Source: an uncultured Oscillospiraceae bacterium
Lineage (GTDB): Bacteria; Bacillota; Clostridia; Oscillospirales; Acutalibacteraceae
Direction: 5' to 3'
NCBI GenBank assembly: GCA_949297075.1
Contig: CASFRX010000069.1
Coordinates: 1-64,000, forward strand
DNA length: 64,000 bases
The position numbers and the translations under genes are program-made. The notes under the pieces are model-generated. The model was not told where the DNA came from and made no database searches. It was given only the letters and a program-made list of their open reading frames with translations. Each line of letters begins with the position of its first letter. Position 1 is the first letter of the stretch. Shown here in pieces: positions 1-64,000 of the stretch.

Positions 1-34
1 AAGAAATACTGCCTTATGTGGTGTCGGCGAAACC
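1..34. repeat. Partial copy of a dispersed palindromic repeat
   Basis: The first 34 bases match, apart from one A fewer in the last A-run, the loop and right arm of the palindrome at 47470-47530. The left arm would lie just outside the window. It starts 28 bases past the stop codon of the phosphomannose isomerase-like gene, so here it could act as the terminator of the inositol operon. The other copy sits between divergent genes, so a terminator role cannot explain both. Confidence 0.7.
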
Positions 35-62
35 AAACTCCTGCTTTAAATTATTATATAGG

Positions 63-1142
63 TTAGATTTTCGGCGGCATACATTCAAGAATTTCCAGCG
101 CTTCGCCTGTGCAGATGAATTTGTATTCATCTGCATTTGCAGGTTCAAACAGACAGTCGCCGGCTTTGATTTCGATTTCTTCGCCGTTGGCTGTGATTTT
201 TCCCTCGCCTTTAGCAACTGCAAGGCAACAGGCTCTGCCGTTTAATATTCTTGTGTGTTCGTTCTTAACAGTAATTCTGTTAAGAGCAAAGCAAGGGGTG
301 TCGTCATAGGTGATAAGGCTTTCCCTTGCTTCGTCAAGAGTCTTTGCCTTTAAATAGTAGCGGTTCATAAGCTCATCAAGGCTGAGCGCTTCATAGGTGA
401 AACATTCAAACATTTTGTCAAAGCCCAAGCCCATGTGGCAAAGGTGGTCGGGCATCAGCGTGCCTCGCATATCGCATTTTTCTACGCTTATTGTGTAGTC
501 GGTAGGCTCCTGCACTTCGAGAAGCATACAGCCTGAGCCGATAGCGTGAGGTGTGCCGCCTGTAATTAAAAAAACATCGCCTTTTTTTACGGGAATCTTG
601 TGCATATATTCCTGCATTTCAGCTATGTCCTGCTTGTCGAAAAGCTTTTTCCACTTTTCTCTTGTTACAGGCCTTTTGAAGCCGAGAAGAATATATGGCT
701 CTTCGCCGTCTATAACTCGGCTGTTCAAAATATACCAAGATTCGGTTTTGCCGTAATCGGAACCGAAAAGTCGCTTTGCGGCATCCTTTGTGGGATGCAC
801 CTGAATAGGCAGGCGCTCTGCAGAATCAAGGAATTTTGTAAGTACGCCGAAATTTGCGCCGAACTTTTCTAAATGCTCTTTGCCGAGATGTGTTACGGGG
901 TCAGAGTCGATTAAATCCTTGAGATAGAGAAGTTTGCCGTCGGCTGTTTCAATCCGGCTCAAGCCCTCTTTTTCGGGCCTATCGGCTCTGTCAGGGTTAT
1001 CTGCAACTACAACCGAGGCAAGCCAGTCTTCGGGAAAATTCGCATCTTCTCCGCTGCCGCTTTTTCTCATTTCATCAATGAGCTTGCCGCCGTAATAAAG
1101 GCGCCAAACTCGGTTTTCTTTCATTTTAAGGGGAAGTATCAT
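63..1142 (-). CDS. Class I mannose-6-phosphate isomerase-like protein
   Basis: A 359-residue cupin-type protein of the class I phosphomannose isomerase family, which interconverts mannose-6-phosphate and fructose-6-phosphate in the cytoplasm with one bound zinc. The expected ligands are visible: Gln and His in IQVHP, Glu in GKTESW, and His in GGTPHAIG. The C-terminal part (from about residue 285) is a second beta-barrel half. The ATG overlaps the stop of the upstream PHP gene by 4 bases (ATGA), with AGGA about 8 bases upstream, so it is translationally coupled and the last gene of the inositol operon. Identity with well-known ManA proteins looks modest. Because the operon has no visible iolB (also a cupin-fold isomerase), a changed sugar substrate is possible; that is inference. 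Confidence 0.8.
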   Translation of the reverse strand: MILPLKMKENRVWRLYYGGKLIDEMRKSGSGEDANFPEDWLASVVVADNPDRADRPEKEGLSRIETADGKLLYLKDLIDSDPVTHLGKEHLEKFGANFGVLTKFLDSAERLPIQVHPTKDAAKRLFGSDYGKTESWYILNSRVIDGEEPYILLGFKRPVTREKWKKLFDKQDIAEMQEYMHKIPVKKGDVFLITGGTPHAIGSGCMLLEVQEPTDYTISVEKCDMRGTLMPDHLCHMGLGFDKMFECFTYEALSLDELMNRYYLKAKTLDEARESLITYDDTPCFALNRITVKNEHTRILNGRACCLAVAKGEGKITANGEEIEIKAGDCLFEPANADEYKFICTGEALEILECMPPKI

Positions 1143-1825
1143 TTGACTATTCCTCGTGGAAGCTTAAGCTCGTATTTGCCGTTTTTAACAAGCTCTACAA
1201 ACTGATTTTCTGTTGTGGGGCGTTCTTCAAAATAAATACCGCCCGGTGTTGAACGGAAAGGCTCATGATTATCAGTGCCCGAAAGCTTTCTGAGCATATT
1301 AAGCTCTGCCCAGGCATTCGCTACGGAATTTCTTGAGTTGTGGCTTGCATTGCCGTTGTAAACCTCAACGCCGTCAAGGAGATGAGGCTGAACAACAGTC
1401 ATACCGTTGCGGAAAGGGTGCGCCTGAAACAGCAGAATACCGTCATATTCGTTAATGACTTTTCGGAAATTTTCAACGCTTGTTTCCGTGATTTCGGGGT
1501 GGTCATAGAAAAACTCTTTATCTGCTCCGTAAACAAGATAATCGTTATCGTAGCCCTTAAAGCGAATTTCAACGCCGTGCAAAACCGTGAAGTCGGCTGT
1601 TTCTCGCTTCTTTGCTTCTTCGTAGCCGAGCCATTGGCCGTCAACACGCTCTTTCCACGGCAAGCCGCCGAAGCGGCGGTCATCCTCGCGGGGCTTGAAA
1701 TGGTCGGTTATAACTATGCCGTCATAGCGGTTCAGCTTATAGTATTCTACCATGTCAGCGCCGCTGATTTCGCCGCAGGTGCTTGATTCACTCGTGTGTA
1801 CATGAGTGTCAAATAGAAAAGACAT
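1139..1825 (-). CDS. PHP-domain metal-dependent phosphoesterase
   Basis: A 228-residue single-domain PHP protein. Metal-binding motifs are in order: DTHVHT near the N-terminus, TDHF at about 40, an HGVEI motif at about 80, QAHPFR at about 135 and a C-terminal GTDNHE. PHP proteins hydrolyse phosphoesters such as histidinol phosphate or nucleotides using two or three metals; the substrate here cannot be read from sequence. It lies 28 bases downstream of iolE and overlaps the isomerase-like gene by 4 bases, so it is part of the inositol transcript. Its presence suggests a sugar- or cyclitol-phosphate substrate, which is inference. Confidence 0.8.
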   Translation of the reverse strand: MSFLFDTHVHTSESSTCGEISGADMVEYYKLNRYDGIVITDHFKPREDDRRFGGLPWKERVDGQWLGYEEAKKRETADFTVLHGVEIRFKGYDNDYLVYGADKEFFYDHPEITETSVENFRKVINEYDGILLFQAHPFRNGMTVVQPHLLDGVEVYNGNASHNSRNSVANAWAELNMLRKLSGTDNHEPFRSTPGGIYFEERPTTENQFVELVKNGKYELKLPRGIVK

Positions 1826-1853
1826 TGTTACTCAACTCTTTTTAGAATTTAGA

Positions 1854-2747
1854 TTAAAGTCCTGTTTTTTCTGCTATATACTTTCTTGCCATGCAAGCGT
1901 ATTCGTATGGATTAGCCTTGGCAGGGTCTTGCTCTGCTTCAACAACTACCCAGCCTTCATAGTCAGCCTCGGCAAGAATATCGAAAACAGGTGTGAAATC
2001 AAAGTCGCCGTCGCCGGGAACTGTAAAAGAGCCTGCACGAACAGCGTCAAGGAAGCTGTAGCCCTTTGCCTTAGCTTCGTCAATAACGCTTTGGCGGATG
2101 CTCTTGAGGTGAACATGCTTAACTCTGTTGACATACTTTTTGAGCACGCCGATTGCATCTTCGCCTGAGAATGAAAGGTGACCTGTATCGTAAAGAAGAT
2201 ATACAAGGTTGGGATCTGTCAGCTCCATGAGCTTGTCGATTTCTTCAGCTGTCTGAACGCCTGTGCCCATGTGATGATGTACGGTGAAATACATGCCCTT
2301 TTCTTTTGCAAGGCGACCCATTTCGTTGAAGCCCTTTGCAATAAGTGCCCACTGCTCTTCAGTGTAAACGGGCTTTTCGCCGAAAATGCTGACGCTCTTG
2401 CCCTGGATGCTGTTGCCCTGCTCGGAGGCGCCGATAACCTTTGCGCCGAGAGCGTGGAGGAAATCTCTGTGCTTGATGAACGCTTCGATTGTTGCTTCAT
2501 AACCGTCGGAAAGCAGGAGAGAGGAAAACCATGCGTTGCATATGCAAAGACCTCTTACATCAAGCTTGTGCTTGAGCGTTTCAACATCCTTAGGGTATTT
2601 GTTGCCGATTTCACTGCCCTTGAAGCCGCTGAGAGCCATTTCGCTTATGCACTGCTCAAAGGTGTTTTCTGCGCCGAGATCCGGCAAATCATCGTTAGTC
2701 CAAGCTATAGGGGCTATAGCGAGGGATACTTTATCTTTGTTAAGCAT
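1854..2747 (-). CDS. iolE: Inosose dehydratase (myo-inosose-2 dehydratase)
   Basis: A 297-residue TIM-barrel protein of the sugar-phosphate isomerase/epimerase fold. IolE removes water from scyllo-inosose (2-keto-myo-inositol) to give trihydroxycyclohexane-dione. Family features seen are the N-terminal [12 protein letters not shown], the HHHMGT strand at about residue 150, YDTGHL at about 188, HVHLKS at about 212 and a C-terminal VVEAEQDP. Length is normal. It lies 19 bases downstream of iolD and 28 bases upstream of the PHP gene on the same strand. IolG makes its substrate and IolD uses its product. Confidence 0.9.
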
Positions 2748-2766
2748 ATTATATGAGTCCTTTCAA

Positions 2767-4623
2767 TCAATATTCTCTTGCAAGTTTGATGTTTTCCGCC
2801 ATGTCTTCGTAAGCGGCCTGTACCTTTTCGCTTGTTGATACTTCTGCAACGCCTACTCTCCACCAGCTCTCGTAGCCGTGGCTCATGCTGCCGTGTGCAA
2901 CCTTGATATCAATAAGTGTGGAAACAGTCTGCTGTTTTGAATCTTCAATAGCGGCTGCAAGCTCGTCTACATTTGTGACTGTGTATGTTTTACAGCCGTA
3001 GCCCTCTGCACATTTTGCAAAGTCGATGGGAACGATGGGGCCGTCAAGCATTCCCGTGAGAGGATTGCGAGCTGTGAAGCGTGTGCCGAAAGTATCTGTG
3101 CCCTGTGCGTTTTGCAGGTTTTCAATGCAGCCCCAGCCGCTGTTGTCAAAGAGCATAACATTAATCTTAACGCCCTCCTGAATTGCGGTGTAAAGCTCGC
3201 TGTGGAGCATGAGGAAGCTGCCGTCGCCAACCATTGCGTATACTTCACGCTCAGGCGCTGCAAGCTTTGCGCCGAGTGCGCCGCAGATTTCATAGCCCAT
3301 GCAGGAGAATCCGTATTCCATGTGGTAGGTCTTGGGCTCAGTGCATCTCCAAAGTCTCTGCATACAACCGGGAAGACTGCCTGAAGAGCCGAGAGCAATG
3401 GCATTGGGAGCAATACGCTTGTTGATTTCACCAAGTGCTCTTGTCTGTGAGAATTCGCCGTTTGGAAGTTCGCAAGAATAGCAGGCATCCATTTCGGCAA
3501 CATATTCTTTTTTAACTTCATCAATCTCATCGCCCCAACCGCTGCGGTAGTATTTCTGAGAAAGGGCAGAGGAAAGGTCGAGCAAAGCTAATTTGGCGTC
3601 GGCTATAACGCTTGCAGCATCCATTTTAAATGCGTCAAAGCTGCTGACATTGATGCTGAGAATTTTAACATTGGGATTTTTAAAGCCCCATTTGGAGCAA
3701 GTTGTGAAGTCGGTAAGCCTTGTGCCTACTGCGATTATGAGGTCAGCCTGCTGAGCGATTATGTTTGCCGCCGCACCGCCTGTAACACCGATACCGCCGA
3801 GGTTTAAGGGACAGTCCCACGGAATCTGACCCTTACCGGCCTGTGTTTCGCCGATGGGGATATTGAAACGCTCTGCGAAATATTGAGCCGCCTGCCATGC
3901 TCCGGAGTATGTGACGCCGCCGCCTACAATCATAATCGGCTTTTTAGAGTTGTCAATCATTTCTGCCGCCGCATCAATCTCTCTGCGTGTTGCAGGTCTG
4001 CGGTCCATGTACCATATACGCTTTTTGAAGAAATATTCCGGATAATCGTAAGCCTCGCCCTCAACATCCTGAGGCATTGCAAGGCAAACAGCGCCTGTTT
4101 CCGCCCAGTCTGTCAAAACGCGCATTGCGTTGAGGCAGGCTGTCATAAGCTGCTCAGGTCTCTCAATTCTGTCCCAATATTTGCAAACAGCCTTGAAAGC
4201 ATCGTTTGCTGTTGTAGCATAGCTTGTGGGCTGTTCAATCTGCTGTAAAACAGGGTCGGGCTGACGGCAGGCGAAAGTATCACCGGGCAAAACAAGCAGG
4301 GGAATACGGTTTGCCGTTGCTGTGCCGCAGGCAGTAACCATGTTGAGCGCGCCGGGGCCGATTGATGAGGTACAGGCAATAATCTGGCGCCTGTCGTTCT
4401 GCTTTGCAAAGGCGATGGCGGCATGAGCCATGCCCTGCTCATTGTGGCCTTGATAGTAGGTGAGGTTGTGACCGCCCTGCTCAAGCGCCTGGCCGATACC
4501 GACTACGCAGCCGTGGCCGAATATGCCGAATATGCCCTTGACAAACTTGGTTTCCTCGCCGTCAAAGCTTATGTATTGGTTGTCTAGGAATTTAACAAGG
4601 GCTTGTGCCATTGTAAGTTTCAT
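2767..4623 (-). CDS. iolD: 3D-(3,5/4)-trihydroxycyclohexane-1,2-dione acylhydrolase
   Basis: A 618-residue thiamine diphosphate enzyme of the acetolactate synthase superfamily. IolD opens the ring of the diketone made by IolE, giving 5-deoxy-D-glucuronate. The three domains of the superfamily are recognisable: an N-terminal pyrimidine-binding domain with [11 protein letters not shown] at about residue 60, a central domain, and a C-terminal PP-binding domain with GDGSF at about 465 followed about 30 residues later by the Asn of DNSGWG. The ATG is preceded by AAGGAT. It lies 34 bases after iolG. Full length with no visible damage. Confidence 0.92.
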
Positions 4624-4657
4624 AATAAATCAATCCTTAGTTAAAGTTTTGAGTTAA

Positions 4658-5671
4658 TCAATAAATTTCGCTAACCTTAACGGGTCTGCCTTCTGCAACG
4701 CTCTTCTTAGCGGCAAGAGCAACAACGATTGCACCGAGACCGTCATCAACATTTGCAGGAACTTCCTTGTCGTTGATAACTGCATCAACAAACTGAAGCA
4801 TCTCATCGCGGAAGGACTGCATATATCTTTCGAGGAAGAAGTAGAGGGGCTTTTCGCCTGTGCAGCCGTTTTCGTCCATGAGAACTACATTGGAGGCTGT
4901 GTCGTTAGAAGCGCAAGCCGCACCCTTGCTGCCGAAAACTTCGACTCTCTGGTCGTAACCGTATGCGGCACGGCGGCAGTTGTCGATAACGCCGATAGCT
5001 CCGTTCTCAAACTTAAGGGAGATAACTGCTGTGTCAACATCGCCCGCTTCGCCTATTGCGGGGTCAACAAGGCATGTTGCGTTTGCATAAACCTCTGTGA
5101 TGGGGCTGCCTGCCATGAAACGAGCCATATCAAAATCGTGAATGGTCATATCAACGAACATTCCGCCGGAAACTGCGGCATATTCCGCTGAGGGGGGCTC
5201 AGGGTCACGGGATGTGATTTTGATAACATTTACATCGCCGATTTTGCCGTCGTTAATCATCTTCTTGATAGCGGCAAAGTTGTGGTCAAAGCGGCGGTTG
5301 AAACCGACCTGAAGCTTAACGCCTGTTTCTTTAACTGTGTCGATAACGGCCTGTACCTTTTCGGGTGTGAGGTCAACGGGCTTTTCGCAGAAAACATGCT
5401 TGCCTGCTTTTGCGGCGGCGATTGCAATGTCTGCGTGAGTATCTGTTGAGGAGCAGACGAGAACTGCGTCGATATCCTTATCCTCAAGCATTTCTACATA
5501 GCTGTCGTAAATCTTCTCAATGCCAAGCTCTTCGCACAGAGCAGGAAGATGATCCTTGTAAACATCTGTGATGCCTAAAACCTTTGCTGTGGGTACATTG
5601 TAGCAGATGGACTGGGCGTGAAGCTTGCCGATTCTGCCTGCGCCGATAATACCGATGTTGAGTTGTTTCAT
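4658..5671 (-). CDS. iolG: Inositol 2-dehydrogenase
   Basis: A 337-residue Gfo/Idh/MocA oxidoreductase. The N-terminal Rossmann fold begins with GIIGAGRIGKLHA at residues 7-19. The catalytic lysine is in CEKPVD at about residue 95, and the DMTIHDFD motif at about 172-179 supplies the catalytic Asp and His. It oxidises myo-inositol to scyllo-inosose with NAD. It is the first gene of the minus-strand operon, with a strong GGAGG before the ATG and an extended -10 promoter about 40 bases upstream. Other Gfo/Idh family members resemble it, but iolD and iolE immediately downstream make the inositol role very likely. Confidence 0.9.
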   Translation of the reverse strand: MKQLNIGIIGAGRIGKLHAQSICYNVPTAKVLGITDVYKDHLPALCEELGIEKIYDSYVEMLEDKDIDAVLVCSSTDTHADIAIAAAKAGKHVFCEKPVDLTPEKVQAVIDTVKETGVKLQVGFNRRFDHNFAAIKKMINDGKIGDVNVIKITSRDPEPPSAEYAAVSGGMFVDMTIHDFDMARFMAGSPITEVYANATCLVDPAIGEAGDVDTAVISLKFENGAIGVIDNCRRAAYGYDQRVEVFGSKGAACASNDTASNVVLMDENGCTGEKPLYFFLERYMQSFRDEMLQFVDAVINDKEVPANVDDGLGAIVVALAAKKSVAEGRPVKVSEIY

Positions 5672-5712
5672 ATTGATACCTCCATGAATTTTGGTGATTT
5701 TTACCGCTGGTA

Positions 5713-5741
5713 ATTATACCACAGCACACTAAAAAAATCCA
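5713..5741 (-). promoter_or_regulatory. Promoter of the iolG operon
   Basis: On the minus strand the sequence reads TGGTATAAT, an extended -10 (TGn then TATAAT at 5718-5713). Seventeen bases upstream is a weak -35 (TGGATT). The intergenic region is shared with the divergent miaB gene and is very AT-rich. No inositol-repressor operator could be recognised with confidence. Confidence 0.55.
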
Positions 5742-5795
5742 CAGTATATAGACAAATTTTTTATACTTTTTTAAAAAATAATACCTGATTTAGTC

Positions 5796-5824
5796 TTGTA
5801 ATACGGAATTATTTATAGTATAAT
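5796..5824 (+). promoter_or_regulatory. Sigma-A type promoter of miaB
   Basis: TTGTAA at 5796-5801 and a perfect TATAAT at 5819-5824 are separated by 17 bases, about 60 bases upstream of the miaB start. It probably drives the long repair and tRNA-modification operon that follows. Confidence 0.65.
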
Positions 5825-5884
5825 ATAAAAACTAAAATAGGGTATTTTGTCCTTAGTGAACTTTAACGTTAGGAAGAAGCAATT

Positions 5885-7312
5885 TTGGATAAATCGGATA
5901 AGAACAAATCAAGGAAATTTGATGTTCCTTTTGAAGAAATTAAGCGTCAAAGAGAATATGTGAATCTTGCCAAAACGGTACTCGAAACGAGGTTCGGCTT
6001 GATTGAGCCTCTTGCCTATGTGCATACCTTCGGCTGTCAGGGAAATGTTGCGGACAGCGAACGAATGAAGGGCTGGCTTGCCCAAATGGGTTACGGCTTT
6101 ACCGAGGAAATAGAGCAGGCGGATTTTGTGCTTTACAACACCTGCGCCGTTCGTGAACACGCTCACGACAGAGTTTTCGGAAATGTGGGAGCGCTCAAGC
6201 CTATCAAAGAAAAGAAGCCCCATATGATAATTGCCCTTTGCGGCTGTATGATGCAGCAGGAGCATGTTTGGCAGAAAATTAAGAAAAGCTATCCCTTTGT
6301 CAACCTTGTTTTCGGTACCCATGCTCAGCACCGTTTGCCAGAGCTTATGTATAAAGCGCTTTGCGGAGGCAAACGTGTTTTTGAGGTGGAAAATTCCGAC
6401 GGCTTTATTGCCGAAGGCGTTCCCGTTCGCCGTGACGGCAGCTTCAAAGGCTGGCTTCCTATAATGTACGGCTGCAATAATTTTTGCAGTTACTGCGTTG
6501 TGCCTTATGTTAGAGGCAGAGAGCGCAGCAGAACTCCCGAAGCTGTTATTGCCGAAGCCAATGAGCTTATAGCATCGGGCTGTAGGGATATAACTCTCCT
6601 TGGTCAGAATGTAAATTCTTATAACCGTGACAGCGGCGAAATGAATTTTGCAGAGCTTTTGAAGCAGATAAATAATATCGATGGTGATTTCAAAATCCGT
6701 TTCATGACCTCTCACCCGAAAGATTGCACCTTTGAACTGCTTGATACCATGGCTCGCTGTGAAAAAGTGAGCCGACATCTTCACCTGCCTTTCCAAAGCG
6801 GCAATAACCGTGTGTTAAAGGAAATGAACAGGGGATATACGAGAGAAAAATACCTGTCCCTCATTGAGTATGCACGAAAAGTTATGCCGGATATCAGTCT
6901 TACAAGCGACATTATCGTAGGATTCCCCGGTGAAACTTACGAAGAATTTTGCGACACCTTGAGCCTTATAAAAGAGGTTGAATTTACCTCACTTTATACA
7001 TTTATATATTCACCTCGTGAGGGCACAAAAGCGGCTTCAATGCCTGACCCTGTCAGCCGTGAAGAAAAGGGCAAATGGTTTCGTGAGCTGACTTCGGCGC
7101 AGGAGCAAATTGCCGCTAAACGAAGCCAAAAAATGCTGGGACAAACCTACCGTGTGCTTTGTGAAGAGCATAGCGGCGGTATGCTTTCCGGCAGAACAGA
7201 CGGCAATGTTATGATTGATTTCCCCGGTGATGAAAGCCGTATAGGTGAATTTGTAAATGTTAAAGTAACCGCTTGCAGAAATTGGACTTTAAGCGGAGAA
7301 ATTGCAGATTAA
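5885..7312 (+). CDS. miaB: tRNA-2-methylthio-N6-dimethylallyladenosine synthase
   Basis: A 475-residue radical SAM methylthiotransferase that adds the 2-methylthio group to i6A37 of tRNAs reading UNN codons. The N-terminal UPF0004 domain carries the auxiliary [4Fe-4S] cysteines C51, C87 and C121. The radical SAM motif is C197-x3-C201-x2-C204 within YGCNNFCSYC. A TRAM domain forms the last 60-70 residues. The start is TTG, preceded by AGGAAG. The partner gene miaA, which makes the i6A substrate, is 5 kb downstream in the same direction. Confidence 0.95.
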   Translation: MDKSDKNKSRKFDVPFEEIKRQREYVNLAKTVLETRFGLIEPLAYVHTFGCQGNVADSERMKGWLAQMGYGFTEEIEQADFVLYNTCAVREHAHDRVFGNVGALKPIKEKKPHMIIALCGCMMQQEHVWQKIKKSYPFVNLVFGTHAQHRLPELMYKALCGGKRVFEVENSDGFIAEGVPVRRDGSFKGWLPIMYGCNNFCSYCVVPYVRGRERSRTPEAVIAEANELIASGCRDITLLGQNVNSYNRDSGEMNFAELLKQINNIDGDFKIRFMTSHPKDCTFELLDTMARCEKVSRHLHLPFQSGNNRVLKEMNRGYTREKYLSLIEYARKVMPDISLTSDIIVGFPGETYEEFCDTLSLIKEVEFTSLYTFIYSPREGTKAASMPDPVSREEKGKWFRELTSAQEQIAAKRSQKMLGQTYRVLCEEHSGGMLSGRTDGNVMIDFPGDESRIGEFVNVKVTACRNWTLSGEIAD

Positions 7313-7373
7313 AACAGTATAATTTTCCCATTGGGATTTTATAGAAATACTACACTATTTAGGAGAAGAAAAA

Positions 7374-7787
7374 ATGGACATTGTAAAACTTACAAGAGAA
7401 CTCGGCAAAGCTATTCAGCAGGATGAAAGATACCTTGCTTTTGTAGCGGCAAGAGAAGCAAACGAAAAAGATGATGAACTCAACGAGCTTGTCGGTAAAA
7501 TGCAGCTTGTTCACATGAGCTATCAGCACGAGGCTTCCAAAGAGGATGCAAATGAGCAGAAGCTTGAGGCTTATGAAGAAGAATTTATGGGCCTTCGTGA
7601 GAAGATTATGGGCAATGCAAATATGGCCGCTTACGAAAAGGCAAGAGCTGATATTGACGAAATGATGAACTATATCGTAGGTCTGCTCACAGAGTGCATC
7701 AAGGGCGAGGATCCGGAAACCTGTGAGCCTCCTCAGGAGCATAGCTGCGGCGGCGATTGCTCCGCTTGCGGCGGCGATTGCCACTAA
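7374..7787 (+). CDS. YlbF family protein with cysteine-rich tail
   Basis: A 137-residue, mostly helical protein of the YlbF/YmcA family. In Bacillus these small proteins form a complex that affects RNase Y, competence, biofilm and sporulation. Residues 1-115 carry the family domain. The last 15 residues contain HSCGGDCSACGGDCH, with four Cys in CGGDC-type spacing, which could bind a metal or Fe-S cluster. SD AGGAG lies 9 bases before the ATG. It sits between miaB and mutS. The functional assignment comes from family knowledge only. Confidence 0.8.
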   Translation: MDIVKLTRELGKAIQQDERYLAFVAAREANEKDDELNELVGKMQLVHMSYQHEASKEDANEQKLEAYEEEFMGLREKIMGNANMAAYEKARADIDEMMNYIVGLLTECIKGEDPETCEPPQEHSCGGDCSACGGDCH

Positions 7788-7814
7788 TTATTGAGTGTTA
7801 TCAAAAAAACTATT

Positions 7815-7847
7815 GCGAACGCTTAACAAAAAGGGTTAAGCGTTTGC
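7815..7847. other. Hairpin upstream of mutS
   Basis: A 13-bp stem (7815-7827 with 7835-7847, one G-T pair) with a 7-base loop ends shortly before the mutS ribosome-binding site. No T-run follows it on the plus strand, so it is not a standard terminator in that direction. It may affect mRNA stability or mutS translation. Confidence 0.45.
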
Positions 7848-7866
7848 ACTTATGAGGAGCGTGCAA

Positions 7867-10491
7867 ATGGCTGAATTATCACCAATGATGAAGCAATATT
7901 TTGAAATAAAGAAGAACTATGAGGATACTATTCTCATGTTCAGGCTTGGCGATTTTTACGAAATGTTTTTCGAGGATGCCAAAATTGTTTCTTCCGAGCT
8001 GGAGCTTGTTCTTACGGGACGAGACTGCGGTCAGGAGGAGCGTGCTCCAATGTGCGGTGTGCCTTTCCACAGCGCAGACAGCTATATTGCTCGACTTGTC
8101 GCAAAGGGATATAAGGTCGCCATCTGCGAGCAGATGGAAGACCCGTCAACTGCCAAGGGTATAGTGCGGCGTGATGTTGTGCGTATTGTAACCCCCGGCA
8201 CCGTTATCGAAAGCAATATGCTTGACGAAGCTAAGAATAATTTTCTGTGTTCTTTATTTTACCGTGAAAACCACGCAGGTATTTGTTTTGCCGATGTTTC
8301 AACGGGCGCAATGCATTTGACGGAAATTCAGGGAGATGCCCTTGAAACCAAAATAGTTAATGAGCTTGGCCGCTTTATGCCAAGCGAAATCTTAATCAAC
8401 CGTGAAGCGGCGAAGCTTGCGGCGGTGCGTGGCTTTATAACTGAAAAGAGCAATGCGCTAACAGAAACTCTTGAAGACGATTATCTGCCGCTCAACGACG
8501 CCGACGGAATTATATGCTCTCAGTTTAAGTGCTCATCTGCTGATGAAATCGCTGTGGGCATAAGCGCTCAGGCTATGCTTGCGGCAGGAATATGTATAAA
8601 ATACCTTCGTGATGTTCAGCGAAGCGATCTGTCAAACATCCGTTTGCTGGATTATTACAGCGAAAGCGGCTTTATGAAGCTGGATTATTCCTCCCGACGC
8701 AGCCTTGAACTGACTAAAACCATGCGTTCAAACGATAAAAAAGGCTCTTTGCTTTGGGTGCTTGATAAGACCAACACCGCTATGGGCAAGCGTGAAATTA
8801 AAGCTTGGCTTGAACGCCCGCTTACCAATCCGGCGAAGATTATCGGCCGCCAAAATGCCGTTGAGGAGCTGGCTCAAAACGGTATGCTCTGCGATGCTGT
8901 TGCCGCTTCTTTAAGCGGAATAAACGATTTGGAGCGAATTATAACAAGAATTTCCTACGGTACGGCAAATGCAAAGGAGCTTCGCTCTTTGAGCGCCGCA
9001 ATACATAAGCTGCCGCAGGTCAAAGAAACCATAGCAGGCTGCCGTTCAGCATTGCTATGCGAAATCAGAGCCGCCATTGATACCTTGGAGGATATTTCCT
9101 CCATGATTGATGCGGCGATTGTGGAAGACCCTCCCTTTTCCGTGCGTGAGGGCGAAATGATAAATGACGGATTTAATGCTGAGCTGGACGAGCTTCGTTC
9201 CCTTGTAAATGACGGCAAGGGCTATCTTGCAGGCATACAACAGCGTGAGCAGGACAGAACAGGTATTAAAAAGCTTAAAATAGGCTATAACCGAGTTTTC
9301 GGATATTATATAGAGGTTTCAAACTCTTTCAAAGAGCTTGTGCCGGATGATTATATACGCAAGCAGACCCTTGCAAACTGCGAGCGCTACATTACTCAGG
9401 AATTAAAAGAGCTGGAGGCGAAGGTGCTCGGTGCACAGGGGCGCATCGTCCAGCTCGAATACGAAATTTTTTCACAGGTGCGTACAAAAACTGCCGAGCA
9501 GCTCGGCAGAGTTCAGCGCACAGCTTCAGCTGTTGCAAAGCTTGATGTTTTGCGTTCCTTTGCCGCTGTCGCAATGGAAAACGGCTATGTAAGACCGCAG
9601 ATTTCGGCAGATTCCGTAATTGAAATCACTGACGGAAGGCATCCCGTTGTTGAAAAAATGCTCAAAGGCGCTCCCTTTGTGCCTAACGATACCAAGCTTG
9701 ACTGCGGCGACAACCGCTGTGCAATAATCACGGGACCGAATATGGCAGGTAAATCTACCTATATGCGCCAAAATGCGATTATTGTCATCATGGCGCAAAT
9801 CGGCTCTTTTGTTCCTGCCCGCAGTGCGTCAATCGGTGTTGTAGACAGCGTTTTTACTCGCGTAGGCGCTTCTGATGACCTTTCCGCAGGTCAGTCCACC
9901 TTCATGGTGGAAATGAATGAGGTTGCATATATCCTCAAAAACGCAACCTCCAAAAGCCTTATTATTTTCGATGAAATCGGAAGAGGAACATCAACTTATG
10001 ACGGCATGAGCATTGCAAGAGCCGTTCTTGAGTTTGCCGCAGATAAAAAAAAGCTTGGCGCAAAAACCCTTTTTGCAACCCATTATCATGAGCTGACCGA
10101 GCTTGAAAACACTGTTGAGGGTGTTAAAAACTACAATATTTCCGTAAAAAAACGAGGCGATGAAATAACATTTCTGCGCCGAATAGTCCGTGGCTGTGCA
10201 GACGGCAGCTACGGAGTGGATGTTGCAAAGCTTGCCGGTGTGCCGGATAGCGTTGTCAAGCGCGCCCGCAAGATTTTGAAAGACCTCGAAAGCCGTGATA
10301 TGCACACTGCCGCACCCAATTTCTTCAGCAGCGTTGAAGCTCCTGCACAGGAAGAAATGCAGATTTCTTTTGCCGGCAGTACAGGCAACGAAATTGTTGA
10401 AGAACTAAAAAATCTCGATATAAATACGCTCACTCCTATTGAAGCAATGACCTTGCTTTATAAGTATGCTCAAAAGGCAAAAGAGATTTGA
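7867..10491 (+). CDS. mutS: DNA mismatch repair protein MutS
   Basis: An 874-residue MutS1 protein that binds mismatches and small loops and recruits MutL. The N-terminal mismatch-binding domain has the Phe-x-Glu motif in GDFYEMFFED. The C-terminal ABC-type ATPase shows GPNMAGKST (about residue 622), DEIGRGTST and the final helix-turn-helix. An in-frame ATG exists at 7852, but AGGAG at 7854-7858 lies between it and the ATG at 7867 at ideal spacing, so I use 7867. mutL follows after 33 bases. Confidence 0.96.
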   Translation: MAELSPMMKQYFEIKKNYEDTILMFRLGDFYEMFFEDAKIVSSELELVLTGRDCGQEERAPMCGVPFHSADSYIARLVAKGYKVAICEQMEDPSTAKGIVRRDVVRIVTPGTVIESNMLDEAKNNFLCSLFYRENHAGICFADVSTGAMHLTEIQGDALETKIVNELGRFMPSEILINREAAKLAAVRGFITEKSNALTETLEDDYLPLNDADGIICSQFKCSSADEIAVGISAQAMLAAGICIKYLRDVQRSDLSNIRLLDYYSESGFMKLDYSSRRSLELTKTMRSNDKKGSLLWVLDKTNTAMGKREIKAWLERPLTNPAKIIGRQNAVEELAQNGMLCDAVAASLSGINDLERIITRISYGTANAKELRSLSAAIHKLPQVKETIAGCRSALLCEIRAAIDTLEDISSMIDAAIVEDPPFSVREGEMINDGFNAELDELRSLVNDGKGYLAGIQQREQDRTGIKKLKIGYNRVFGYYIEVSNSFKELVPDDYIRKQTLANCERYITQELKELEAKVLGAQGRIVQLEYEIFSQVRTKTAEQLGRVQRTASAVAKLDVLRSFAAVAMENGYVRPQISADSVIEITDGRHPVVEKMLKGAPFVPNDTKLDCGDNRCAIITGPNMAGKSTYMRQNAIIVIMAQIGSFVPARSASIGVVDSVFTRVGASDDLSAGQSTFMVEMNEVAYILKNATSKSLIIFDEIGRGTSTYDGMSIARAVLEFAADKKKLGAKTLFATHYHELTELENTVEGVKNYNISVKKRGDEITFLRRIVRGCADGSYGVDVAKLAGVPDSVVKRARKILKDLESRDMHTAAPNFFSSVEAPAQEEMQISFAGSTGNEIVEELKNLDINTLTPIEAMTLLYKYAQKAKEI

Positions 10492-10524
10492 TTTTATACT
10501 TCTGTTCAGAAAGCCGGTGATTTA

Positions 10525-12462
10525 ATGCCTAAAATTAATCTTCTCCCAAGAGAAATATATGAGCTTATTGCGGCCGGTGAGGTTGTAGAAAGACCGTCAT
10601 CAGCTGTTAAAGAGCTGCTTGAAAACAGCGTTGATGCAGGCGCAACAGCAATCACTCTTGAAATCCAGGCAGGCGGCATTAAGTATATCCGTATTACAGA
10701 TAACGGCTGCGGCATTGCCCGTGAGGATATCAAAAACGCTTTCACAGGTCATGCCACAAGCAAAAGCAGCAACGCTCTTGATTTGGACTGCGTTGCAACT
10801 CTCGGATTCAGGGGAGAAGCTTTGGCTTCCATTGCGGCTGTAAGCCGTGTTGAAATGTTCACTAAAACTGCCGAGGAGCAGGTGGGCACTCACTGCGTTG
10901 TCGAGGGCGGCAAGTTTATCAGCATTGACGATGCAGGCTGTCCTACCGGTACTACTATAGTTGTGCGTGATATTTTTTATAATGTTCCTGCCCGTATGAA
11001 ATTCCTTAAAAAAGATGTTACTGAGGCAAATTCCGTTGCAGGCGTTGCGGACAGGCTTGCTATATCTCATCCTGAGATTTCCGTTCGCTTTATCCGTGAC
11101 GGTAAGCAGACCTTGTTTTCTTCCGGGGACGGTAAGCTTATTTCAGCTATAAGCGCTGTTTACGGTGCAGAATTTGCAGGTAATCTAATACCTGCAAACG
11201 GCTCTAATTCAACGGTTAAGGTGGATGGCTATATTTCTAAGCCCCTTGCGGCAAGACCTAACCGAAATATGCAGCTGTTTTATGTTAACAACCGCATGGT
11301 GCGCACTAAAACTGCCTGTGCCGCTATTGAGGAAGCGTATAAAGGCTCTATTATGGTGGGCAAATTTCCAAGCTGTGTGCTTAATATTACCGTGCCCTTT
11401 AATTTTGTTGATGTCAACGTTCATCCTGCCAAAACAGAGGTGCGATTTGCCTCGGAAAAAGAAGTCTTTAACGCTGTTTACTATGCTGTTAAAAATGCCC
11501 TTGCCATGGATGATGAACGCCCGACGCAGAATGCGTCAAGAATAATTGAACAAAGAGTTGCAAAGCAGTTTTTCGCCGCTGTTCCCAAACAGGAGCAGCT
11601 GCATTTTTCCGAGGTTAAACCTCAGCCTAAAAGCATTTTCGTGCCTGAATCTAAAGACATAAAAGAAGAAAAGCCTTTACGGAATACGAGCTATACAGTC
11701 GAAGATGAACCGAGAAAAACTGTATTGAGGTTTGAAACTGCCGCTGAGGGCTTCGGTAATAATATAGAAGAACCTGACCTTGTTTCCGGTGCTCTCTCTA
11801 AACCTAAGACTGAAACCGTAGTTGCGCCTGCGGTCGAGCCGGCTATTCAAAAGACGAAAAAGGCTGAAGAAATAATCATAACCGAAGAAAAGCCGGAAGA
11901 AATCCGTGTTATCGGCGAGCTTTTCTCAACCTATATTCTCATCGAATCAGGCTCTGAATTGTTGTTGATTGATAAGCATGCGGCACATGAACGCATAATA
12001 TATGAAACTCTCAAGGAGCAACATTCTTCACCCGAATCACAGCTTTTGATTGCACCTGTTGCAGTTGCATTGAGCCGTGACGAATATTCCGCAGTGCTCA
12101 GCAATTTAGATTTGCTTTCCGATGCAGGCTTTGCCGTTGAAGATTTCGGCAACGGCACGGTTTTGCTCAGCGAATATCCTTACATATTGGAGGGCACTGA
12201 TTTAAAGGCTCAGCTCACGGAAATTGCAGGATATTTGGCTAAGAATATCCGTGAAATTACCACGGAGAAGCTGGATTGGATTTATCATTCATCCGCTTGC
12301 CGTGCCGCAGTCAAGGCAGGGGATAAGACAAGCGCTTACGAGCTGCAAAAGTTTGCAGAAAAGGTGCTTTCAATGCCTGATATCCGATATTGCCCACATG
12401 GCAGGCCTGTTGTTGCTAAGCTTACAAAGCGTGATGTTGAGCGTCTTTTCGGGAGGGCTTGA
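10525..12462 (+). CDS. mutL: DNA mismatch repair protein MutL
   Basis: A 645-residue GHKL ATPase and endonuclease that couples MutS to strand removal. The N-terminal ATPase has AAGEVVERP, the Asn-box in ELLENSVDAG, the DNGCGI motif and GFRGEAL. A poorly conserved acidic linker covers about residues 335-450. The C-terminal domain has DKHAAHERIIYE, the endonuclease motif of MutL proteins that lack MutH, though with Lys where Gln is usual, and CPHGRPVV near the end. The downstream miaA starts 3 bases after its stop. Confidence 0.95.
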   Translation: MPKINLLPREIYELIAAGEVVERPSSAVKELLENSVDAGATAITLEIQAGGIKYIRITDNGCGIAREDIKNAFTGHATSKSSNALDLDCVATLGFRGEALASIAAVSRVEMFTKTAEEQVGTHCVVEGGKFISIDDAGCPTGTTIVVRDIFYNVPARMKFLKKDVTEANSVAGVADRLAISHPEISVRFIRDGKQTLFSSGDGKLISAISAVYGAEFAGNLIPANGSNSTVKVDGYISKPLAARPNRNMQLFYVNNRMVRTKTACAAIEEAYKGSIMVGKFPSCVLNITVPFNFVDVNVHPAKTEVRFASEKEVFNAVYYAVKNALAMDDERPTQNASRIIEQRVAKQFFAAVPKQEQLHFSEVKPQPKSIFVPESKDIKEEKPLRNTSYTVEDEPRKTVLRFETAAEGFGNNIEEPDLVSGALSKPKTETVVAPAVEPAIQKTKKAEEIIITEEKPEEIRVIGELFSTYILIESGSELLLIDKHAAHERIIYETLKEQHSSPESQLLIAPVAVALSRDEYSAVLSNLDLLSDAGFAVEDFGNGTVLLSEYPYILEGTDLKAQLTEIAGYLAKNIREITTEKLDWIYHSSACRAAVKAGDKTSAYELQKFAEKVLSMPDIRYCPHGRPVVAKLTKRDVERLFGRA

Positions 12463-12465
12463 GCC

Positions 12466-13416
12466 ATGTGCAAAAAAATCCCTCTGATTGTTGTGGCAGG
12501 TCCTACCGCTTCGGGCAAAACTGCTTTGGGTGTTGAGCTTGCCCTGCGTTTAGGCGGCGAGGTTGTTTCCGCCGATTCTATGCAGATTTATATAGGTATG
12601 GATATTGCAAGCGCTATGCCCACAGCCGATGAAATGCAGGGTGTTCCTCATCATATGCTCGGCTTTTTAAGTCAGGGCGAGCGTTACAGCGTTGCCGCTT
12701 ATTGCCGGGATGCAAAAAAATGTATTGATGATATTATAAGCCGAGGCAAGCTGCCTATTGTTGTAGGCGGCACGGGACTTTATATAAATTCACTAATTGA
12801 TAATATAGAATATACTCAGGGCGAAACAGATTTAAACATCCGAAAATCTCTCAATGAAAAGCTTGAAAATCAGGGCATAGGCGCCTTGCTTGAAGAGCTG
12901 AAAAAAGTTGATCCGGATAGTGCCGGGCGCTTGCATGAGAACGACGCCAAGCGCATAATCCGTGCCTTGGAGTTTTATTATCAGTACGGCACTACTATCA
13001 CTCAGCAGGCGGCAGACTCTAAACTCAATCCGTCGCCTTATAATGCTTTTATAATCGGACTTAAAGCCGCTGACCGTGAGTATTTGTATAATCTGATAAA
13101 TATGCGCGTGGATATCATGGTTCAAAAGGGCTTGATTGAAGAAGCTCAAAAATGCCTTGCAGACCCAAAGACTACGGCGGCTCAGGCTATAGGACATAAG
13201 GAGCTTTTGCCCTATTTCAACGGAGAAGTTACTCTTGAGCAGGCGCTTGAGCATCTGAAACAGCAAACACGGCGCTATGCAAAGCGTCAGCTTACATGGT
13301 TCGGCAGAGATGAGCGTGTTAATTGGCTGATGATTGACGAATATGAAGAAAAAGAACAGCTTTTTTCTCAAGCAGAGAAGCTGTGCAAAGAATTTTTAAA
13401 AGGGGAGGCAGGCTAA
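12466..13416 (+). CDS. miaA: tRNA dimethylallyltransferase
   Basis: A 316-residue enzyme that transfers dimethylallyl from DMAPP to A37 of tRNAs, giving the i6A that MiaB modifies further. The P-loop GPTASGKTALG is at about residues 11-21, followed by VSADSMQIY and the VVGGTGLYINSL motif. RRYAKRQLTWFGRD marks the C-terminal tRNA-binding region. The mutS-mutL-miaA order is common in Firmicutes. The coding region almost abuts mutL upstream and the HlyD-like gene downstream. Confidence 0.95.
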   Translation: MCKKIPLIVVAGPTASGKTALGVELALRLGGEVVSADSMQIYIGMDIASAMPTADEMQGVPHHMLGFLSQGERYSVAAYCRDAKKCIDDIISRGKLPIVVGGTGLYINSLIDNIEYTQGETDLNIRKSLNEKLENQGIGALLEELKKVDPDSAGRLHENDAKRIIRALEFYYQYGTTITQQAADSKLNPSPYNAFIIGLKAADREYLYNLINMRVDIMVQKGLIEEAQKCLADPKTTAAQAIGHKELLPYFNGEVTLEQALEHLKQQTRRYAKRQLTWFGRDERVNWLMIDEYEEKEQLFSQAEKLCKEFLKGEAG

Positions 13417-13417
13417 A

Positions 13418-14665
13418 GTGGATGAAAGCAAAAAGGCGATGCTGAAAAAAATAGGCGTAACCGCATTGGCGCTCTTTTTCATTTTTTATGTTGTGCGTGA
13501 GGTTTACCGAATTTCCTTTGATAAGGTTGAAACGGTCATGGCTGTTGAAACTCAGGTTAATAACAGCCTGTTCACAAAAGGCTTTTTCATAAGGGAAGAG
13601 GAGTATATCATCAATTCCGCAAGCGGCACGGTTGTGCCCGTTGCCGAGGACGGTAAAAAAGTTTCAGGCGGCGATGCCGTTGCCATGGTGTTTGGCGATG
13701 ACCAATCTGTTAACTGCTATATGCGTGCTCAAACTTTGAAAGAAGAGCTTGAACGCTACAAAAAGCTCAATTCAATAACTCCCTCGTCTGCAATAGATAA
13801 AGATGGGCTTGATTCGGCTATTGATGTCTCTGTATCCGATTTGGCGGATGCTATTAATTCGGGAGATTTAGATTCACTCAGCTCCTATTATGCCTCTCTG
13901 CGTGATTCAATAACAAAAAAACAGCTCATGTTAGGCGAGGATATTAATTTCCAAAGCATTATTGACGGCATAAATAATGAGCTTGAAATGATTGAAAAAC
14001 AAAAAATTTCTTATCAGACAATAAGCGCAAGCGGTTCGGGTTATTATATAGCGGAGGTTGACGGGTATGAATCGACCTTCGATTATTCTCAGGTTAAGAG
14101 CATTACGCCTGAGCAGGCAGACGCCCTTTTCAACCAACAAAAGGCAGAAGTGCCGGAAAATGTTATGGGTAAGCTTGTAACGGGCTTTAATTGGTATATT
14201 GTTTGTAAGCTTGAAATTAAAGATATTGCCGACCTTTCTCCTGGTTCAAAGGTTACTGTTGATTTTCCCTATTCCTCTACGCTTCCCCTTGAAGCGTGGG
14301 TAGATGCAATCAATGTTTCCGGCGCAGATACCGCCGCAGTTGTGCTGCGCTGTAATATGATGAATGAAGAGCTTGCCAATATGAGAGAAGAAGATATTGA
14401 AATTATTTTTAACTCTGTAACCGGCTTCAAAATCCCTGTCGAGGCTGTCCGAGAGGATGAGGATAGGGCGGATAAAGGAACAGAAAATGAAGGCACAAAG
14501 TATTACGGAGTTTATGTTTTGCGCTCGAATACAGTTACCTTCAAAAAAATAAATATAATCTGGTCTGATGAAAATTATGTTATCTGTGCCGATGATGAAA
14601 TAAAAATCTATGACCAGGTAGTTGTAAAGGGGAAGAATTTAAGTGACGGAAAAGCAATTAATTGA
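13418..14665 (+). CDS. HlyD-like membrane-fusion family protein
   Basis: A 415-residue protein with one N-terminal transmembrane helix (about residues 10-26) after a short basic cytoplasmic end. A biotinyl-lipoyl-like hairpin lies around 60-95, a coiled-coil stretch at about 105-190, and a beta-rich C-terminal domain. This is the layout of membrane-fusion/adaptor proteins. No transport ATPase or permease is adjacent; the neighbours are tRNA modification, YggS, SepF and DivIVA, so a role at the envelope or division site is more likely than classical export. The start is GTG with SD GGGGAGG. It overlaps yggS by 23 bases. Confidence 0.65.
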   Translation: MDESKKAMLKKIGVTALALFFIFYVVREVYRISFDKVETVMAVETQVNNSLFTKGFFIREEEYIINSASGTVVPVAEDGKKVSGGDAVAMVFGDDQSVNCYMRAQTLKEELERYKKLNSITPSSAIDKDGLDSAIDVSVSDLADAINSGDLDSLSSYYASLRDSITKKQLMLGEDINFQSIIDGINNELEMIEKQKISYQTISASGSGYYIAEVDGYESTFDYSQVKSITPEQADALFNQQKAEVPENVMGKLVTGFNWYIVCKLEIKDIADLSPGSKVTVDFPYSSTLPLEAWVDAINVSGADTAAVVLRCNMMNEELANMREEDIEIIFNSVTGFKIPVEAVREDEDRADKGTENEGTKYYGVYVLRSNTVTFKKINIIWSDENYVICADDEIKIYDQVVVKGKNLSDGKAIN

Positions 14666-15362
14666 TAAAGAGCGATTTGCGGATATTGAGTATAACCTCA
14701 GCGTAATAAGAGAGCGCATTGCCGCTGCGGCTGAAAAAAACGGCAGAAGGCCTGAAGATGTGCAGCTTATGGCGGTTACAAAAACTGTTGCGCCTGAGTA
14801 TATTAATCATGCAATAGCCTGCGGCATAGACTTAATAGGAGAAAACAAGGTTCAGGAATATTTGGGCAAAAAGCCTTTCCTCACACCTTGTGAGGCTCAT
14901 CTTATCGGACATCTGCAAACCAATAAGGTCAGGCAAATTGTGGGTGAGGTCAGCATGATTCAGTCTGTTGACAGCGTTCGTCTTGCTAAAGAAATAGGCA
15001 AGCGTTCTTTAATGGCAGGTGTAACAACCGAGGTTTTGGCTGAGATTAATGTTGGCGGAGAAGAGAGCAAAAGCGGAATTGAGTGGGATGCTGCGCCGGA
15101 AATTATTGACGAAATTTCTCAAATTGAGGGAATAAAACTGCGTGGCTTGATGTCAATACCGCCTATTTGCGAAAATTCTGCGGAAGTTAGGCGCTTTTTT
15201 TCAAAAATGAGCCGTTTGTTTGTTGACATTCAGTCAAAAAAATTAGATAATAGTATTAATATACTGTCAATGGGTATGTCGTCCGATTATGAGGATGCCA
15301 TACTTGAGGGAGCAACTCTTGTCAGAGTAGGCAGCTCCATATTCGGCAGGCGTATATATTAA
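14643..15362 (+). CDS. YggS/YlmE family pyridoxal phosphate homeostasis protein
   Basis: A 239-residue single-domain alanine-racemase-fold protein (PLPHP/PROSC) that binds PLP and affects vitamin B6 and amino acid balance without known catalysis. The PLP lysine is in MAVTKTV at about residue 43. GENKVQEYL, HLIGHLQTNKVR and the C-terminal SMGMSSDYEDAI and RVGSSIFG motifs are all intact. The GTG start lies inside the upstream gene, preceded by AAGGGGAAG. Its place before sepF matches the ylmE-sepF order in Firmicutes division clusters. Confidence 0.93.
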   Translation: MTEKQLIDKERFADIEYNLSVIRERIAAAAEKNGRRPEDVQLMAVTKTVAPEYINHAIACGIDLIGENKVQEYLGKKPFLTPCEAHLIGHLQTNKVRQIVGEVSMIQSVDSVRLAKEIGKRSLMAGVTTEVLAEINVGGEESKSGIEWDAAPEIIDEISQIEGIKLRGLMSIPPICENSAEVRRFFSKMSRLFVDIQSKKLDNSINILSMGMSSDYEDAILEGATLVRVGSSIFGRRIY

Positions 15363-15396
15363 ATCGGGATAGTATAATATAATGGAGGATACAGTA

Positions 15397-15891
15397 ATGA
15401 GTTTCAAAGACAAAATCGGTAAGTTTGTAAAAATTAACGAGGGCGATTATTACGACGATATAGATAGCGAAGAATTTGATGATTATTATGACGAAGAGGT
15501 CAAGGAGCAGGATGTTCCCGTTACTAAGAAATCTGCTTTTTCCGGCGGCTTCCGTCAGCCTGAGAAAAACAGAAGCAATGTTGTGGATTTTGATGCACAG
15601 TCGCAGCAGAAAGTTAAGCCTCAGGTGGTGCTCGCAAAGCCTGTTACACACAATGATTCAAAGGATATTGCTGACCACATCAATCAGCGCCATATGGTTA
15701 TACTCAATTTAGAGGCAACCAGCAAAGAAACAGCCCGTAGAATTTACGATTTTATTACCGGCGTAGCATATGCAAACAGAGGCAATGTTCGCAAGATTGC
15801 AAACAGCACCTTTGTTATTGTGCCTTACGGCTACGATTTCGGCGGCGAGCTTTTAGACAGCATTGAAAACGAAGGCATTTATTTCGGTTAA
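15397..15891 (+). CDS. sepF: Cell division protein SepF
   Basis: A 164-residue SepF, the cytoplasmic protein that links FtsZ filaments to the membrane. The N-terminal amphipathic helix (MSFKDKIGKFV) precedes an acidic linker (DYYDDIDSEEFDDYYDE), and the conserved C-terminal domain (about 85-164) forms the ring-making beta-sheet. An ATG at 15382 is in frame, but GGAGG at 15384-15388 directs translation to 15397. It follows yggS and precedes divIVA; ylmG and ylmH, often in this cluster, are absent. Confidence 0.92.
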   Translation: MSFKDKIGKFVKINEGDYYDDIDSEEFDDYYDEEVKEQDVPVTKKSAFSGGFRQPEKNRSNVVDFDAQSQQKVKPQVVLAKPVTHNDSKDIADHINQRHMVILNLEATSKETARRIYDFITGVAYANRGNVRKIANSTFVIVPYGYDFGGELLDSIENEGIYFG

Positions 15892-15934
15892 TTAGATTAC
15901 TAATATAACTTTTGGAAATTTGGAGGAAATATTC

Positions 15935-17287
15935 ATGTTGACACCTGCACAAATCAGAGCACACGAGTTCCAATCAGCCGGCAAAGGCAATTACCGTTCA
16001 ATAGATGTTGATGAGTTTATGGGCGAGGTTGCCGGCGCTATAGAGGCTCTCAATCAGGAGAAAAACGAATACATAAGACGCATTAACGCTCTTACCGAAA
16101 AGGTTGAAAGCTACCAGAAGGAAGAGAGCAATATCAGCGCCGCTTTGCTTACTGCACAAAAAATGTCATCAAGCATCACAGCGGAAGCTAACGCAAGCGC
16201 TCAGGCTATGCTTGACGAGGCGACACAAAAGTCGGAAGCTATGGTTAGGGAAGCTACTGCAAAATCAACAGCAATGCTCGAAGAAGCTGAGATGAGATCT
16301 GCCGCAATGATAGAGCAGGCAACAGCTGATGCGGATAATAAAATTAGCGAAGCTGCAGCTTCCGCAGAGCAGCAGCTTGCTGCGGCTGATGCAGCTGTAC
16401 GGGATAAAATGCTCAAGGCAGACAGCTATTATAAAGAAAAGGTAGCTGCGGCAGATTCAAAAAGCGCAGCGCTTATTGACCAAGCAACTGAGAAAGCTGC
16501 CGAAATCAGCAAAAAATCAGAAATCGATCAGCTTGAGCAGAATAAAATACTCGAAATGCTCAAAGCGGAAGTTAATAGTTTCCGCACAAGCCTCATTTCC
16601 TCCTATTCAAAGCATATTGAGCTGATTAAGGAAATTCCGGCTCTTGCCGCTGAAGAAGTTGCTGCAGCTGTTGCAGCTCAGCCTCAGGCAGAAGTTGCCG
16701 AAGAGCCTGCTGTTCAGGTTGAAGAGGCAGCAGAAGAGCCCGCTAAGGAAGAGACTGTTGAAGCAGAAGAAACCGAGAAGATTGAAGAAACTGTAGAAGA
16801 CGATGAAGAAGAAACAGTCGTTGAAGCTGAAGAGGATGAAGAAGTCGAAGAGCTTGAAGAAGAATCTGATGCAGTCGAAAAATCTGTTGCAGAAGAAGTG
16901 AAATCATCTGAAGATGCAGAAGAAATTGAAGAATCAGACGACGAAGATGATAGCGATGACGACGAAGATGACGAAGATGACGAAGATGACAGAGATGACG
17001 ATTTTGACGACATCTTCTCAGGCGATGATGAATCTGATGACGATGCGGAAAATATGATAAATTCTTTGTTTGAAGATTATGATGAGGACGAAGATAAGGG
17101 CTTCAGCATTGCAGAAGAGCTTGCGGACGGCGAAGATTTCACCGATTATGAAGTAGAAGATGTTGAAGTTGTTGATTCCGCTACCAATGTTTCCAAAAAC
17201 GGAACAGTTTATGAGGTAGTAGATGATATTGACGAAGAGGACGACGAGGAGGAATCTTTCTTCCGTGGCTTCTTCAAAAAAAAGTAA
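15935..17287 (+). CDS. divIVA: DivIVA-domain protein with long acidic C-terminus
   Basis: A 450-residue protein. Residues 1-60 match the DivIVA membrane-curvature domain (LTPAQIRAHEF then YRSIDVDEFMGEV). A long Ala/Glu/Lys coiled coil with heptad-like EATQKSEAM repeats spans about 60-225. From about 245 the protein is almost wholly Glu/Asp/Val low-complexity sequence, ending in a basic FFRGFFKKK tail. DivIVA proteins mark poles and septa. The start is ATG at 15935 with GGAGG upstream; the TTG at 15920 contains the SD and is rejected. The acidic half is much longer than in typical DivIVA. Confidence 0.82.
   Translation: MLTPAQIRAHEFQSAGKGNYRSIDVDEFMGEVAGAIEALNQEKNEYIRRINALTEKVESYQKEESNISAALLTAQKMSSSITAEANASAQAMLDEATQKSEAMVREATAKSTAMLEEAEMRSAAMIEQATADADNKISEAAASAEQQLAAADAAVRDKMLKADSYYKEKVAAADSKSAALIDQATEKAAEISKKSEIDQLEQNKILEMLKAEVNSFRTSLISSYSKHIELIKEIPALAAEEVAAAVAAQPQAEVAEEPAVQVEEAAEEPAKEETVEAEETEKIEETVEDDEEETVVEAEEDEEVEELEEESDAVEKSVAEEVKSSEDAEEIEESDDEDDSDDDEDDEDDEDDRDDDFDDIFSGDDESDDDAENMINSLFEDYDEDEDKGFSIAEELADGEDFTDYEVEDVEVVDSATNVSKNGTVYEVVDDIDEEDDEEESFFRGFFKKK
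16961..16987 (+). repeat. Three tandem copies of a 9-bp repeat in divIVA
   Basis: GACGAAGAT occurs three times without interruption, encoding Asp-Glu-Asp units in the acidic tail, and degenerate copies flank it. Because the unit is a multiple of three, slippage would change tail length without shifting frame. Confidence 0.75.
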
Positions 17288-17301
17288 ACGGAGGCTGATT
17301 G

Positions 17302-17793
17302 ATGGTTCAGCTTATCTGCTGTATTTGCATTGCCGCAATTACCGCAAGTGACCAGCTGATTAAAATTGCCGTGCTTAACTCAAAGCTTGTTCAAGGCGAT
17401 ACTTTGACTTTGATTAAAGATATTTTACAGCTGAGGTATGTTGAGAATACGGGCGCAGCATTTAGCTTGTTTTCGGATAAAACAGAGCTTCTGTCTGTTT
17501 TCACTGCCATAATATTGCTTGTGGGTTTTGTGCTGATTTTTACTAATAAAATTAAATCAAAAATTGTGCTGGCAAGCGTAGTAATGCTAATGGGCGGTGG
17601 CCTCGGCAACCTGATTGATAGGGTTTACAGGCACTTTGTTGTAGATTATATCGAGGTTCTGTTTGTGGATTTTGCGGTCTTCAATTTTGCGGATTGTTTT
17701 GTAACTGTCGGCGAGTTTGTTTTAGTCGGCTATTTAGTTTATGATATAGTCAAGGATTTCAAAAAAGGCAGGCTTAACGGTAATGGAAAATAA
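17302..17793 (+). CDS. lspA: Lipoprotein signal peptidase
   Basis: A 163-residue membrane aspartyl protease (signal peptidase II) that cleaves prolipoproteins before the lipidated Cys. Four transmembrane segments are evident. The catalytic Asp motifs are GNLIDRVYRHFVVDYIEV (about 110-127) and FNFADCFVTVGE (about 132-143). ATG at 17302 follows GGAGG; the TTG directly before it is a less likely start. It overlaps the pseudouridine synthase gene by 11 bases, the usual lspA-rluD coupling. The lipoprotein at 24124 would be one of its substrates. Confidence 0.95.
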   Translation: MVQLICCICIAAITASDQLIKIAVLNSKLVQGDTLTLIKDILQLRYVENTGAAFSLFSDKTELLSVFTAIILLVGFVLIFTNKIKSKIVLASVVMLMGGGLGNLIDRVYRHFVVDYIEVLFVDFAVFNFADCFVTVGEFVLVGYLVYDIVKDFKKGRLNGNGK

Positions 17794-18703
17794 GCGTGTC
17801 CTCTGCTTTACTGTTGAAAGCGGCGACGAGGGCGAACGGCTTGATAAAGCGATTTGTGCTTTTGCGCCGGAGCTTTCCCGAAGCTTTGTGCAAAAGGTGC
17901 TTGAGAACGGTTTGGTTACTGTTAATGGCAAGCCGAAAAAAAAGAGCTATTTAACTCAGCGCTCGGACGAGATAACCGTTATTGCTCCGGAGCTTCGTGG
18001 AATTGAAGCTGTGCCGCAGGATATTCCCTTAGATATTCGGTATGAGGATGAAAGCCTGCTTGTGGTTAATAAACCACGGGGAATGGTTGTCCATCCTGCA
18101 CCCGGTAATCTCGACGGAACATTGGTGAATGCCCTTTTGCACCACTGTGCGGGTTCTCTTTCGGGTATAAACGGAGTTATAAGACCGGGAATAGTTCACC
18201 GCATTGATAAAAACACAAGCGGATTGCTTATAGTTGCCAAAACCGATGAAGCTCATGTCAGCTTAGCTGCGCAAATTGCGGCGCACAGCTTTACAAGAGA
18301 GTATAGAGCAGTGGTTCACGGTGGCTTCAAAGATATATCCGGGACGATAGATGCACCTATAGGCCGCAACACTAACGACCGAAAAAAAATGTGTGTAACT
18401 CCTACTAATTCAAAGCATGCGGTTACTCATTATGAAGTCTTAGAGAGCTATAAGAATTTTTCCTATATTAAAGTTCGGCTGGAAACGGGTAGAACTCATC
18501 AAATCCGCGTCCATATGGCGCATATAGGTCATCCTGTGGCAGGAGATGATGTTTACGGCCCGAAAAACGGTATTTCAATGGGTGGTCAATGCCTGCACGC
18601 AGGCTTAATTGGGTTTGAACACCCTAAAACAGGTAGGTATATTGAAGTTTCTTCCGAGTTGCCGGATTATTTTACGGCTTTTTTGGATAAAATTTCAAAG
18701 TAG
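17783..18703 (+). CDS. RluA/RluD family pseudouridine synthase
   Basis: A 306-residue enzyme with an N-terminal S4 RNA-binding domain (about 15-75) and the RluA-type catalytic domain. The catalytic Asp is in HRIDKNTSGLLIVAK at about residue 140. LETGRTHQIRVHMAHIGHPV near the C-terminus is the family signature. Such proteins convert uridine to pseudouridine in rRNA. It corresponds to the ylyB-type gene that follows lspA in many Firmicutes; the exact rRNA position cannot be told. Confidence 0.9.
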   Translation: MENKRVLCFTVESGDEGERLDKAICAFAPELSRSFVQKVLENGLVTVNGKPKKKSYLTQRSDEITVIAPELRGIEAVPQDIPLDIRYEDESLLVVNKPRGMVVHPAPGNLDGTLVNALLHHCAGSLSGINGVIRPGIVHRIDKNTSGLLIVAKTDEAHVSLAAQIAAHSFTREYRAVVHGGFKDISGTIDAPIGRNTNDRKKMCVTPTNSKHAVTHYEVLESYKNFSYIKVRLETGRTHQIRVHMAHIGHPVAGDDVYGPKNGISMGGQCLHAGLIGFEHPKTGRYIEVSSELPDYFTAFLDKISK

Positions 18704-18740
18704 TAATTTTATAAATTTTTAGAATTCGGAGGTGACTGTT

Positions 18741-19586
18741 TTGGATGCAGCAGCAAAAAAACAGTTAAAAATCAAGGCTAATCAAGTCAGAAAGGGTATA
18801 ATCGAGGGCGTTTATAATGCTAAATCCGGTCATCCGGGCGGTTCTCTTTCAATAGCCGATGTAATGACATATCTTTATTTTTCTCACATGAATGTAGATC
18901 CCAAAAATCCCAAGTGGGAGGGTCGTGACCGTCTTGTTCTCTCAAAGGGTCATACAGCTCCTGCCCTCTATGCCGCACTTGCCCTCAAAGGCTTTTTCTC
19001 GGCTGATGAGATTAAAAAGCTTCGCAAACCCGGCGCAATGCTCCAAGGTCATCCCAGTATGAAGAGCACACCTGGTGTTGATATGAGCACAGGCTCACTG
19101 GGTCAGGGAATTTCAGCCGCTTGCGGTATGGCTCTTGGCGGAAAGCTTGCCGGTGCTTCCTACAGAGTTTTCGCTATCCTCGGTGATGGCGAAATACAGG
19201 AAGGTCAGGTTTGGGAGGCAGCTATGTATGCCTCGGCAAAGGGCTTGGATAATCTTGTTGCTGTTGTTGATAACAACAATCTGCAGATTGACGGTACAGT
19301 TTCTTCCGTCAACTCTCCTTATCCTATTCCCGAAAAGTTCAAAGCTTTCGGTTGGAATGTAATCGAAATCTGCGGCAATAATTTTGACGAAATTGACGCC
19401 GCTTTTAACGCAGCTAAGAGCTTCAAAGGCAAGCCCACTGCTATTATTGCAAAGACAGTTAAGGGTAAAGGCGTTTCTTTCATGGAAGATAGCTGCGATT
19501 GGCACGGCGTTGCACCTAACGCAGAGCAGTACGAAGCAGCTATGGCAGAGCTTGATGAAGAGCTTGCCAAGCTTGAGCAGATGTAA
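18741..19586 (+). CDS. Transketolase, N-terminal subunit
   Basis: A 281-residue half-transketolase carrying the thiamine diphosphate binding part. It has KSGHPGGSLS, SKGHTAPALY, and GDGEIQEG with the Asn of DNNNLQIDG about 30 residues later. Together with the next gene it forms the two-subunit transketolase that moves two-carbon units in the pentose phosphate pathway. The start is taken as TTG at 18741, because the GTG at 18732 overlaps the GGAGG SD. Confidence 0.92.
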   Translation: MDAAAKKQLKIKANQVRKGIIEGVYNAKSGHPGGSLSIADVMTYLYFSHMNVDPKNPKWEGRDRLVLSKGHTAPALYAALALKGFFSADEIKKLRKPGAMLQGHPSMKSTPGVDMSTGSLGQGISAACGMALGGKLAGASYRVFAILGDGEIQEGQVWEAAMYASAKGLDNLVAVVDNNNLQIDGTVSSVNSPYPIPEKFKAFGWNVIEICGNNFDEIDAAFNAAKSFKGKPTAIIAKTVKGKGVSFMEDSCDWHGVAPNAEQYEAAMAELDEELAKLEQM

Positions 19587-19631
19587 TACAAACGAAAGGT
19601 AAACGGTATATTTTATACCTTGGTGAATATT

Positions 19632-20579
19632 ATGGCAGATGTAATTAAAACAGCAACCCGTGATGCTTACGGCAAGGCTCTCGTTGAGCTTGGCCAGAAA
19701 AATGATAAAGTGCTTGTTCTCGACGCCGACCTCGCAAAGGCAACAAAAACAATCGCTTTCAAAAAGGAATTTCCGGAAAGATTTTTTGATACAGGTATTG
19801 CCGAGTGCAATATGATGGGTGTTGCCGCAGGCCTTGCAGCCGTCGGCTATACAGTTTTTGCAAGCTCATTTGCAATGTTTGCCGCAGGCAGAGCCTTCGA
19901 ACAAATCAGAAACTCTATCGGCTACACACACCTGAATGTTAAAATCGGCGCAACGCATGCAGGTATTTCCGTCGGTGAGGACGGCGCAAGCCATCAGTGC
20001 TGTGAAGATATTGCCCTTATGCGCACAATTCCCGGCATGACTGTTATTAACCCTGCTGATGATGTTGAAGCTCGCCTTGCAGTTCTCGCGGCGGCTGAAA
20101 TGGAAGGCCCCGTATATCTTCGCTTCGGCAGACTTGCAACACCCAGACTTTTTGATGAAAACTATAAGTTTGAAATCGGCAAGGGCGTTGAGCTGAAAGA
20201 TGGCAATGATGTTACAATTATCGCAACAGGTCTTATGGTTAACGAGGCTCTTATTGCCGCAGAAAACTTAAAGGCAGAGGGCATTAACGCAAGAGTTATC
20301 AACATGGCAACTATTAAGCCTATTGATAAGGATATTGTTATTAAAGCGGCTAAAGAAACCGGAGTTATTGTAACAGCCGAGGAGCATAGCGTTATCGGCG
20401 GTTTGGGCAGTGCTGTTGCAGATGTTGTCTGCGAAAATTGTCCCGTGCCTGTTATCCGTGTGGGTGTTGAAGATGTATTCGGCGCTTCGGGTCCTGCTGT
20501 TGAAATGCTCAAAATTTATGGCCTTACAGCTGAAAATATAGCTCAGAAGGTAAAGACTGCGATTGCGCTCAAGAAATAA
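19632..20579 (+). CDS. Transketolase, C-terminal subunit
   Basis: A 315-residue partner containing the pyrimidine-binding and C-terminal transketolase domains. Motifs include TRDAYGKAL, the FFDTGIAECNMMGVAAG region with the catalytic Glu, HAGISVGEDGASHQ, and TAEEHSVIGGLGSAV. It follows the first half by 45 bases. Both halves are intact and each has its own ribosome-binding site, so this is the natural split form and not a frameshift. ATG at 19632 preceded by GGTGA is preferred to the upstream TTG. Confidence 0.92.
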   Translation: MADVIKTATRDAYGKALVELGQKNDKVLVLDADLAKATKTIAFKKEFPERFFDTGIAECNMMGVAAGLAAVGYTVFASSFAMFAAGRAFEQIRNSIGYTHLNVKIGATHAGISVGEDGASHQCCEDIALMRTIPGMTVINPADDVEARLAVLAAAEMEGPVYLRFGRLATPRLFDENYKFEIGKGVELKDGNDVTIIATGLMVNEALIAAENLKAEGINARVINMATIKPIDKDIVIKAAKETGVIVTAEEHSVIGGLGSAVADVVCENCPVPVIRVGVEDVFGASGPAVEMLKIYGLTAENIAQKVKTAIALKK

Positions 20580-20591
20580 GGAGTAACAGCA

Positions 20592-20879
20592 ATGAGTGAA
20601 GAAAGGCTCTTTAAAAAAACATTTCTAGGCGGCTTTAACCGTGAGGATGTAATGGCTTATATTGATGAGCTGCTAACTGAGCTTAAAAAAGCCGAAGAGG
20701 AAAATGAGCGCATGGCTTCCCGTATTTCGGAACTTGAGAGGAAGCTTGACGAGTATGAGGCTCAGGCGGCAGTTTTGGCCGCTAAGCCCTCAGGGGATGC
20801 CGAAGTGCTTGATAATCCCGCAGATGTTTTATCGCAGGTGGATAGAATTTTACAGAGCTATCTAAACAAAGAAGAATAA
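20592..20879 (+). CDS. Small DivIVA-domain protein
   Basis: A 95-residue protein. Residues 5-30 (FKKTFLGGFNREDVMAYID) match the DivIVA N-terminal domain, and a coiled coil follows at about 28-65. It ends in a short tail with QVDRILQSYL. Unlike the gene at 15935 it has no acidic extension. It lies 12 bases after transketolase and 10 bases before the fumarase subunit. A septum or pole scaffold role is suggested only by the domain. Confidence 0.72.
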   Translation: MSEERLFKKTFLGGFNREDVMAYIDELLTELKKAEEENERMASRISELERKLDEYEAQAAVLAAKPSGDAEVLDNPADVLSQVDRILQSYLNKEE

Positions 20880-20889
20880 TTTATACTCT

Positions 20890-21471
20890 ATGGAGGTATC
20901 AACGCCGTGCGCAGGTATTGTGCATGGCGTTGTGCAGTGTAAAATGGCAGAATATGCAATAGATACTAATGATATTCCGGCTTTTGTCCCAACTCTTAAA
21001 GCCGGCGACAGAGTGCTTTTGAGCGGCACGGTTTATACGGCTCGTGATGCCGCACATAAGCGAATAGTTGAGCTCATGCGCAGCGGAGGGGAATTGCCCT
21101 TTGATTTGCAGGGCGCGGCAATTTATTATGCAGGGCCTACCCCTGCGCCCCCGGGCTTGCCTATAGGCAGCTGCGGCCCTACCACATCCTCCCGTATGGA
21201 TCCGTATGCACCCTTGCTCTTGGATAAAGGGCTTGCCGCTATGATAGGTAAAGGCCCTCGCAATGCTCAGGTTATTGATGCTATCGTCAGAAACAAGGCG
21301 GTTTACCTCTGTGCTATCGGCGGAGCGGGCGCTCTTGCGGCGCAGTGTATAACAGAGTGTGAAGTTATTGCCTTTGACGATTTGGGATGCGAAAGCGTAA
21401 AACGCCTCACTTTTGATGATTTTCCGCTTATTGTTGGAATTGACTGCAGCGGCAATACTCTGTTTGCTTAA
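20890..21471 (+). CDS. Fumarate hydratase class I, beta subunit-like (orphan)
   Basis: A protein of up to 193 residues matching the C-terminal/beta domain of [4Fe-4S] fumarate hydratases and tartrate dehydratases: KAGDRVLLSGTVYTARDAAHKR, YYAGPTPAPPG, GPTTSSRMD, and KGPRNAQV. It hydrates fumarate to malate with an alpha subunit holding the cluster; no alpha gene is in this window. The start is unclear: ATG 20890 has its GGAGG inside the coding frame, and a later in-frame ATG at 20944 has no good SD. The downstream flank is interrupted by an IS element 24 bases after the stop. Confidence 0.82.
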   Translation: MEVSTPCAGIVHGVVQCKMAEYAIDTNDIPAFVPTLKAGDRVLLSGTVYTARDAAHKRIVELMRSGGELPFDLQGAAIYYAGPTPAPPGLPIGSCGPTTSSRMDPYAPLLLDKGLAAMIGKGPRNAQVIDAIVRNKAVYLCAIGGAGALAAQCITECEVIAFDDLGCESVKRLTFDDFPLIVGIDCSGNTLFA

Positions 21472-21528
21472 AACTGAATAGTACAAATAAAAAAGGGGGC
21501 TGTAAAAAAACAGCCCTAATAAAAAATC

Positions 21529-21570
21529 GACTGCAAGAAATCCGAAAAGGATATGATTGCAGTCTTTTTT
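21529..21570 (+). terminator. Terminator-like hairpin at IS left end
   Basis: GACTGCAA (21529-21536) pairs with TTGCAGTC (21557-21564), with an inner ATCC/GGAT pair, and TTTTTT follows. The structure is kept in the second copy of the element with compensating changes. It would stop outside transcription from reading into the transposase gene. Confidence 0.6.
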
Positions 21571-23155
21571 GTGGTATAATTGCAAATATAACCAACGAGT
21601 ACATTATACACCATATCAATTAAAATTACCACTGGAAATTTCAAAAAAAATAAAAATTTCCGATCCGGTATATACATTCTGTGAGGTTTTTGATAATATT
21701 GATCTAAATAAAAATCTTGCCGTTAAGGAAAGCAGGACAGGTCGTAAAAGAGATGATAGTGAAATCTTGCTGAAAGTAATACTGTTTGCATTTATGGAAT
21801 TTGGCTATACGTCAACAAGAGAAATAGAAAAGCTTTGTAATAATGATATTAGATTTATGTGGCTTTTGCAGGATAACCCTGCACCAAGTCATATGACAAT
21901 GGATAACTTTATGAAGGACTATCTTGCCGACTGTATTGAAGATATTTTAGATGAAATCAATTCATATATCTTTGAAATTGAAAATGTTGATTTATCACAT
22001 ATCTACATAGACGGAACAAAGATAGCGGCTAATGCGAATAAGTATAGCTGGGTATGGAAGAAAAGCAGTCTTAAACAAAAGCAAAATACATTTAACAAAA
22101 TTACTGCTTTGCTTCAAGAAATCAATGCCTCTCTAATATATCAAGATGTTGAATTTGAAATTCGCACAGAATATCCAATAGAGTATATGGAATTGATAAT
22201 TGACAGATATATTAAGCTTTTCGATATTCAACCCGAATGTATTGTCAGAGGCAGAGGACATCACAAAACAGCAGAACAACGAACCTATGACAAGCTTGTT
22301 GAATATACGGAGAAGCTAAAGAAATATGCAGTTCATATTAACATCTGTGGTGACAACAGAAACAGCTATTCTAAAACAGACAATGACGCAACATTTTTCA
22401 GAATGAAAAGAGACTATATGGGTAATGACCAATTGCTGCCGGGATACAACATTCAGCTTGGTGTATGTGATGAATATATTGCAGTGGCAGACGTAAAGCA
22501 ATACGCATCGGATATGGATTGCTTTATTCCGCTTATGGAAAAATTCAAAAATATATATGGCTTCTATCCAAAATATCCTGTTGCAGATGCAGGATATGGT
22601 TCTTTCAATAATTATCTATACTGTGAAGAACACGGTATGGAGAAATATATGAAATTCACAATGTTTGAAAAAGAAAGCAAGGATGAAAAATACCGTGACA
22701 ATCCATACAGAGCAGTGAATTTCCCTATCAATGAAAACGACAAACCTGTTTGTCCAAACGGAAAAGAATTTAACTTCCTTTACACAAGACCTGTAAAGGG
22801 AAACAAATATGGAAGAACGGAAGAGCTTTATCAATGTGAGGACTACACAAATTGCAATCGCAAAGAACAATGCTGTAAAGCCAAAGGCAATAGAATTATC
22901 AGGCTCAATGAAGAATTAACAATCGTTCATCAAGAGGTACTTAGTAATCTCAACAGCACAAAGGGTGCATTACTTCGTATGAACAGAAGCATACAAGCCG
23001 AAGGTGCATTTGGAGCAATCAAATGGAACAAAGCCTATACAAGAGCCAAAAGGAGAGGCTCAAAAGGCATAAATTTAGAAATTTTGATGATTTGCTGTGG
23101 TTTTAATCTGCACAAATACCATTTGAAAAGCCAATCACAAAAACCAGCGGCATAA
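21557..23155 (+). CDS. IS1182 family transposase, start region probably damaged
   Basis: Up to 532 residues of DDE transposase. The N-terminal DUF772-like region (about 50-135) includes the ESRTGRKRDDSEILL stretch; the first catalytic Asp is probably in IYIDGTKIAANANKYSWVW at about 150. The C-terminal part has a Cys-rich patch (CEDYTNCNRKEQCCK) and ends in RGSKGINLEILMICCGFNLHKYH. The frame opens at a TTG inside the left-end hairpin, not a convincing start. The second copy has 12 extra bases that supply GTG AAA AAC before the shared KYNQRVH, suggesting the true start has been lost here. Confidence 0.85.
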   Translation: MQSFLWYNCKYNQRVHYTPYQLKLPLEISKKIKISDPVYTFCEVFDNIDLNKNLAVKESRTGRKRDDSEILLKVILFAFMEFGYTSTREIEKLCNNDIRFMWLLQDNPAPSHMTMDNFMKDYLADCIEDILDEINSYIFEIENVDLSHIYIDGTKIAANANKYSWVWKKSSLKQKQNTFNKITALLQEINASLIYQDVEFEIRTEYPIEYMELIIDRYIKLFDIQPECIVRGRGHHKTAEQRTYDKLVEYTEKLKKYAVHINICGDNRNSYSKTDNDATFFRMKRDYMGNDQLLPGYNIQLGVCDEYIAVADVKQYASDMDCFIPLMEKFKNIYGFYPKYPVADAGYGSFNNYLYCEEHGMEKYMKFTMFEKESKDEKYRDNPYRAVNFPINENDKPVCPNGKEFNFLYTRPVKGNKYGRTEELYQCEDYTNCNRKEQCCKAKGNRIIRLNEELTIVHQEVLSNLNSTKGALLRMNRSIQAEGAFGAIKWNKAYTRAKRRGSKGINLEILMICCGFNLHKYHLKSQSQKPAA

Positions 23156-23335
23156 GCAAAACTAAAAGTTTTCAACATCAAAGGTGTAAAACTCAAAACC
23201 TTTTTGAGTTATGCCCAAATTTTCAACATTTGTCATACTTTTCCACATTTTCAATCAAATACAGGCAAAAAAATCACCGGGACTCACTTTTTCGTGAATC
23301 CCGGATTTTCGTTAGGCCGTTTTTTATACAGCCCC

Positions 23336-23517
23336 TTTACCGTCTTTATCCGCAAAATTAGATATAACGTCTTTCATAATAGAAATCTCTGATTTCCATG
23401 CTTCTCGTGTTGTAGTGAGAGCTTCGCCATGATACCTCTCACAAAGCAAGCCAAATATTGAATTGTCATCAGAGTTTAAGAATGTCAAAAACTGCTGTTA
23501 TATAAACATCGGTTCAT
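23336..23517 (-). pseudogene. 5' remnant of an unknown gene cut by the IS
   Basis: On the minus strand AGGAG at 23525-23529 precedes an ATG at 23517, but that frame stops after ten codons. A different frame (phase shifted by two bases) reads QQFLTFLNSDDNSIFGLLCE and continues through REAWKSEISIMKDVISNF to the IS border, with one TAA near its beginning. This looks like a real coding sequence with a frameshift and a stop, truncated by the IS right end; the rest is not on the other side of the IS. Function unknown. The remainder of 23518-23690 contains nothing I recognise beyond AT-rich sequence. Confidence 0.5.
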
Positions 23518-23690
23518 GAGATATCTCCTTTGATTGAAATAAATAATAAATTCTATATTATCCAAAATTATATTATTCAAATTTCAAATGGGCATATTTA
23601 TGAACAAACATTTTGTTGTACCAATTCAATATTAGCACAGTCTCCATCATTGTTTTTTTTGCTATATAATCTTAACTACGGAAAAAGTTT

Positions 23691-23993
23691 TTAAAAACTT
23701 TCAAGCAAAGCAATAACCGCTTTCTTTTGTGTGTGATTTAGTCTGTTCCAATTATCAAGTAAAATTTTTTGGTCGTTTGTTAAACTAACAGGTTCGTTGT
23801 TATAATTGAAAAATTGAGCCAAGGAAATATTATAGGCACTACAAATTTTTTCAAGGGAGGGGATAGACGGATATATTTCTTTTCTGAACCAGGATGATAT
23901 TGTAGTTTGTGCTATTCCTGATTCCTCTGACAAGCGATATTCACTCCAGCCACGTTCAAGTCGTAGCTGTAAGATGCGTTCTAAGACAGTCAT
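23691..23993 (-). CDS. XRE-family helix-turn-helix regulator
   Basis: A 100-residue DNA-binding protein. Residues 4-60 form a Cro/C1-type HTH (LRLERGWSEYRLSEESGIAQTTISSW with the recognition helix at the end), and the last 35 residues form a helical segment (NDQKILLDNWNRLNHTQKKAV) likely used for dimerisation. SD GAGGTG precedes the ATG. It is divergent from the lipoprotein gene, with an inverted repeat TTTCGTA-7-TACGAAA covering its own -10. It probably controls itself and the lipoprotein/zinc-ribbon genes. Confidence 0.82.
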   Translation of the reverse strand: MTVLERILQLRLERGWSEYRLSEESGIAQTTISSWFRKEIYPSIPSLEKICSAYNISLAQFFNYNNEPVSLTNDQKILLDNWNRLNHTQKKAVIALLESF

Positions 23994-24011
23994 GGTTGTT
24001 ACACCTCTTTC

Positions 24012-24077
24012 TTTCGTAAATTATATACGAAAAAGTGTTGACTTTTAATAATTATAATAGTAATATATAATACGAAA
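24012..24077. promoter_or_regulatory. Divergent promoter region with TACGAAA operator
   Basis: TTTCGTA (24012-24018) and TACGAAA (24026-24032) form a perfect inverted repeat with a 7-base spacer. On the plus strand TTGACT (24038-24043), 17 bases, TAATAT (24061-24066) is a promoter for the lipoprotein gene, and a third TACGAAA half-site lies at 24071-24077 just past its -10. On the minus strand a TATAAT lies inside the inverted repeat and would serve the XRE gene. The arrangement fits a repressor that blocks both promoters. Confidence 0.6.
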
Positions 24078-24123
24078 ATAATTATTAAATATGCTTTGTT
24101 GGAGCATTAGAAAGGTGAACGTT

Positions 24124-25815
24124 ATGAAAAAAGTTTGTATGTTATTTTTGAGTATTTTGTTGGCTGTTTCTATGAGTTCATGTTCGGCTGAACAAAAAGC
24201 AGAAAAGAACGCACTGGAAGTTGTTAAAACTTACATAGAGGCACTCGAAGAATTTGATACTGAGAAGCAACAAGAATGTATGGATCCGAGCCTTACTTCT
24301 TTTTCAGAGGGATTGGTCAATTCAGTTGGAGATTTATTCGGTATCTCTGGAGCCTATGATATGTCTAACGGTGCGGCAGGACTTTTAGGTTCGCTTTCAC
24401 AGCAGGCACTTGATGTGGAAATCGAGTATAATTATAAGAAATTGTTAGAAAGCGACTTGTCTGAAAATAACGGAACTATAACAGTTCAATATGAACTTGT
24501 GGTAAAAAATAATGAAAGTGGCGAAAAAGCTAAACAGAATATTTCCTGGACTTTCTATATGGTCAACAAAGATTCTGAGTGGTATATTCAGCATTATGAT
24601 GATCCCCAGGCGGTTCTCTCAAAAGAGGAGCAAAAAGCTAAGGATGAATATAATTCTGTTGGTACAGTGGTTCAAGGAATACATAATGGTTCAAATTTTT
24701 CAGAAGATTTAGCATGGATAGAGTGTGAAGAAGATTCTGAGAGAAGATATTATTGTGTAGATAAGTCTGGTACTATTGTTTTTGAACTTGAACCTGATTA
24801 TAAGCCTAGAAGTGCTTATAACAGAACTTCAGAAATAGAAGAAAGTTTTTTCAAAAACGGAACGAGTCTTGTGGTCTATAAAGAAAACACCGAGGAAGAA
24901 ACATGGTGTATTATAGATAACACAGGCAAAATTGTTAAACGATTAGTTGAAGGTGACACAGCACTTGAAGCTACAATGGCAGCAGACGGGAATTATATTG
25001 TAACAGGATATTTTGAAAGTATAAACGGAAACGAAAGAAAATACGGTTTGATGAATTCTAAAGGCGAGTATCTTATTCCGCTTTCAGCAGAGATAAGCGA
25101 AATACGATATCGCGGAAGTGATGTCTATTTGGTTAGAGGATATATGGGAGGCATAAAAGAGAGTTTTTATAATGCAAAAGTTAAGAAAACCATTTCTTCA
25201 GCAGATGATTATGATATCGGTGCTGCTATCGGATGTGGGGTAGGCACTTTTACAGAAGGATACGGGATATTTTTAAGTAAGATTGTTGAGGAAGATGTAA
25301 GTTACCAAATTTCCAGTCTTTCAGCGGTAGATGGAAGCACGAGAAAGTTATTTACACCTTTTAATGGTAAAGGTGATTATGAGTACGGCGTTCTTTCAAA
25401 CGGTTTGATTTATGTTGAAGATACTGATTACGGAGCTACAGAGAAAGGATTTTTCGACATTAAGGGAAACCTTATAATTGATTTAAGTCAATATGAAAAT
25501 GTTTATGGTCTGGGAAACTACGGTATGCCGTACTTTATTGATGGATATTGTGCTTTAAAAATAAATGGTTTTTGCTTGTTTATTGATACTAAAGGTAATG
25601 AGATTATTGAGCCTTTTAAAATTAACGGAGAGATGACACTTAGTGACGGTATTCTAAGAACACCGCAGGAGAACGGAGTTGTTTTTTATGATATGCAGGG
25701 TAATAAACTTAGTGGTATAGATGATAGTGCTACGAGTTTCTCTTGTGAACGAGCAAAAATAGAAACGGACGATGGAATTCATTACATTGACAAAACAGGA
25801 AAAGTAATATTTTAA
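24124..25815 (+). CDS. WG-repeat-like lipoprotein
   Basis: A 563-residue secreted lipoprotein. The signal peptide MKKVCMLFLSILLAVSMSSC ends in a lipobox-like site with Cys20. Residues 25-160 form a small alpha-beta domain resembling lumazine-binding or DUF4878-type folds. From about residue 200, five or more repeat units of the pattern aromatic-x-x-Asp-x-x-Gly-x-hydrophobic follow (WCIIDNTGKIV, GLMNSKGEYLI, GFFDIKGNLII, LFIDTKGNEII, HYIDKTGKVIF), like WG/KWG repeats. ATG 24124 with AAAGGTG upstream is preferred over the ATG at 24091. The gene is AT-richer than the housekeeping genes around the island. Function unknown; surface binding is a guess. Confidence 0.7.
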   Translation: MKKVCMLFLSILLAVSMSSCSAEQKAEKNALEVVKTYIEALEEFDTEKQQECMDPSLTSFSEGLVNSVGDLFGISGAYDMSNGAAGLLGSLSQQALDVEIEYNYKKLLESDLSENNGTITVQYELVVKNNESGEKAKQNISWTFYMVNKDSEWYIQHYDDPQAVLSKEEQKAKDEYNSVGTVVQGIHNGSNFSEDLAWIECEEDSERRYYCVDKSGTIVFELEPDYKPRSAYNRTSEIEESFFKNGTSLVVYKENTEEETWCIIDNTGKIVKRLVEGDTALEATMAADGNYIVTGYFESINGNERKYGLMNSKGEYLIPLSAEISEIRYRGSDVYLVRGYMGGIKESFYNAKVKKTISSADDYDIGAAIGCGVGTFTEGYGIFLSKIVEEDVSYQISSLSAVDGSTRKLFTPFNGKGDYEYGVLSNGLIYVEDTDYGATEKGFFDIKGNLIIDLSQYENVYGLGNYGMPYFIDGYCALKINGFCLFIDTKGNEIIEPFKINGEMTLSDGILRTPQENGVVFYDMQGNKLSGIDDSATSFSCERAKIETDDGIHYIDKTGKVIF

Positions 25816-25858
25816 TTAAACGGTCTTTATCTTTTAAAAAATGAGAGGAGTTTTATTT

Positions 25859-26197
25859 ATGTTTTGTCCTAATTGCGGAAAAGAAGTGTCTGCCGACAAC
25901 GCTTTTTGCAGTGGTTGCGGGGGCTCTTTGAAAAATCAGCCGACTCAAACTGCGCACAAAATTGATCAAAGACACTCAGTACCTAAATGTACGTGTTGTG
26001 GATATGTAGGAGAGTGGAAACCTGCACCGATACTCAGACCGTTGGATTATATTTTAGGTATAGTATTTATGTTTTTAGGTATTGCTCCCGGTATTATTTA
26101 TCTTGTGGTTGTAGCTGCCAATCGTTCAAAACCGGAAAACCGTGAAAAAATTTGTCCCAATTGTAATGCCAAAAACTTGTGGACGTTCATTTATTAA
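25859..26197 (+). CDS. Zinc-ribbon membrane protein
   Basis: A 112-residue protein. MFCPNCGKEV with FCSGCGGSL forms an N-terminal zinc ribbon (C3, C6, C17, C20). Two further CxxC-type sites follow (KCTCCGY at about 45, and KICPNCNAKNLW near the C-terminus), so they may form a second ribbon split by a hydrophobic segment (ILGIVFMFLGIAPGIIYLVV, about 65-84). SD GAGAGGAG fixes the ATG at 25859. It follows the lipoprotein gene by 43 bases and is probably co-transcribed. The IS remnant begins 9 bases after its stop. Function unknown. Confidence 0.7.
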   Translation: MFCPNCGKEVSADNAFCSGCGGSLKNQPTQTAHKIDQRHSVPKCTCCGYVGEWKPAPILRPLDYILGIVFMFLGIAPGIIYLVVVAANRSKPENREKICPNCNAKNLWTFIY

Positions 26198-26205
26198 AAG
26201 CAAAA

Positions 26206-26901
26206 GGGGCTGTAAAAAAACAGCCCTAATAAAAAATCGACTGTAAGAAATCCGAAAAGGATATGCTTGCAGTCTTTTTTGTGGTATAATTGAGTTGTGA
26301 AAAACAAATATAACCAACGAGTACATTGTACACCATATCAATTAAAATTACCACTGGAAATTTCAAAAAAAATAAAATTTCCGATCCGGTATATACATTC
26401 TGTGAGGACTGCACAAATTGCAATCACAAAGAACAATGCTGTAAAGCCAAAGGCAATAGAATTATCAGGCTCAACGAAGAATTAACACTCGTTCATCAAG
26501 AGGTACTTAGTAATCTCAACAGCACAAAGGGTGCATTACTTCGTATGAACAGAAGTATACAAGCCGAAGGTGCGTTTGGAGCAATCAAATGGAACAAACC
26601 CTATACAAGAGCCAAAAGAAGAGGCTCAAAAGGCATAAATTTAGAAATTTTGATGATTTGCTGTGGTTTTAATCTGCACAAATACCATTTGAAAAGCCAA
26701 CCACAAAAACGAGCGGCATAAGCAAAACTAAAAAGTTTTCAACATCAAAGGTGTAAAACTCAACACCTTTTTGAGTTATACCCAAATTTTCAACATTTGT
26801 CATACTTTTCCACAATTTCAATCAAATACAGGTAAAAAAATCACCGGGACTCACTTTTTCGTGAATCCCGGATTTTCGTTAGGCCGTTTTTTTACAGCCC
26901 C
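26206..26901 (+). mobile_element. Internally deleted copy of the IS1182-type element
   Basis: A 696-bp element with both ends of the copy at 21496-23335 but lacking about 1155 internal bases. The junction is TGTGAGG at 26401-26407, the same seven bases that occur at both deletion borders in the long copy (21680-21686 and 22835-22841). Left and right terminal repeats and the 5' and 3' hairpins are kept. It could still be moved in trans. It lies between convergent genes; the flanking bases AAAAGCAAAA and TTTTTTGCTTTT are inverted repeats of each other. Confidence 0.88.
26297..26721 (+). pseudogene. Transposase remnant in the deleted IS copy
   Basis: GTG at 26297 opens MKNKYNQRVHCTPYQLKLPL, the apparent original transposase N-terminus, but one missing A in an A-run shifts the frame before the deletion junction. 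The C-terminal 105 residues (CTNCNHKEQCCKAKG to FNLHKYH) are open in another frame, which starts at the ATG at 26326. No active transposase can be made. Confidence 0.85.
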
Positions 26902-26923
26902 TAGCTTTTTTGCTTTTTATGGG

Positions 26924-28633
26924 TTATGCCTTGGAGTAGTAGGTGTTTTTGAGCTCGTCGTAAATCTTTGCATTTGCCTTTGTAACAGTTGCGTTATTTG
27001 CTGCAACAGCGTACTTATCTGTTGCGTATGCTGCTTCAAGCTCTTTTGTAAGGGATTCGTTAGCCAAAGTGTTGCCGATTGAAATCTGCCAATAGGGTTT
27101 TGTGAATGCCTTTTCAAAATACATTACATGGAAGCCGTAGCTGGTTTCAACGATGTCTATATCGCCTTCCTTGCGGTTGGGATCAAGAGCCCATTCTTCA
27201 AATTCCTTAACATACTGACCGCGGCCAACATATTCGTAAAGACCGCCTTTTGAGCTGGAGCCTGTGTCGGCGCTTTCTGCTTCAACAAGCTCAAGGAATG
27301 TTGCAAGCTTGTCGGCACTTTCGTTAATCTTTTTAAGAGCTGCTTCTGCGGCTGCTTTCTGCTTCTTGCTCTCTGCTTCCTTATCTGTTGCTTCTTCGTC
27401 TATCTGGTAAAGAATATGGCGAACATTTACGGGGAGGGTATCGTCATCTCTGTAAGCGGGTTTGAGCATGTAGAATATATAGTATGTGCCGTTTTCTTCA
27501 AACATTTTCTTCTCGTTTACTGCTGCCTTGTCGCCGTAGAGCCAATCTAAGATATCTTCGCTGAAGTTGGAGGATACTGTTGAATAAGTGACATACCGGC
27601 TGAGAGTGGTCTGGCTGTCGGAGTAATCGTTGCTTTCTTTCTGAGCTTCTGTTGCATATTCTTCAGCAAGAGCAACGAAGGTCTTTTCGTCTTCGATTTT
27701 GCCGAACATTTCGTCAGCCTTTTTCTTAGCTTCTGCCTCAGCTTTCTCGTTAGCTGCTTCCTTTTCTTCATCTGTTGCGTCTTCGGCAAGGTCAGCAGTT
27801 TCAGGGCTGATTGTGAACATACGGAAGTCTACGCAGTTGTAGGATTTGGGATCCTTATTATAAATTTCTTCGAGCTTAGCCAGGTCGTAGCCGTCTGCTC
27901 TTGTTTCGATAAGGTAGTTAGCATATTCGGTAGCAAGTGTTTCACGCTCTACAATCTCAAGGAACTTGCTTTCGCTCATGCCCTTGCCGTAGTAGTTGCG
28001 CAGATATTTGCCCAGAGAAATGGCGCCGCCGTTCTGCTCGGCAGATTCAGCGATGCTGTCACGAAGCTGCTGAAGCTGATCTTCAACCTCTGCCTTAGCC
28101 TCTGCACTAACTTCAAAATCAGCTTCTTTAGCCATATCGGAAAGTACGATGTTCTTCTGCAAGTTTACAATTGCGGCATGTTCAAAATACTGCTTCCATG
28201 TAGCTTTTGAGCCATCTTCAAGTGCATAATCATCATAAGGATAGGTCTGGTCTTCGGGAAGCTTGTTGTAATCATAGCCTGTGTAGGAATAGCCGTAGCC
28301 CTGACCGTAGTAGTTGTCATATTCGTAAGCCATGCCGTAAACCTGGTTGTGAAGTGATTTGTAATAGTATTCATATTCTACAACGGAATACTTTTCGCCG
28401 CTTACGGTTTCAAAAGATTTCATTCTCTCAAAAACACCGAAGACGTAGCAAGCATAGCCTGCAATAGCAATAACGATTGCAGCTGCGACAATGATGCCGA
28501 CGGTGGCCTTGACCTTTTTACTAATTTTAGGTGCAGATAATCTGTGAGATTTCTTGCTGTTCATTTTGGAGGCTTTTGCAAGGCGAGCCTTGCGTTCCTC
28601 ACGATAGTCGTTAGAGGTTTTCTGGGTTGCCAT
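26924..28633 (-). CDS. Membrane-anchored parvulin-type peptidyl-prolyl isomerase
   Basis: A 569-residue foldase of the PrsA/SurA type. A basic cytoplasmic N-terminus of about 43 residues leads to one transmembrane helix (about 46-68), so it is anchored and not a cleaved lipoprotein. A Tyr/Gly/Asp-rich stretch covers about 100-140 (YYGQGYGYSYTGYDYNKL). SurA-N-like helices follow, then a parvulin domain starting at VNVRHILYQI (about 420) and ending with YGFHVMYFEK. It would isomerise prolines and help exported proteins fold outside the membrane. Monocistronic, with its own promoter. Confidence 0.85.
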   Translation of the reverse strand: MATQKTSNDYREERKARLAKASKMNSKKSHRLSAPKISKKVKATVGIIVAAAIVIAIAGYACYVFGVFERMKSFETVSGEKYSVVEYEYYYKSLHNQVYGMAYEYDNYYGQGYGYSYTGYDYNKLPEDQTYPYDDYALEDGSKATWKQYFEHAAIVNLQKNIVLSDMAKEADFEVSAEAKAEVEDQLQQLRDSIAESAEQNGGAISLGKYLRNYYGKGMSESKFLEIVERETLATEYANYLIETRADGYDLAKLEEIYNKDPKSYNCVDFRMFTISPETADLAEDATDEEKEAANEKAEAEAKKKADEMFGKIEDEKTFVALAEEYATEAQKESNDYSDSQTTLSRYVTYSTVSSNFSEDILDWLYGDKAAVNEKKMFEENGTYYIFYMLKPAYRDDDTLPVNVRHILYQIDEEATDKEAESKKQKAAAEAALKKINESADKLATFLELVEAESADTGSSSKGGLYEYVGRGQYVKEFEEWALDPNRKEGDIDIVETSYGFHVMYFEKAFTKPYWQISIGNTLANESLTKELEAAYATDKYAVAANNATVTKANAKIYDELKNTYYSKA

Positions 28634-28685
28634 GTTATCATCCTTTTCGATTAATGATGTTTAGTTGAAACAAACTAATACATTG

Positions 28686-28714
28686 ATTATATACTATCTT
28701 TTAAAAATATACAA
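28686..28714 (-). promoter_or_regulatory. Promoter of the parvulin-like gene
   Basis: Reading the minus strand, TTGTAT (28714-28709), 17 bases, then TATAAT (28691-28686), about 50 bases upstream of the start codon. Confidence 0.65.
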
Positions 28715-28783
28715 GCATTAAATTAAATATTACACGCTTTATTGTGATTATTTACATATTTATTAAAACTTTGCAATAATTTA

Positions 28784-28819
28784 AGCAGGCATTCCGGCCT
28801 GTGAGGTAAAATGCCTGCT
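28784..28819 (-). terminator. Hairpin downstream of the SPFH gene
   Basis: AGCAGGCATT (28784-28793) pairs perfectly with AATGCCTGCT (28810-28819), 21 bases beyond the SPFH stop. The following T-run on the minus strand is poor, so termination efficiency is uncertain. Confidence 0.55.
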
Positions 28820-28839
28820 CATTCTGATTATGCGGAGAA

Positions 28840-29757
28840 TTATTCTTTTATGCTTTCTGCTATGCCCTTTGCAAGGCCTGCTATGCCTTGAATTTCCGAA
28901 GGAATAATGATTTTCGTTGCCTGACCGTCAGCAGCCTTTTCAAAGGCATCGAGGCTGCGGATTGTGAGGAAAGCCTGACCGGGATTGGATTCATTGATAA
29001 GTGTGATTGCCTTTGCCCGTGCTTCTTCAACTGCTAAAATAGCCTGTGCCTCACCTTCAGATTCACGAATCTTAGCTTCCTTAATAGCTTCGGCTCTGAG
29101 AATTGCGCTTTGCTTGTCGGCTTCTGCGGCGAGGATTTTGGATTCTTTCATACCTTCTGCAACAAGAACCTGGCTTGCTTTTTCGCCTTCTGCCTTAAGT
29201 ATTGCTTCACGGCGCTCACGCTCAGCCTTCATCTGCTTTTCCATAGCGTCCTGAATTTCTTTTGGCGGAAGAATATTTTTAAGCTCAACTCTGTTTACTT
29301 TAATACCCCAAGCATCTGTTGCCTCGTCAAGTATGCCGCGGATTTTTGCGTTGATTGTATCGCGAGAGGTGAGCGTATGGTCAAGCTCAAGCTCACCGAT
29401 GATGTTACGCAATGTGGTGGCAGTAAGGTTTTCAATAGCGGAAAGAGGTCTTTCAACACCGTAGCAGTAGAGCTTCGGGTCAGTAATCTGGTAGAAAACA
29501 ACCGTGTCTATCTGCATTGTTACATTATCCTTTGTAATAACGGGCTGAGGCGGGAAATCCACAACCTGCTCTTTTAAGGAAACGATTTTTGCTATTCTTT
29601 CAAAAAGGGGGATTTTGAAATGAATACCTGTTTGCCATGTGCCTTGGTAAGCTCCTAAACGCTCAACAACATAGGCTTTGGATTGGGGAACGATTTTGAT
29701 GTTGAGAATGACAACGATGATTGCGATTAGGACTAAGCCTAAAATGATGTATAACAT
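28840..29757 (-). CDS. SPFH/Band 7 (stomatin-like) protein
   Basis: A 305-residue prohibitin/stomatin-family protein of the QmcA or slipin type. One N-terminal membrane helix (about 2-22) is followed by the SPFH domain (about 23-190, with VVERLGAYQGTW) and a long Ala/Glu coiled coil (about 175-245). Such proteins form membrane microdomain scaffolds and often act with NfeD proteins and proteases. The nfeD-like gene ends 30 bases upstream, giving the widespread NfeD-SPFH pair. SD GGAGG precedes the ATG. Confidence 0.9.
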   Translation of the reverse strand: MLYIILGLVLIAIIVVILNIKIVPQSKAYVVERLGAYQGTWQTGIHFKIPLFERIAKIVSLKEQVVDFPPQPVITKDNVTMQIDTVVFYQITDPKLYCYGVERPLSAIENLTATTLRNIIGELELDHTLTSRDTINAKIRGILDEATDAWGIKVNRVELKNILPPKEIQDAMEKQMKAERERREAILKAEGEKASQVLVAEGMKESKILAAEADKQSAILRAEAIKEAKIRESEGEAQAILAVEEARAKAITLINESNPGQAFLTIRSLDAFEKAADGQATKIIIPSEIQGIAGLAKGIAESIKE

Positions 29758-29787
29758 AATGTCCTCCTGTAAAATGTTTAATTCGGT

Positions 29788-30213
29788 TTATTCTGTCTTT
29801 TCTACGATTAGTTTTACACCTTCGATTTTTTGCACTTTTACAGTTGCTCCCTTTGGGATAATGCTGCCCTCGAAAGAACGGGCAGTCCATTCCATGCCCT
29901 TAATTCGAACAGCACCGCTTTCATGTAAATTATCGATTTCCTGTGTTACAATTCCTTTTTCGCCTATAAATCTGTCAGCGTTAGTGGGGGAGTATTTGAG
30001 CCCCGTAAACCTTTTCACAAAGGGTCTTGTCGCTATGAGCGTAACAAGGGAAACTGCAACAAAAATACCGATTTGAACAGGCAAAGCTGCTTGACAAAGG
30101 GCGGAAATCGTTGCCGCTAACGCACCGACAGCAAACCAAATTGTAACCATTTGGAATGTAAAGGCTTCAATAATTATGAACGCTATAAGTGCGGCTATCC
30201 AAACGAAAACCAC
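29788..30213 (-). CDS. NfeD family membrane protein (short type)
   Basis: A 141-residue short NfeD (NfeD1b type). Two or three N-terminal membrane helices (residues 3-25 and about 43-65) are followed by a C-terminal OB-fold domain (about 80-141, with GEKGIVTQEI and GMEWTARS). NfeD proteins partner with SPFH proteins encoded next to them, as here. GTG start: SD AGGAGG sits upstream, and the overlapping ATG is out of frame and stops after six codons. Confidence 0.87.
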   Translation of the reverse strand: MVFVWIAALIAFIIIEAFTFQMVTIWFAVGALAATISALCQAALPVQIGIFVAVSLVTLIATRPFVKRFTGLKYSPTNADRFIGEKGIVTQEIDNLHESGAVRIKGMEWTARSFEGSIIPKGATVKVQKIEGVKLIVEKTE

Positions 30214-30234
30214 ATTATCACCTCCTTTGACTGT

Positions 30235-30263
30235 ATCATATCACATCTAAGGAGACTTTGCAA
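30235..30263 (-). promoter_or_regulatory. Promoter of the nfeD-SPFH operon
   Basis: On the minus strand TTGCAA (30263-30258), 17 bases, TATGAT (30240-30235), about 22 bases upstream of the GTG start. The rest of the gap 30264-30403 shows no gene. Confidence 0.6.
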
Positions 30264-30403
30264 TTTTTTTAGCAGAAAAATTGGAACATAATGTGCTTGA
30301 AAATAATTTTCACACTACCTGTTGCGGTTTTAGTGCTGATATCCACTTGCGCTTGTATGTCTTTTCAGTGTAAATAATTTGTGAACACATACGAAAAATG
30401 CCG

Positions 30404-30745
30404 TTAGAATACGGTGTAAAGTGAAAGGGAAATATGCTCTGCAATTCCGCCAAGCTCAGCTGCTAATTGTGCAAAGTTTTTCTCTTTTTCTTCCTCGCTT
30501 ATATAGCCGAGCTCCTCGATGGCGGTTTCAATGGGGTCTAAATGGCTGTGAGCTAAAAAAAGCGAAAACCAGTTCATTTGTTTTTTCCATTCCGTTTGCA
30601 GGGTTTCTATGCTTTGTGTGCCGCTATATACCTCCTTGGTCAGCTCAACTAAGTTTTCTGCTTTTACGGTTATGATTTTAGTTGACGCTAAAGCAAGCAG
30701 GAAAACAGCAATCAGAATTATTGCCGCGGTTATGCCTCTTTTCAT
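30404..30745 (-). CDS. DUF4363 family protein
   Basis: A 113-residue protein with one N-terminal membrane helix (about 4-24) and a helical extracytoplasmic part containing WKKQMNWFSLFLAHSHLD, the feature by which I recognise the family. Its ATG overlaps the stop of the DUF421 gene by 4 bases. The pair DUF421-DUF4363 is common in spore-forming Clostridia. Function unknown. Confidence 0.72.
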   Translation of the reverse strand: MKRGITAAIILIAVFLLALASTKIITVKAENLVELTKEVYSGTQSIETLQTEWKKQMNWFSLFLAHSHLDPIETAIEELGYISEEEKEKNFAQLAAELGGIAEHISLSLYTVF

Positions 30746-31419
30746 TGGTCTTTCTCCTTTTCGATGGCTTTGCTGAATCCGTTTTTACTGTATGTGAGCA
30801 TCATGATGTCCTTTGCGTCTTTGCCTATGCTTTTCAAGTGCTTTTTCAGCAGACTTTCGCTCAAATTTGCTTTTGGCAGAGCCTTGCGCAGTATTTTGCC
30901 GTCGCATATAACAAGATGAGGCAAGCCTTCGTCTGTCGGCACCTTTGCGGCTTGTCCGGCGGTTAAAGGCATATATTCGGGTTTGAGCATAACGCTGATT
31001 GTGCCGTTGGTTTCAATAATTGCGTATTCTACTTGGCTCAGTTCAAAAATATCCTTCTGGCGCAGGGCTGACAGTAAATCCTGTATAGTCAATCTCAGTG
31101 CTTTCATTTTCTTTTGGTCTATTTTTCCGTCGTTTACTATTATTGCAGGGTGTCCGTCAAAAGCTTCACGGAATTTGCCGAAACGCATAGAAAGCACAGA
31201 GGTTATAATAGATAAGCTTACAAGGGTGAGAACGGCAAAGATGCAGTTTGCAAGCGGCAAATCCGAATCTAACATAGGGCTTGCGGCAACCTCCGAGAGA
31301 AGAATGGTAACAACAAGTTCAGTTGGCTGCATTTCGCCGATTTGCCGTTTACCCATAAGCCTGACGGAAACAATGGCAAGTAAAAAAAGAATAAACACTC
31401 TTATCAGTAAAGTTGTCAT
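30742..31419 (-). CDS. DUF421 (YetF-like) membrane protein
   Basis: A 225-residue protein with three N-terminal transmembrane helices (about 3-23, 35-52, 58-78; RLMGKRQIGEMQPTELVVTI in the first loop) and a cytoplasmic YetF-type alpha/beta domain (about 80-200). Bacillus relatives YetF and YdfS are inner-membrane proteins linked to spore properties. Translationally coupled to the DUF4363 gene downstream and divergent from the ROK kinase gene. Confidence 0.83.
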   Translation of the reverse strand: MTTLLIRVFILFLLAIVSVRLMGKRQIGEMQPTELVVTILLSEVAASPMLDSDLPLANCIFAVLTLVSLSIITSVLSMRFGKFREAFDGHPAIIVNDGKIDQKKMKALRLTIQDLLSALRQKDIFELSQVEYAIIETNGTISVMLKPEYMPLTAGQAAKVPTDEGLPHLVICDGKILRKALPKANLSESLLKKHLKSIGKDAKDIMMLTYSKNGFSKAIEKEKDQ

Positions 31420-31443
31420 TTTTCAAAACTCCTCAAAAGTGAA

Positions 31444-31471
31444 TTTATAGCTATAATTAAATTATGTTCAA
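31444..31471 (-). promoter_or_regulatory. Promoter of the DUF421-DUF4363 pair
   Basis: On the minus strand TTGAAC (31471-31466), 16 bases, TATAAA (31449-31444), 25 bases upstream of the start. It lies back-to-back with the ROK gene promoter. Confidence 0.5.
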
Positions 31472-31475
31472 AATA

Positions 31476-31504
31476 TTGACCGAAAGAAATGAAAATGATA
31501 TATT
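31476..31504 (+). promoter_or_regulatory. Promoter of the ROK-SIS pair
   Basis: TTGACC (31476-31481), 17 bases, TATATT (31499-31504), just upstream of the AGGTGA ribosome-binding site. Confidence 0.6.
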
Positions 31505-31525
31505 TTATAAAATGAGGTGATTTAT

Positions 31526-32515
31526 TTGCAGAAGTATTCTCTCGGTTTTGATATCGGCGGCACTAAATGTGCTGTCGTGTTGGGTAAAGGTGAAATACCT
31601 AAAGAGCCTGACGGAGGCTTTATTATAGATAAGCTTCGCTTTGATACAGTGCAAAGCCGTGGCTGGCAGATAATTGTTGAAGAGCTTCTCTCATCGGCTG
31701 AAGAGGTTTTAAGGCGCAATAATGTGTCTGCCGAGCAGGTTATAGGCTGCGGCATCAGCTGCGGCGGACCTTTGGACAGCAAAAAGGGCGTTATAATGTG
31801 TCCTCCGAATTTGCCTGATTGGGATAATGTGCCTCTTGCAGAAATAACCGAAAAGCGTTTGGGTATAAAAACTTGCTTGCAAAACGACGCAAATGCCTGC
31901 GCTCTTGCGGAATGGCGTTTCGGAGCAGGCAGAGGAACGAAAAATATGGTGTTTCTCACCTTCGGCACGGGTATGGGAGCAGGCCTGATTTTAAATGGCA
32001 GGCTCTACACCGGCGCAAACGATATGGCAGGAGAAGTGGGTCATATCCGCCTGAGTGAAACAGGGCCCGTGGGATACGGTAAATCAGGCTCTTTTGAGGG
32101 CTATTGCAGCGGCGGAGGAATTGCAAGGCTTGCAAAGGATGTTGCTCTGAAAAAGCTGAAAAGCGGTGTGATACCCTCATTTTGCCCCGATGAAGCTCAC
32201 CTTGATAGTATAACCGCTAAATCTGTTGCCCTTGCCGCCGCACAGGGCGATGAAACAGCTGTTGAAGTTTATAATATTTGCGGCGAAAATCTCGGCAGAG
32301 GCTTGGCTGTTATAGTTGATATTCTTAACCCTGAGGCAATAGTTATAGGCAGCATATATGAGCGTTCGTCTGCCTTGCTTAAGGAAAAAATGACAGAAAA
32401 ACTCCATGAAGAGGCCTTATCGCAAGCGGCCGGTGTTTGCAGAATTTTGCCTGCTCAGTTGGGCGATTCTATAGGCGATTATGCCGCCTTAGGCGTTGCA
32501 TTTATGAATGAATAA
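31526..32515 (+). CDS. ROK family sugar kinase-like protein
   Basis: A 329-residue ROK protein with the phosphate-binding DIGGTKCAV near the N-terminus, the LQNDANACALAEW catalytic-Asp motif (about 115-127) and the GTGMGAGLI motif. The usual ROK zinc motif CxCGxxGCxE is absent; GSFEGYCSGGGI is at that place. Start is TTG at 31526, because the GTG at 31517 overlaps the AGGTGA SD. It is followed 19 bases later by an SIS-domain gene, suggesting phosphosugar metabolism; substrate unknown. A true glucokinase is separately encoded at 34572. Confidence 0.8.
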   Translation: MQKYSLGFDIGGTKCAVVLGKGEIPKEPDGGFIIDKLRFDTVQSRGWQIIVEELLSSAEEVLRRNNVSAEQVIGCGISCGGPLDSKKGVIMCPPNLPDWDNVPLAEITEKRLGIKTCLQNDANACALAEWRFGAGRGTKNMVFLTFGTGMGAGLILNGRLYTGANDMAGEVGHIRLSETGPVGYGKSGSFEGYCSGGGIARLAKDVALKKLKSGVIPSFCPDEAHLDSITAKSVALAAAQGDETAVEVYNICGENLGRGLAVIVDILNPEAIVIGSIYERSSALLKEKMTEKLHEEALSQAAGVCRILPAQLGDSIGDYAALGVAFMNE

Positions 32516-32534
32516 AGGAAAAGAGGCGTCCTAA

Positions 32535-33152
32535 ATGAACTCTAAACAGCATTTTGATAAGCTTTTTGTGCGCTATCCGGCCCTTGAGGCGTGCAGAACG
32601 GAAATAAACTCAGCGTATAATATTCTCTGCGGTTGCTATAAAAACGGCGGTAAGGTTCTGGCTTGCGGAAACGGAGGCAGTGCCGCCGATGCTGATCATA
32701 TAGTAGGCGAACTTATGAAAGGCTTTTTGCTTAGCCGCAAAATCAAAGAAAAGGCAGTAAACGGCGATGACGAAATCCTTTCTGGTTTGCAGAATGCCTT
32801 GCCTGCAATTTCTTTAAATGCTCATTCTGCGCTGCTTTCGGCGTTTTCAAATGATTTGCAATTTGAAAATGTATATGCACAGCAGGTTTGGGGCTACGGT
32901 GAGAAAAACGATGTTCTCATAGCCTTGAGCACCTCAGGAAATTCCCTTAGTGTTGTTAATGCAGTCCGTGCGGCAAATGCCAAAGGCATCAAAAGCGTAG
33001 CTATAACAGGCGGCAGAGATAGCAATCTGGAAAAATTTTCTACAGTTTGTATAAAATTACCCGAAACAGAAACCTTTAAAATTCAGGAATTGACATTGCC
33101 TGTTTACCACTGCCTTTGTGCAATGCTCGAAGCGGAGTTTTTCGCCGAATAG
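32535..33152 (+). CDS. SIS-domain phosphosugar-binding protein (GmhA/DiaA type)
   Basis: A 205-residue SIS-fold protein related to sedoheptulose-7-phosphate isomerase GmhA. ACGNGGSAADADHIVGEL (about 44-61) and ALSTSGNSLSVVNAVRAA (about 133-150) are the phosphosugar-binding loops, and it ends in a TVLPVYHCLCAMLEAEF-like helix. It either isomerises a sugar phosphate or binds one for regulation. It shares a transcript with the ROK kinase gene. A hairpin with a T-run starts 28 bases after its stop. Confidence 0.8.
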   Translation: MNSKQHFDKLFVRYPALEACRTEINSAYNILCGCYKNGGKVLACGNGGSAADADHIVGELMKGFLLSRKIKEKAVNGDDEILSGLQNALPAISLNAHSALLSAFSNDLQFENVYAQQVWGYGEKNDVLIALSTSGNSLSVVNAVRAANAKGIKSVAITGGRDSNLEKFSTVCIKLPETETFKIQELTLPVYHCLCAMLEAEFFAE

Positions 33153-33179
33153 AAAAGCGAAAGTTCGTAATAAACCAAG

Positions 33180-33226
33180 ACCTCCCGTCATATCCATGTA
33201 GAGATATGATTTTGGGAGGTTTTTTT
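33180..33226 (+). terminator. Terminator-like hairpin containing the spoIIID ribosome-binding site
   Basis: ACCTCCC (33180-33186) pairs with GGGAGGT (33214-33220), and GTCATATC (33187-33194) with GATATGAT (33203-33210), leaving an 8-base loop and a 3-base bulge. Seven Ts follow (33220-33226). It has the form of an intrinsic terminator for the ROK-SIS operon, but GGGAGG is also the only SD for the spoIIID GTG at 33227. Confidence 0.75.
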
Positions 33227-33487
33227 GTGAGATGTTTAGTTGAAGAACGAGCTGTCGAATTGGGCAAATACATAGTTGATAATAATGCTACCGTCCGCCA
33301 AACCGCAAAGCAGTTCGGCATAAGCAAATCTACGGTGCATATGGATGTTTCAAAGCGCTTGCCCTGGCTCAGCCCATTGCTTTATGAACAGGTGAGAGCC
33401 GTTTTGGAAGAAAATAAGGCTCAGCGTCATATCCGAGGCGGAATGGCGACAAAAGAAAAGTATAAATCTTTTGAAAAACCGTGCTAA
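33227..33487 (+). CDS. spoIIID: Stage III sporulation protein D
   Basis: An 86-residue mother-cell transcription regulator that tunes sigma-E and sigma-K genes. EERAVELGKYIVDNNATVRQ, the HTH GISKSTVHMDVSKRLP and the C-terminal HIRGGMATKEKYK are the family signature. The frame is open further upstream, but the family begins at VRCLVEERAVELG, and GTG 33227 has GGGAGG 7 bases upstream. No separate promoter is evident; its SD is buried in the hairpin at 33180-33226, so expression may need transcript melting or a promoter within the hairpin. Confidence 0.93.
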   Translation: MRCLVEERAVELGKYIVDNNATVRQTAKQFGISKSTVHMDVSKRLPWLSPLLYEQVRAVLEENKAQRHIRGGMATKEKYKSFEKPC

Positions 33488-33502
33488 AATTTGTAAAAGC
33501 TA

Positions 33503-33532
33503 TTGCAGTTTGTGAGCGTTTTATTATATAAT
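33503..33532 (+). promoter_or_regulatory. Promoter of hprK
   Basis: TTGCAG (33503-33508), 18 bases, TATAAT (33527-33532), 32 bases upstream of the hprK start codon. Confidence 0.6.
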
Positions 33533-33564
33533 ACCTGATAAGTAATAAAACGGAGGATGTTAAA

Positions 33565-34533
33565 GTGGCTTCCAAATATTCTGTTTCACTTCAAAAAATG
33601 ATAACCGATAATTCTTTTTCGGTTGTTTACACACCCCGTGACCTTGCTGAAATTATGATTTCCATGCAAGAGGTTAACAGACCCGGTCTTATCTTTTTCG
33701 GCTATGACGATTATTTCGATGCAGGCCGAGTCCAATTTTTAGGCCTTACGGAGATTGAGTATCTCAGAGGTCTTGAAGACGGTTCAAGACAGGAAAAGCT
33801 TGATTTTTACCTTTCTCATAAGCCCGTTGTTTGCATTGTTACCCGTTCCCTTGAATTGCCTGATGAGTTTTTACCCTTGGCGCAAAAGTACGAAGTTCCC
33901 GTCCTTTCGACAAAAGATGCCACATCGGCTTGTATGTCAACAATTATCTCATATCTCGGCGTTGAGCTTGCTCCCCGTATTACTCGCCACGGCGTTTTGG
34001 TTGAGGTTTACGGCGAAGGTGTTCTTATTTTAGGTGATAGCGGCGTTGGTAAGAGCGAAACTGCCCTTGAGCTTATTAAGAGAGGTCACAGACTTATAGC
34101 TGACGACGCAGTTGAAATCCGCAAGGTTTCATCAAGAACCTTGGTTGGCTCTGCGCCGGATAATATCCGTCATTTTATCGAGGTAAGAGGTGTGGGCATC
34201 ATAAACGCCCGTCGCCTTTTCGGCATGGGTTCCGTTAAGCTGACTGAGAAAATTGATATGGTTGTTGAGCTTGAGCATTGGGACAGCGAGCGTGTTTACG
34301 ACCGCTTAGGTCTTGAAACTCAGTATACATCAATTTTGGGTATAGATGTCCCCAGCACGGTTGTGCCTGTTAAACCGGGCCGCAACCTTTCAATTATCAT
34401 AGAAGCTGCCGCAATGAATAACAGACAGCGTAAGCTCGGCTATAATGCGGCTCGTGAGCTGCTCCACGGTCTGGGGATGGATGAAGATATTTCACCCGAA
34501 CCTGAAGAAATAGAAACATGGCATAACGCTTAA
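33565..34533 (+). CDS. hprK: HPr kinase/phosphorylase
   Basis: A 322-residue bifunctional enzyme that phosphorylates Ser46 of HPr and removes the phosphate, the sensor of Firmicutes carbon catabolite control. The N-terminal regulatory domain covers about 1-130. The P-loop GDSGVGKSETALEL starts at about residue 157, followed by ADDAVEI and the family signature EVRGVGIINARRLFG. The start is GTG with GGAGG. It precedes glucokinase, murB and whiA. Confidence 0.96.
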   Translation: MASKYSVSLQKMITDNSFSVVYTPRDLAEIMISMQEVNRPGLIFFGYDDYFDAGRVQFLGLTEIEYLRGLEDGSRQEKLDFYLSHKPVVCIVTRSLELPDEFLPLAQKYEVPVLSTKDATSACMSTIISYLGVELAPRITRHGVLVEVYGEGVLILGDSGVGKSETALELIKRGHRLIADDAVEIRKVSSRTLVGSAPDNIRHFIEVRGVGIINARRLFGMGSVKLTEKIDMVVELEHWDSERVYDRLGLETQYTSILGIDVPSTVVPVKPGRNLSIIIEAAAMNNRQRKLGYNAARELLHGLGMDEDISPEPEEIETWHNA

Positions 34534-34571
34534 AAATCAAATTAACTAAAATATCTCGGAGGTATAAAATT

Positions 34572-35522
34572 ATGTTTAGAGTAGGCGTGGATTTAGGCGG
34601 TACAAATATAGCAGTTGGTGTTATAGACGATAATTGCAATATTATCGGTCGCGGTAAAATGAAAACCAATGCTCCCCGCCATGCAAAGGCAATTTTTGAT
34701 GATGTTGCAACTGCAATTAGGATGGCTGTTGCAGATGCAAATCTCACCCTTTACGATATTGCTTCAATCGGTATCGGTACACCCGGTTCCGTTAACAAAT
34801 CAATAGGCATGATTGACTATGCAAACAACCTTGATTTCAACCATGTTCCTGCTAAGGATATGCTTGCAGAAGCACTGGGTATGGACAAGATTTATATTGA
34901 TAACGATGCTAACTGCGCAGCTCTCGGTGAAGCTGTAGCAGGCGCAGGAAAAGGCAAGAAAAGCTTTGTTGCAATTACTCTTGGCACAGGTGTAGGCAGC
35001 GGTATTGTTATCGACGGCAAGATTGTTGTAGGCTGCAACTATGCGGCAGGCGAGTGCGGTCATATGGTTATCAATTTTGACGGAGAGCAGTGCAACTGCG
35101 GACGCAGAGGCTGCTGGGAGAGCTATGCTTCCGCAACAGCTCTTATCGCACAGACTAAAGAAGCAATGAAAAACAATGTTGACAGCATAATGTGGGACCT
35201 TGTTGAAGATAATATTGGAAGAGTAAGCGGCAGAACAGCTTTTGACGCTATGCGCAAGGGCGATGCTACGGCAAAGGTTGTTGTTGATAACTATATCCGT
35301 TATGTTGCCATAGGACTGATTAATGTTATCAATGCTCTTCAGCCTGATGTTGTCTGCATCGGCGGAGGTATCAGCCACGAAAAAGAAAATCTCCTTATTC
35401 CTCTTCGCAAGCATGTAAGCAGGAGCAGATACAGCATCTATTCGGATGTACAGACTGAGATTTGCTGCGCAGAGCTCGGTAACGATGCAGGTATTATAGG
35501 TGCAGCCTTGCTTGATAACTGA
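34572..35522 (+). CDS. glcK: ROK family glucokinase
   Basis: A 316-residue glucokinase that phosphorylates glucose with ATP. DLGGTNIAVGV opens the ATP site, DNDANCAALGEAVAG holds the catalytic Asp, and CNCGRRGCWESYAS (about 177-190) is the complete ROK zinc motif, absent from the other ROK protein at 31526. SD GGAGG precedes the ATG. It follows hprK by 38 bases and reads into murB after 4 bases. Confidence 0.9.
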   Translation: MFRVGVDLGGTNIAVGVIDDNCNIIGRGKMKTNAPRHAKAIFDDVATAIRMAVADANLTLYDIASIGIGTPGSVNKSIGMIDYANNLDFNHVPAKDMLAEALGMDKIYIDNDANCAALGEAVAGAGKGKKSFVAITLGTGVGSGIVIDGKIVVGCNYAAGECGHMVINFDGEQCNCGRRGCWESYASATALIAQTKEAMKNNVDSIMWDLVEDNIGRVSGRTAFDAMRKGDATAKVVVDNYIRYVAIGLINVINALQPDVVCIGGGISHEKENLLIPLRKHVSRSRYSIYSDVQTEICCAELGNDAGIIGAALLDN

Positions 35523-35526
35523 GAAA

Positions 35527-36450
35527 ATGGGAATGATCGTTATAGAAAGAATTATTGAGAGCGCAGAAAAAATCGGCTGTGAATATAAGCTGAATGTGCC
35601 GATGTCAGAGTATACGAGCTTTAAAACAGGCGGAGCGGCGGAAGCTATGTTTCTGCCCTCAAATGAGGTTCAGCTTCGCCGTTTGCTCTCTGCCTGTGCC
35701 GAGGAGAATATAACTCCCTTTGTGTTAGGCAACGGCTCAAATATTTTGGTTTCCGATGAGGGGATTAAGGGCGTTACTATTCGCTTGGGCTCTAATTTTG
35801 ACCAAATTAAGCTCCTCGATGAAGCTACTATATTCTGTACGGCAGGCACAAAGCTTGCAAAGCTTTGCAGTTTTGCCCTGGAAAATTCCCTTACAGGTCT
35901 TGAATTTGCCTATGGAATACCGGGCACAGCCGGTGGTGCGGCATATATGAATGCAGGCGCATACGGCGGCGAGATGAAAGACGTTCTCTACTGCTGCAGC
36001 CATATTGATTTCGGCGGTAATCCGGGCAGACTTATGGGCGAGCAGTTGGGTCTTGGCTACAGGCGAAGCGCTTATACCGATAAGTATTTTGTAATAACGG
36101 GGCTCACTCTCAAGCTGCAAAAAGGCGATAAAGAGCAAATCCGTGCCAAGATGAGCGAGCTCATGCAAAGGAGAATTGATAAGCAGCCCTTGGATTTGCC
36201 CAGCGCAGGCAGCTTTTTTAAGCGTCCGGAGGGCAGCTTTGCGGGTGCGCTTATCGAGCAGTGCGGCCTTAAGGGCTTCAGCGTCGGCGGCGCTCAGGTG
36301 AGTGAAAAGCACGCAGGCTTTATTGTTAACAAAGGCGGCGCTACTACCGCTGATATAATGGAGCTCGGCAGATTAGTCAGCCAAAAGGTTTTTGAGGAAA
36401 CGGGAGTTTCCCTTGAACGGGAAGTAAAATATATTGGGGATAAAAACTGA
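35527..36450 (+). CDS. murB: UDP-N-acetylenolpyruvoylglucosamine reductase
   Basis: A 307-residue FAD enzyme that reduces UDP-GlcNAc-enolpyruvate to UDP-MurNAc for peptidoglycan. YTSFKTGGAAEAM, LGNGSNILVSDEG, and YGIPGTAGGAAYMNAGAYGG form the FAD site; PSAGSFFKRPEG carries the catalytic Ser, and the C-terminal VSLEREVKYIG the catalytic Glu. ATG 35527 or ATG 35533 could start it; neither has a strong SD, so coupling to glcK is likely. Confidence 0.94.
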   Translation: MGMIVIERIIESAEKIGCEYKLNVPMSEYTSFKTGGAAEAMFLPSNEVQLRRLLSACAEENITPFVLGNGSNILVSDEGIKGVTIRLGSNFDQIKLLDEATIFCTAGTKLAKLCSFALENSLTGLEFAYGIPGTAGGAAYMNAGAYGGEMKDVLYCCSHIDFGGNPGRLMGEQLGLGYRRSAYTDKYFVITGLTLKLQKGDKEQIRAKMSELMQRRIDKQPLDLPSAGSFFKRPEGSFAGALIEQCGLKGFSVGGAQVSEKHAGFIVNKGGATTADIMELGRLVSQKVFEETGVSLEREVKYIGDKN

Positions 36451-36455
36451 TTACT

Positions 36456-37349
36456 ATGTCTTTTACAGCTAAGGTCAAAGATGAAATATGTTCAATAGAT
36501 GAAATGTCGGCCTGCTGCTACAATGCAATGACCTACGGGTTGCTGCTGTGCGGCAGGTCCTTCAATTCGGTTTCAATGATGCTTGTTACAGAGCATGAGG
36601 GTACGGCAAAGCTCTATGCCGAAGCAGTTGAAAAAATAACGGGAAATGTGCCTCTTATAAAATGCTCTCAGGCTGGCAAATATTCAGTTAGCGTATCCAA
36701 AAAAACGGACAGGCTCAAAGTGCTTGAGCATTACGGCGTATCGGAAAAAACGGTTTCCGTGCGTATTAACCGTTCCAATTTGGCGGACGAATGTTGTTAT
36801 GCGGCGTTTTTGCGCGGCGCATTTTTGGCTTGTGCAACTATGACTCAGCCGCAAAAAAGCTATCAGCTTGATTTTTTGCTCTCTTATCTGCATTTGAGCG
36901 ATGATATGCTTAAATTAATGCAGGAGCTTGAAGTTTTTGCTAAAATGGTGCGCCGAAAGAATAGCTATGTGGTCTATCTGAAAAGCAGTGAAGCTATTGA
37001 AGATTTGCTGATGATTTTAGGCGCACAAAATTCCGCTCTTGAAATTATGCAGATAAAAATTGAAAAGGATGTTCGCAATAAGATTAACCGCAAAGTGAAT
37101 TTTGAAACAGCCAATATCGACCGTTCGGTCGACGCCGCAATGGGGCAGATTGAGGCTATACGCAAACTAAAATTAAACGGAAAATTCGACGGGATGTCGG
37201 CTGACCTTCAGGAGCTTGCACAGCTCAGAGAGCAAAATCCCGAAAGCAGCTTGAAAGAGCTTGGCGCAATGCTTTCGGTGAGCCTTTCCCGTTCGGGAGT
37301 TTATCATAGGCTAAATAAGATTATCAGCTTAGCGCAGTCCGAGGAATGA
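36456..37349 (+). CDS. whiA: WhiA family regulator
   Basis: A 297-residue protein with an N-terminal LAGLIDADG-like fold (about 1-200, including the MTYGLLLCGRSFN region) and a C-terminal helix-turn-helix (LKELGAMLSVSLSRSGVYHR). WhiA is required for sporulation division in Streptomyces and affects division and chromosome segregation in Bacillus. In many Firmicutes it follows rapZ and yvcK; here it directly follows murB after 5 bases. It ends 32 bases before dnaE. Confidence 0.92.
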   Translation: MSFTAKVKDEICSIDEMSACCYNAMTYGLLLCGRSFNSVSMMLVTEHEGTAKLYAEAVEKITGNVPLIKCSQAGKYSVSVSKKTDRLKVLEHYGVSEKTVSVRINRSNLADECCYAAFLRGAFLACATMTQPQKSYQLDFLLSYLHLSDDMLKLMQELEVFAKMVRRKNSYVVYLKSSEAIEDLLMILGAQNSALEIMQIKIEKDVRNKINRKVNFETANIDRSVDAAMGQIEAIRKLKLNGKFDGMSADLQELAQLREQNPESSLKELGAMLSVSLSRSGVYHRLNKIISLAQSEE

Positions 37350-37381
37350 TATAATAAATTCAGATTGGGGGTAACGGTAAA

Positions 37382-40300
37382 ATGTCCGGCTTTACACATT
37401 TGCATGTTCACAGCGAGTTCAGCTTGCTTGACGGCGCATGCCGCATCAAGCCGCTTGTGTCTGCCGCAAAAGCGTTGGGGCAGACAAGCCTTGCCGTCAC
37501 CGACCACGGCGCACTTTTCGGTGTGATTGATTTCTATAAAGAGGCGAAAAAGCAAGGAATTAAGCCGATTTTAGGCTGTGAAGTCTATGTGGCTTCACGA
37601 ACAAGGTTTGATAAGGTTCACGGCATTGATAATGAGCGTTATCACCTGATTTTGCTTGCCGAGAATAATATCGGTTATCGCAACCTGATTAAAATAGTAT
37701 CGGATTCATGGACTCAGGGCTTTTATACTAAGCCGAGAGTTGATAAAGAGCTTCTTGAAAAGCATCACGAGGGTATAATTGCTCTTTCTGCCTGCCTTGC
37801 TGGCGAAGTGCCTCAAGCATTGCTCAAAGGTGATTACGATTCAGCGAAAAAAACAGCCCTTTGGTATAAAGAAACTTTTGGCCAAGACAATTACTTTATT
37901 GAAATTCAAAACCACGGCATAGGCGAGGAACTCCGGGTCTTGCCTCAGCTCAAGCGCCTTGCAAAGGAAACAGGTATAGCTCTTGTTGCCACTAATGATA
38001 CTCATTATATCAACAAGGAAGATTCCAAAATTCAGCAAATACTTATTTGCATACAAACAAACCATATTTTAGGCGAAAACACAGGGCTTGAATTTGAGGC
38101 GGATGAGTTTTATCTCAAGAGTGAAGCCGAAATGCTTTCCCTTTTTGAAGATGTGCCTGAAGCCATTGAAAATACGGCGAAAATTGCCGAACGCTGTAAT
38201 GTTGAAATTGAATTCGGCAACACAAAGCTGCCGAATTTTGATACACCCAACGGTGAAGACCATTTTGAATACTTTAAGGCCATGTGCCGAAATGGCTTTA
38301 ATGAGCGTTACGGCAGTAATGCGCCGCAAGAATATGCGGACAGGCTAAGTTACGAGCTTGATGTAATAAATCGCATGGGCTATACGGATTATTACCTTAT
38401 TGTCCATGATTTTGTGCGATATGCAAAAGATAACGGAATACCTGTCGGCCCCGGCAGAGGCTCAGGCGCAGGCAGTATAGCCGCATATTGTATAGGAATT
38501 ACGGGTATTGACCCCATGAAATATAATCTCCTCTTTGAACGCTTTTTGAACCCTGAAAGAGTCAGTATGCCCGATTTTGATATAGATTTTTGCTATGAGC
38601 GAAGGCATGAGGTTATAGATTATGTTATTTCAAAATACGGCTCGGATCATGTGTCGCAGATAGTGACCTTCGGCACTCTTGCCGCAAAGGCGGCGGTGCG
38701 CGATGTGGGGCGTGTTATGGGCTTGCCCTATGCCACGGTTGACGCCGTCGCTAAGCTTATTCCGTTTGAGCTGAATATTACCCTTGAAAAGGCTCTTGTT
38801 CGCTCGCCTGAGCTTAAAAAGCGTTATGAAAACGATGAAACAGTCAGAGAGCTTATAGATAACTCAATGAAGATTGAGGGAATGCCTCGCCATGCCTCAA
38901 AGCATGCCGCAGGCGTTGTTATTACCCGTGACCCCGTCAAGGAATATGTACCGCTTGCGCTGAGTGATGATTTTGTCGTTACTCAGTTTACCATGGTTGC
39001 CCTTGAGGAATTGGGCCTTTTGAAAATGGACTTTTTGGGGCTTAAAACTCTGACGGTTATTTCCGATGCGGAAAAGTCGGTTCGAGAAATTGAGCCTGAT
39101 TTTGATATAGAAAATATCTCCGTTGACGATAAAGAAACCTATGAGCTTTTCGCAACGGGACAAACCTACGGTGTTTTCCAGTTTGAATCTGCGGGTATGC
39201 GCTCCCTTTTGATGCGCATGAAGCCGGAAAATTTAGAGGATTTGCTTGCCGCAATTTCTCTTTACCGACCCGGTCCTATGGATTCGATGGATACTTACCT
39301 TAATAACAGGCGTCATCCCGAAAAAGCAGTATATAAGTCGGAAAAACTGCGCAGTATTATGTCTGTCACCCATGGCTGTCTGATTTATCAGGAGCAGGTT
39401 ATGCAGGTTTTCCGTGAACTTGCGGGCTATTCATACGGCCGTGCGGATGTTGTGCGCCGTGCCATGTCCAAAAAGAAGCACGATGTTATGGAAAAAGAGC
39501 GAGTAACCTTTGTTGAGGGCGCAGTGCGGCAGGGTATAAGCGCCGAGGCGGCAAACTCTATTTTTGACGATATGGCCTCCTTTGCATCGTATGCTTTTAA
39601 TAAATCTCATGCCGCCGCTTATTCTCTCGTAGCTTACCGCACGGCGTGGCTAAAACGCCACTATCCCTCGCAGTTTATGGCGGCTTTGCTCACAAGCGTG
39701 CTCGACCAGAACGAAAAGGTGAGCGGATATATCAGCGAGTGTGAAAGGCTTCAAATACGAGTTGTGCCGCCTGATGTCAATTCAAGCTTTGCAGGCTTTG
39801 TTGCAAAGGGAAGCAATATCCTTTTCGGCTTGCTTGCAATTAAGAATTTAGGTCGGGGTCTCATTCAAAAAATCGTTGAAGAAAGAGAAACAAACGGCAG
39901 ATTTACTTCGTTTTATTCCTTTTGCAAGCGTGTTTACGGGCATAATTTCAATCGCCGTGCAATAGAAAGCCTTGTCTATTCAGGTGCGCTTGACGGCTTG
40001 GGGCTCAACCGCCGCCAAATGCTCGTTATGCTGCCCTCAATTCTGTCCGAACTTGAAGCTGACAGAAGCTCTGCCTTGAGCGGTCAGTTTAATCTGTTCA
40101 GCATTTTGGGGGAAGAGGACAAGCTCGGTCCCGAAATTCCCGATGTTTCGGAGCTTCCTCAGGATGAAAAGCTTATGCGTGAAAAAGAGGTTATAGGCTT
40201 TTATGTCAGCGGCCATCCCATGTCCGGCTATTTTGCTCTTGCGGAAAGCTTAGGTTGTGCCCGTGTGTTTGATTTGCTTGAAGCTCAGTCTTATTCCGAT

Positions 40301-40807
40301 AACCAAAAGGTGTCGGTTTTGGGCATAATAACCTCTGTAAAGAAAAAAGTTACAAAAAGCAATACGGAAATGGCTTTTATTATGCTTGAAGATACAAGCG
40401 GAGGTATAGAAGCGCTCCTGTTCCCTAAAACCGTTTCAAGCAATATTCAGCTGTTACAAACAGGTGCTGTTGTGCTTGTCAGCGGCAGGCTGAGCCTAAG
40501 GGAGGACAGAGAACCGAGTCTCGTTTGTGACACAATTCAGCCCTGCCCGAACGAAGCTTCCTTATCGCTCCGGAAGCCTCAGCCTAAAAAGCCGCCGAGG
40601 CTTTTCCTGCGTGTCCCTGCGGCACAAAGCTCCGAAAAAGAAAAAGCACTGAATCTCTTGCTTATTTTTGAGGGAAACACTCCTGCAAGATTTTACTATA
40701 ATGATAGTAAGAAGTATGATGACAGAGCGGTAGGTGTTGATGTTAACGAGCCGCTTTTGGACGAACTCAGGCGAATTTTAGGGGCGGAAAATGTCGTTTT
40801 ACAGTGA
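37382..40807 (+). CDS. dnaE: DNA polymerase III alpha subunit, DnaE type
   Basis: A 1141-residue C-family replicative polymerase. The PHP domain opens with HLHVHSEFSLLDGACR. The catalytic acidic motif PDFDIDFCYERRHEVI is at about residue 397, preceded by GPGRGSGAGSIAAY. A helix-hairpin-helix region is near 870, and an OB-fold is in the last 180 residues. In Firmicutes DnaE extends RNA primers alongside PolC. SD GGGGGT precedes the ATG. Full length for the DnaE1-like group. Confidence 0.96.
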   Translation: MSGFTHLHVHSEFSLLDGACRIKPLVSAAKALGQTSLAVTDHGALFGVIDFYKEAKKQGIKPILGCEVYVASRTRFDKVHGIDNERYHLILLAENNIGYRNLIKIVSDSWTQGFYTKPRVDKELLEKHHEGIIALSACLAGEVPQALLKGDYDSAKKTALWYKETFGQDNYFIEIQNHGIGEELRVLPQLKRLAKETGIALVATNDTHYINKEDSKIQQILICIQTNHILGENTGLEFEADEFYLKSEAEMLSLFEDVPEAIENTAKIAERCNVEIEFGNTKLPNFDTPNGEDHFEYFKAMCRNGFNERYGSNAPQEYADRLSYELDVINRMGYTDYYLIVHDFVRYAKDNGIPVGPGRGSGAGSIAAYCIGITGIDPMKYNLLFERFLNPERVSMPDFDIDFCYERRHEVIDYVISKYGSDHVSQIVTFGTLAAKAAVRDVGRVMGLPYATVDAVAKLIPFELNITLEKALVRSPELKKRYENDETVRELIDNSMKIEGMPRHASKHAAGVVITRDPVKEYVPLALSDDFVVTQFTMVALEELGLLKMDFLGLKTLTVISDAEKSVREIEPDFDIENISVDDKETYELFATGQTYGVFQFESAGMRSLLMRMKPENLEDLLAAISLYRPGPMDSMDTYLNNRRHPEKAVYKSEKLRSIMSVTHGCLIYQEQVMQVFRELAGYSYGRADVVRRAMSKKKHDVMEKERVTFVEGAVRQGISAEAANSIFDDMASFASYAFNKSHAAAYSLVAYRTAWLKRHYPSQFMAALLTSVLDQNEKVSGYISECERLQIRVVPPDVNSSFAGFVAKGSNILFGLLAIKNLGRGLIQKIVEERETNGRFTSFYSFCKRVYGHNFNRRAIESLVYSGALDGLGLNRRQMLVMLPSILSELEADRSSALSGQFNLFSILGEEDKLGPEIPDVSELPQDEKLMREKEVIGFYVSGHPMSGYFALAESLGCARVFDLLEAQSYSDNQKVSVLGIITSVKKKVTKSNTEMAFIMLEDTSGGIEALLFPKTVSSNIQLLQTGAVVLVSGRLSLREDREPSLVCDTIQPCPNEASLSLRKPQPKKPPRLFLRVPAAQSSEKEKALNLLLIFEGNTPARFYYNDSKKYDDRAVGVDVNEPLLDELRRILGAENVVLQ

Positions 40808-40824
40808 AACTTTGGTTAAAATGC

Positions 40825-40854
40825 TTGACATAATTTTTAAAGGGTGTATTATAT
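40825..40854 (+). promoter_or_regulatory. Promoter of pfkA
   Basis: A perfect TTGACA (40825-40830), 18 bases, TTATAT (40849-40854), about 47 bases upstream of the pfkA start. Confidence 0.65.
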
Positions 40855-40900
40855 AAAGAGTGTTTAAAATTTACAGCATATATTCAGGAGAGATTTAACT

Positions 40901-41878
40901 ATGAACAAAATCGGTGTTTTAACAAGCGGCGGAGATTCGCCCGGAATGAATGCTGCGGTTCGTGCAGTAGTCCGCACTGCTTGCTGCAAGAATATGGAGG
41001 TTACGGGTATTCGCTACGGCTACAAGGGCCTTCTCGAGGAAGACTTTGTCGAGCTCAATATGCGTAATGTTTGTGATATTATCCACCGTGGCGGCACTAA
41101 AATCTACACAGCTCGCTGTCCTGAGTTTAAGTATGAAGAATCTGTTCGCAAGGCTGTTGAAATTGCCAAGAAAAACGGCATCGAGGGTCTTGTTGTTATC
41201 GGCGGCGACGGTTCTTTCCGCGGAGCACGCGACCTTTCCAATTTCGGTCTGCCCTGCGTAGCTATCCCCGGCACTATTGATAACGATATCGTTTGCACAG
41301 ACTATACTATCGGTTTTGATACCTGCCTTAACACAATTCAGCATATGGTTGACCGCCTTCGAGATACTATCGAGAGCCACAGCCGTTGCTCAGTTGTTGA
41401 GGTTATGGGTGCGCGTGCAGGTTATCTTACTCTTAATGCAGGTATTGCCGTCGGCGCGACAGCAATCGTAATTCCCGAAATTCCCTACGATATAGAAAAG
41501 AATGTTATCGAAAAAATCAATCGCACAAAGGCAACAGGCAAAAACCATTTCATCGTCATGGTTGCCGAGGGTGTCCGTTTCCGTGACGGCATTACGGTTG
41601 AGCAGATGGCAAAGGAAATCGAGGAAAAGACAGGCGTTGAAACTCGTGCAACAGTCCTCGGACACATTCAGCGAGGCGGCTCGCCTACAGTTCGTGACCG
41701 TGTTACAGCAAGCCAGATGGGTACTAAAGCTGTTCACCTGCTCCACGAGGGCAAGAGCAACCGTGTTGTTGTAATGCACGGCGAAACCATAACCGACCAC
41801 GATATTAACGAAGCACTGAACATGAAGAAGACCATTGATATGGATCTTTATAACTGTGCAATGGAGATTTCTCTCTGA
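40901..41878 (+). CDS. pfkA: ATP-dependent 6-phosphofructokinase
   Basis: A 325-residue PfkA that phosphorylates fructose-6-phosphate in glycolysis. LTSGGDSPGMNAAVRA and GGDGSFRGA form the nucleotide site, PGTIDNDI the catalytic site, and VEVMGARAGYL and LGHIQRGGSPT complete the family pattern. Gly in the GGDGS loop indicates ATP and not pyrophosphate as donor. It has its own promoter and a strong terminator, and shows high-quality codon use typical of a well-expressed gene. Confidence 0.96.
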   Translation: MNKIGVLTSGGDSPGMNAAVRAVVRTACCKNMEVTGIRYGYKGLLEEDFVELNMRNVCDIIHRGGTKIYTARCPEFKYEESVRKAVEIAKKNGIEGLVVIGGDGSFRGARDLSNFGLPCVAIPGTIDNDIVCTDYTIGFDTCLNTIQHMVDRLRDTIESHSRCSVVEVMGARAGYLTLNAGIAVGATAIVIPEIPYDIEKNVIEKINRTKATGKNHFIVMVAEGVRFRDGITVEQMAKEIEEKTGVETRATVLGHIQRGGSPTVRDRVTASQMGTKAVHLLHEGKSNRVVVMHGETITDHDINEALNMKKTIDMDLYNCAMEISL

Positions 41879-41893
41879 GTTGAATATCTTGAT

Positions 41894-41934
41894 GCGGCTT
41901 AAATTCCAAATGGGATTTAAGCTGCTTTTTATTT
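41894..41934 (+). terminator. Rho-independent terminator of pfkA
   Basis: GCGGCTTAAATTCC (41894-41907) pairs with GGGATTTAAGCTGC (41912-41925) around a 4-base loop and TTTTTATTT follows. It ends just before the sfsA ribosome-binding site. Confidence 0.85.
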
Positions 41935-41950
41935 AGGAGAGTTTAGCTGA

Positions 41951-42646
41951 ATGAAATATGAAAATGTAGTTGAAGCCAAATTTTTAAGCCGTCCGAATCG
42001 CTTTATAGCAAAGGTTGATATTGGCGCAAAGGAAGAAACCGTTCATGTGAAAAACACAGGGCGCTGTAAAGAGCTTTTAGTGCCGGGCGCAAAGGTTTAT
42101 TTGTCCTTAGGCACTAATCCCAATCGCAAGACAAAATACGACCTTATAGCTACCGAAAAGCAAACAGAAAACGGCAAAACAATACTCGTCAACATGGATT
42201 CGCAAATTCCGAATTATGTAGCAGAGGAGTGGCTGCCGAAAAGTGGAATTTTCAGCCCAAATGCAGTTTTTAAGCGTGAAGTAACTTATCATAGCTCACG
42301 GTTTGATTTTTATATTAAGGATTCAGAGCGAAAAGCTTTCTTAGAGGTAAAGGGTGTTACTCTGGAAAAGGACGGAGTTGTGCTCTTTCCCGATGCGCCT
42401 ACTCAGCGTGGCGTCAAGCACCTGGGTGAGCTTATCTCCTGCGTAGAAGAAGGCTATGAAGCCTATGTGCTTTTTGTTATACAAATGAAAGGCATAAAAT
42501 ATTTCAAACCCAATAATGAAACTCATCCCGAATTTGGAGAAGCATTATTACGCGCACAGCAAAAGGGCGTTAAGATAATCGCGGTTGATTGCCTTGTTGA
42601 GCCTGGCAGTATAACAGCTCAAGACGATGTAAAAGTAATACTCTGA
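41951..42646 (+). CDS. sfsA: SfsA family protein
   Basis: A 231-residue SfsA (sugar fermentation stimulation) protein. An N-terminal OB-like domain (FLSRPNRFIAKV, HVKNTGRCKELLVPG) is followed by a nuclease-like domain with FLEVKGVTLEKDG and FPDAPTQRGVKHL. Escherichia coli SfsA binds DNA and affects maltose genes; the role in Firmicutes is not known. SD TAGGAGAG precedes the ATG. Upstream is the pfkA terminator, and only weak promoter-like sequence lies between. Confidence 0.93.
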   Translation: MKYENVVEAKFLSRPNRFIAKVDIGAKEETVHVKNTGRCKELLVPGAKVYLSLGTNPNRKTKYDLIATEKQTENGKTILVNMDSQIPNYVAEEWLPKSGIFSPNAVFKREVTYHSSRFDFYIKDSERKAFLEVKGVTLEKDGVVLFPDAPTQRGVKHLGELISCVEEGYEAYVLFVIQMKGIKYFKPNNETHPEFGEALLRAQQKGVKIIAVDCLVEPGSITAQDDVKVIL

Positions 42647-42724
42647 ATAAACTTTTGCTTTTGCTCTTGTTATTTATATATTTACATAGTAAAATATATG
42701 TATGCTAAATGTGGATGGTAACTT

Positions 42725-45106
42725 ATGTATACAGATGAATTTATTCAGCTTCGCAAAGAGGCTATTAAAAAGAATTTCGGAAGAATGAACGATATGCAGC
42801 GCAAGGCAATATTCCGCACTCAGGGTGCCTTGCTTGTTCTTGCAGGCGCAGGCAGCGGCAAAACAACCGTGCTTGTCAACCGCATTGCAAATATTATTAA
42901 ATTCGGCTGCGCTTATTATTCGGATTATTTGGCAAGACCTGTTGACCAAGGCGATATTGACAGCATAAAAGCTTATCTTAACGGCGATGATTTTGCCTAT
43001 ACATATATTGAAGATTTAATGAGCGTTAACGCACCTCGCCCGTGGGAAATTCTTGCAATCACATTCACCAATAAAGCGGCGTCAGAGCTTAAGGAAAGGC
43101 TTGAAAATATGCTCGGTCCCGATGGCTCGGAAATTTGGGCAAGCACCTTCCATGCCGCTTGTGCAAGGATTTTGCGCCGTTACGGCGACAGACTCGGATT
43201 TTCAAATCACTTCACAATCTATGATACGGATGATTCCCGACGAGCTATGAAAGAGTGTCAGCGTGCGCTGAATATTGAGGACAGAGTTATAAACCACAAG
43301 GCGGCTCTTGCGGAAATAAGCCGAGCTAAGGACAGCCTTATAACTCCCGAAGAGTTTAAGAAAAACGCAGGCAGTGATTTCCGCTTGAAGAAAATCGCTG
43401 ACCTATACGAAATGTATCAGCAAAGTCTCAAGCGTGCAGACGCCATGGACTTTGACGATATTATCACAAATACGGTTTATCTTTTGGAAAGCGACCCTGA
43501 AGTGCTTGATTACTATCAAAGCCGTTTCAAATATATAATGGTTGATGAGTATCAGGATACTAACCACGCTCAGTACAGGCTTGTCAGCCTTCTTGCGGCT
43601 AAGCATAAAAACCTTTGCGTTGTGGGTGACGATGACCAGAGTATCTATAAATTCCGAGGTGCTACAATCGAGAATATTTTGAGCTTTGAACAGCAGTTTA
43701 AAGCCGAGGTTATCCGCCTTGAGCAGAATTACCGTTCTACCCAGAATATTTTGGATGCCGCAAACGCTGTTATTGCGAATAACCAACAGCGTAAGGGCAA
43801 AAATTTATGGACAGATAACGGCGAGGGCGGCAAAATTATTCTCAACACCTCTTATGATGAGCAGTCGGAAGCTCGGTATATTGCCGATACGGTGCTTGAC
43901 GGCGTTGCGGCAGGACAGAAATTCAGCGATTTTGCTGTGCTTTACAGAGCTAACGCACAGTCAAACGCAGTTGAAAACGCTTTCGTGCGTATGGGAGTGC
44001 CTTATTCGATTTTCGGCGGCCACAAGTTCTATGACCGTAAAGAAATCCGTGACGCTATCGCTTATTTGACTGTTATTAACAATACTTCCGATGATATCAG
44101 GCTCCGCCGTATTATTAATGAGCCCAAAAGAGGGATAGGCGATACCTCTGTTGCCAATGCGGCAGATATTGCAAATACTCTTGGTATCAGCCTCTTTGAG
44201 GTGGTTGCCAATGCGGCGGATTATCCTCAGCTGAGCCGTGCTGCTTCCAAAATGATGTCATTTGCTCATATGATTGAAGACTGTGCGGAAAAGCTCGAGG
44301 AGCTATCCCTCAAAGAAGCTTTTGATTACTGTATGCAGGAAAGCGGCTATAAAGACTCTTTGGCGCTCGATGAAAAAACTGCAACTGACCGCCTTGCCAA
44401 TATCAACGAGCTTGCAACCAACCTGCAGCACTATACCGAAGAGAACGAAGAGCCAACGCTCACAGGCTTTTTGGAAGAAGTTGCCCTTATGACAGACCTC
44501 GACAAAATGGATGAAACCGCCGACAGAGCTGTTATGATGACTCTGCATTCGGCAAAAGGTCTTGAATTTAACAATGTTTTTATTGTCGGTATGGAAGAGG
44601 GAGTTTTCCCCGGTATGCAGGCAGTTTACAATCCTGCCGAAATCGAGGAAGAACGCAGACTTGCATATGTGGGCATCACAAGAGCAAAAAAACAGCTCTA
44701 TCTGACCAAAGCAAAAACAAGGATGTTATACGGCTCAACTACTCACAACCGTGTTTCGCGCTTTGCAGATGAGATTCCTACCACACTTATCAAAGAAACA
44801 GGTGTTTCACAGAATCAGTCGCCTTTTGCTTCAATGGGTGGCGGCTATGGAAGCTTTGGCGGCGGCAAACCTTCCTCTTTCGGCAAACCGCTTGTCAAGA
44901 AGCCTGTTGCTTCCGCTGCGCCTAAAGCGCCTGCCGCACCTCTCGAAAACTACAGCGTGGGAGACAGTGTTTCCCATAACGCATTCGGCACGGGCGTGGT
45001 TCTCTCCGTAAAACCCATGGGCAACGATATGCTTTTGGAAATCGCTTTTGATAAGGCCGGCACTAAAAAGCTTATGGCTAAATTTGCAAAGCTTAAAAAG
45101 AATTAA
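42725..45106 (+). CDS. pcrA: ATP-dependent DNA helicase PcrA/UvrD
   Basis: A 793-residue superfamily 1A 3'-5' helicase for repair and plasmid replication. Motif I is AGAGSGKTTVL (about 43-53), motif Ia AITFTNKAA (about 110), motif II VDEYQDTNHAQY, motif III GDDDQSIYKFRGA, and motif VI YVGITRAKKQLYL. Between motifs I and Ia there are about 40 more residues than in Bacillus PcrA. The last 60 residues form the tudor-like RNA polymerase-binding domain (VSHNAFGTGVVLS) after a Gly/Pro/Ala linker. Confidence 0.94.
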   Translation: MYTDEFIQLRKEAIKKNFGRMNDMQRKAIFRTQGALLVLAGAGSGKTTVLVNRIANIIKFGCAYYSDYLARPVDQGDIDSIKAYLNGDDFAYTYIEDLMSVNAPRPWEILAITFTNKAASELKERLENMLGPDGSEIWASTFHAACARILRRYGDRLGFSNHFTIYDTDDSRRAMKECQRALNIEDRVINHKAALAEISRAKDSLITPEEFKKNAGSDFRLKKIADLYEMYQQSLKRADAMDFDDIITNTVYLLESDPEVLDYYQSRFKYIMVDEYQDTNHAQYRLVSLLAAKHKNLCVVGDDDQSIYKFRGATIENILSFEQQFKAEVIRLEQNYRSTQNILDAANAVIANNQQRKGKNLWTDNGEGGKIILNTSYDEQSEARYIADTVLDGVAAGQKFSDFAVLYRANAQSNAVENAFVRMGVPYSIFGGHKFYDRKEIRDAIAYLTVINNTSDDIRLRRIINEPKRGIGDTSVANAADIANTLGISLFEVVANAADYPQLSRAASKMMSFAHMIEDCAEKLEELSLKEAFDYCMQESGYKDSLALDEKTATDRLANINELATNLQHYTEENEEPTLTGFLEEVALMTDLDKMDETADRAVMMTLHSAKGLEFNNVFIVGMEEGVFPGMQAVYNPAEIEEERRLAYVGITRAKKQLYLTKAKTRMLYGSTTHNRVSRFADEIPTTLIKETGVSQNQSPFASMGGGYGSFGGGKPSSFGKPLVKKPVASAAPKAPAAPLENYSVGDSVSHNAFGTGVVLSVKPMGNDMLLEIAFDKAGTKKLMAKFAKLKKN

Positions 45107-45124
45107 CATAAAGGGGATATAATT

Positions 45125-46048
45125 ATGATTAAATCAATTCCTAACGGCGTTTATCCGACAATGCTGACTCCGTTTACAGCGGATAATAAAATTGATTACA
45201 ACGCAGTTGAACAGCTCATTGATTGGTACTGCAAAAAGGGTGTAGACGGCATTTTTGCAATTTGTCAGTCCAGTGAGATTTTCTTTCTCTCTTTTGAAGA
45301 AAGACTTGAGCTGCTCAAGTTTATCGTTGAACGCACACCTAAGAATGTTTCTATTGTGGCTTCGGGTCATACCGCTGACGATATAGGCACTCAGCTTGAG
45401 CAGGCAAAGCGTTTTGTAGATGTAGGTGTTGACGGTTATGTTTTTATTTCCAACCGCCTTGCCGCAAAAGACGAGGGAGACGATGTTTTTCTGCGTAATG
45501 TTGATGTTTTTATGAACGAAATCAGGGATACTGCCTTTGGCATTTACGAATGTCCCTATCCCTACAAGCGCTTGCTTACTCCCGAAACCTTGGGCGAGCT
45601 TGCACGCACGGGCAGATTCACTTTTCTTAAAGATACCTGCTGCAATCCGGACCAAATCAAAGCAAAGCTCGATGCAGTTAAGGGTACGAGTCTGAAGATA
45701 TATAATGCAAACTCTGCAACTCTTCTTGAATCCTTGCGTATGGGTTGTGCGGGCTTCTCCGGTGTTATGGCTAATTTCCATCCCGAGCTTTATTCATGGC
45801 TTTGCAAGAATTATGAAGCTGAGCCCGAAAAGGCAGAGCTTGTTCAGGCTGTTGTAGGCTTCTTCTCTGTTGTTGAGCGTCAGGTTTACCCCATCAATGC
45901 AAAATATTACCTCAACCTTGACGGCCTTGATATTGGCTATACGGCAAGAAGCAGAAATGTGGATGAGTTTACCGTAAGCTGTCGCCGTGAGATTGAGCAG
46001 ATGCACGCCGCAACCAAGGCAGTAAAGCAAATGCTCGGTATAGATTAA
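45125..46048 (+). CDS. Dihydrodipicolinate synthase/N-acetylneuraminate lyase family protein
   Basis: A 307-residue class I aldolase-fold TIM barrel. NGVYPTMLTPFTADNKID opens the family motif, YECPYPYKRLL holds the Tyr (about 139), and FTFLKDTCCNP the Schiff-base Lys (about 163). The usual GTTGE loop of DapA is replaced by ICQSSEIFFLS, so lysine biosynthesis is unlikely; a sialic acid or sugar-acid lyase is more probable. It follows pcrA by 18 bases and is closed by a bidirectional terminator. Confidence 0.82.
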   Translation: MIKSIPNGVYPTMLTPFTADNKIDYNAVEQLIDWYCKKGVDGIFAICQSSEIFFLSFEERLELLKFIVERTPKNVSIVASGHTADDIGTQLEQAKRFVDVGVDGYVFISNRLAAKDEGDDVFLRNVDVFMNEIRDTAFGIYECPYPYKRLLTPETLGELARTGRFTFLKDTCCNPDQIKAKLDAVKGTSLKIYNANSATLLESLRMGCAGFSGVMANFHPELYSWLCKNYEAEPEKAELVQAVVGFFSVVERQVYPINAKYYLNLDGLDIGYTARSRNVDEFTVSCRREIEQMHAATKAVKQMLGID

Positions 46049-46066
46049 TCAAAATTAGTTTGTAAA

Positions 46067-46107
46067 AAAAGCTTGAAGCAGGATTTGATCTCCTACTTCA
46101 AGCTTTT
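46067..46107. terminator. Bidirectional terminator between convergent genes
   Basis: AAAAGCTTGAAG (46067-46078) pairs with CTTCAAGCTTTT (46096-46107), continued by AGGA/TCCT inside and a 7-base loop. A- and T-rich sides allow it to act for both the lyase and the alpha-galactosidase genes. Confidence 0.85.
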
Positions 46108-46123
46108 GTATTTTTATGGAGTT

Positions 46124-47398
46124 TTATTCTCTGAACAGCTTTGCGCCGTGTGCGGGAATTTGGCAAATCAGCTTTCCGTCAGCTGCTTCAGCTTCCTCTT
46201 TAGTCCAAAGCTCGGTTGTGTTTTTTCCCTCAAGGCAAAGCTTTTCTAAGCTTTCGCATAGCTTGATTTCGTAGCTTCCGACATTAAACACTGCCGTATA
46301 GCGGTGCTTTTTGCTTTCTGCCGTCCAGCAGATTATATTGCTGTTTTCAAACTGCTTTCGGCTTGCCGTTGCTGTCTGATTGAGCTCGATAACATCTTTG
46401 TTTGTGAAAAGCTTAAGGGTTTCTTCGTCGCAATCCGGTAAGTGACAGCCTAAAATCAAGGGTGAACGGAAGATTGACCAAAGAGTCATAAGGGTAATTT
46501 GCTCATCGTGGGTGAAGTTCGTGAGCCGCTTGCCGTTTTGGCTGTGATGGTCAAGAGTGCCAATGGGTATCATATCGCAGTCAGGCCATGTGCCGGGCTT
46601 AACATAGGGCTGCCAGCTTTCGCAGCGCTTAAACATAGCGTAAAGCTTGTCCCAATCGTCCCAAAAATCGCCTGTCATGCGCCACATATTTGCGTGCTCG
46701 CTCAAATGATCTGCCTTTTCGATAGGCGCAGGGCCGGGGGATAGGCTGAGAACAATATTTCTGCCGCATTTGTCAATAGCCTTGCGAAGCATTTCAATTT
46801 CTTTTTCTGCGGAATACGGATCATGAGGCTTAAATTCAGTGTTGGCTATATCGTCACATTTAATGAAATCAACGTCCCATGATGCGTAAAGCTCAATTAT
46901 TGAATCGTAGTATTCCTGCGCACCGTGAGCATTGCAGTTGATGCCGTACATATCGGTGTTCCATAAGCAAAGGGAAAAGCTCTGTGCTATGTCTCGTGCC
47001 GTTACGCCTTGCGTTACGGTGGGAGTGTTGCGGTGTACAGCCTGCCTCGGTATGCCTCTCATAATATGTATGCCGAATTTCAGCCCCATAGCGTGAATTT
47101 TGTCGGCAATGGGCCTGAAGCCTTTTCCTCCGGCAGAGGAGGGGAAGCGGTTAACCGCAGGAATCAGACGGGAGTATTCATCCATATTAAGCTCTGCAAA
47201 GTTTTTATAGTATAAGCCCCTTGCTGTGGGTTGATACCACTGAATATCGCAAACGACATATTGCCAGCCGTATTCTTTTAAATTTTCAGCCATGAACTGA
47301 GCATTTGCAAGAAGTGTTTCTTCGTCAATGCTTGTGCCGAAGCAGTCCCAGCTGTTCCAACCCATAGGGGGCGTTAATGCCCAATCTTTAAAACTCAT
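46124..47398 (-). CDS. GH27 alpha-galactosidase
   Basis: A 424-residue glycoside hydrolase family 27 enzyme. TPPMGWNSWDCFG at the N-terminus, the nucleophile Asp in DVDFIKCDDIAN, and the acid/base region PGTWPDCDMIPIG are visible; a beta-sandwich C-terminal domain follows. No signal peptide, so it would act inside the cell on imported alpha-galactosides. ATG 47398 has GGAGG upstream; the ATG at 47437 is in frame but lacks this. The divergent neighbour is spoIIGA. Confidence 0.9.
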   Translation of the reverse strand: MSFKDWALTPPMGWNSWDCFGTSIDEETLLANAQFMAENLKEYGWQYVVCDIQWYQPTARGLYYKNFAELNMDEYSRLIPAVNRFPSSAGGKGFRPIADKIHAMGLKFGIHIMRGIPRQAVHRNTPTVTQGVTARDIAQSFSLCLWNTDMYGINCNAHGAQEYYDSIIELYASWDVDFIKCDDIANTEFKPHDPYSAEKEIEMLRKAIDKCGRNIVLSLSPGPAPIEKADHLSEHANMWRMTGDFWDDWDKLYAMFKRCESWQPYVKPGTWPDCDMIPIGTLDHHSQNGKRLTNFTHDEQITLMTLWSIFRSPLILGCHLPDCDEETLKLFTNKDVIELNQTATASRKQFENSNIICWTAESKKHRYTAVFNVGSYEIKLCESLEKLCLEGKNTTELWTKEEAEAADGKLICQIPAHGAKLFRE

Positions 47399-47469
47399 CA
47401 GCTTTACCTCCTGCCTGTCATGAGAGAATATTAACATAATATAAAATTTATTGCAATAAAAATAAATTT

Positions 47470-47530
47470 GGTTTTCCTAACGCCGACACCACATAAAGAA
47501 ATACTGCCTTATGTGGTGTCGGCGAAAACC
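47470..47530. repeat. Palindromic repeat, complete copy
   Basis: CGCCGACACCACATAA (47481-47496) and TTATGTGGTGTCGGCG (47509-47524) are a perfect 16-bp inverted repeat with a 12-base loop. Outside, GGTTTT (47470-47475) can pair with AAAACC (47525-47530) across a 5-base bulge. The loop and right arm recur at the window start. It lies between the divergent alpha-galactosidase and spoIIGA genes, so it is no ordinary terminator. Confidence 0.85.
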
Positions 47531-47588
47531 GACGCATTTTTTAACCCTTTAGTTATAAAATTATACTCGACATCTCAAGCTCAAGGCG

Positions 47589-48623
47589 GTGAGAAAAATC
47601 AAACAAGTTATTTATGTGGATGTTCTGTTTTGCCTTAATATGATAATCAGCTTCTTTTTAATATCAATGTCTAAAAAGTTATGCGGAGTGCAGGCGAAAA
47701 CCTTTCGTGTGCTGTTGGGCTCGGCAATGGGCGGTGTGTATTCACTGTCAATCTTTTTGCCTGAGCTTAATTCTTTTTTGAGTTTTTCTTTGCGTGTTGT
47801 GTTTTTAGGCTTAGTGACACTAATTGTGTTTGGCTTCGGATATATTAAGCGATTTATTCGCCAATTTGCTGTGCTCAGCGCAGTCAGCTTTCTTTTTGCA
47901 GGGCTGCTTATGGGTGTTTGGCTTTTGTTTAAGCCTCATGGCTTGTTAATCAAAAACGGCTCATTTTATTTTGATGTGAGCTTTTTAACTCTTGTTCTTT
48001 CGGCGGCGGCTCTTTATGCGGCTGTTTGGCTGTTTAACCGCATAGCTCAAAGGCGCAGCAGCGAAGCGGCTTATTGCCGTGCGGAAATAACCTTTGGCGA
48101 AAAGCTTGTCAGCGTAAACGGTGTAGTTGATACAGGCAACACCTTGACCGACAGCTTTACCGGAAAAAAGGTGAGCGTTATTGATTTTTCAACAGCATTG
48201 AGGCTTTTACCGCCAAGCGCGGCCTCTTGCATACTATCGGGTGAGCTTGAAAAATTGCCTAAATATATGCACTTAACTGTTTTAAATACAGTCAGCGGAG
48301 AGAGTCTCCTGCCTGTCTTTAATGCGGATTTGTTGAAAGTAAAAACCCATGATACTGCGTTTGATTTTGAAAATGCCGCAGTTGCCGTAAGCCTTCAGGA
48401 GAATTTTTCAAAAAACGCTTCAATACTAATCAATGCCGACTTAATAACTGAAAATATAGGGGGAGAAGAATATGCTAAAAAGAATAATTCAAAGGGTAAA
48501 AGAATGGCTGAGAGCAAGGAAAAGCAGAGAAGTACATTACATAAACGGTCCGCAGACTCTGCCTGCTCCTTTGAACTCACAGCAAGAGACGGAAATAATG
48601 CGGAGAATAGAGCAAGGCGATGA
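47589..48623 (+). CDS. spoIIGA: Sigma-E processing peptidase SpoIIGA, extended C-terminus
   Basis: A membrane aspartyl protease that removes the pro-sequence of SigE after septation. Five hydrophobic segments fill about residues 5-155. The catalytic motif [12 protein letters not shown] is at about 177. Up to about residue 294 it matches the family; the last 50 residues (basic, with [18 protein letters not shown]) run out of frame through the start of sigE. That overlap of 152 bases is unusual. Start GTG with a weak AAGGCGG. A TGTCGAG-like Spo0A box (47566-47572, reverse strand) is a tentative match. Confidence 0.88.
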
Positions 48624-49179
48624 GTCAGCTCGTGAGCCTTTGATTGTTCATAATCTGCGTTTAGTGGTTTATATAGCAAAAAAATTTGAAAATTCAGGGG
48701 TCAATATTGAAGATTTGATTTCAATAGGAACTATAGGACTTATAAAGGCAGTAAATACCTTTAGACCCGGACGCAATATTAAGCTTGCAACCTACGCTTC
48801 TCGCTGTATTGAAAATGAGATACTTATGCATCTGCGAAAAATAACAAATATCCGCACGGAGATATCCATTGATGAGCCGCTGAATGTGGATTGGGACGGC
48901 AATGATTTGCTTCTCTCCGATATTTTAGGCAGTGAGCCCGATGGAATTAATGATGATTTGGAGCATGAGGACGAGGCTAATATTTTGCTTCAAATTGTCG
49001 GCACTCTTTCGGAACGGGAACAGCAGATTATGCGTATGCGGTTTGGGCTTTGCGGCGAAAAGGAGCGCACCCAAAAAGAGGTTGCAGATATGCTCGGCAT
49101 TTCTCAAAGCTATATTTCTCGCCTTGAAAAGCGAATTTTAGAGCGAATAAAAACAGAAATGGAAACGGTATTGAAATAA
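48472..49179 (+). CDS. sigE: Sporulation sigma factor SigE precursor
   Basis: A 235-residue sigma-70 family protein that runs early mother-cell transcription. An amphipathic basic pro-sequence (residues 1 to about 22) precedes EVHYING, which matches the Bacillus cleavage region EVYYIGG. Region 2 has [14 protein letters not shown] and [14 protein letters not shown]; region 4 has the HTH in [26 protein letters not shown] lies 6 bases before the ATG, so this start inside spoIIGA is well supported. sigG, often next, is not here. Confidence 0.95.
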
Positions 49180-49246
49180 ACATAAAAGTGTAGTAATATC
49201 TAAAAGTAATTAAAACATAATCTTTTTTAAATCGAGGTGAAAACTT

Positions 49247-50410
49247 TTGAAAACAGCGGCAATAGTTGCGGAGTATAATCCCTTTCATAAAGGACACGAA
49301 TATCAGATAGCAGAAACCCGAAAAGCAGGAGCAACTCATGTTGTTGCCATAATGAGCGGCAATTTCGTCCAGCGAGGCGAGCCGGCTGTTTACGATAAGT
49401 TTTTGCGTGCAAAAGCGGCACTGGAGTGCGGTGCTGATTTGGTTGTTGAGCTTCCCTTGCCGTGGGCTATGAGCGGCGCTCAGAGCTTTGCAAGGGGCGC
49501 AGTCTCTATAGCTAAAGCTTTGGGCTGTGTTGATATGCTTTCTTTCGGCTGTGAAAGCGGCAATTTTGAGAAACTCAAAGAATTGGCGGAGACAATATAT
49601 TCAGCCGATTTTCAAAATAAAGTCAGTAATTTTGTAAAAGGGAAAGACAGCTTTGCTCAGGCTCGTCAAGCCGCAGCGGCAAGCCTTTGCGGCGAAGAAA
49701 CGGCAAGTCTTTTAAGCGAGCCTAATAATATATTGGCAGTGGAATATATTGCGGCGGCAAAGCTGTTTAAATGTCAGTTCGAGTTCAATGCTGTTGCCCG
49801 TATGGGGGATGGATACAATGCTTTTGCCCATAGCGGCAAGGGCTTTGCAAGCGCAACAGCAATAAGAGAACAGATAAAGAATAATAAGCTGGATTTGTCT
49901 CTTGTACCCGATTGCTTGAATGAGGTTTATACATCGGATTTTGCCGATATTTCAAGGCTTGACAGCGCTTTGCTCTACGCTCTGCGGCGGTTGACTGTCG
50001 ATGATATAAAAAATGCCCCCGATATATCGGAGGGATTGGAAAATTATATCTATTCGGCTATTCAGAAAGCAAAGACTGTTTCTCAGCTTTTCGATTTGCT
50101 TAAAACAAAAAGATATACCCATGCACGCTTACGCAGAATAATAATGAGCCTGTTTTTGGGGCTGATGGCAGAACATACAAAAGGTTTGCCGCCTTATATC
50201 CGTTTGCTTGCCTGCGGCGATAGGGGCAGAGAAATTTTATCCTGTGCCAAGCCTGCCTTGCCTGTTATCGGCAGAGCTTTGCAAGCTAAAAGCCTTGAAG
50301 GCAGAGGAAAAGAGATCTTTGAGCTTGAATGTAAAGCCGATGATATTTTTGCCCTTTGCTTTTCTCCTGCAAGAGAATGCGGTGAAAGCTTCAGGCAAAA
50401 ACTGAATTGA
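49247..50410 (+). CDS. tmcAL: tRNA(Met) cytidine acetate ligase
   Basis: A 387-residue nucleotidyltransferase of the YlbM type. AAIVAEYNPFHKGHEYQI contains the HxGH motif, and IMSGNFVQRGEPAVYDK and ELPLPWAMSGAQSFARG complete the N-terminal catalytic domain. The enzyme activates acetate with ATP and acetylates C34 of elongator tRNA-Met. Start is TTG with GAGG about 8 bases upstream. It follows sigE by 67 bases. Confidence 0.9.
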   Translation: MKTAAIVAEYNPFHKGHEYQIAETRKAGATHVVAIMSGNFVQRGEPAVYDKFLRAKAALECGADLVVELPLPWAMSGAQSFARGAVSIAKALGCVDMLSFGCESGNFEKLKELAETIYSADFQNKVSNFVKGKDSFAQARQAAAASLCGEETASLLSEPNNILAVEYIAAAKLFKCQFEFNAVARMGDGYNAFAHSGKGFASATAIREQIKNNKLDLSLVPDCLNEVYTSDFADISRLDSALLYALRRLTVDDIKNAPDISEGLENYIYSAIQKAKTVSQLFDLLKTKRYTHARLRRIIMSLFLGLMAEHTKGLPPYIRLLACGDRGREILSCAKPALPVIGRALQAKSLEGRGKEIFELECKADDIFALCFSPARECGESFRQKLN

Positions 50411-50424
50411 GAATAAAAAAATGT

Positions 50425-50456
50425 GCAGAGGCTGATTCGTCCGAATCAACCTCTGC
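50425..50456. terminator. Bidirectional terminator
   Basis: GCAGAGG (50425-50431) pairs with CCTCTGC (50450-50456) and TGATTCG (50433-50439) with CGAATCA (50442-50448), separated by one mismatch. An A-run upstream and a T-rich stretch downstream serve the convergent tmcAL and alarmone synthetase genes. Confidence 0.8.
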
Positions 50457-50463
50457 CGTTCTT

Positions 50464-51153
50464 TTAATCATTCATTATGCTTTTTCTCAAATTATCCATG
50501 CGCATATCAAGAGCCGCACTTTGTTCGGCGCAGTGAAATAATTCTTCCTGCATTTTTTCACTGAATTCAAAATCTTTTTTGTATCTCAGTTGGTGCTCAA
50601 GGCTTGCCCAAAAGTCCATGGCGAGAGTGCGAAGCTGAATTTCAACCTTCATCAGCCGCTTTTCGTGCGCTAAATAAATAGGCACGGCAACGATTAGGTG
50701 CAGACTGCGATATCCGTTCTTTTTCGGGTTTTCAATATAGTCTTTTTTTCGTATGAGCATTATATCGTCCTGCTTCAGGAGCGCATCTGCCAATCTGTAT
50801 ACATCCTCGGTGAAGGAGCAAACAATTCTTATTCCTGCAACATCGTTTATGTAGTTTTCAATGCTTTCAATATCAAAAGGCAAATCTTTGCGTTCCAGTT
50901 TTTCGGTAATGCTGGGCATGGATTTAATTCGTGTTTTGATGCTGCATATGGGGTTGCGGTCATATTTGAGAGAAAATTCTTCGTTTAAAACCTTGAATTT
51001 AGTTTCAATTTCCATCATTGCACAACGAAAATATGTCATCAGTCGCTTGACTTCTTCTGCTTTTTCTTTGACATATTCAAGAGTTTCGTTGTTGGCAGAG
51101 GCTATGAGCTTTTCTCGGATTAAAGCTTCTTCGCTTGCTCTTTCTGATTTCAT
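50464..51153 (-). CDS. Small alarmone synthetase (RelA/SpoT-domain protein)
   Basis: A 229-residue single-domain (p)ppGpp synthetase like YjbM/YwaC (RelQ/RelP). The synthetase fold is at about 65-195 with IENYINDVAGIRIVCSF, NPKKNGYRSLHLIV and MKVEIQLRTLAMDFWASLEH; no hydrolase HD domain or ACT/TGS regions. It makes pppGpp, ppGpp or pGpp in response to stress. The ATG overlaps the histidine kinase stop by 4 bases, so a two-component system and an alarmone enzyme share one transcript. Confidence 0.9.
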   Translation of the reverse strand: MKSERASEEALIREKLIASANNETLEYVKEKAEEVKRLMTYFRCAMMEIETKFKVLNEEFSLKYDRNPICSIKTRIKSMPSITEKLERKDLPFDIESIENYINDVAGIRIVCSFTEDVYRLADALLKQDDIMLIRKKDYIENPKKNGYRSLHLIVAVPIYLAHEKRLMKVEIQLRTLAMDFWASLEHQLRYKKDFEFSEKMQEELFHCAEQSAALDMRMDNLRKSIMND

Positions 51154-52688
51154 TTTTCTTTCCCCTCATCGTTATTTGTTTGCGGCTTTTTGATTTCAAA
51201 GCTGAATTCAACTCCGTTTTCGACATTCTTTACGCCGTATGCCGCACCGTGCAAATCCTGTATAGCTTTCACAATAGAAAGGCCTAAACCGAACCGACCC
51301 TCGCTTCGTGAGTGTGCCTTATCTGCTCTGTAAAAGCTTTGCCAAATATTCTCAAGGTCGTTTTCCGCAATATGGTCGCCTGTGTTGAATACGCTTACAG
51401 TTGTGCTGTTTTCGTTTTCTGTTGCGCTGAGAATAATTTTTTTGTCATATTTTGCGTGAGAAATTGCGTTGGAAACATAGTTGTCTATAACCATTTCAAG
51501 TCTCAACGGGTCTGCGTAGCCGATTATACCCTCAGGAATGGTGTTTATGATTTCTATTCCGTTTTCTTTGCCGAGTATATCATAGGTGTCTATGCTTTCA
51601 GCTACGAATTTGCCTATGTCGAAGCTCTGCCATTCGAGCTGATAGGTGGCGGATTCGTATTTTGAAAGCTCTAACATTTCACATACAAGGCGGTTCATCT
51701 TGTGGGTTTCTTCGATTATTATGTCGCAATATTCCTCGGTGTTAAGGTTTTTTCGGTTTATGCCGAGCTTCAGACCTTCGGCATAGCCTTGTATTATGGC
51801 AATGGGCGTTTTCAGCTCGTGGGAAGAATTGGAAACAAATTCCTTTTTCATCTGTTCAATTTTGCGTTCCCGTTCGATATCGTTTTGTAGCTGTTCGTTT
51901 TTCTGCTGTAAGTCCTTAATAGTTCGGTCAAGGGATTCCGAAAGGGTATTAATGCTTTGACCGAGTTCACCTATTTCGTTATTGGTATAGGGAGGGCATT
52001 TTTGTGAAAAATCCATTTTTGCCATGCTGCGCGTGATTTTGTTCATTTCAATAATGGGTTTGCTGAAGTGGTGCAGGTAAATGTACATTGAAATGATAAT
52101 TAGCATGAAAGTGGTGCAGGCAACAATACTTACATAGCGTGTCGTGGCATTTGCTCTGTTGCTGAGATAATCGAGCTGAGCATAAATCTTAAGCTCGCCG
52201 CTTTGACCGATTGGCTTGCCGTAGACAATGTATTGGAGTCCGTTGCTGTCATCTTTAAGTTCTTCAAAAAAAGTGCCGTCGTCAAAGTCTTTCCGCTCAA
52301 CGAGAGTAAGGTTACGGGTACGCATAACATCGAGCAGGTCTATGCCTGAGCCTTCAACCCAATCCTGCATAAACCTGTTAACTGCAGTATCGTAAACTAA
52401 ACGACCGTTGTTGTAAAACTGTATTTCTACATTGTTGTTTTCTTCCAATACTGCGATATCTTCGTAGAAATCATTGCTTTTGTATATGGTCTTTTCTATT
52501 TGGTCAGATATCATTATAAGGTTGCTTTTTTGCCTTATAGTATAAATGATGGGTATTAGCTGTGAATTTGCCAAAAGAATTGCAAATGTACCAAGGCAGA
52601 TAAAAAACGCAGTTATCGCAAAAAGCTGAACTCTGACCGAATGCTTTCGGCTGAGAATCTTGTGTATGTTTCTTTTTATTGCTTTCAT
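51150..52688 (-). CDS. Sensor histidine kinase
   Basis: A 512-residue membrane kinase. Transmembrane helices at about 20-42 and 180-203 bracket a 135-residue extracytoplasmic sensor domain. A HAMP domain (about 205-258), coiled coil, HisKA with SNSSHELKTPIAI (phospho-His at about 294), N-box VIDNYVSNAISHA and G-box GRFGLGLSIVKAI follow. The start codon overlaps the response regulator stop by one base. The signal is unknown. Confidence 0.92.
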   Translation of the reverse strand: MKAIKRNIHKILSRKHSVRVQLFAITAFFICLGTFAILLANSQLIPIIYTIRQKSNLIMISDQIEKTIYKSNDFYEDIAVLEENNNVEIQFYNNGRLVYDTAVNRFMQDWVEGSGIDLLDVMRTRNLTLVERKDFDDGTFFEELKDDSNGLQYIVYGKPIGQSGELKIYAQLDYLSNRANATTRYVSIVACTTFMLIIISMYIYLHHFSKPIIEMNKITRSMAKMDFSQKCPPYTNNEIGELGQSINTLSESLDRTIKDLQQKNEQLQNDIERERKIEQMKKEFVSNSSHELKTPIAIIQGYAEGLKLGINRKNLNTEEYCDIIIEETHKMNRLVCEMLELSKYESATYQLEWQSFDIGKFVAESIDTYDILGKENGIEIINTIPEGIIGYADPLRLEMVIDNYVSNAISHAKYDKKIILSATENENSTTVSVFNTGDHIAENDLENIWQSFYRADKAHSRSEGRFGLGLSIVKAIQDLHGAAYGVKNVENGVEFSFEIKKPQTNNDEGKEK

Positions 52689-53368
52689 TATTCAGCCTCT
52701 ATTTTATAGCCTATTCCGTAAACTGTTTTCAGGTGCTTGTTGCCCCAGTCACCCAACTTTGTGCGCAAACGGGCAACATGGCTGTCAACGGTGCGTATAT
52801 CGCCTGCGTAATCATATCCCCAAATATCGTCAAGAAGCTGTTCCCGTGAAAAAACGCGTCCGATGGAGGATAAAAGCTTCAAAAGAATGTTGTATTCTTT
52901 AAGTGTCAGTTCGAGAGCTTTGTTTTCAAGGTTTACTACATGAGCAGTTTCGTCAACTAAAAGTCCGTCTAGGGCAGGCAACCGGGAATCTGATTCTTCT
53001 TCTACTCCCGATCTTCTGAGAAGTGCGGCAACACGCTTCATAAGCACTCCGGGGCTGAAAGGCTTTGTGACATAGTCGTCAGCGCCTACCTCAAAGCCCA
53101 TGAGCTCGTCAAATTCTTCGCTTCGTGCCGTGAGCATAAGCACAGGTACATTGGATTTCTTCCTGATTTGGCGGCAAACTTCCCAACCGTCAACATTGGG
53201 CATCATAACATCCAATATTAAAGCGGCTGTGTCGCTGTTTTGCTCAAAAAGCTCAAGAGCGATGTCGCCGTCAGCTGCCTCAAGAGGCTCATATCCCTCA
53301 CTTGCAAGAAAATCGCAAACAAGTCTGCGGATTCTTGCTTCATCATCTGCAACAATAATTTTTTTCAT
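52688..53368 (-). CDS. OmpR/PhoB-family response regulator
   Basis: A 226-residue regulator. The receiver domain has VADDEARIRR, the phospho-acceptor Asp in LILDVMMPNVDGW (about 53) and the Lys of VTKPFSP (about 103). The C-terminal winged helix (about 130-226) ends with RTVDSHVARLRTKLGDWG. First gene of the minus-strand operon with the kinase and alarmone synthetase; divergent from the M23 peptidase gene. Confidence 0.93.
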   Translation of the reverse strand: MKKIIVADDEARIRRLVCDFLASEGYEPLEAADGDIALELFEQNSDTAALILDVMMPNVDGWEVCRQIRKKSNVPVLMLTARSEEFDELMGFEVGADDYVTKPFSPGVLMKRVAALLRRSGVEEESDSRLPALDGLLVDETAHVVNLENKALELTLKEYNILLKLLSSIGRVFSREQLLDDIWGYDYAGDIRTVDSHVARLRTKLGDWGNKHLKTVYGIGYKIEAE

Positions 53369-53456
53369 TTCTTACACCTTCCTTGTTTGGTAAATCTATT
53401 TTAGCATACCCTTTGATTTGCCGCAATGCCTTTAACAATCAATTTACATTTTCGGG

Positions 53457-53486
53457 TTATATTCGCCAAGTTTTTCACATATTTAT
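53457..53486 (+). promoter_or_regulatory. Possible sigma-E promoter before the M23 gene
   Basis: TTATATT (53457-53463), 14 bases, CATATTTAT (53478-53486) resembles the Bacillus sigma-E pattern (-35 KMATATT, -10 CATACAMT). The -35 and the first four -10 bases fit; the rest of the -10 does not. Location 32 bases before the start codon is right. Confidence 0.35.
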
Positions 53487-53517
53487 ATACAAACTAAGTA
53501 TATACAGAGGAGAAATT

Positions 53518-54300
53518 ATGGACGGCTTTGATGAAACATATGCTAAGACAAAGCTTAAAAGTAAAAAGAAAAAGCAAGGGACAAAACCTGATTGGCTTGT
53601 CAGCCTTTCCGCAGCACAGCTGAGCCTTGCTGCGGCCGGAGTAGCTTTGCTGCTTATTATAATGCAGCTTTCGCCTGCTTCTTTTAATTCGTTGCGTTCG
53701 GAGTTTAACAGAATTATGCAGGTGGATATGAGTGCATCTCAGGTATTTGCCGCAATCCGTGCTTTTGCCGCACCCCAAAGCTTAGCTGAAACTTCACAGA
53801 CAGAAAAACAGGAAGAAGCAACAAAGGGAGCAACCTCAGCCTCAGGCGGTGAAGATATTGAAGTTTATGAAGCGTCAAGCAATGTTTGCTTTGCACCGTT
53901 TGATACAACGGTTGAAATTACAGTGCCCGTAGAGGGCGAAATAACATCACGCTTCGGCTACAGAAAACATCCCATAACGGGCAAATTCGGCATACATAAC
54001 GGCACCGATATTGCCGCTGAAGAGGGAACGCCTGTTTCTGCCGCATTTAACGGCACCGTAGAGGAGGTCGGCTACAACGATGTGCGGGGAAACTATATTT
54101 TGCTCTCTCACGGCGGCGATACTAAAACCCTGTATATGCACTGTAGTGAAATTATTGCGGAAAAAGGTGCTGTGGTGCGCAGCGGCGAAATCATTGCAAA
54201 AGTGGGCAATACAGGTTGGTCAACGGGCGCACACTTGCATTTTTCAATCAGCGTTAACGGAAAATACTGTAATCCGGAGTGGCTTTTAAATGACCTTTAA
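53518..54300 (+). CDS. M23 peptidase, SpoIVFA-like
   Basis: A 260-residue membrane-anchored LytM/M23 protein: a basic cytoplasmic end, one transmembrane helix (about 29-50), a spacer, and the peptidase domain (about 135-255). Zinc ligands H160 and D164 (GIHNGTD) and H239/H241 (GAHLHF) are all present, so it may be active on peptidoglycan. It overlaps by 11 bases an M50 protease of SpoIVFB type, which makes it the SpoIVFA position. ATG 53518 has GAGGAG; the longer frame from 53383 is rejected. Confidence 0.8.
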   Translation: MDGFDETYAKTKLKSKKKKQGTKPDWLVSLSAAQLSLAAAGVALLLIIMQLSPASFNSLRSEFNRIMQVDMSASQVFAAIRAFAAPQSLAETSQTEKQEEATKGATSASGGEDIEVYEASSNVCFAPFDTTVEITVPVEGEITSRFGYRKHPITGKFGIHNGTDIAAEEGTPVSAAFNGTVEEVGYNDVRGNYILLSHGGDTKTLYMHCSEIIAEKGAVVRSGEIIAKVGNTGWSTGAHLHFSISVNGKYCNPEWLLNDL

Positions 54301-54883
54301 TGTTCGGGGAAGCCATGTGAGCGTAAACTTTTTCTTTTTTGTGACAATTTGCGTTGCCTTAGTGCTCGACAAAACAAATACAGCCGTTTTGGCGCTTTGC
54401 GCCGCCGCCGTGCATGAGCTTGGACATCTGATTTGTATGCTCTGTTTGGGAGAGCGTGTATCTAATATATGTGTTGCGCCGTTTGGCTTTTGTATAACCC
54501 GTTCAGGCAGCAGCTGCCGCCGTGAAATGTGCATAGCTGTTGCAGGACCTGCCGCAAATTTGATTGTTGCGGCAATCTTGCTGTGTGCAATGTGGCTATG
54601 CGATGCAAAGGGGCTGCTTAAAGCGGCTGTTGTTAATATTTCTCTGGCTGTTTTCAACCTTTTGCCCATTGAGCCTCTGGATTGCGGCAGAGCGGTACAT
54701 TGCTGGCTTATGTGCAAAATGAATACGGCAAAGGCAGAAAAAACGGTTTTTATAATCGGTGTTATTTTCCTTGTTCCTTTGGCTGCATTGGGCTTTTTAG
54801 TGCTGATTGAAAGCAAGTATAATATAACTCTTCTCCTGGCAAGCGTTTATTTGACCTTTACACTCTTGAAAAGAGCTGAATAA
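54290..54883 (+). CDS. spoIVFB: M50 site-2 protease, SpoIVFB-like
   Basis: A 197-residue multi-spanning metalloprotease. HELGH (H42, E43, H46) and D131 in NLLPIEPLDCGR are the zinc site; AGPAAN lies between. SpoIVFB cleaves pro-SigK in the mother cell membrane under the control of SpoIVFA and BofA. The common LDGGR is LDCGR here, with the catalytic Asp kept. No CBS domain. Coupled to the M23 gene upstream. Family membership is clear; the sporulation role follows from the pair. Confidence 0.82.
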   Translation: MTFNVRGSHVSVNFFFFVTICVALVLDKTNTAVLALCAAAVHELGHLICMLCLGERVSNICVAPFGFCITRSGSSCRREMCIAVAGPAANLIVAAILLCAMWLCDAKGLLKAAVVNISLAVFNLLPIEPLDCGRAVHCWLMCKMNTAKAEKTVFIIGVIFLVPLAALGFLVLIESKYNITLLLASVYLTFTLLKRAE

Positions 54884-54931
54884 TCAGATATAATGTATGA
54901 GTTATATTATGAAAGGAAACTGAAAACAGAT

Positions 54932-56806
54932 ATGCTTTCTGAAAAGCTCGAAAGAATACTACCCCTTGTTCAAAAGCCCGGCCGTTATACGGGCGGCGAG
55001 CTGAACAGTGTTATTAAAAATAAGGAAAATGTAGCAATACGCTATGCTTTTTGTTTTCCCGATACCTACGAAATAGGTATGTCTCATCTCGGCATTAAAA
55101 TTCTTTGCTCTGTTGTTAATGCAAGAGAGGACGCCTGGTGCGAGCGAGTTTTTGCCCCTTGGGTTGATATGGAAGAGAAAATGCGTGAAAACGGTGTTTT
55201 GCTCTATGCCCTTGAGAGCGGAGACCCGATTAAGGATTTTGATATTATCGGCTTTACCTTGCAGTATGAAATGAGCTATTCCAATGTGCTCAATATGCTG
55301 GATTTGGCAGGCTTGCCTGTTCGCTCAAAGGACAGAAAGGATTTAGCGCCTCTTGTTATTGCAGGCGGTCCCTGCGTTTGCAATGCCGAGCCTATGGCGA
55401 ATTTTTTTGATATCATGCTCCTCGGTGAGGGCGAAGAGGTTACAAACGACCTCATAGATTTGCTGAAAATTCATAAGGCAAGGGGCTCAACCAAGCAGGA
55501 GTTTTTGTTGGAAGCCGCAAAAATCAAGGGTGTTTATGTGCCGTCGCTTTATGAGATTGAATATAATGAGGATAATACGGTAAAAGCAATTAATCCCATG
55601 GGTACAGCTCCTCAAAGGGTTGAAAAGCGAATTGTATCCGACCTTGACAGAGTTCATTTCCCCGATAAATTTATTGTTCCCGGTGTGGAAATTGTACATG
55701 ACCGTGCGGTTGCGGAAATTTTCCGCGGATGTATTCGCGGCTGCCGTTTCTGTCAGGCAGGTTATATTTACAGACCCATTCGTGAAAAGCAGGCGGATAC
55801 CGTAAACCGTGACTGTAAGGCTCTCTGCGAGTCAACGGGATACGACGAGGTTTCTTTATGCTCTTTGAGCACGAGCGACTATACTCATTTGGAAGAGCTG
55901 CTCAATAAGCTCCTTGATTGGACTGTTGAAGATAAAGTAAATATTGCTTTGCCCTCCCTCCGTGCAGATAATTTCTCAAAAGAGCTTTCTCAGCGTCTTG
56001 CATCCGTTCGCCGCAGCGGCCTGACCTTCGCCCCGGAAGCAGGCACTCAGCGTATGCGTGATGTTATAAACAAAAATATTACTGAGGAAGAGATTCTTTC
56101 CGCCGCAAGAAAGGCGTTTGACGCCGGCTGGACAAGCGTTAAGCTGTATTTTATGCTCGGGCTTCCTACGGAAACCGATGAAGATATTGTTGCTATTGCT
56201 CAGCTTGCTCAAAAGGTAGTCGATGAGTTTTATCGCAATCCCAATAAGCCCAAGGGTAAGGGAGTCAATGTGAGTATCAGCGTTGCGCCCTTTGTGCCGA
56301 AACCCTTTACACCTTTTCAGTGGGAGGGTCAGAACACAAAAGAGGAATTACTGCGTAAACAGCAGCTTATTATAAGCAGTCTTACAAGCCGCAAAATCTC
56401 ACTCACTCGCCATAATACCGATATGAGTTTTTTGGAGGGGGTTTTTGCAAGGGGAGACAGACGCCTTGGCGATGTTATAGAAACTGCGTGGAAAAAGGGC
56501 TGTAAGCTCGATGGCTGGGATGAGTGTTTCCGCCTTGATGATTGGATGCAGAGCTTTAGCGATTGCGGAATTGACCCTGAATTTTATGCCCGGCGTGAGC
56601 GCTCTCTTGATGAAGTCTTGCCTTGGGACCATCTGGATTACGGCGTAAGTAAGGCACACTTTATCAGAGAATATAACAAGGCTCACAATAATGAAACAAC
56701 ACCGCACTGCCGTGAAAAATGTGCAGGCTGCGGAGCCAATAAGCTTAACGGAGGTAAATGCGATGCGCTGCGTGAGAGTGCTTCTTGCCAAAAGGGGCAG
56801 GGCTAA
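54932..56806 (+). CDS. TIGR03960-type radical SAM protein
   Basis: A 624-residue B12-binding-domain-like radical SAM protein. It starts LSEKLERILPLVQKPGRYTGGE, as in the family. The radical SAM cysteines are in GCIRGCRFCQAG (about 265-276). The C-terminal end has a Cys-rich HCREKCAGCGANKL motif. I use ATG 54932; ATG 54893 adds a non-conserved 13 residues. The reaction is not known; it is nearly always next to the TIGR03936 gene, as here, and ahead of ribosomal or RNase genes. Confidence 0.87.
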   Translation: MLSEKLERILPLVQKPGRYTGGELNSVIKNKENVAIRYAFCFPDTYEIGMSHLGIKILCSVVNAREDAWCERVFAPWVDMEEKMRENGVLLYALESGDPIKDFDIIGFTLQYEMSYSNVLNMLDLAGLPVRSKDRKDLAPLVIAGGPCVCNAEPMANFFDIMLLGEGEEVTNDLIDLLKIHKARGSTKQEFLLEAAKIKGVYVPSLYEIEYNEDNTVKAINPMGTAPQRVEKRIVSDLDRVHFPDKFIVPGVEIVHDRAVAEIFRGCIRGCRFCQAGYIYRPIREKQADTVNRDCKALCESTGYDEVSLCSLSTSDYTHLEELLNKLLDWTVEDKVNIALPSLRADNFSKELSQRLASVRRSGLTFAPEAGTQRMRDVINKNITEEEILSAARKAFDAGWTSVKLYFMLGLPTETDEDIVAIAQLAQKVVDEFYRNPNKPKGKGVNVSISVAPFVPKPFTPFQWEGQNTKEELLRKQQLIISSLTSRKISLTRHNTDMSFLEGVFARGDRRLGDVIETAWKKGCKLDGWDECFRLDDWMQSFSDCGIDPEFYARRERSLDEVLPWDHLDYGVSKAHFIREYNKAHNNETTPHCREKCAGCGANKLNGGKCDALRESASCQKGQG

Positions 56807-57422
56807 ATATTTGTCACACCTTGATATGCAGCGCTGCATGATGCGTGCTGTGAGGAGAGCGGGTATTGACCTATGGTATACCGAGGGCTTTAATCCCCAT
56901 CCGTACCTTGCCTTTGCTTTGCCTTTACCTCTGGGGGTAGAAAGCGAGTGCGAGCCTATTGATATCCGCTTGGAGGGCGATATGCCAAACAGCGAGGTTT
57001 GCAAAAGGCTCAACAGCGCCATGCCTGAGGGCTTGGAAATAACCGATGTTATTGAACCTGTGAATAAACCCGGAGATATAGCCTTTGCTCGCTACGATAT
57101 AGAGCTATATCCCTTTGAGGGCGCAGTTGATAAAATAAAAGCGGCTCTGGAATCGGGTAATCTTCCTGCTGAAAAAACAGGCAAGGCAGGCCGCAAAAAA
57201 GTTATTAAACAGGTGAATGTTGCCGAAATGATGGGCTATTGGGCTGTTGAAGAAAAGAACGACAGCGTGAATATAGGCATCGTTCTTGCGGCAGGCAGTC
57301 GGAAAAACGCAAGCCCATTCTTGCTCCTTGACGCCCTTTCGGCCGTAATAGGGGAGAAGCTCGAATATAAGAAAGTGACCCGTAAAGGCTTGCTGCTGGA
57401 AAATTATTTGAAATTTGTTTAA
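56763..57422 (+). CDS. TIGR03936 family protein (DUF2344)
   Basis: A 219-residue protein starting MRCVRVLLAKRGRAKYLSHLDMQR, characteristic of DUF2344. GFNPHPYLAFALPLPLGVES is a second conserved block. GGAGG at 56752-56756 fixes the ATG at 56763, inside the last 44 bases of the radical SAM gene in another frame. In some bacteria the two are fused, so they likely act together. Function unknown. Confidence 0.88.
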   Translation: MRCVRVLLAKRGRAKYLSHLDMQRCMMRAVRRAGIDLWYTEGFNPHPYLAFALPLPLGVESECEPIDIRLEGDMPNSEVCKRLNSAMPEGLEITDVIEPVNKPGDIAFARYDIELYPFEGAVDKIKAALESGNLPAEKTGKAGRKKVIKQVNVAEMMGYWAVEEKNDSVNIGIVLAAGSRKNASPFLLLDALSAVIGEKLEYKKVTRKGLLLENYLKFV

Positions 57423-57429
57423 AAAACAC

Positions 57430-57584
57430 TTGCTTTTTTCTAAAGTTTGTGTTAATATACTTTAGCGTTTGTTATCCGTCTTCATTCCGAGACGGGAATT
57501 AATGCAAAAAACATTAAGGCTGGCGGTCCTCTTTCGCTTTTGATTTCGATACGAACGCCTGATAAATTATTGGAGGATATAAAA
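57430..57584 (+). promoter_or_regulatory. rplS promoter and structured leader
   Basis: TTGCTT (57430-57435), 17 bases, TAATAT (57453-57458) is a promoter. The roughly 120-base leader holds a hairpin CCGTCT/AGACGG (57476-57481 with 57490-57495) and a second TTAATG/CATTAA (57499-57504 with 57512-57517). This fits the kind of L19 autoregulatory leader known in Firmicutes, but I cannot verify the covariance model. Confidence 0.55.
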
Positions 57585-57929
57585 ATGGACGCATTGAAAC
57601 TCATTGCTCAGGACAGCATCAAGGCTGAAAAGCCCGTTGCTGAGGTTGGAGACACAGTTCGTGTCGATGTTAAGATTCGTGAAGGAGACAGAGAAAGAAT
57701 CCAGGCTTTCGAAGGCATCGTTATTGCTCACAAGGGCAGCGGTGTTTCCGAAACATTCACTGTACGCCGTGTTTCCTACGGTGTTGGTATTGAGAGAGTT
57801 TTCCCTGTTCACTCACCCAATGTTGCAGCAGTTACCACAATCAGAAAAGGTAAGGTTCGCAGAGCAAAGCTCTACTACCTTCGTGACAGAGTCGGTAAGG
57901 CAGCAAAGGTTAAGCAGGATCTTAAGTAA
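57585..57929 (+). CDS. rplS: 50S ribosomal protein L19
   Basis: A 114-residue L19 located at the 30S-50S interface. [51 protein letters not shown] and [19 protein letters not shown] are the family blocks. GGAGG precedes the ATG. trmD and rimM, its usual neighbours, are not here. A strong terminator follows. Confidence 0.97.
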
Positions 57930-57953
57930 TCTTATATTTTTTGCAAATAAAAG

Positions 57954-57985
57954 AGAAACAAGTCTTGTGCTTGTTTCTTTTTTTT
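57954..57985 (+). terminator. Rho-independent terminator of rplS
   Basis: AGAAACAAG (57954-57962) and CTTGTTTCT (57970-57978) form a 9-bp stem with a 7-base loop and an eight-T run. Confidence 0.88.
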
Positions 57986-57993
57986 GTTATAAT
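57965..57993 (+). promoter_or_regulatory. Promoter of the signal peptidase operon inside the rplS terminator
   Basis: TTGTGC (57965-57970) in the terminator loop, 17 bases, perfect TATAAT (57988-57993). It is 55 bases before the first lepB start. Confidence 0.5.
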
Positions 57994-58047
57994 GTAAAAT
58001 GAGTGATTTTATATATTGATTTTTGATGTATATTAGCAGGTGAAGCT

Positions 58048-58662
58048 TTGAAAATTACGGAATACCGAAAATATTATGATGCACCGCCAAAAAATCCAAA
58101 AGTTAATAAATCCGCTGATCAGAGCAAGGCTTCCAATATGTTCGATTGGGTTCAGTCGGTAGTAGTAGCTATTGTTGTGCTGTTTGTTTTGTTTGCGTTT
58201 GTTTTGCGCCCGGTTCGTGTTGAGGGTGAATCAATGCTTCCAACTTTGCAGGACGGCGACTGGCTGCTCCTTTCCGCATTTGATGTTGAGCCTGAATACG
58301 GCGAGATTGTAGTTGTTACGCAGCCGAACCGAACAAGAACAGGCGAACCTATCATAAAGCGTGTTATTGCTACAGAGGGTCAGCAGGTCGATATAGATTT
58401 TGAGCAGGGCATAGTTTATGTTGACGGAAAAAAGCTCACTGAGCCTTATATTAAAGAACTGACTTACCGTCCGTTCGATGTTACATTTCCGCTCACCGTT
58501 CCCGAAGGTTGCGTATTTGTAATGGGCGATAACCGCAACGATTCTTTGGATAGCCGTTCAACACGAATCGGCTTTGTTGATGAGCGTTATGTGCTTGGCA
58601 GTGTTAAGCTTAGGCTTTTTCCTTTTGAACCTATAAAATATCGTACAGGAGTGGAGGAGTAA
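58048..58662 (+). CDS. lepB: Signal peptidase I (first copy)
   Basis: A 204-residue type I signal peptidase that releases exported proteins from their signal peptides. A cytoplasmic N-terminus of about 34 residues leads to one transmembrane helix (about 35-53). The catalytic Ser is in VEGESMLPTLQDGD (about 61) and the Lys in PIIKRVIATEG (about 105); GDNRNDSLDSR is conserved box E. TTG start with AGGTGA. It is 2 bases upstream of a second copy. Confidence 0.94.
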   Translation: MKITEYRKYYDAPPKNPKVNKSADQSKASNMFDWVQSVVVAIVVLFVLFAFVLRPVRVEGESMLPTLQDGDWLLLSAFDVEPEYGEIVVVTQPNRTRTGEPIIKRVIATEGQQVDIDFEQGIVYVDGKKLTEPYIKELTYRPFDVTFPLTVPEGCVFVMGDNRNDSLDSRSTRIGFVDERYVLGSVKLRLFPFEPIKYRTGVEE

Positions 58663-58664
58663 AG

Positions 58665-59288
58665 ATGAATACAAAATATGAAAATTTTGAAAATGCAGAT
58701 GTTCAGCAGGAAGAAGAGCTGAATAAGGCTTCGGAAGAAAAGCGAACAATCAGTCAGAAGCTGGTAGATCTTGTTTCGATTTTTGCTTCTTCCATTATCG
58801 CAATTATGCTTCTTTTCACCTTCGTTTTTCGTGTTGTAGGTGTAAGCGGTCCTTCGATGATGAATACGCTTATTGACGGCGATTGGCTTTTAGTTTCGGC
58901 TTTTATCACCGAGCCTGAGCGCGGCGATATTGTAATAATTACTCAGCCTAACAGCTTTGGTAATGAGCCTATAGTCAAGCGAGTTATTGCCGTTGGCGGT
59001 GATACTATTGATATTGATTTTGCCACTGCGACTGTAAAAATAAACGGCGAAGCTATCAATGAGCCTTATCTTGGCTCTCCGACTACTAATGACGAATTTG
59101 CTTGGGAATATCCCTTAACCCTTAAAGAGGGTCAGGTTTTTGTTATGGGTGATAATCGCCAACATTCCACCGACAGCCGTTCTAACGATATAGGTCTTAT
59201 TGAAGAAAAATATATTTTAGGTCAGGTTATGGTGAGGTTTGCGCCCGTAAACAGCATTAAATTTTTTGGTGATTACGATTATGAATGA
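58665..59288 (+). CDS. lepB: Signal peptidase I (second copy)
   Basis: A 207-residue paralogue with the same architecture: membrane helix at about 40-58, Ser in VSGPSMMNTLIDGDW, Lys in PIVKRVIAVGG and GDNRQHSTDSR. Both catalytic residues are present, so both copies should be active and may differ in substrate. SD GGAGGAG lies at the end of the first copy. It overlaps the rbgA gene by 8 bases. Confidence 0.94.
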   Translation: MNTKYENFENADVQQEEELNKASEEKRTISQKLVDLVSIFASSIIAIMLLFTFVFRVVGVSGPSMMNTLIDGDWLLVSAFITEPERGDIVIITQPNSFGNEPIVKRVIAVGGDTIDIDFATATVKINGEAINEPYLGSPTTNDEFAWEYPLTLKEGQVFVMGDNRQHSTDSRSNDIGLIEEKYILGQVMVRFAPVNSIKFFGDYDYE

Positions 59289-60144
59289 TACACAAAAGCA
59301 GGTCGTGCAGTGGTTTCCCGGTCATATGGCAAAAACCCGCAGGCTTATTAAAGAAAGCTTGCCTATGGTTGATGCCGTGACGGAGCTTTTAGATGCCCGT
59401 GTGCCTGTCAGCAGCCGAAATCCCGAACTCGATGAAATGACGGAAAAAAAGCCGCGTATAGTTTTGCTCAATAAGTGCGATGTTGCCGATGAAAAGGCAA
59501 CTGCGCAGTGGATAAATTATTTCAATAATAAAGGTATGGCGGCGCTTGCTGTGGATTGCCGCAGCGGCAAGGGCTTGCAAAATTATCGTCCCCTTGTTCG
59601 CAAAGTGCTTGCAGATAAGATTAAGTCCAACGAAGAAAAAGGTATGGCCGGCAAAGCTCTGCGTATGATGGTGGTCGGTATACCTAATACCGGTAAATCT
59701 TCTTTCATCAACCGCATGGCAGGCTCCAACAAAGCCAAGGTAGCCGATAAACCCGGCGTCACCCGCAGTAATCAGTGGTTTAGTATCGGAAACGGTATAG
59801 AGCTTTTAGATACTCCCGGCGTCCTTTGGCCGAAATTCGATGACCCGTTAGTAGGAGACAGGTTGTCCTTTATCGGCTCTGTTAAGGATGAGGTTGTTGA
59901 TACCGAAACTATGGCTGTCCGCCTTATTGAGGTTCTTGCCAAGGATTATACTTCTCTTTTGATTGATCGCTATAAGCTCAACGATATTGACGGTTTGCAG
60001 GCTTATGAAATTCTTGAGCTTATCGGCCGTAAAAGAGGAATGCTTATCAGCGGCGGAGAAATTGATACAGAGCGTGCCGCAAATACATTGCTCGATGAGT
60101 ACCGTGCAGGCAGGCTCGGCAAAATTACGCTGGAAAGGCCGTGA
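59281..60144 (+). CDS. rbgA: Ribosome biogenesis GTPase RbgA (YlqF)
   Basis: A 287-residue circularly permuted GTPase needed for late 50S assembly. G4 (NKCD, about 59) comes before G1 (GIPNTGKSS, about 131) and G3 (DTPG, about 178), the permuted order. [11 protein letters not shown] at the N-terminus and the C-terminal RNA-binding domain match the family. ATG 59281 follows GGTGA, within the end of lepB. Confidence 0.95.
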
Positions 60145-60148
60145 GCAA

Positions 60149-60745
60149 ATGCCTGATTATGAGTTTGAAAGTATAGCTGTAAATAACGGATTTACAGCTG
60201 TTTGCGGCGTTGACGAAGCAGGCAGAGGTCCCCTTGCGGGTCCGGTTTATGCCGCGGCTGTAATTCTTCCGCAGGGCTTGGCAATAGATGGCCTCAACGA
60301 TTCAAAAAAGCTCAGCGAAAAAAAGCGTGAGCTGCTTTATGATGAAATTACAAAGAATGCTGTTGCCTGGTCAGTTGCTTTTGCAACCGAGCAGGAGATA
60401 GACGAAATAAATATTCTTCAGGCTACTTTTTTGGCTATGAAGCGTGCTGTAGAGAGCTTGACTGAGAAAGCGGATTATGCTTTAATAGACGGCAACCGTA
60501 TGCCTACCCTCGAAATAAAAGGCGAAACTGTGGTAAAGGGCGATTCACGCTCCATGAGTATAGCGGCAGCTTCAATTTTGGCTAAGGTTACAAGAGACAG
60601 ATTTATGCTTGAGGTGGATAAGCTCTATCCTCAGTATCAGTTTAGCAAACATAAGGGATACGGCACAAAACTGCATTATGAAATGCTTGCTCAGCACGGT
60701 GTTTCTCCCGTACACAGACGAAGCTTTTTGAGAAAAATACTATGA
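60149..60745 (+). CDS. rnhB: Ribonuclease HII
   Basis: A 198-residue RNase HII that cuts RNA in RNA-DNA hybrids and at single ribonucleotides. [14 protein letters not shown] gives the first Asp-Glu, [12 protein letters not shown] and the Asp of LIDGNR follow, then [14 protein letters not shown]. The frame is open much further upstream over rbgA; homology and GAAAGG before ATG 60149 set the start, 4 bases after rbgA. Confidence 0.95.
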
Positions 60746-61101
60746 ATTTAAAACGAATAAAAGGCGATATAGGTGAGCGTTATACTCAAAAACAGCTCGC
60801 TAAAAAACGCTTAAAAATAACAGCAACTAATTATTCCTGTCGCTTTGGTGAAATTGATATAATCGCACAGAACAAAAGCTATATTTGTTTTGTGGAAGTT
60901 AAAACAAGAAATGCAAACGGTTTCGGCACACCTGCCGATGCTGTGGACTGCTTTAAGCAGAGAAGAATAATAAAAACTGCAGAGCATTTTCTGATGAATA
61001 ATCCCTGTGAGCTTCAGCCTCGTTTTGATGTGGCGGAGGTCATAATGGAAAACGGAGAGGTTAAAAGCTTTAACTATATTGAAAATGCCTTTGATGCGTG
61101 A
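60742..61101 (+). CDS. YraN family protein
   Basis: A 119-residue small protein of the UPF0102 family with a Holliday-junction-resolvase-like nuclease fold: [25 protein letters not shown], and [15 protein letters not shown] hold the conserved acidic residues. The ATG overlaps rnhB by 4 bases, the usual rnhB-yraN coupling. Biological role unclear. Confidence 0.92.
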
Positions 61102-61143
61102 TATATAATTAATGATAATAATTTAAAGGTGGTCTTTAATTTG

Positions 61144-62634
61144 ATGTACACAAGCACAAGAGATAATTCCGTTCGTGTAACAGCCGCACAGGCTATTGCA
61201 AACGGCATCTCAAAGGACGGCGGACTTTTTGTTCCCACCGAAATCCCCACACTCACTCTCGATGAAATCAAAGAGCTTTCAGCTCTTGATTATCAGGGCA
61301 GAGCAGTAAAAGTGCTGGGCAAATATCTTTCCGATTTTACACATGAGGAGCTGGTTGACTGCGTAAGCGGCGCATACGGCGGCGGTAAGTTCAGCAGTGA
61401 AAAGATTGCTCCCGTTGTCAAGGTTGACGGCTCTGCTTATATTCAGGAGCTGTGGCATGGTCCTACTTGCGCATTTAAAGATATGGCGCTTCAAATCCTG
61501 CCTCATCTTCTCACTCGTGCCGCTAAAAAGACAGTAGGCGATAAGCAAATAGTTATCCTTGTTGCTACTTCAGGCGATACAGGTAAAGCTGCTCTTGAAG
61601 GTTTTAAGGATGTTCCCAATACAAAAATTCTTGTTTTTTATCCCTCGGACGGCGTCAGCGTTATGCAAAAACTGCAAATGGTAACTCAGGAGGGAGAGAA
61701 TGTCGGCGTTTGCGCTATCAAGGGCAATTTTGACGATGCGCAAAGCGGAGTTAAAGCTATTTTTACCGATCCTGATGTTGCAAAGCTTCTTGACGATAAC
61801 GGTATGCAGTTCTCCTCGGCAAACTCAATTAACTGGGGCAGACTTGCACCTCAGATTGTTTATTATGTATCTGCTTATTGTGACCTTGTCGAGCAGGGCG
61901 CAATCAAGCTTGGGGATAAGATAAATGTTGCGGTTCCCACAGGTAACTTCGGCAATATTCTTGCCGCTTATTATGCAAAGCAGATGGGTCTTCCCGTTGA
62001 TAAGCTTATCTGCGCTTCAAACGCAAACAATGTTTTGACAGATTTCCTCGGAAACGGTGTATATGACCGCAACCGCAGCTTCTACACAACAATTTCTCCC
62101 TCTATGGATATTCTGATTTCATCTAATTTGGAGCGTCTTCTCTATATCCTCAGCGGCGGTGATGATAAAAAGACAGCAGGTTATATGGCTGAGCTTTCAA
62201 AGAACGGCAAATATACCGTTGATGCTGATATTCTTGCTAAGATTAAGGCTGATTTCTGCGCAGGCTGCTGCGACGACGAGCAGACCAAGACAACTATCGG
62301 CGAGGTCTACAAAGAGAAAAACTACCTTTGCGATACACATACTGCTGTTGCTGTTAAGGTTTACAATGAATACCGTGCCGCAACAGGCGATGAAACAGCA
62401 ACAGTAATTGCTTCTACCGCAAGTCCTTTCAAGTTTACCGCAAGCGTGCTTTCTGCCGTTGATGCTTCTCTCGTTAAGGGCGAAGAATACGAAATGGCAA
62501 AGGCTTTAGCAGACGCAACAGGCGTTGAATGCCCCGTTCAGCTCTGCGGCCTTGAAGACAGAGCTGTTCGTTTCAGCACAGTAATTGAAAAAAGCGAAAT
62601 GCAGGCGGCTGTTTATAATATGCTCGGTATCTGA
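61144..62634 (+). CDS. thrC: Threonine synthase
   Basis: A 496-residue fungal-type (long) threonine synthase that turns O-phosphohomoserine into threonine. The N-terminal YTSTRDNSVRVTAAQA is typical; the PLP Lys is in CAFKDMALQ (about 108). ATSGDTGKAALEGF and PTGNFGNILAAYYAKQMG bind PLP phosphate and substrate. ATG 61144 (or TTG 61141) has AAAGGTGG upstream. No T-box leader is seen in the 42-base gap before it. Confidence 0.95.
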   Translation: MYTSTRDNSVRVTAAQAIANGISKDGGLFVPTEIPTLTLDEIKELSALDYQGRAVKVLGKYLSDFTHEELVDCVSGAYGGGKFSSEKIAPVVKVDGSAYIQELWHGPTCAFKDMALQILPHLLTRAAKKTVGDKQIVILVATSGDTGKAALEGFKDVPNTKILVFYPSDGVSVMQKLQMVTQEGENVGVCAIKGNFDDAQSGVKAIFTDPDVAKLLDDNGMQFSSANSINWGRLAPQIVYYVSAYCDLVEQGAIKLGDKINVAVPTGNFGNILAAYYAKQMGLPVDKLICASNANNVLTDFLGNGVYDRNRSFYTTISPSMDILISSNLERLLYILSGGDDKKTAGYMAELSKNGKYTVDADILAKIKADFCAGCCDDEQTKTTIGEVYKEKNYLCDTHTAVAVKVYNEYRAATGDETATVIASTASPFKFTASVLSAVDASLVKGEEYEMAKALADATGVECPVQLCGLEDRAVRFSTVIEKSEMQAAVYNMLGI

Positions 62635-62674
62635 GCTTTAATTTGAATTTTGTCAGCTAAAGGAGGAGATGAGA

Positions 62675-63367
62675 ATGTCACTTTTTGTAATTGGCGATTC
62701 CCATCTCTCTTTCGGCGTTAAAAAGCCAATGGATATTTTCCACGGCTGGAGCGGCTATGAAAAGCGCCTTGAAGAAAACTGGCGCAAAATAGTGAACGAA
62801 AATGATACGGTGCTCATATGCGGCGATGTTTCATGGGGAATGAAGCTGAATGAAGCTCTTGAAGATTTTAAGTTTCTTCATTCATTGCCGGGCAAAAAGC
62901 TGTTGATGAAAGGCAACCACGATTATTGGTGGGAAACAAAAGCGAAAATGCAGCGTTTTTTGGAAGAAAACAAAATTGATTCCATTGATTTTCTTTTCAA
63001 TAATGCGATTCGTCTCGGTCATATCTGCATTGCCGGCACAAAGGGTTGGTTTTATGACAGCGGCGCTGAGGATGAAGCAAAAGCTCTCAACCGTGAGCTT
63101 TGCAGATTGCGCCTTTCTCTTCAGCAGGCGCAAAAGCTCGGCGGAGAGCCGGTTGTGTTCCTCCATTATCCGCCGATAAGCACCCGTGCGGTATGCAGTG
63201 AGATAGTGGATTTGCTTTTGGAATATGGCGTAAAGCGCTGCTATTATGCCCATCTTCACGGTCCGGCAATTAAAAATGCCTTTGTTTCCGAGTATAAAGG
63301 AATACATTTTTACCTCGTTTCAGGCGATAGTTTGAGCTTTTGCCCGAAATTAGTAGAAAAAATTTAA
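62675..63367 (+). CDS. Calcineurin-like metallophosphoesterase
   Basis: A 230-residue single-domain phosphoesterase with the five metal motifs in order: GDSHLS, CGDVSWG, KGNHDYWW, HYPPIS and AHLHG. It resembles the YkuE/YpfA-like predicted phosphohydrolases common next to tig or thrC; the substrate is unknown. SD AGGAGGAG is 6 bases before ATG 62675, so I prefer it to ATG 62669. It ends 69 bases before trigger factor. Confidence 0.85.
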   Translation: MSLFVIGDSHLSFGVKKPMDIFHGWSGYEKRLEENWRKIVNENDTVLICGDVSWGMKLNEALEDFKFLHSLPGKKLLMKGNHDYWWETKAKMQRFLEENKIDSIDFLFNNAIRLGHICIAGTKGWFYDSGAEDEAKALNRELCRLRLSLQQAQKLGGEPVVFLHYPPISTRAVCSEIVDLLLEYGVKRCYYAHLHGPAIKNAFVSEYKGIHFYLVSGDSLSFCPKLVEKI

Positions 63368-63375
63368 AAAAACTA

Positions 63376-63405
63376 TTGCTTAATTTTGGTATTGCATGTT
63401 ATAAT
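63376..63405 (+). promoter_or_regulatory. Promoter of tig
   Basis: TTGCTT (63376-63381), 18 bases, TGTTATAAT with an extended -10 (TATAAT 63400-63405), 31 bases upstream of the start. Confidence 0.6.
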
Positions 63406-63436
63406 ACCATGGTTCTAAGAATAGGAGGATTTTAAA

Positions 63437-64000
63437 ATGAGCTTAAAATCAGTAAAGGAAGCTGAAGCTAATGTACAGGAGCTTACCATTACTATTGATG
63501 CCGCAACATTTAAGGCAGCAACAGTAAAGGTTTACAACAAGCAGAAGAAAGATATTTCTATTCCCGGCTTCCGCAAGGGCAAGGTTCCCATGCAGATAGT
63601 TGAGAAGATGTACGGCAAGGGTGTATTTTATGAAGATGCACTCAACGATCTTTTCCCCGATGCAGTTGAGTCTGCTCTCCAGGAATCAGGCATCAAGGCT
63701 GTCAGCTCAGCATACGATGCAAATGTTGTTGAAATCGGCGAAAACGGTGTTGAGTTTACAGTTAAGTTTGCTACAAAGCCTGATGCAGATGTAGGTAAGT
63801 ATAAGGGTATGTCTGCAGAGAAACCTGCTGTAGAGGTTACAGAAGATGAGATCAATGCAGAAATCGACAGACTTCGTGAGCAGAATTCGCGCCTCATAGA
63901 TGTTGATGACAGAGCTGCAAAGGACGGCGATATTGCAAATATCAACTTTGAAGGCTTTGTTGACGGTGTTGCTTTTGAAGGCGGCAAGGCAGATGATTAC
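63437..64000 (+). CDS. tig: Trigger factor, 5' part (runs off the window)
   Basis: The first 188 residues of the ribosome-bound chaperone and prolyl isomerase. The N-terminal ribosome-docking signature GFRKGKVP (about 45-52) is present, and the FKBP-like isomerase domain begins at about 150 (AAKDGDIANINFEGFVDG). SD AGGAGG precedes the ATG. The gene continues beyond 64000. Confidence 0.95.
   Translation, partial: MSLKSVKEAEANVQELTITIDAATFKAATVKVYNKQKKDISIPGFRKGKVPMQIVEKMYGKGVFYEDALNDLFPDAVESALQESGIKAVSSAYDANVVEIGENGVEFTVKFATKPDADVGKYKGMSAEKPAVEVTEDEINAEIDRLREQNSRLIDVDDRAAKDGDIANINFEGFVDGVAFEGGKADDY

Follow-up and report, generated by a model that had tools for sequence, protein, structure and literature searches.

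Introduction

The insertion sequence IS1272, which belongs to the IS1182 family, inserts by replacing stem-loops, often transcription terminators, without generating a target duplication (PMC5678879, PMC4923244). Insertions of IS1182 elements are enriched between convergent genes (PMC9208149), and the family includes transposons that take the place of terminators and have unrelated genes as cargo (PMC4923244). Here we analyze an AT-rich island bracketed by two IS1182-type elements in the genome of an uncultured Oscillospiraceae bacterium (assembly GCA_949297075.1). The island lies between a fumarase gene (fumC) and a foldase gene within a 64,000-nucleotide stretch, referred to below as the window (contig CASFRX010000069.1, positions 1 to 64,000).

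Results and Discussion

The two IS1182-type elements

The two elements, copy 1 (coordinates 21496-23335) and copy 2 (26206-26901), both lie on the forward strand and share 97-98% identity in their common parts, which confirms the same-orientation pair proposed in the initial annotation. Both have intact ends, GGGGCTGTAAAA...TTTTACAGCCCC, with one additional T-A step at the right end of copy 1. The transposase matches the Pfam model DDE_Tnp_1_6 (3e-30) and covers in full the NCBIfam IS1182 model, the top match of all IS models, with a score of 263.4 bits, just short of its cut-off of 270 (E value 4e-78). As in the IS1182 family, terminal inverted repeats bound an element of 1.5-2 kb, and the relatives that we found measure 1.65-1.9 kb and have the same ends. 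No target duplications were found around copy 1, copy 2 or the whole block.

Copy 1 had been described as full-length and is indeed complete in length, but it lacks 12 bp that include the transposase start codon. This segment, located after the -10 box, is kept in copy 2, in the relatives, and in an IS relic elsewhere in the genome; no start codon is present within 25 nucleotides of the copy 1 -10 box. The description of copy 2 as a deleted copy holds: it is an internal deletion derivative in which transposase residues about 57-427 are gone, and the junction lies at a TGTGAGG direct repeat. Both copies therefore look inactive at present, since copy 1 has no start codon next to its promoter and copy 2 is internally deleted; the island would then be fixed and not a working composite transposon. 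An IS right-end relic in another part of the genome (G000:C58:47593-47721) directly precedes a gene whose product has a putative signal peptide. A promoter-like TTGAAA...TATAAT inside this relic may drive the adjoining gene.

Flank symmetry and target site

If an element replaces a stem-loop in the manner of IS1272, the flanks of a single insertion are expected to be inversely symmetric. The flanks of copy 2 match in this way over 10 nucleotides, AAAAGCAAAA (26196-26205) on the left and TTTTGCTTTT (26908-26917) on the right, and could be the two arms of a stem interrupted between the convergent zinc-ribbon and foldase genes. The flanks of copy 1 match over 4 nucleotides and the outer pair, i.e. 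the left flank of copy 1 and the right flank of copy 2, over 7 AT-rich nucleotides (AAAAAAG / CTTTTTT). Among 756 cross-paired flanks a 10-nucleotide match occurred in 0.13% and a 7-nucleotide match in about 5%; the copy 2 match is AT-rich, its right side is offset by 6 nucleotides, and it may be due to chance. The comparison of 10 with 7 nucleotides favors copy 2 as a separate, later insertion, and if copy 2 did enter a terminator stem, the zinc-ribbon gene already adjoined the foldase gene at that time.

The same symmetry was found among 28 complete related elements: in five of them (L063, L067, L074, L079 and L093) inversely matching flanks of 6-12 nucleotides lie flush with the element, where 0.6 such cases were expected, and the observed total of matched flanks exceeded that of all 500 permutations. 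Stem-loop replacement thus fits several relatives and plausibly copy 2, but not copy 1. At 16 of the 28 relatives the 3' end of a gene lies no more than 150 nucleotides away; the same holds for 3.9% of random positions overall and for 37.5% of random positions that are intergenic.

Inward-facing terminator-like hairpins at the IS ends

The ends of the elements include terminator-like hairpins that face inward. That of the copy 1 left end (21529-21570, forward strand), recognized by direct reading as GACTGCAA...TTGCAGTCTTTTTT, lies just upstream of the transposase -10 box; a simple scan scored the copy 2 version of this hairpin and not that of copy 1. At the right ends, the copy 1 hairpin (23277-23304, reverse strand) consists of an 11-pair stem followed by TGATTTTTTT, and its counterpart in copy 2 (26844-26871, reverse strand) is placed so that it could halt transcripts arriving from the foldase gene. 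The stretches with the hairpin pattern are 21496-21580, 23277-23335, 26206-26300 and 26844-26901 in the window, together with the relatives at L062-L105.

A lax version of the terminator scan, which had a 52% background, was dropped for a strict version with 2%. Of the 28 related elements, 26 had an inward hairpin within 90 nucleotides of the left end and 23 had one equally close to the right end; the rates were 2.1% for interior windows and zero of 107 for host windows. Many of the same hairpins also score in the outward direction (20 on the left and 17 on the right), so some of them may be bidirectional. In an alignment of ten sequences, 6 of 22 pairs have changed on both sides, as in hairpins maintained by compensatory changes. 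The left T-tract adjoins the -10 box and the transposase starts 4-10 nucleotides after that box in most elements, a layout in which the transposase mRNA would apparently be leaderless. The part of the literature that we covered yielded no published description of paired inward terminators in the IS1182 family. IS1182 elements of gut Clostridia may possibly follow a self-insulating design, an idea to which we give serious weight while stopping short of calling it probable: they would insert in place of terminator hairpins of the host and carry inward terminators at their own two ends, the left one abutting the promoter of a leaderless transposase. If so, an insertion restores the termination that it destroys and is nearly invisible to the host, and such terminator-targeting elements could spread at little cost.

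Genes of the island

The three genes that the initial annotation had placed between the two copies were found there: they code for an XRE regulator, divergently transcribed, a lipoprotein with WG repeats and a membrane protein with a zinc ribbon. Their G+C content (0.35-0.40) is lower than that of fumC and the foldase gene (0.45-0.52), which bears out the claim that the middle genes are AT-richer; the AT-rich IS elements themselves also contribute to the local dip. The XRE regulator (23691-23993, reverse strand) is a Cro/CI-type protein of 100 amino acids (Pfam HTH_3, 3.5e-12) transcribed divergently from the lipoprotein gene, and its nearest NCBIfam model is RstR, with 40.9 bits versus a cut-off of 80. 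The lipoprotein gene (24124-25815, forward strand, best start at 24124) codes for a signal peptide with its Cys, a helix plus beta-sheet N-terminal domain that is possibly NTF2-like, and divergent WG repeats. The protein scored 25.2 bits with the WG repeat model PF14903, whose cut-off is 25.6, and is WG-like without being counted as a member. Its single-sequence structure model has a mean pLDDT of 43.5, with low confidence except at residues about 100-160, and is unfit for structure searches. In the zinc-ribbon/transmembrane protein (25859-26197, forward strand, best start at 25859) the second Cys-pair motif is split by a transmembrane segment.

The intergenic region between the divergent genes includes a predicted operator (24012-24078) that consists of a TTTCGTAAATaTATACGAAA-type palindrome, with halves TTTCGTAAAT/ATATACGAAA, and a second ATACGAAAA site 45 bp further on. 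The promoter TTGACT-17-TAATAT (24038-24066) lies inside this region. An operator model with a 6-bp spacer was discarded. With the palindrome and the second ATACGAAAA site on either side of the promoter, the XRE protein probably acts there as the repressor of the operon, and the operon most likely codes for a cell-surface sensor or binding lipoprotein and its membrane partner, switched by the XRE protein. A locus designated L142, from another genus of the family, resembles the window in that each has a divergent XRE promoter with two repeated sites exactly 45 bp apart (24012-24078 in the window and L142:2316-2384), the sequences of the sites being different.

A further feature, absent from the initial annotation, is a gene remnant of about 53 codons (23339-23509, reverse strand) that breaks off where copy 1 ends on its right side and has an in-frame stop near its start. 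It had no family match in Pfam/NCBIfam-type profile searches.

Distribution of the island genes

No orthologue of the WG protein was found in ten congeners or in 398 genomes of the family, where the matches were weak and partial, and searches of GTDB contigs, plasmids, phages and viral contigs returned none. Strong relatives of the zinc-ribbon protein were present in only two further genomes, at L142 in the family sample and at L153 in the order sample. At L142 the zinc-ribbon relative is located downstream of a lipoprotein gene, and a divergent XRE gene codes for a protein 41% identical to that of the window; at L153 two lipoprotein genes precede the relative. IS1182 elements are absent from both loci. 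A search for the three genes together in other genomes, which had been suggested as a check, thus led to the regulator/lipoprotein/zinc-ribbon layout without an IS in another genus, indicating that the gene set is independent of the IS. The set is a rare, IS-independent layout, and its composition and distribution make it likely that the cargo was acquired from elsewhere. The zinc-ribbon homologue at L142:4054-4395 is broken by stop codons and may be a decaying gene. A WG protein of another genome (G309, L043) includes a zinc ribbon at its own N terminus, a link between the two functions.

The fumarase and foldase sides of the island

Nine congeners have both fumC and the foldase gene, and in each of them the two are on separate contigs. 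Among most congeners the 3' neighbors of the foldase gene differ (L021-L027), and they include an APH-type kinase, a HAD hydrolase, a phosphodiesterase and, nearby, a YhcG-type nuclease, i.e. this is a variable slot, which suggests that the region downstream of the foldase gene is an integration hotspot. A stem-loop terminator is found shortly after the foldase stop codon in L021, L022, L023, L025 and L027; in the window an IS end occupies that place.

On the other side, copy 1 connects the end of the fumarase gene to the truncated gene. The other half of this gene was not found to the left of copy 1, pointing to a deletion or rearrangement there. The SipL gene follows fumC in several congeners and is here on another contig (G000:C31:1140-2492), not after position 21471 of the window, which makes the 3' side of fumC a rearrangement point. 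No IS piece was found beside SipL in this genome, and a simple IS-IS exchange at fumC is unsupported. Taken together, the separate contigs and the variable downstream neighbors indicate that neither side of the island is a fixed junction.

Origin of the island

The scenario that we consider probable, if only modestly so, is that a foreign cassette was gained beside the foldase gene and that the IS elements inserted afterwards. A small cassette with a divergent XRE repressor and a lipoprotein/zinc-ribbon operon would have been acquired in the variable slot, and IS1182-type elements would then have inserted around it. Copy 2 would have replaced a terminator stem-loop that separated the zinc-ribbon gene from the convergent foldase gene, bringing its own inward terminator, while copy 1 would sit at a rearranged or deleted junction, where it now links the fumarase gene to the truncated gene. 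With both copies presumably inactive, the island would now be immobile.

The initial annotation had proposed a composite transposon or an IS-mediated gain. A gain is supported by the absence of a WG orthologue and by the AT-rich cargo; the longer flank match of copy 2 speaks against a composite transposon. In such a transposon both IS copies and the cargo would have moved jointly into a terminator between fumC and the foldase gene, as TnSha-type elements do with IS1272. Two same-family copies with the same orientation and common ends do bracket the cargo, the outer flanks match inversely, the loss of the left half of the truncated gene would be accounted for, and the family has precedents. We nevertheless regard this origin as rather unlikely: a match like that of the outer flanks is expected in about 5% of random flank pairs, whereas copy 2 has a longer match of its own; fumC and the foldase gene are adjacent in no congener; no second cargo copy and no relative with fumC beside the foldase gene was found in the genomes searched; and neither copy is predicted to produce an active transposase. 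When the flanks of each copy can be read, a pair of IS copies in the same direction around AT-rich genes is not necessarily a composite transposon.

Less likely still is a native origin of the three genes, with losses elsewhere and IS copies that merely landed alongside. The IS-free layout in another genus of the family would agree with this, but the WG gene is missing from all ten congeners, only two further genomes of the order-level and family samples gave strong zinc-ribbon matches, and the composition of the genes is unlike that of their neighbors. A misjoining of two genome regions at the repeated IS sequence might be suspected in a draft of 69 contigs that places fumC and the foldase gene on one contig, when they lie apart in all congeners having both. 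This we hold to be highly improbable, for the two copies have at most 81 identical nucleotides in a row, a repeat that normal assembly can resolve, and the assembly includes no other long IS copy, the remaining IS matter in the genome being IS-end scraps of about 30-130 bp. A cassette gained first and IS elements inserted later remains our preferred reading, and the locus as a whole is mostly ordinary, a combination of presumably foreign genes with insertion sequences in decay.

Comparison with known systems

The window copies share with the IS1182 family, of which IS1272 is the best-studied member, the terminal inverted repeats and the absence of a target duplication; their transposase matches the family model at a score just under its cut-off, and inversely symmetric flanks are likewise found at several relatives and at copy 2. 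They differ in that both appear to be inactive, and among the full-length relatives found, the nearest (about 75% identical) come from gut Oscillospiraceae-type genomes and not from staphylococci. The IS1272-based transposons TnSha1 and TnSha2 have cargo beside or between IS1182-family copies, as here, and use terminator hairpins as targets, as copy 2 may have done, but for the window island the sequences searched include no second location and no empty site. The regulator resembles RstR/DicA-type XRE repressors in its HTH fold, its divergent position and the palindromic site next to the promoter, but it scores under the NCBIfam cut-off and lacks a phage context. Finally, surface or membrane proteins with WG repeats (PF14903) and zinc ribbons (PF13240) are known from Clostridia, and the products of the operon share with them a weak WG match, a zinc-ribbon match and a lipoprotein signal; compared to known WG-repeat proteins the repeats are very divergent, and no other genome searched has this lipoprotein.
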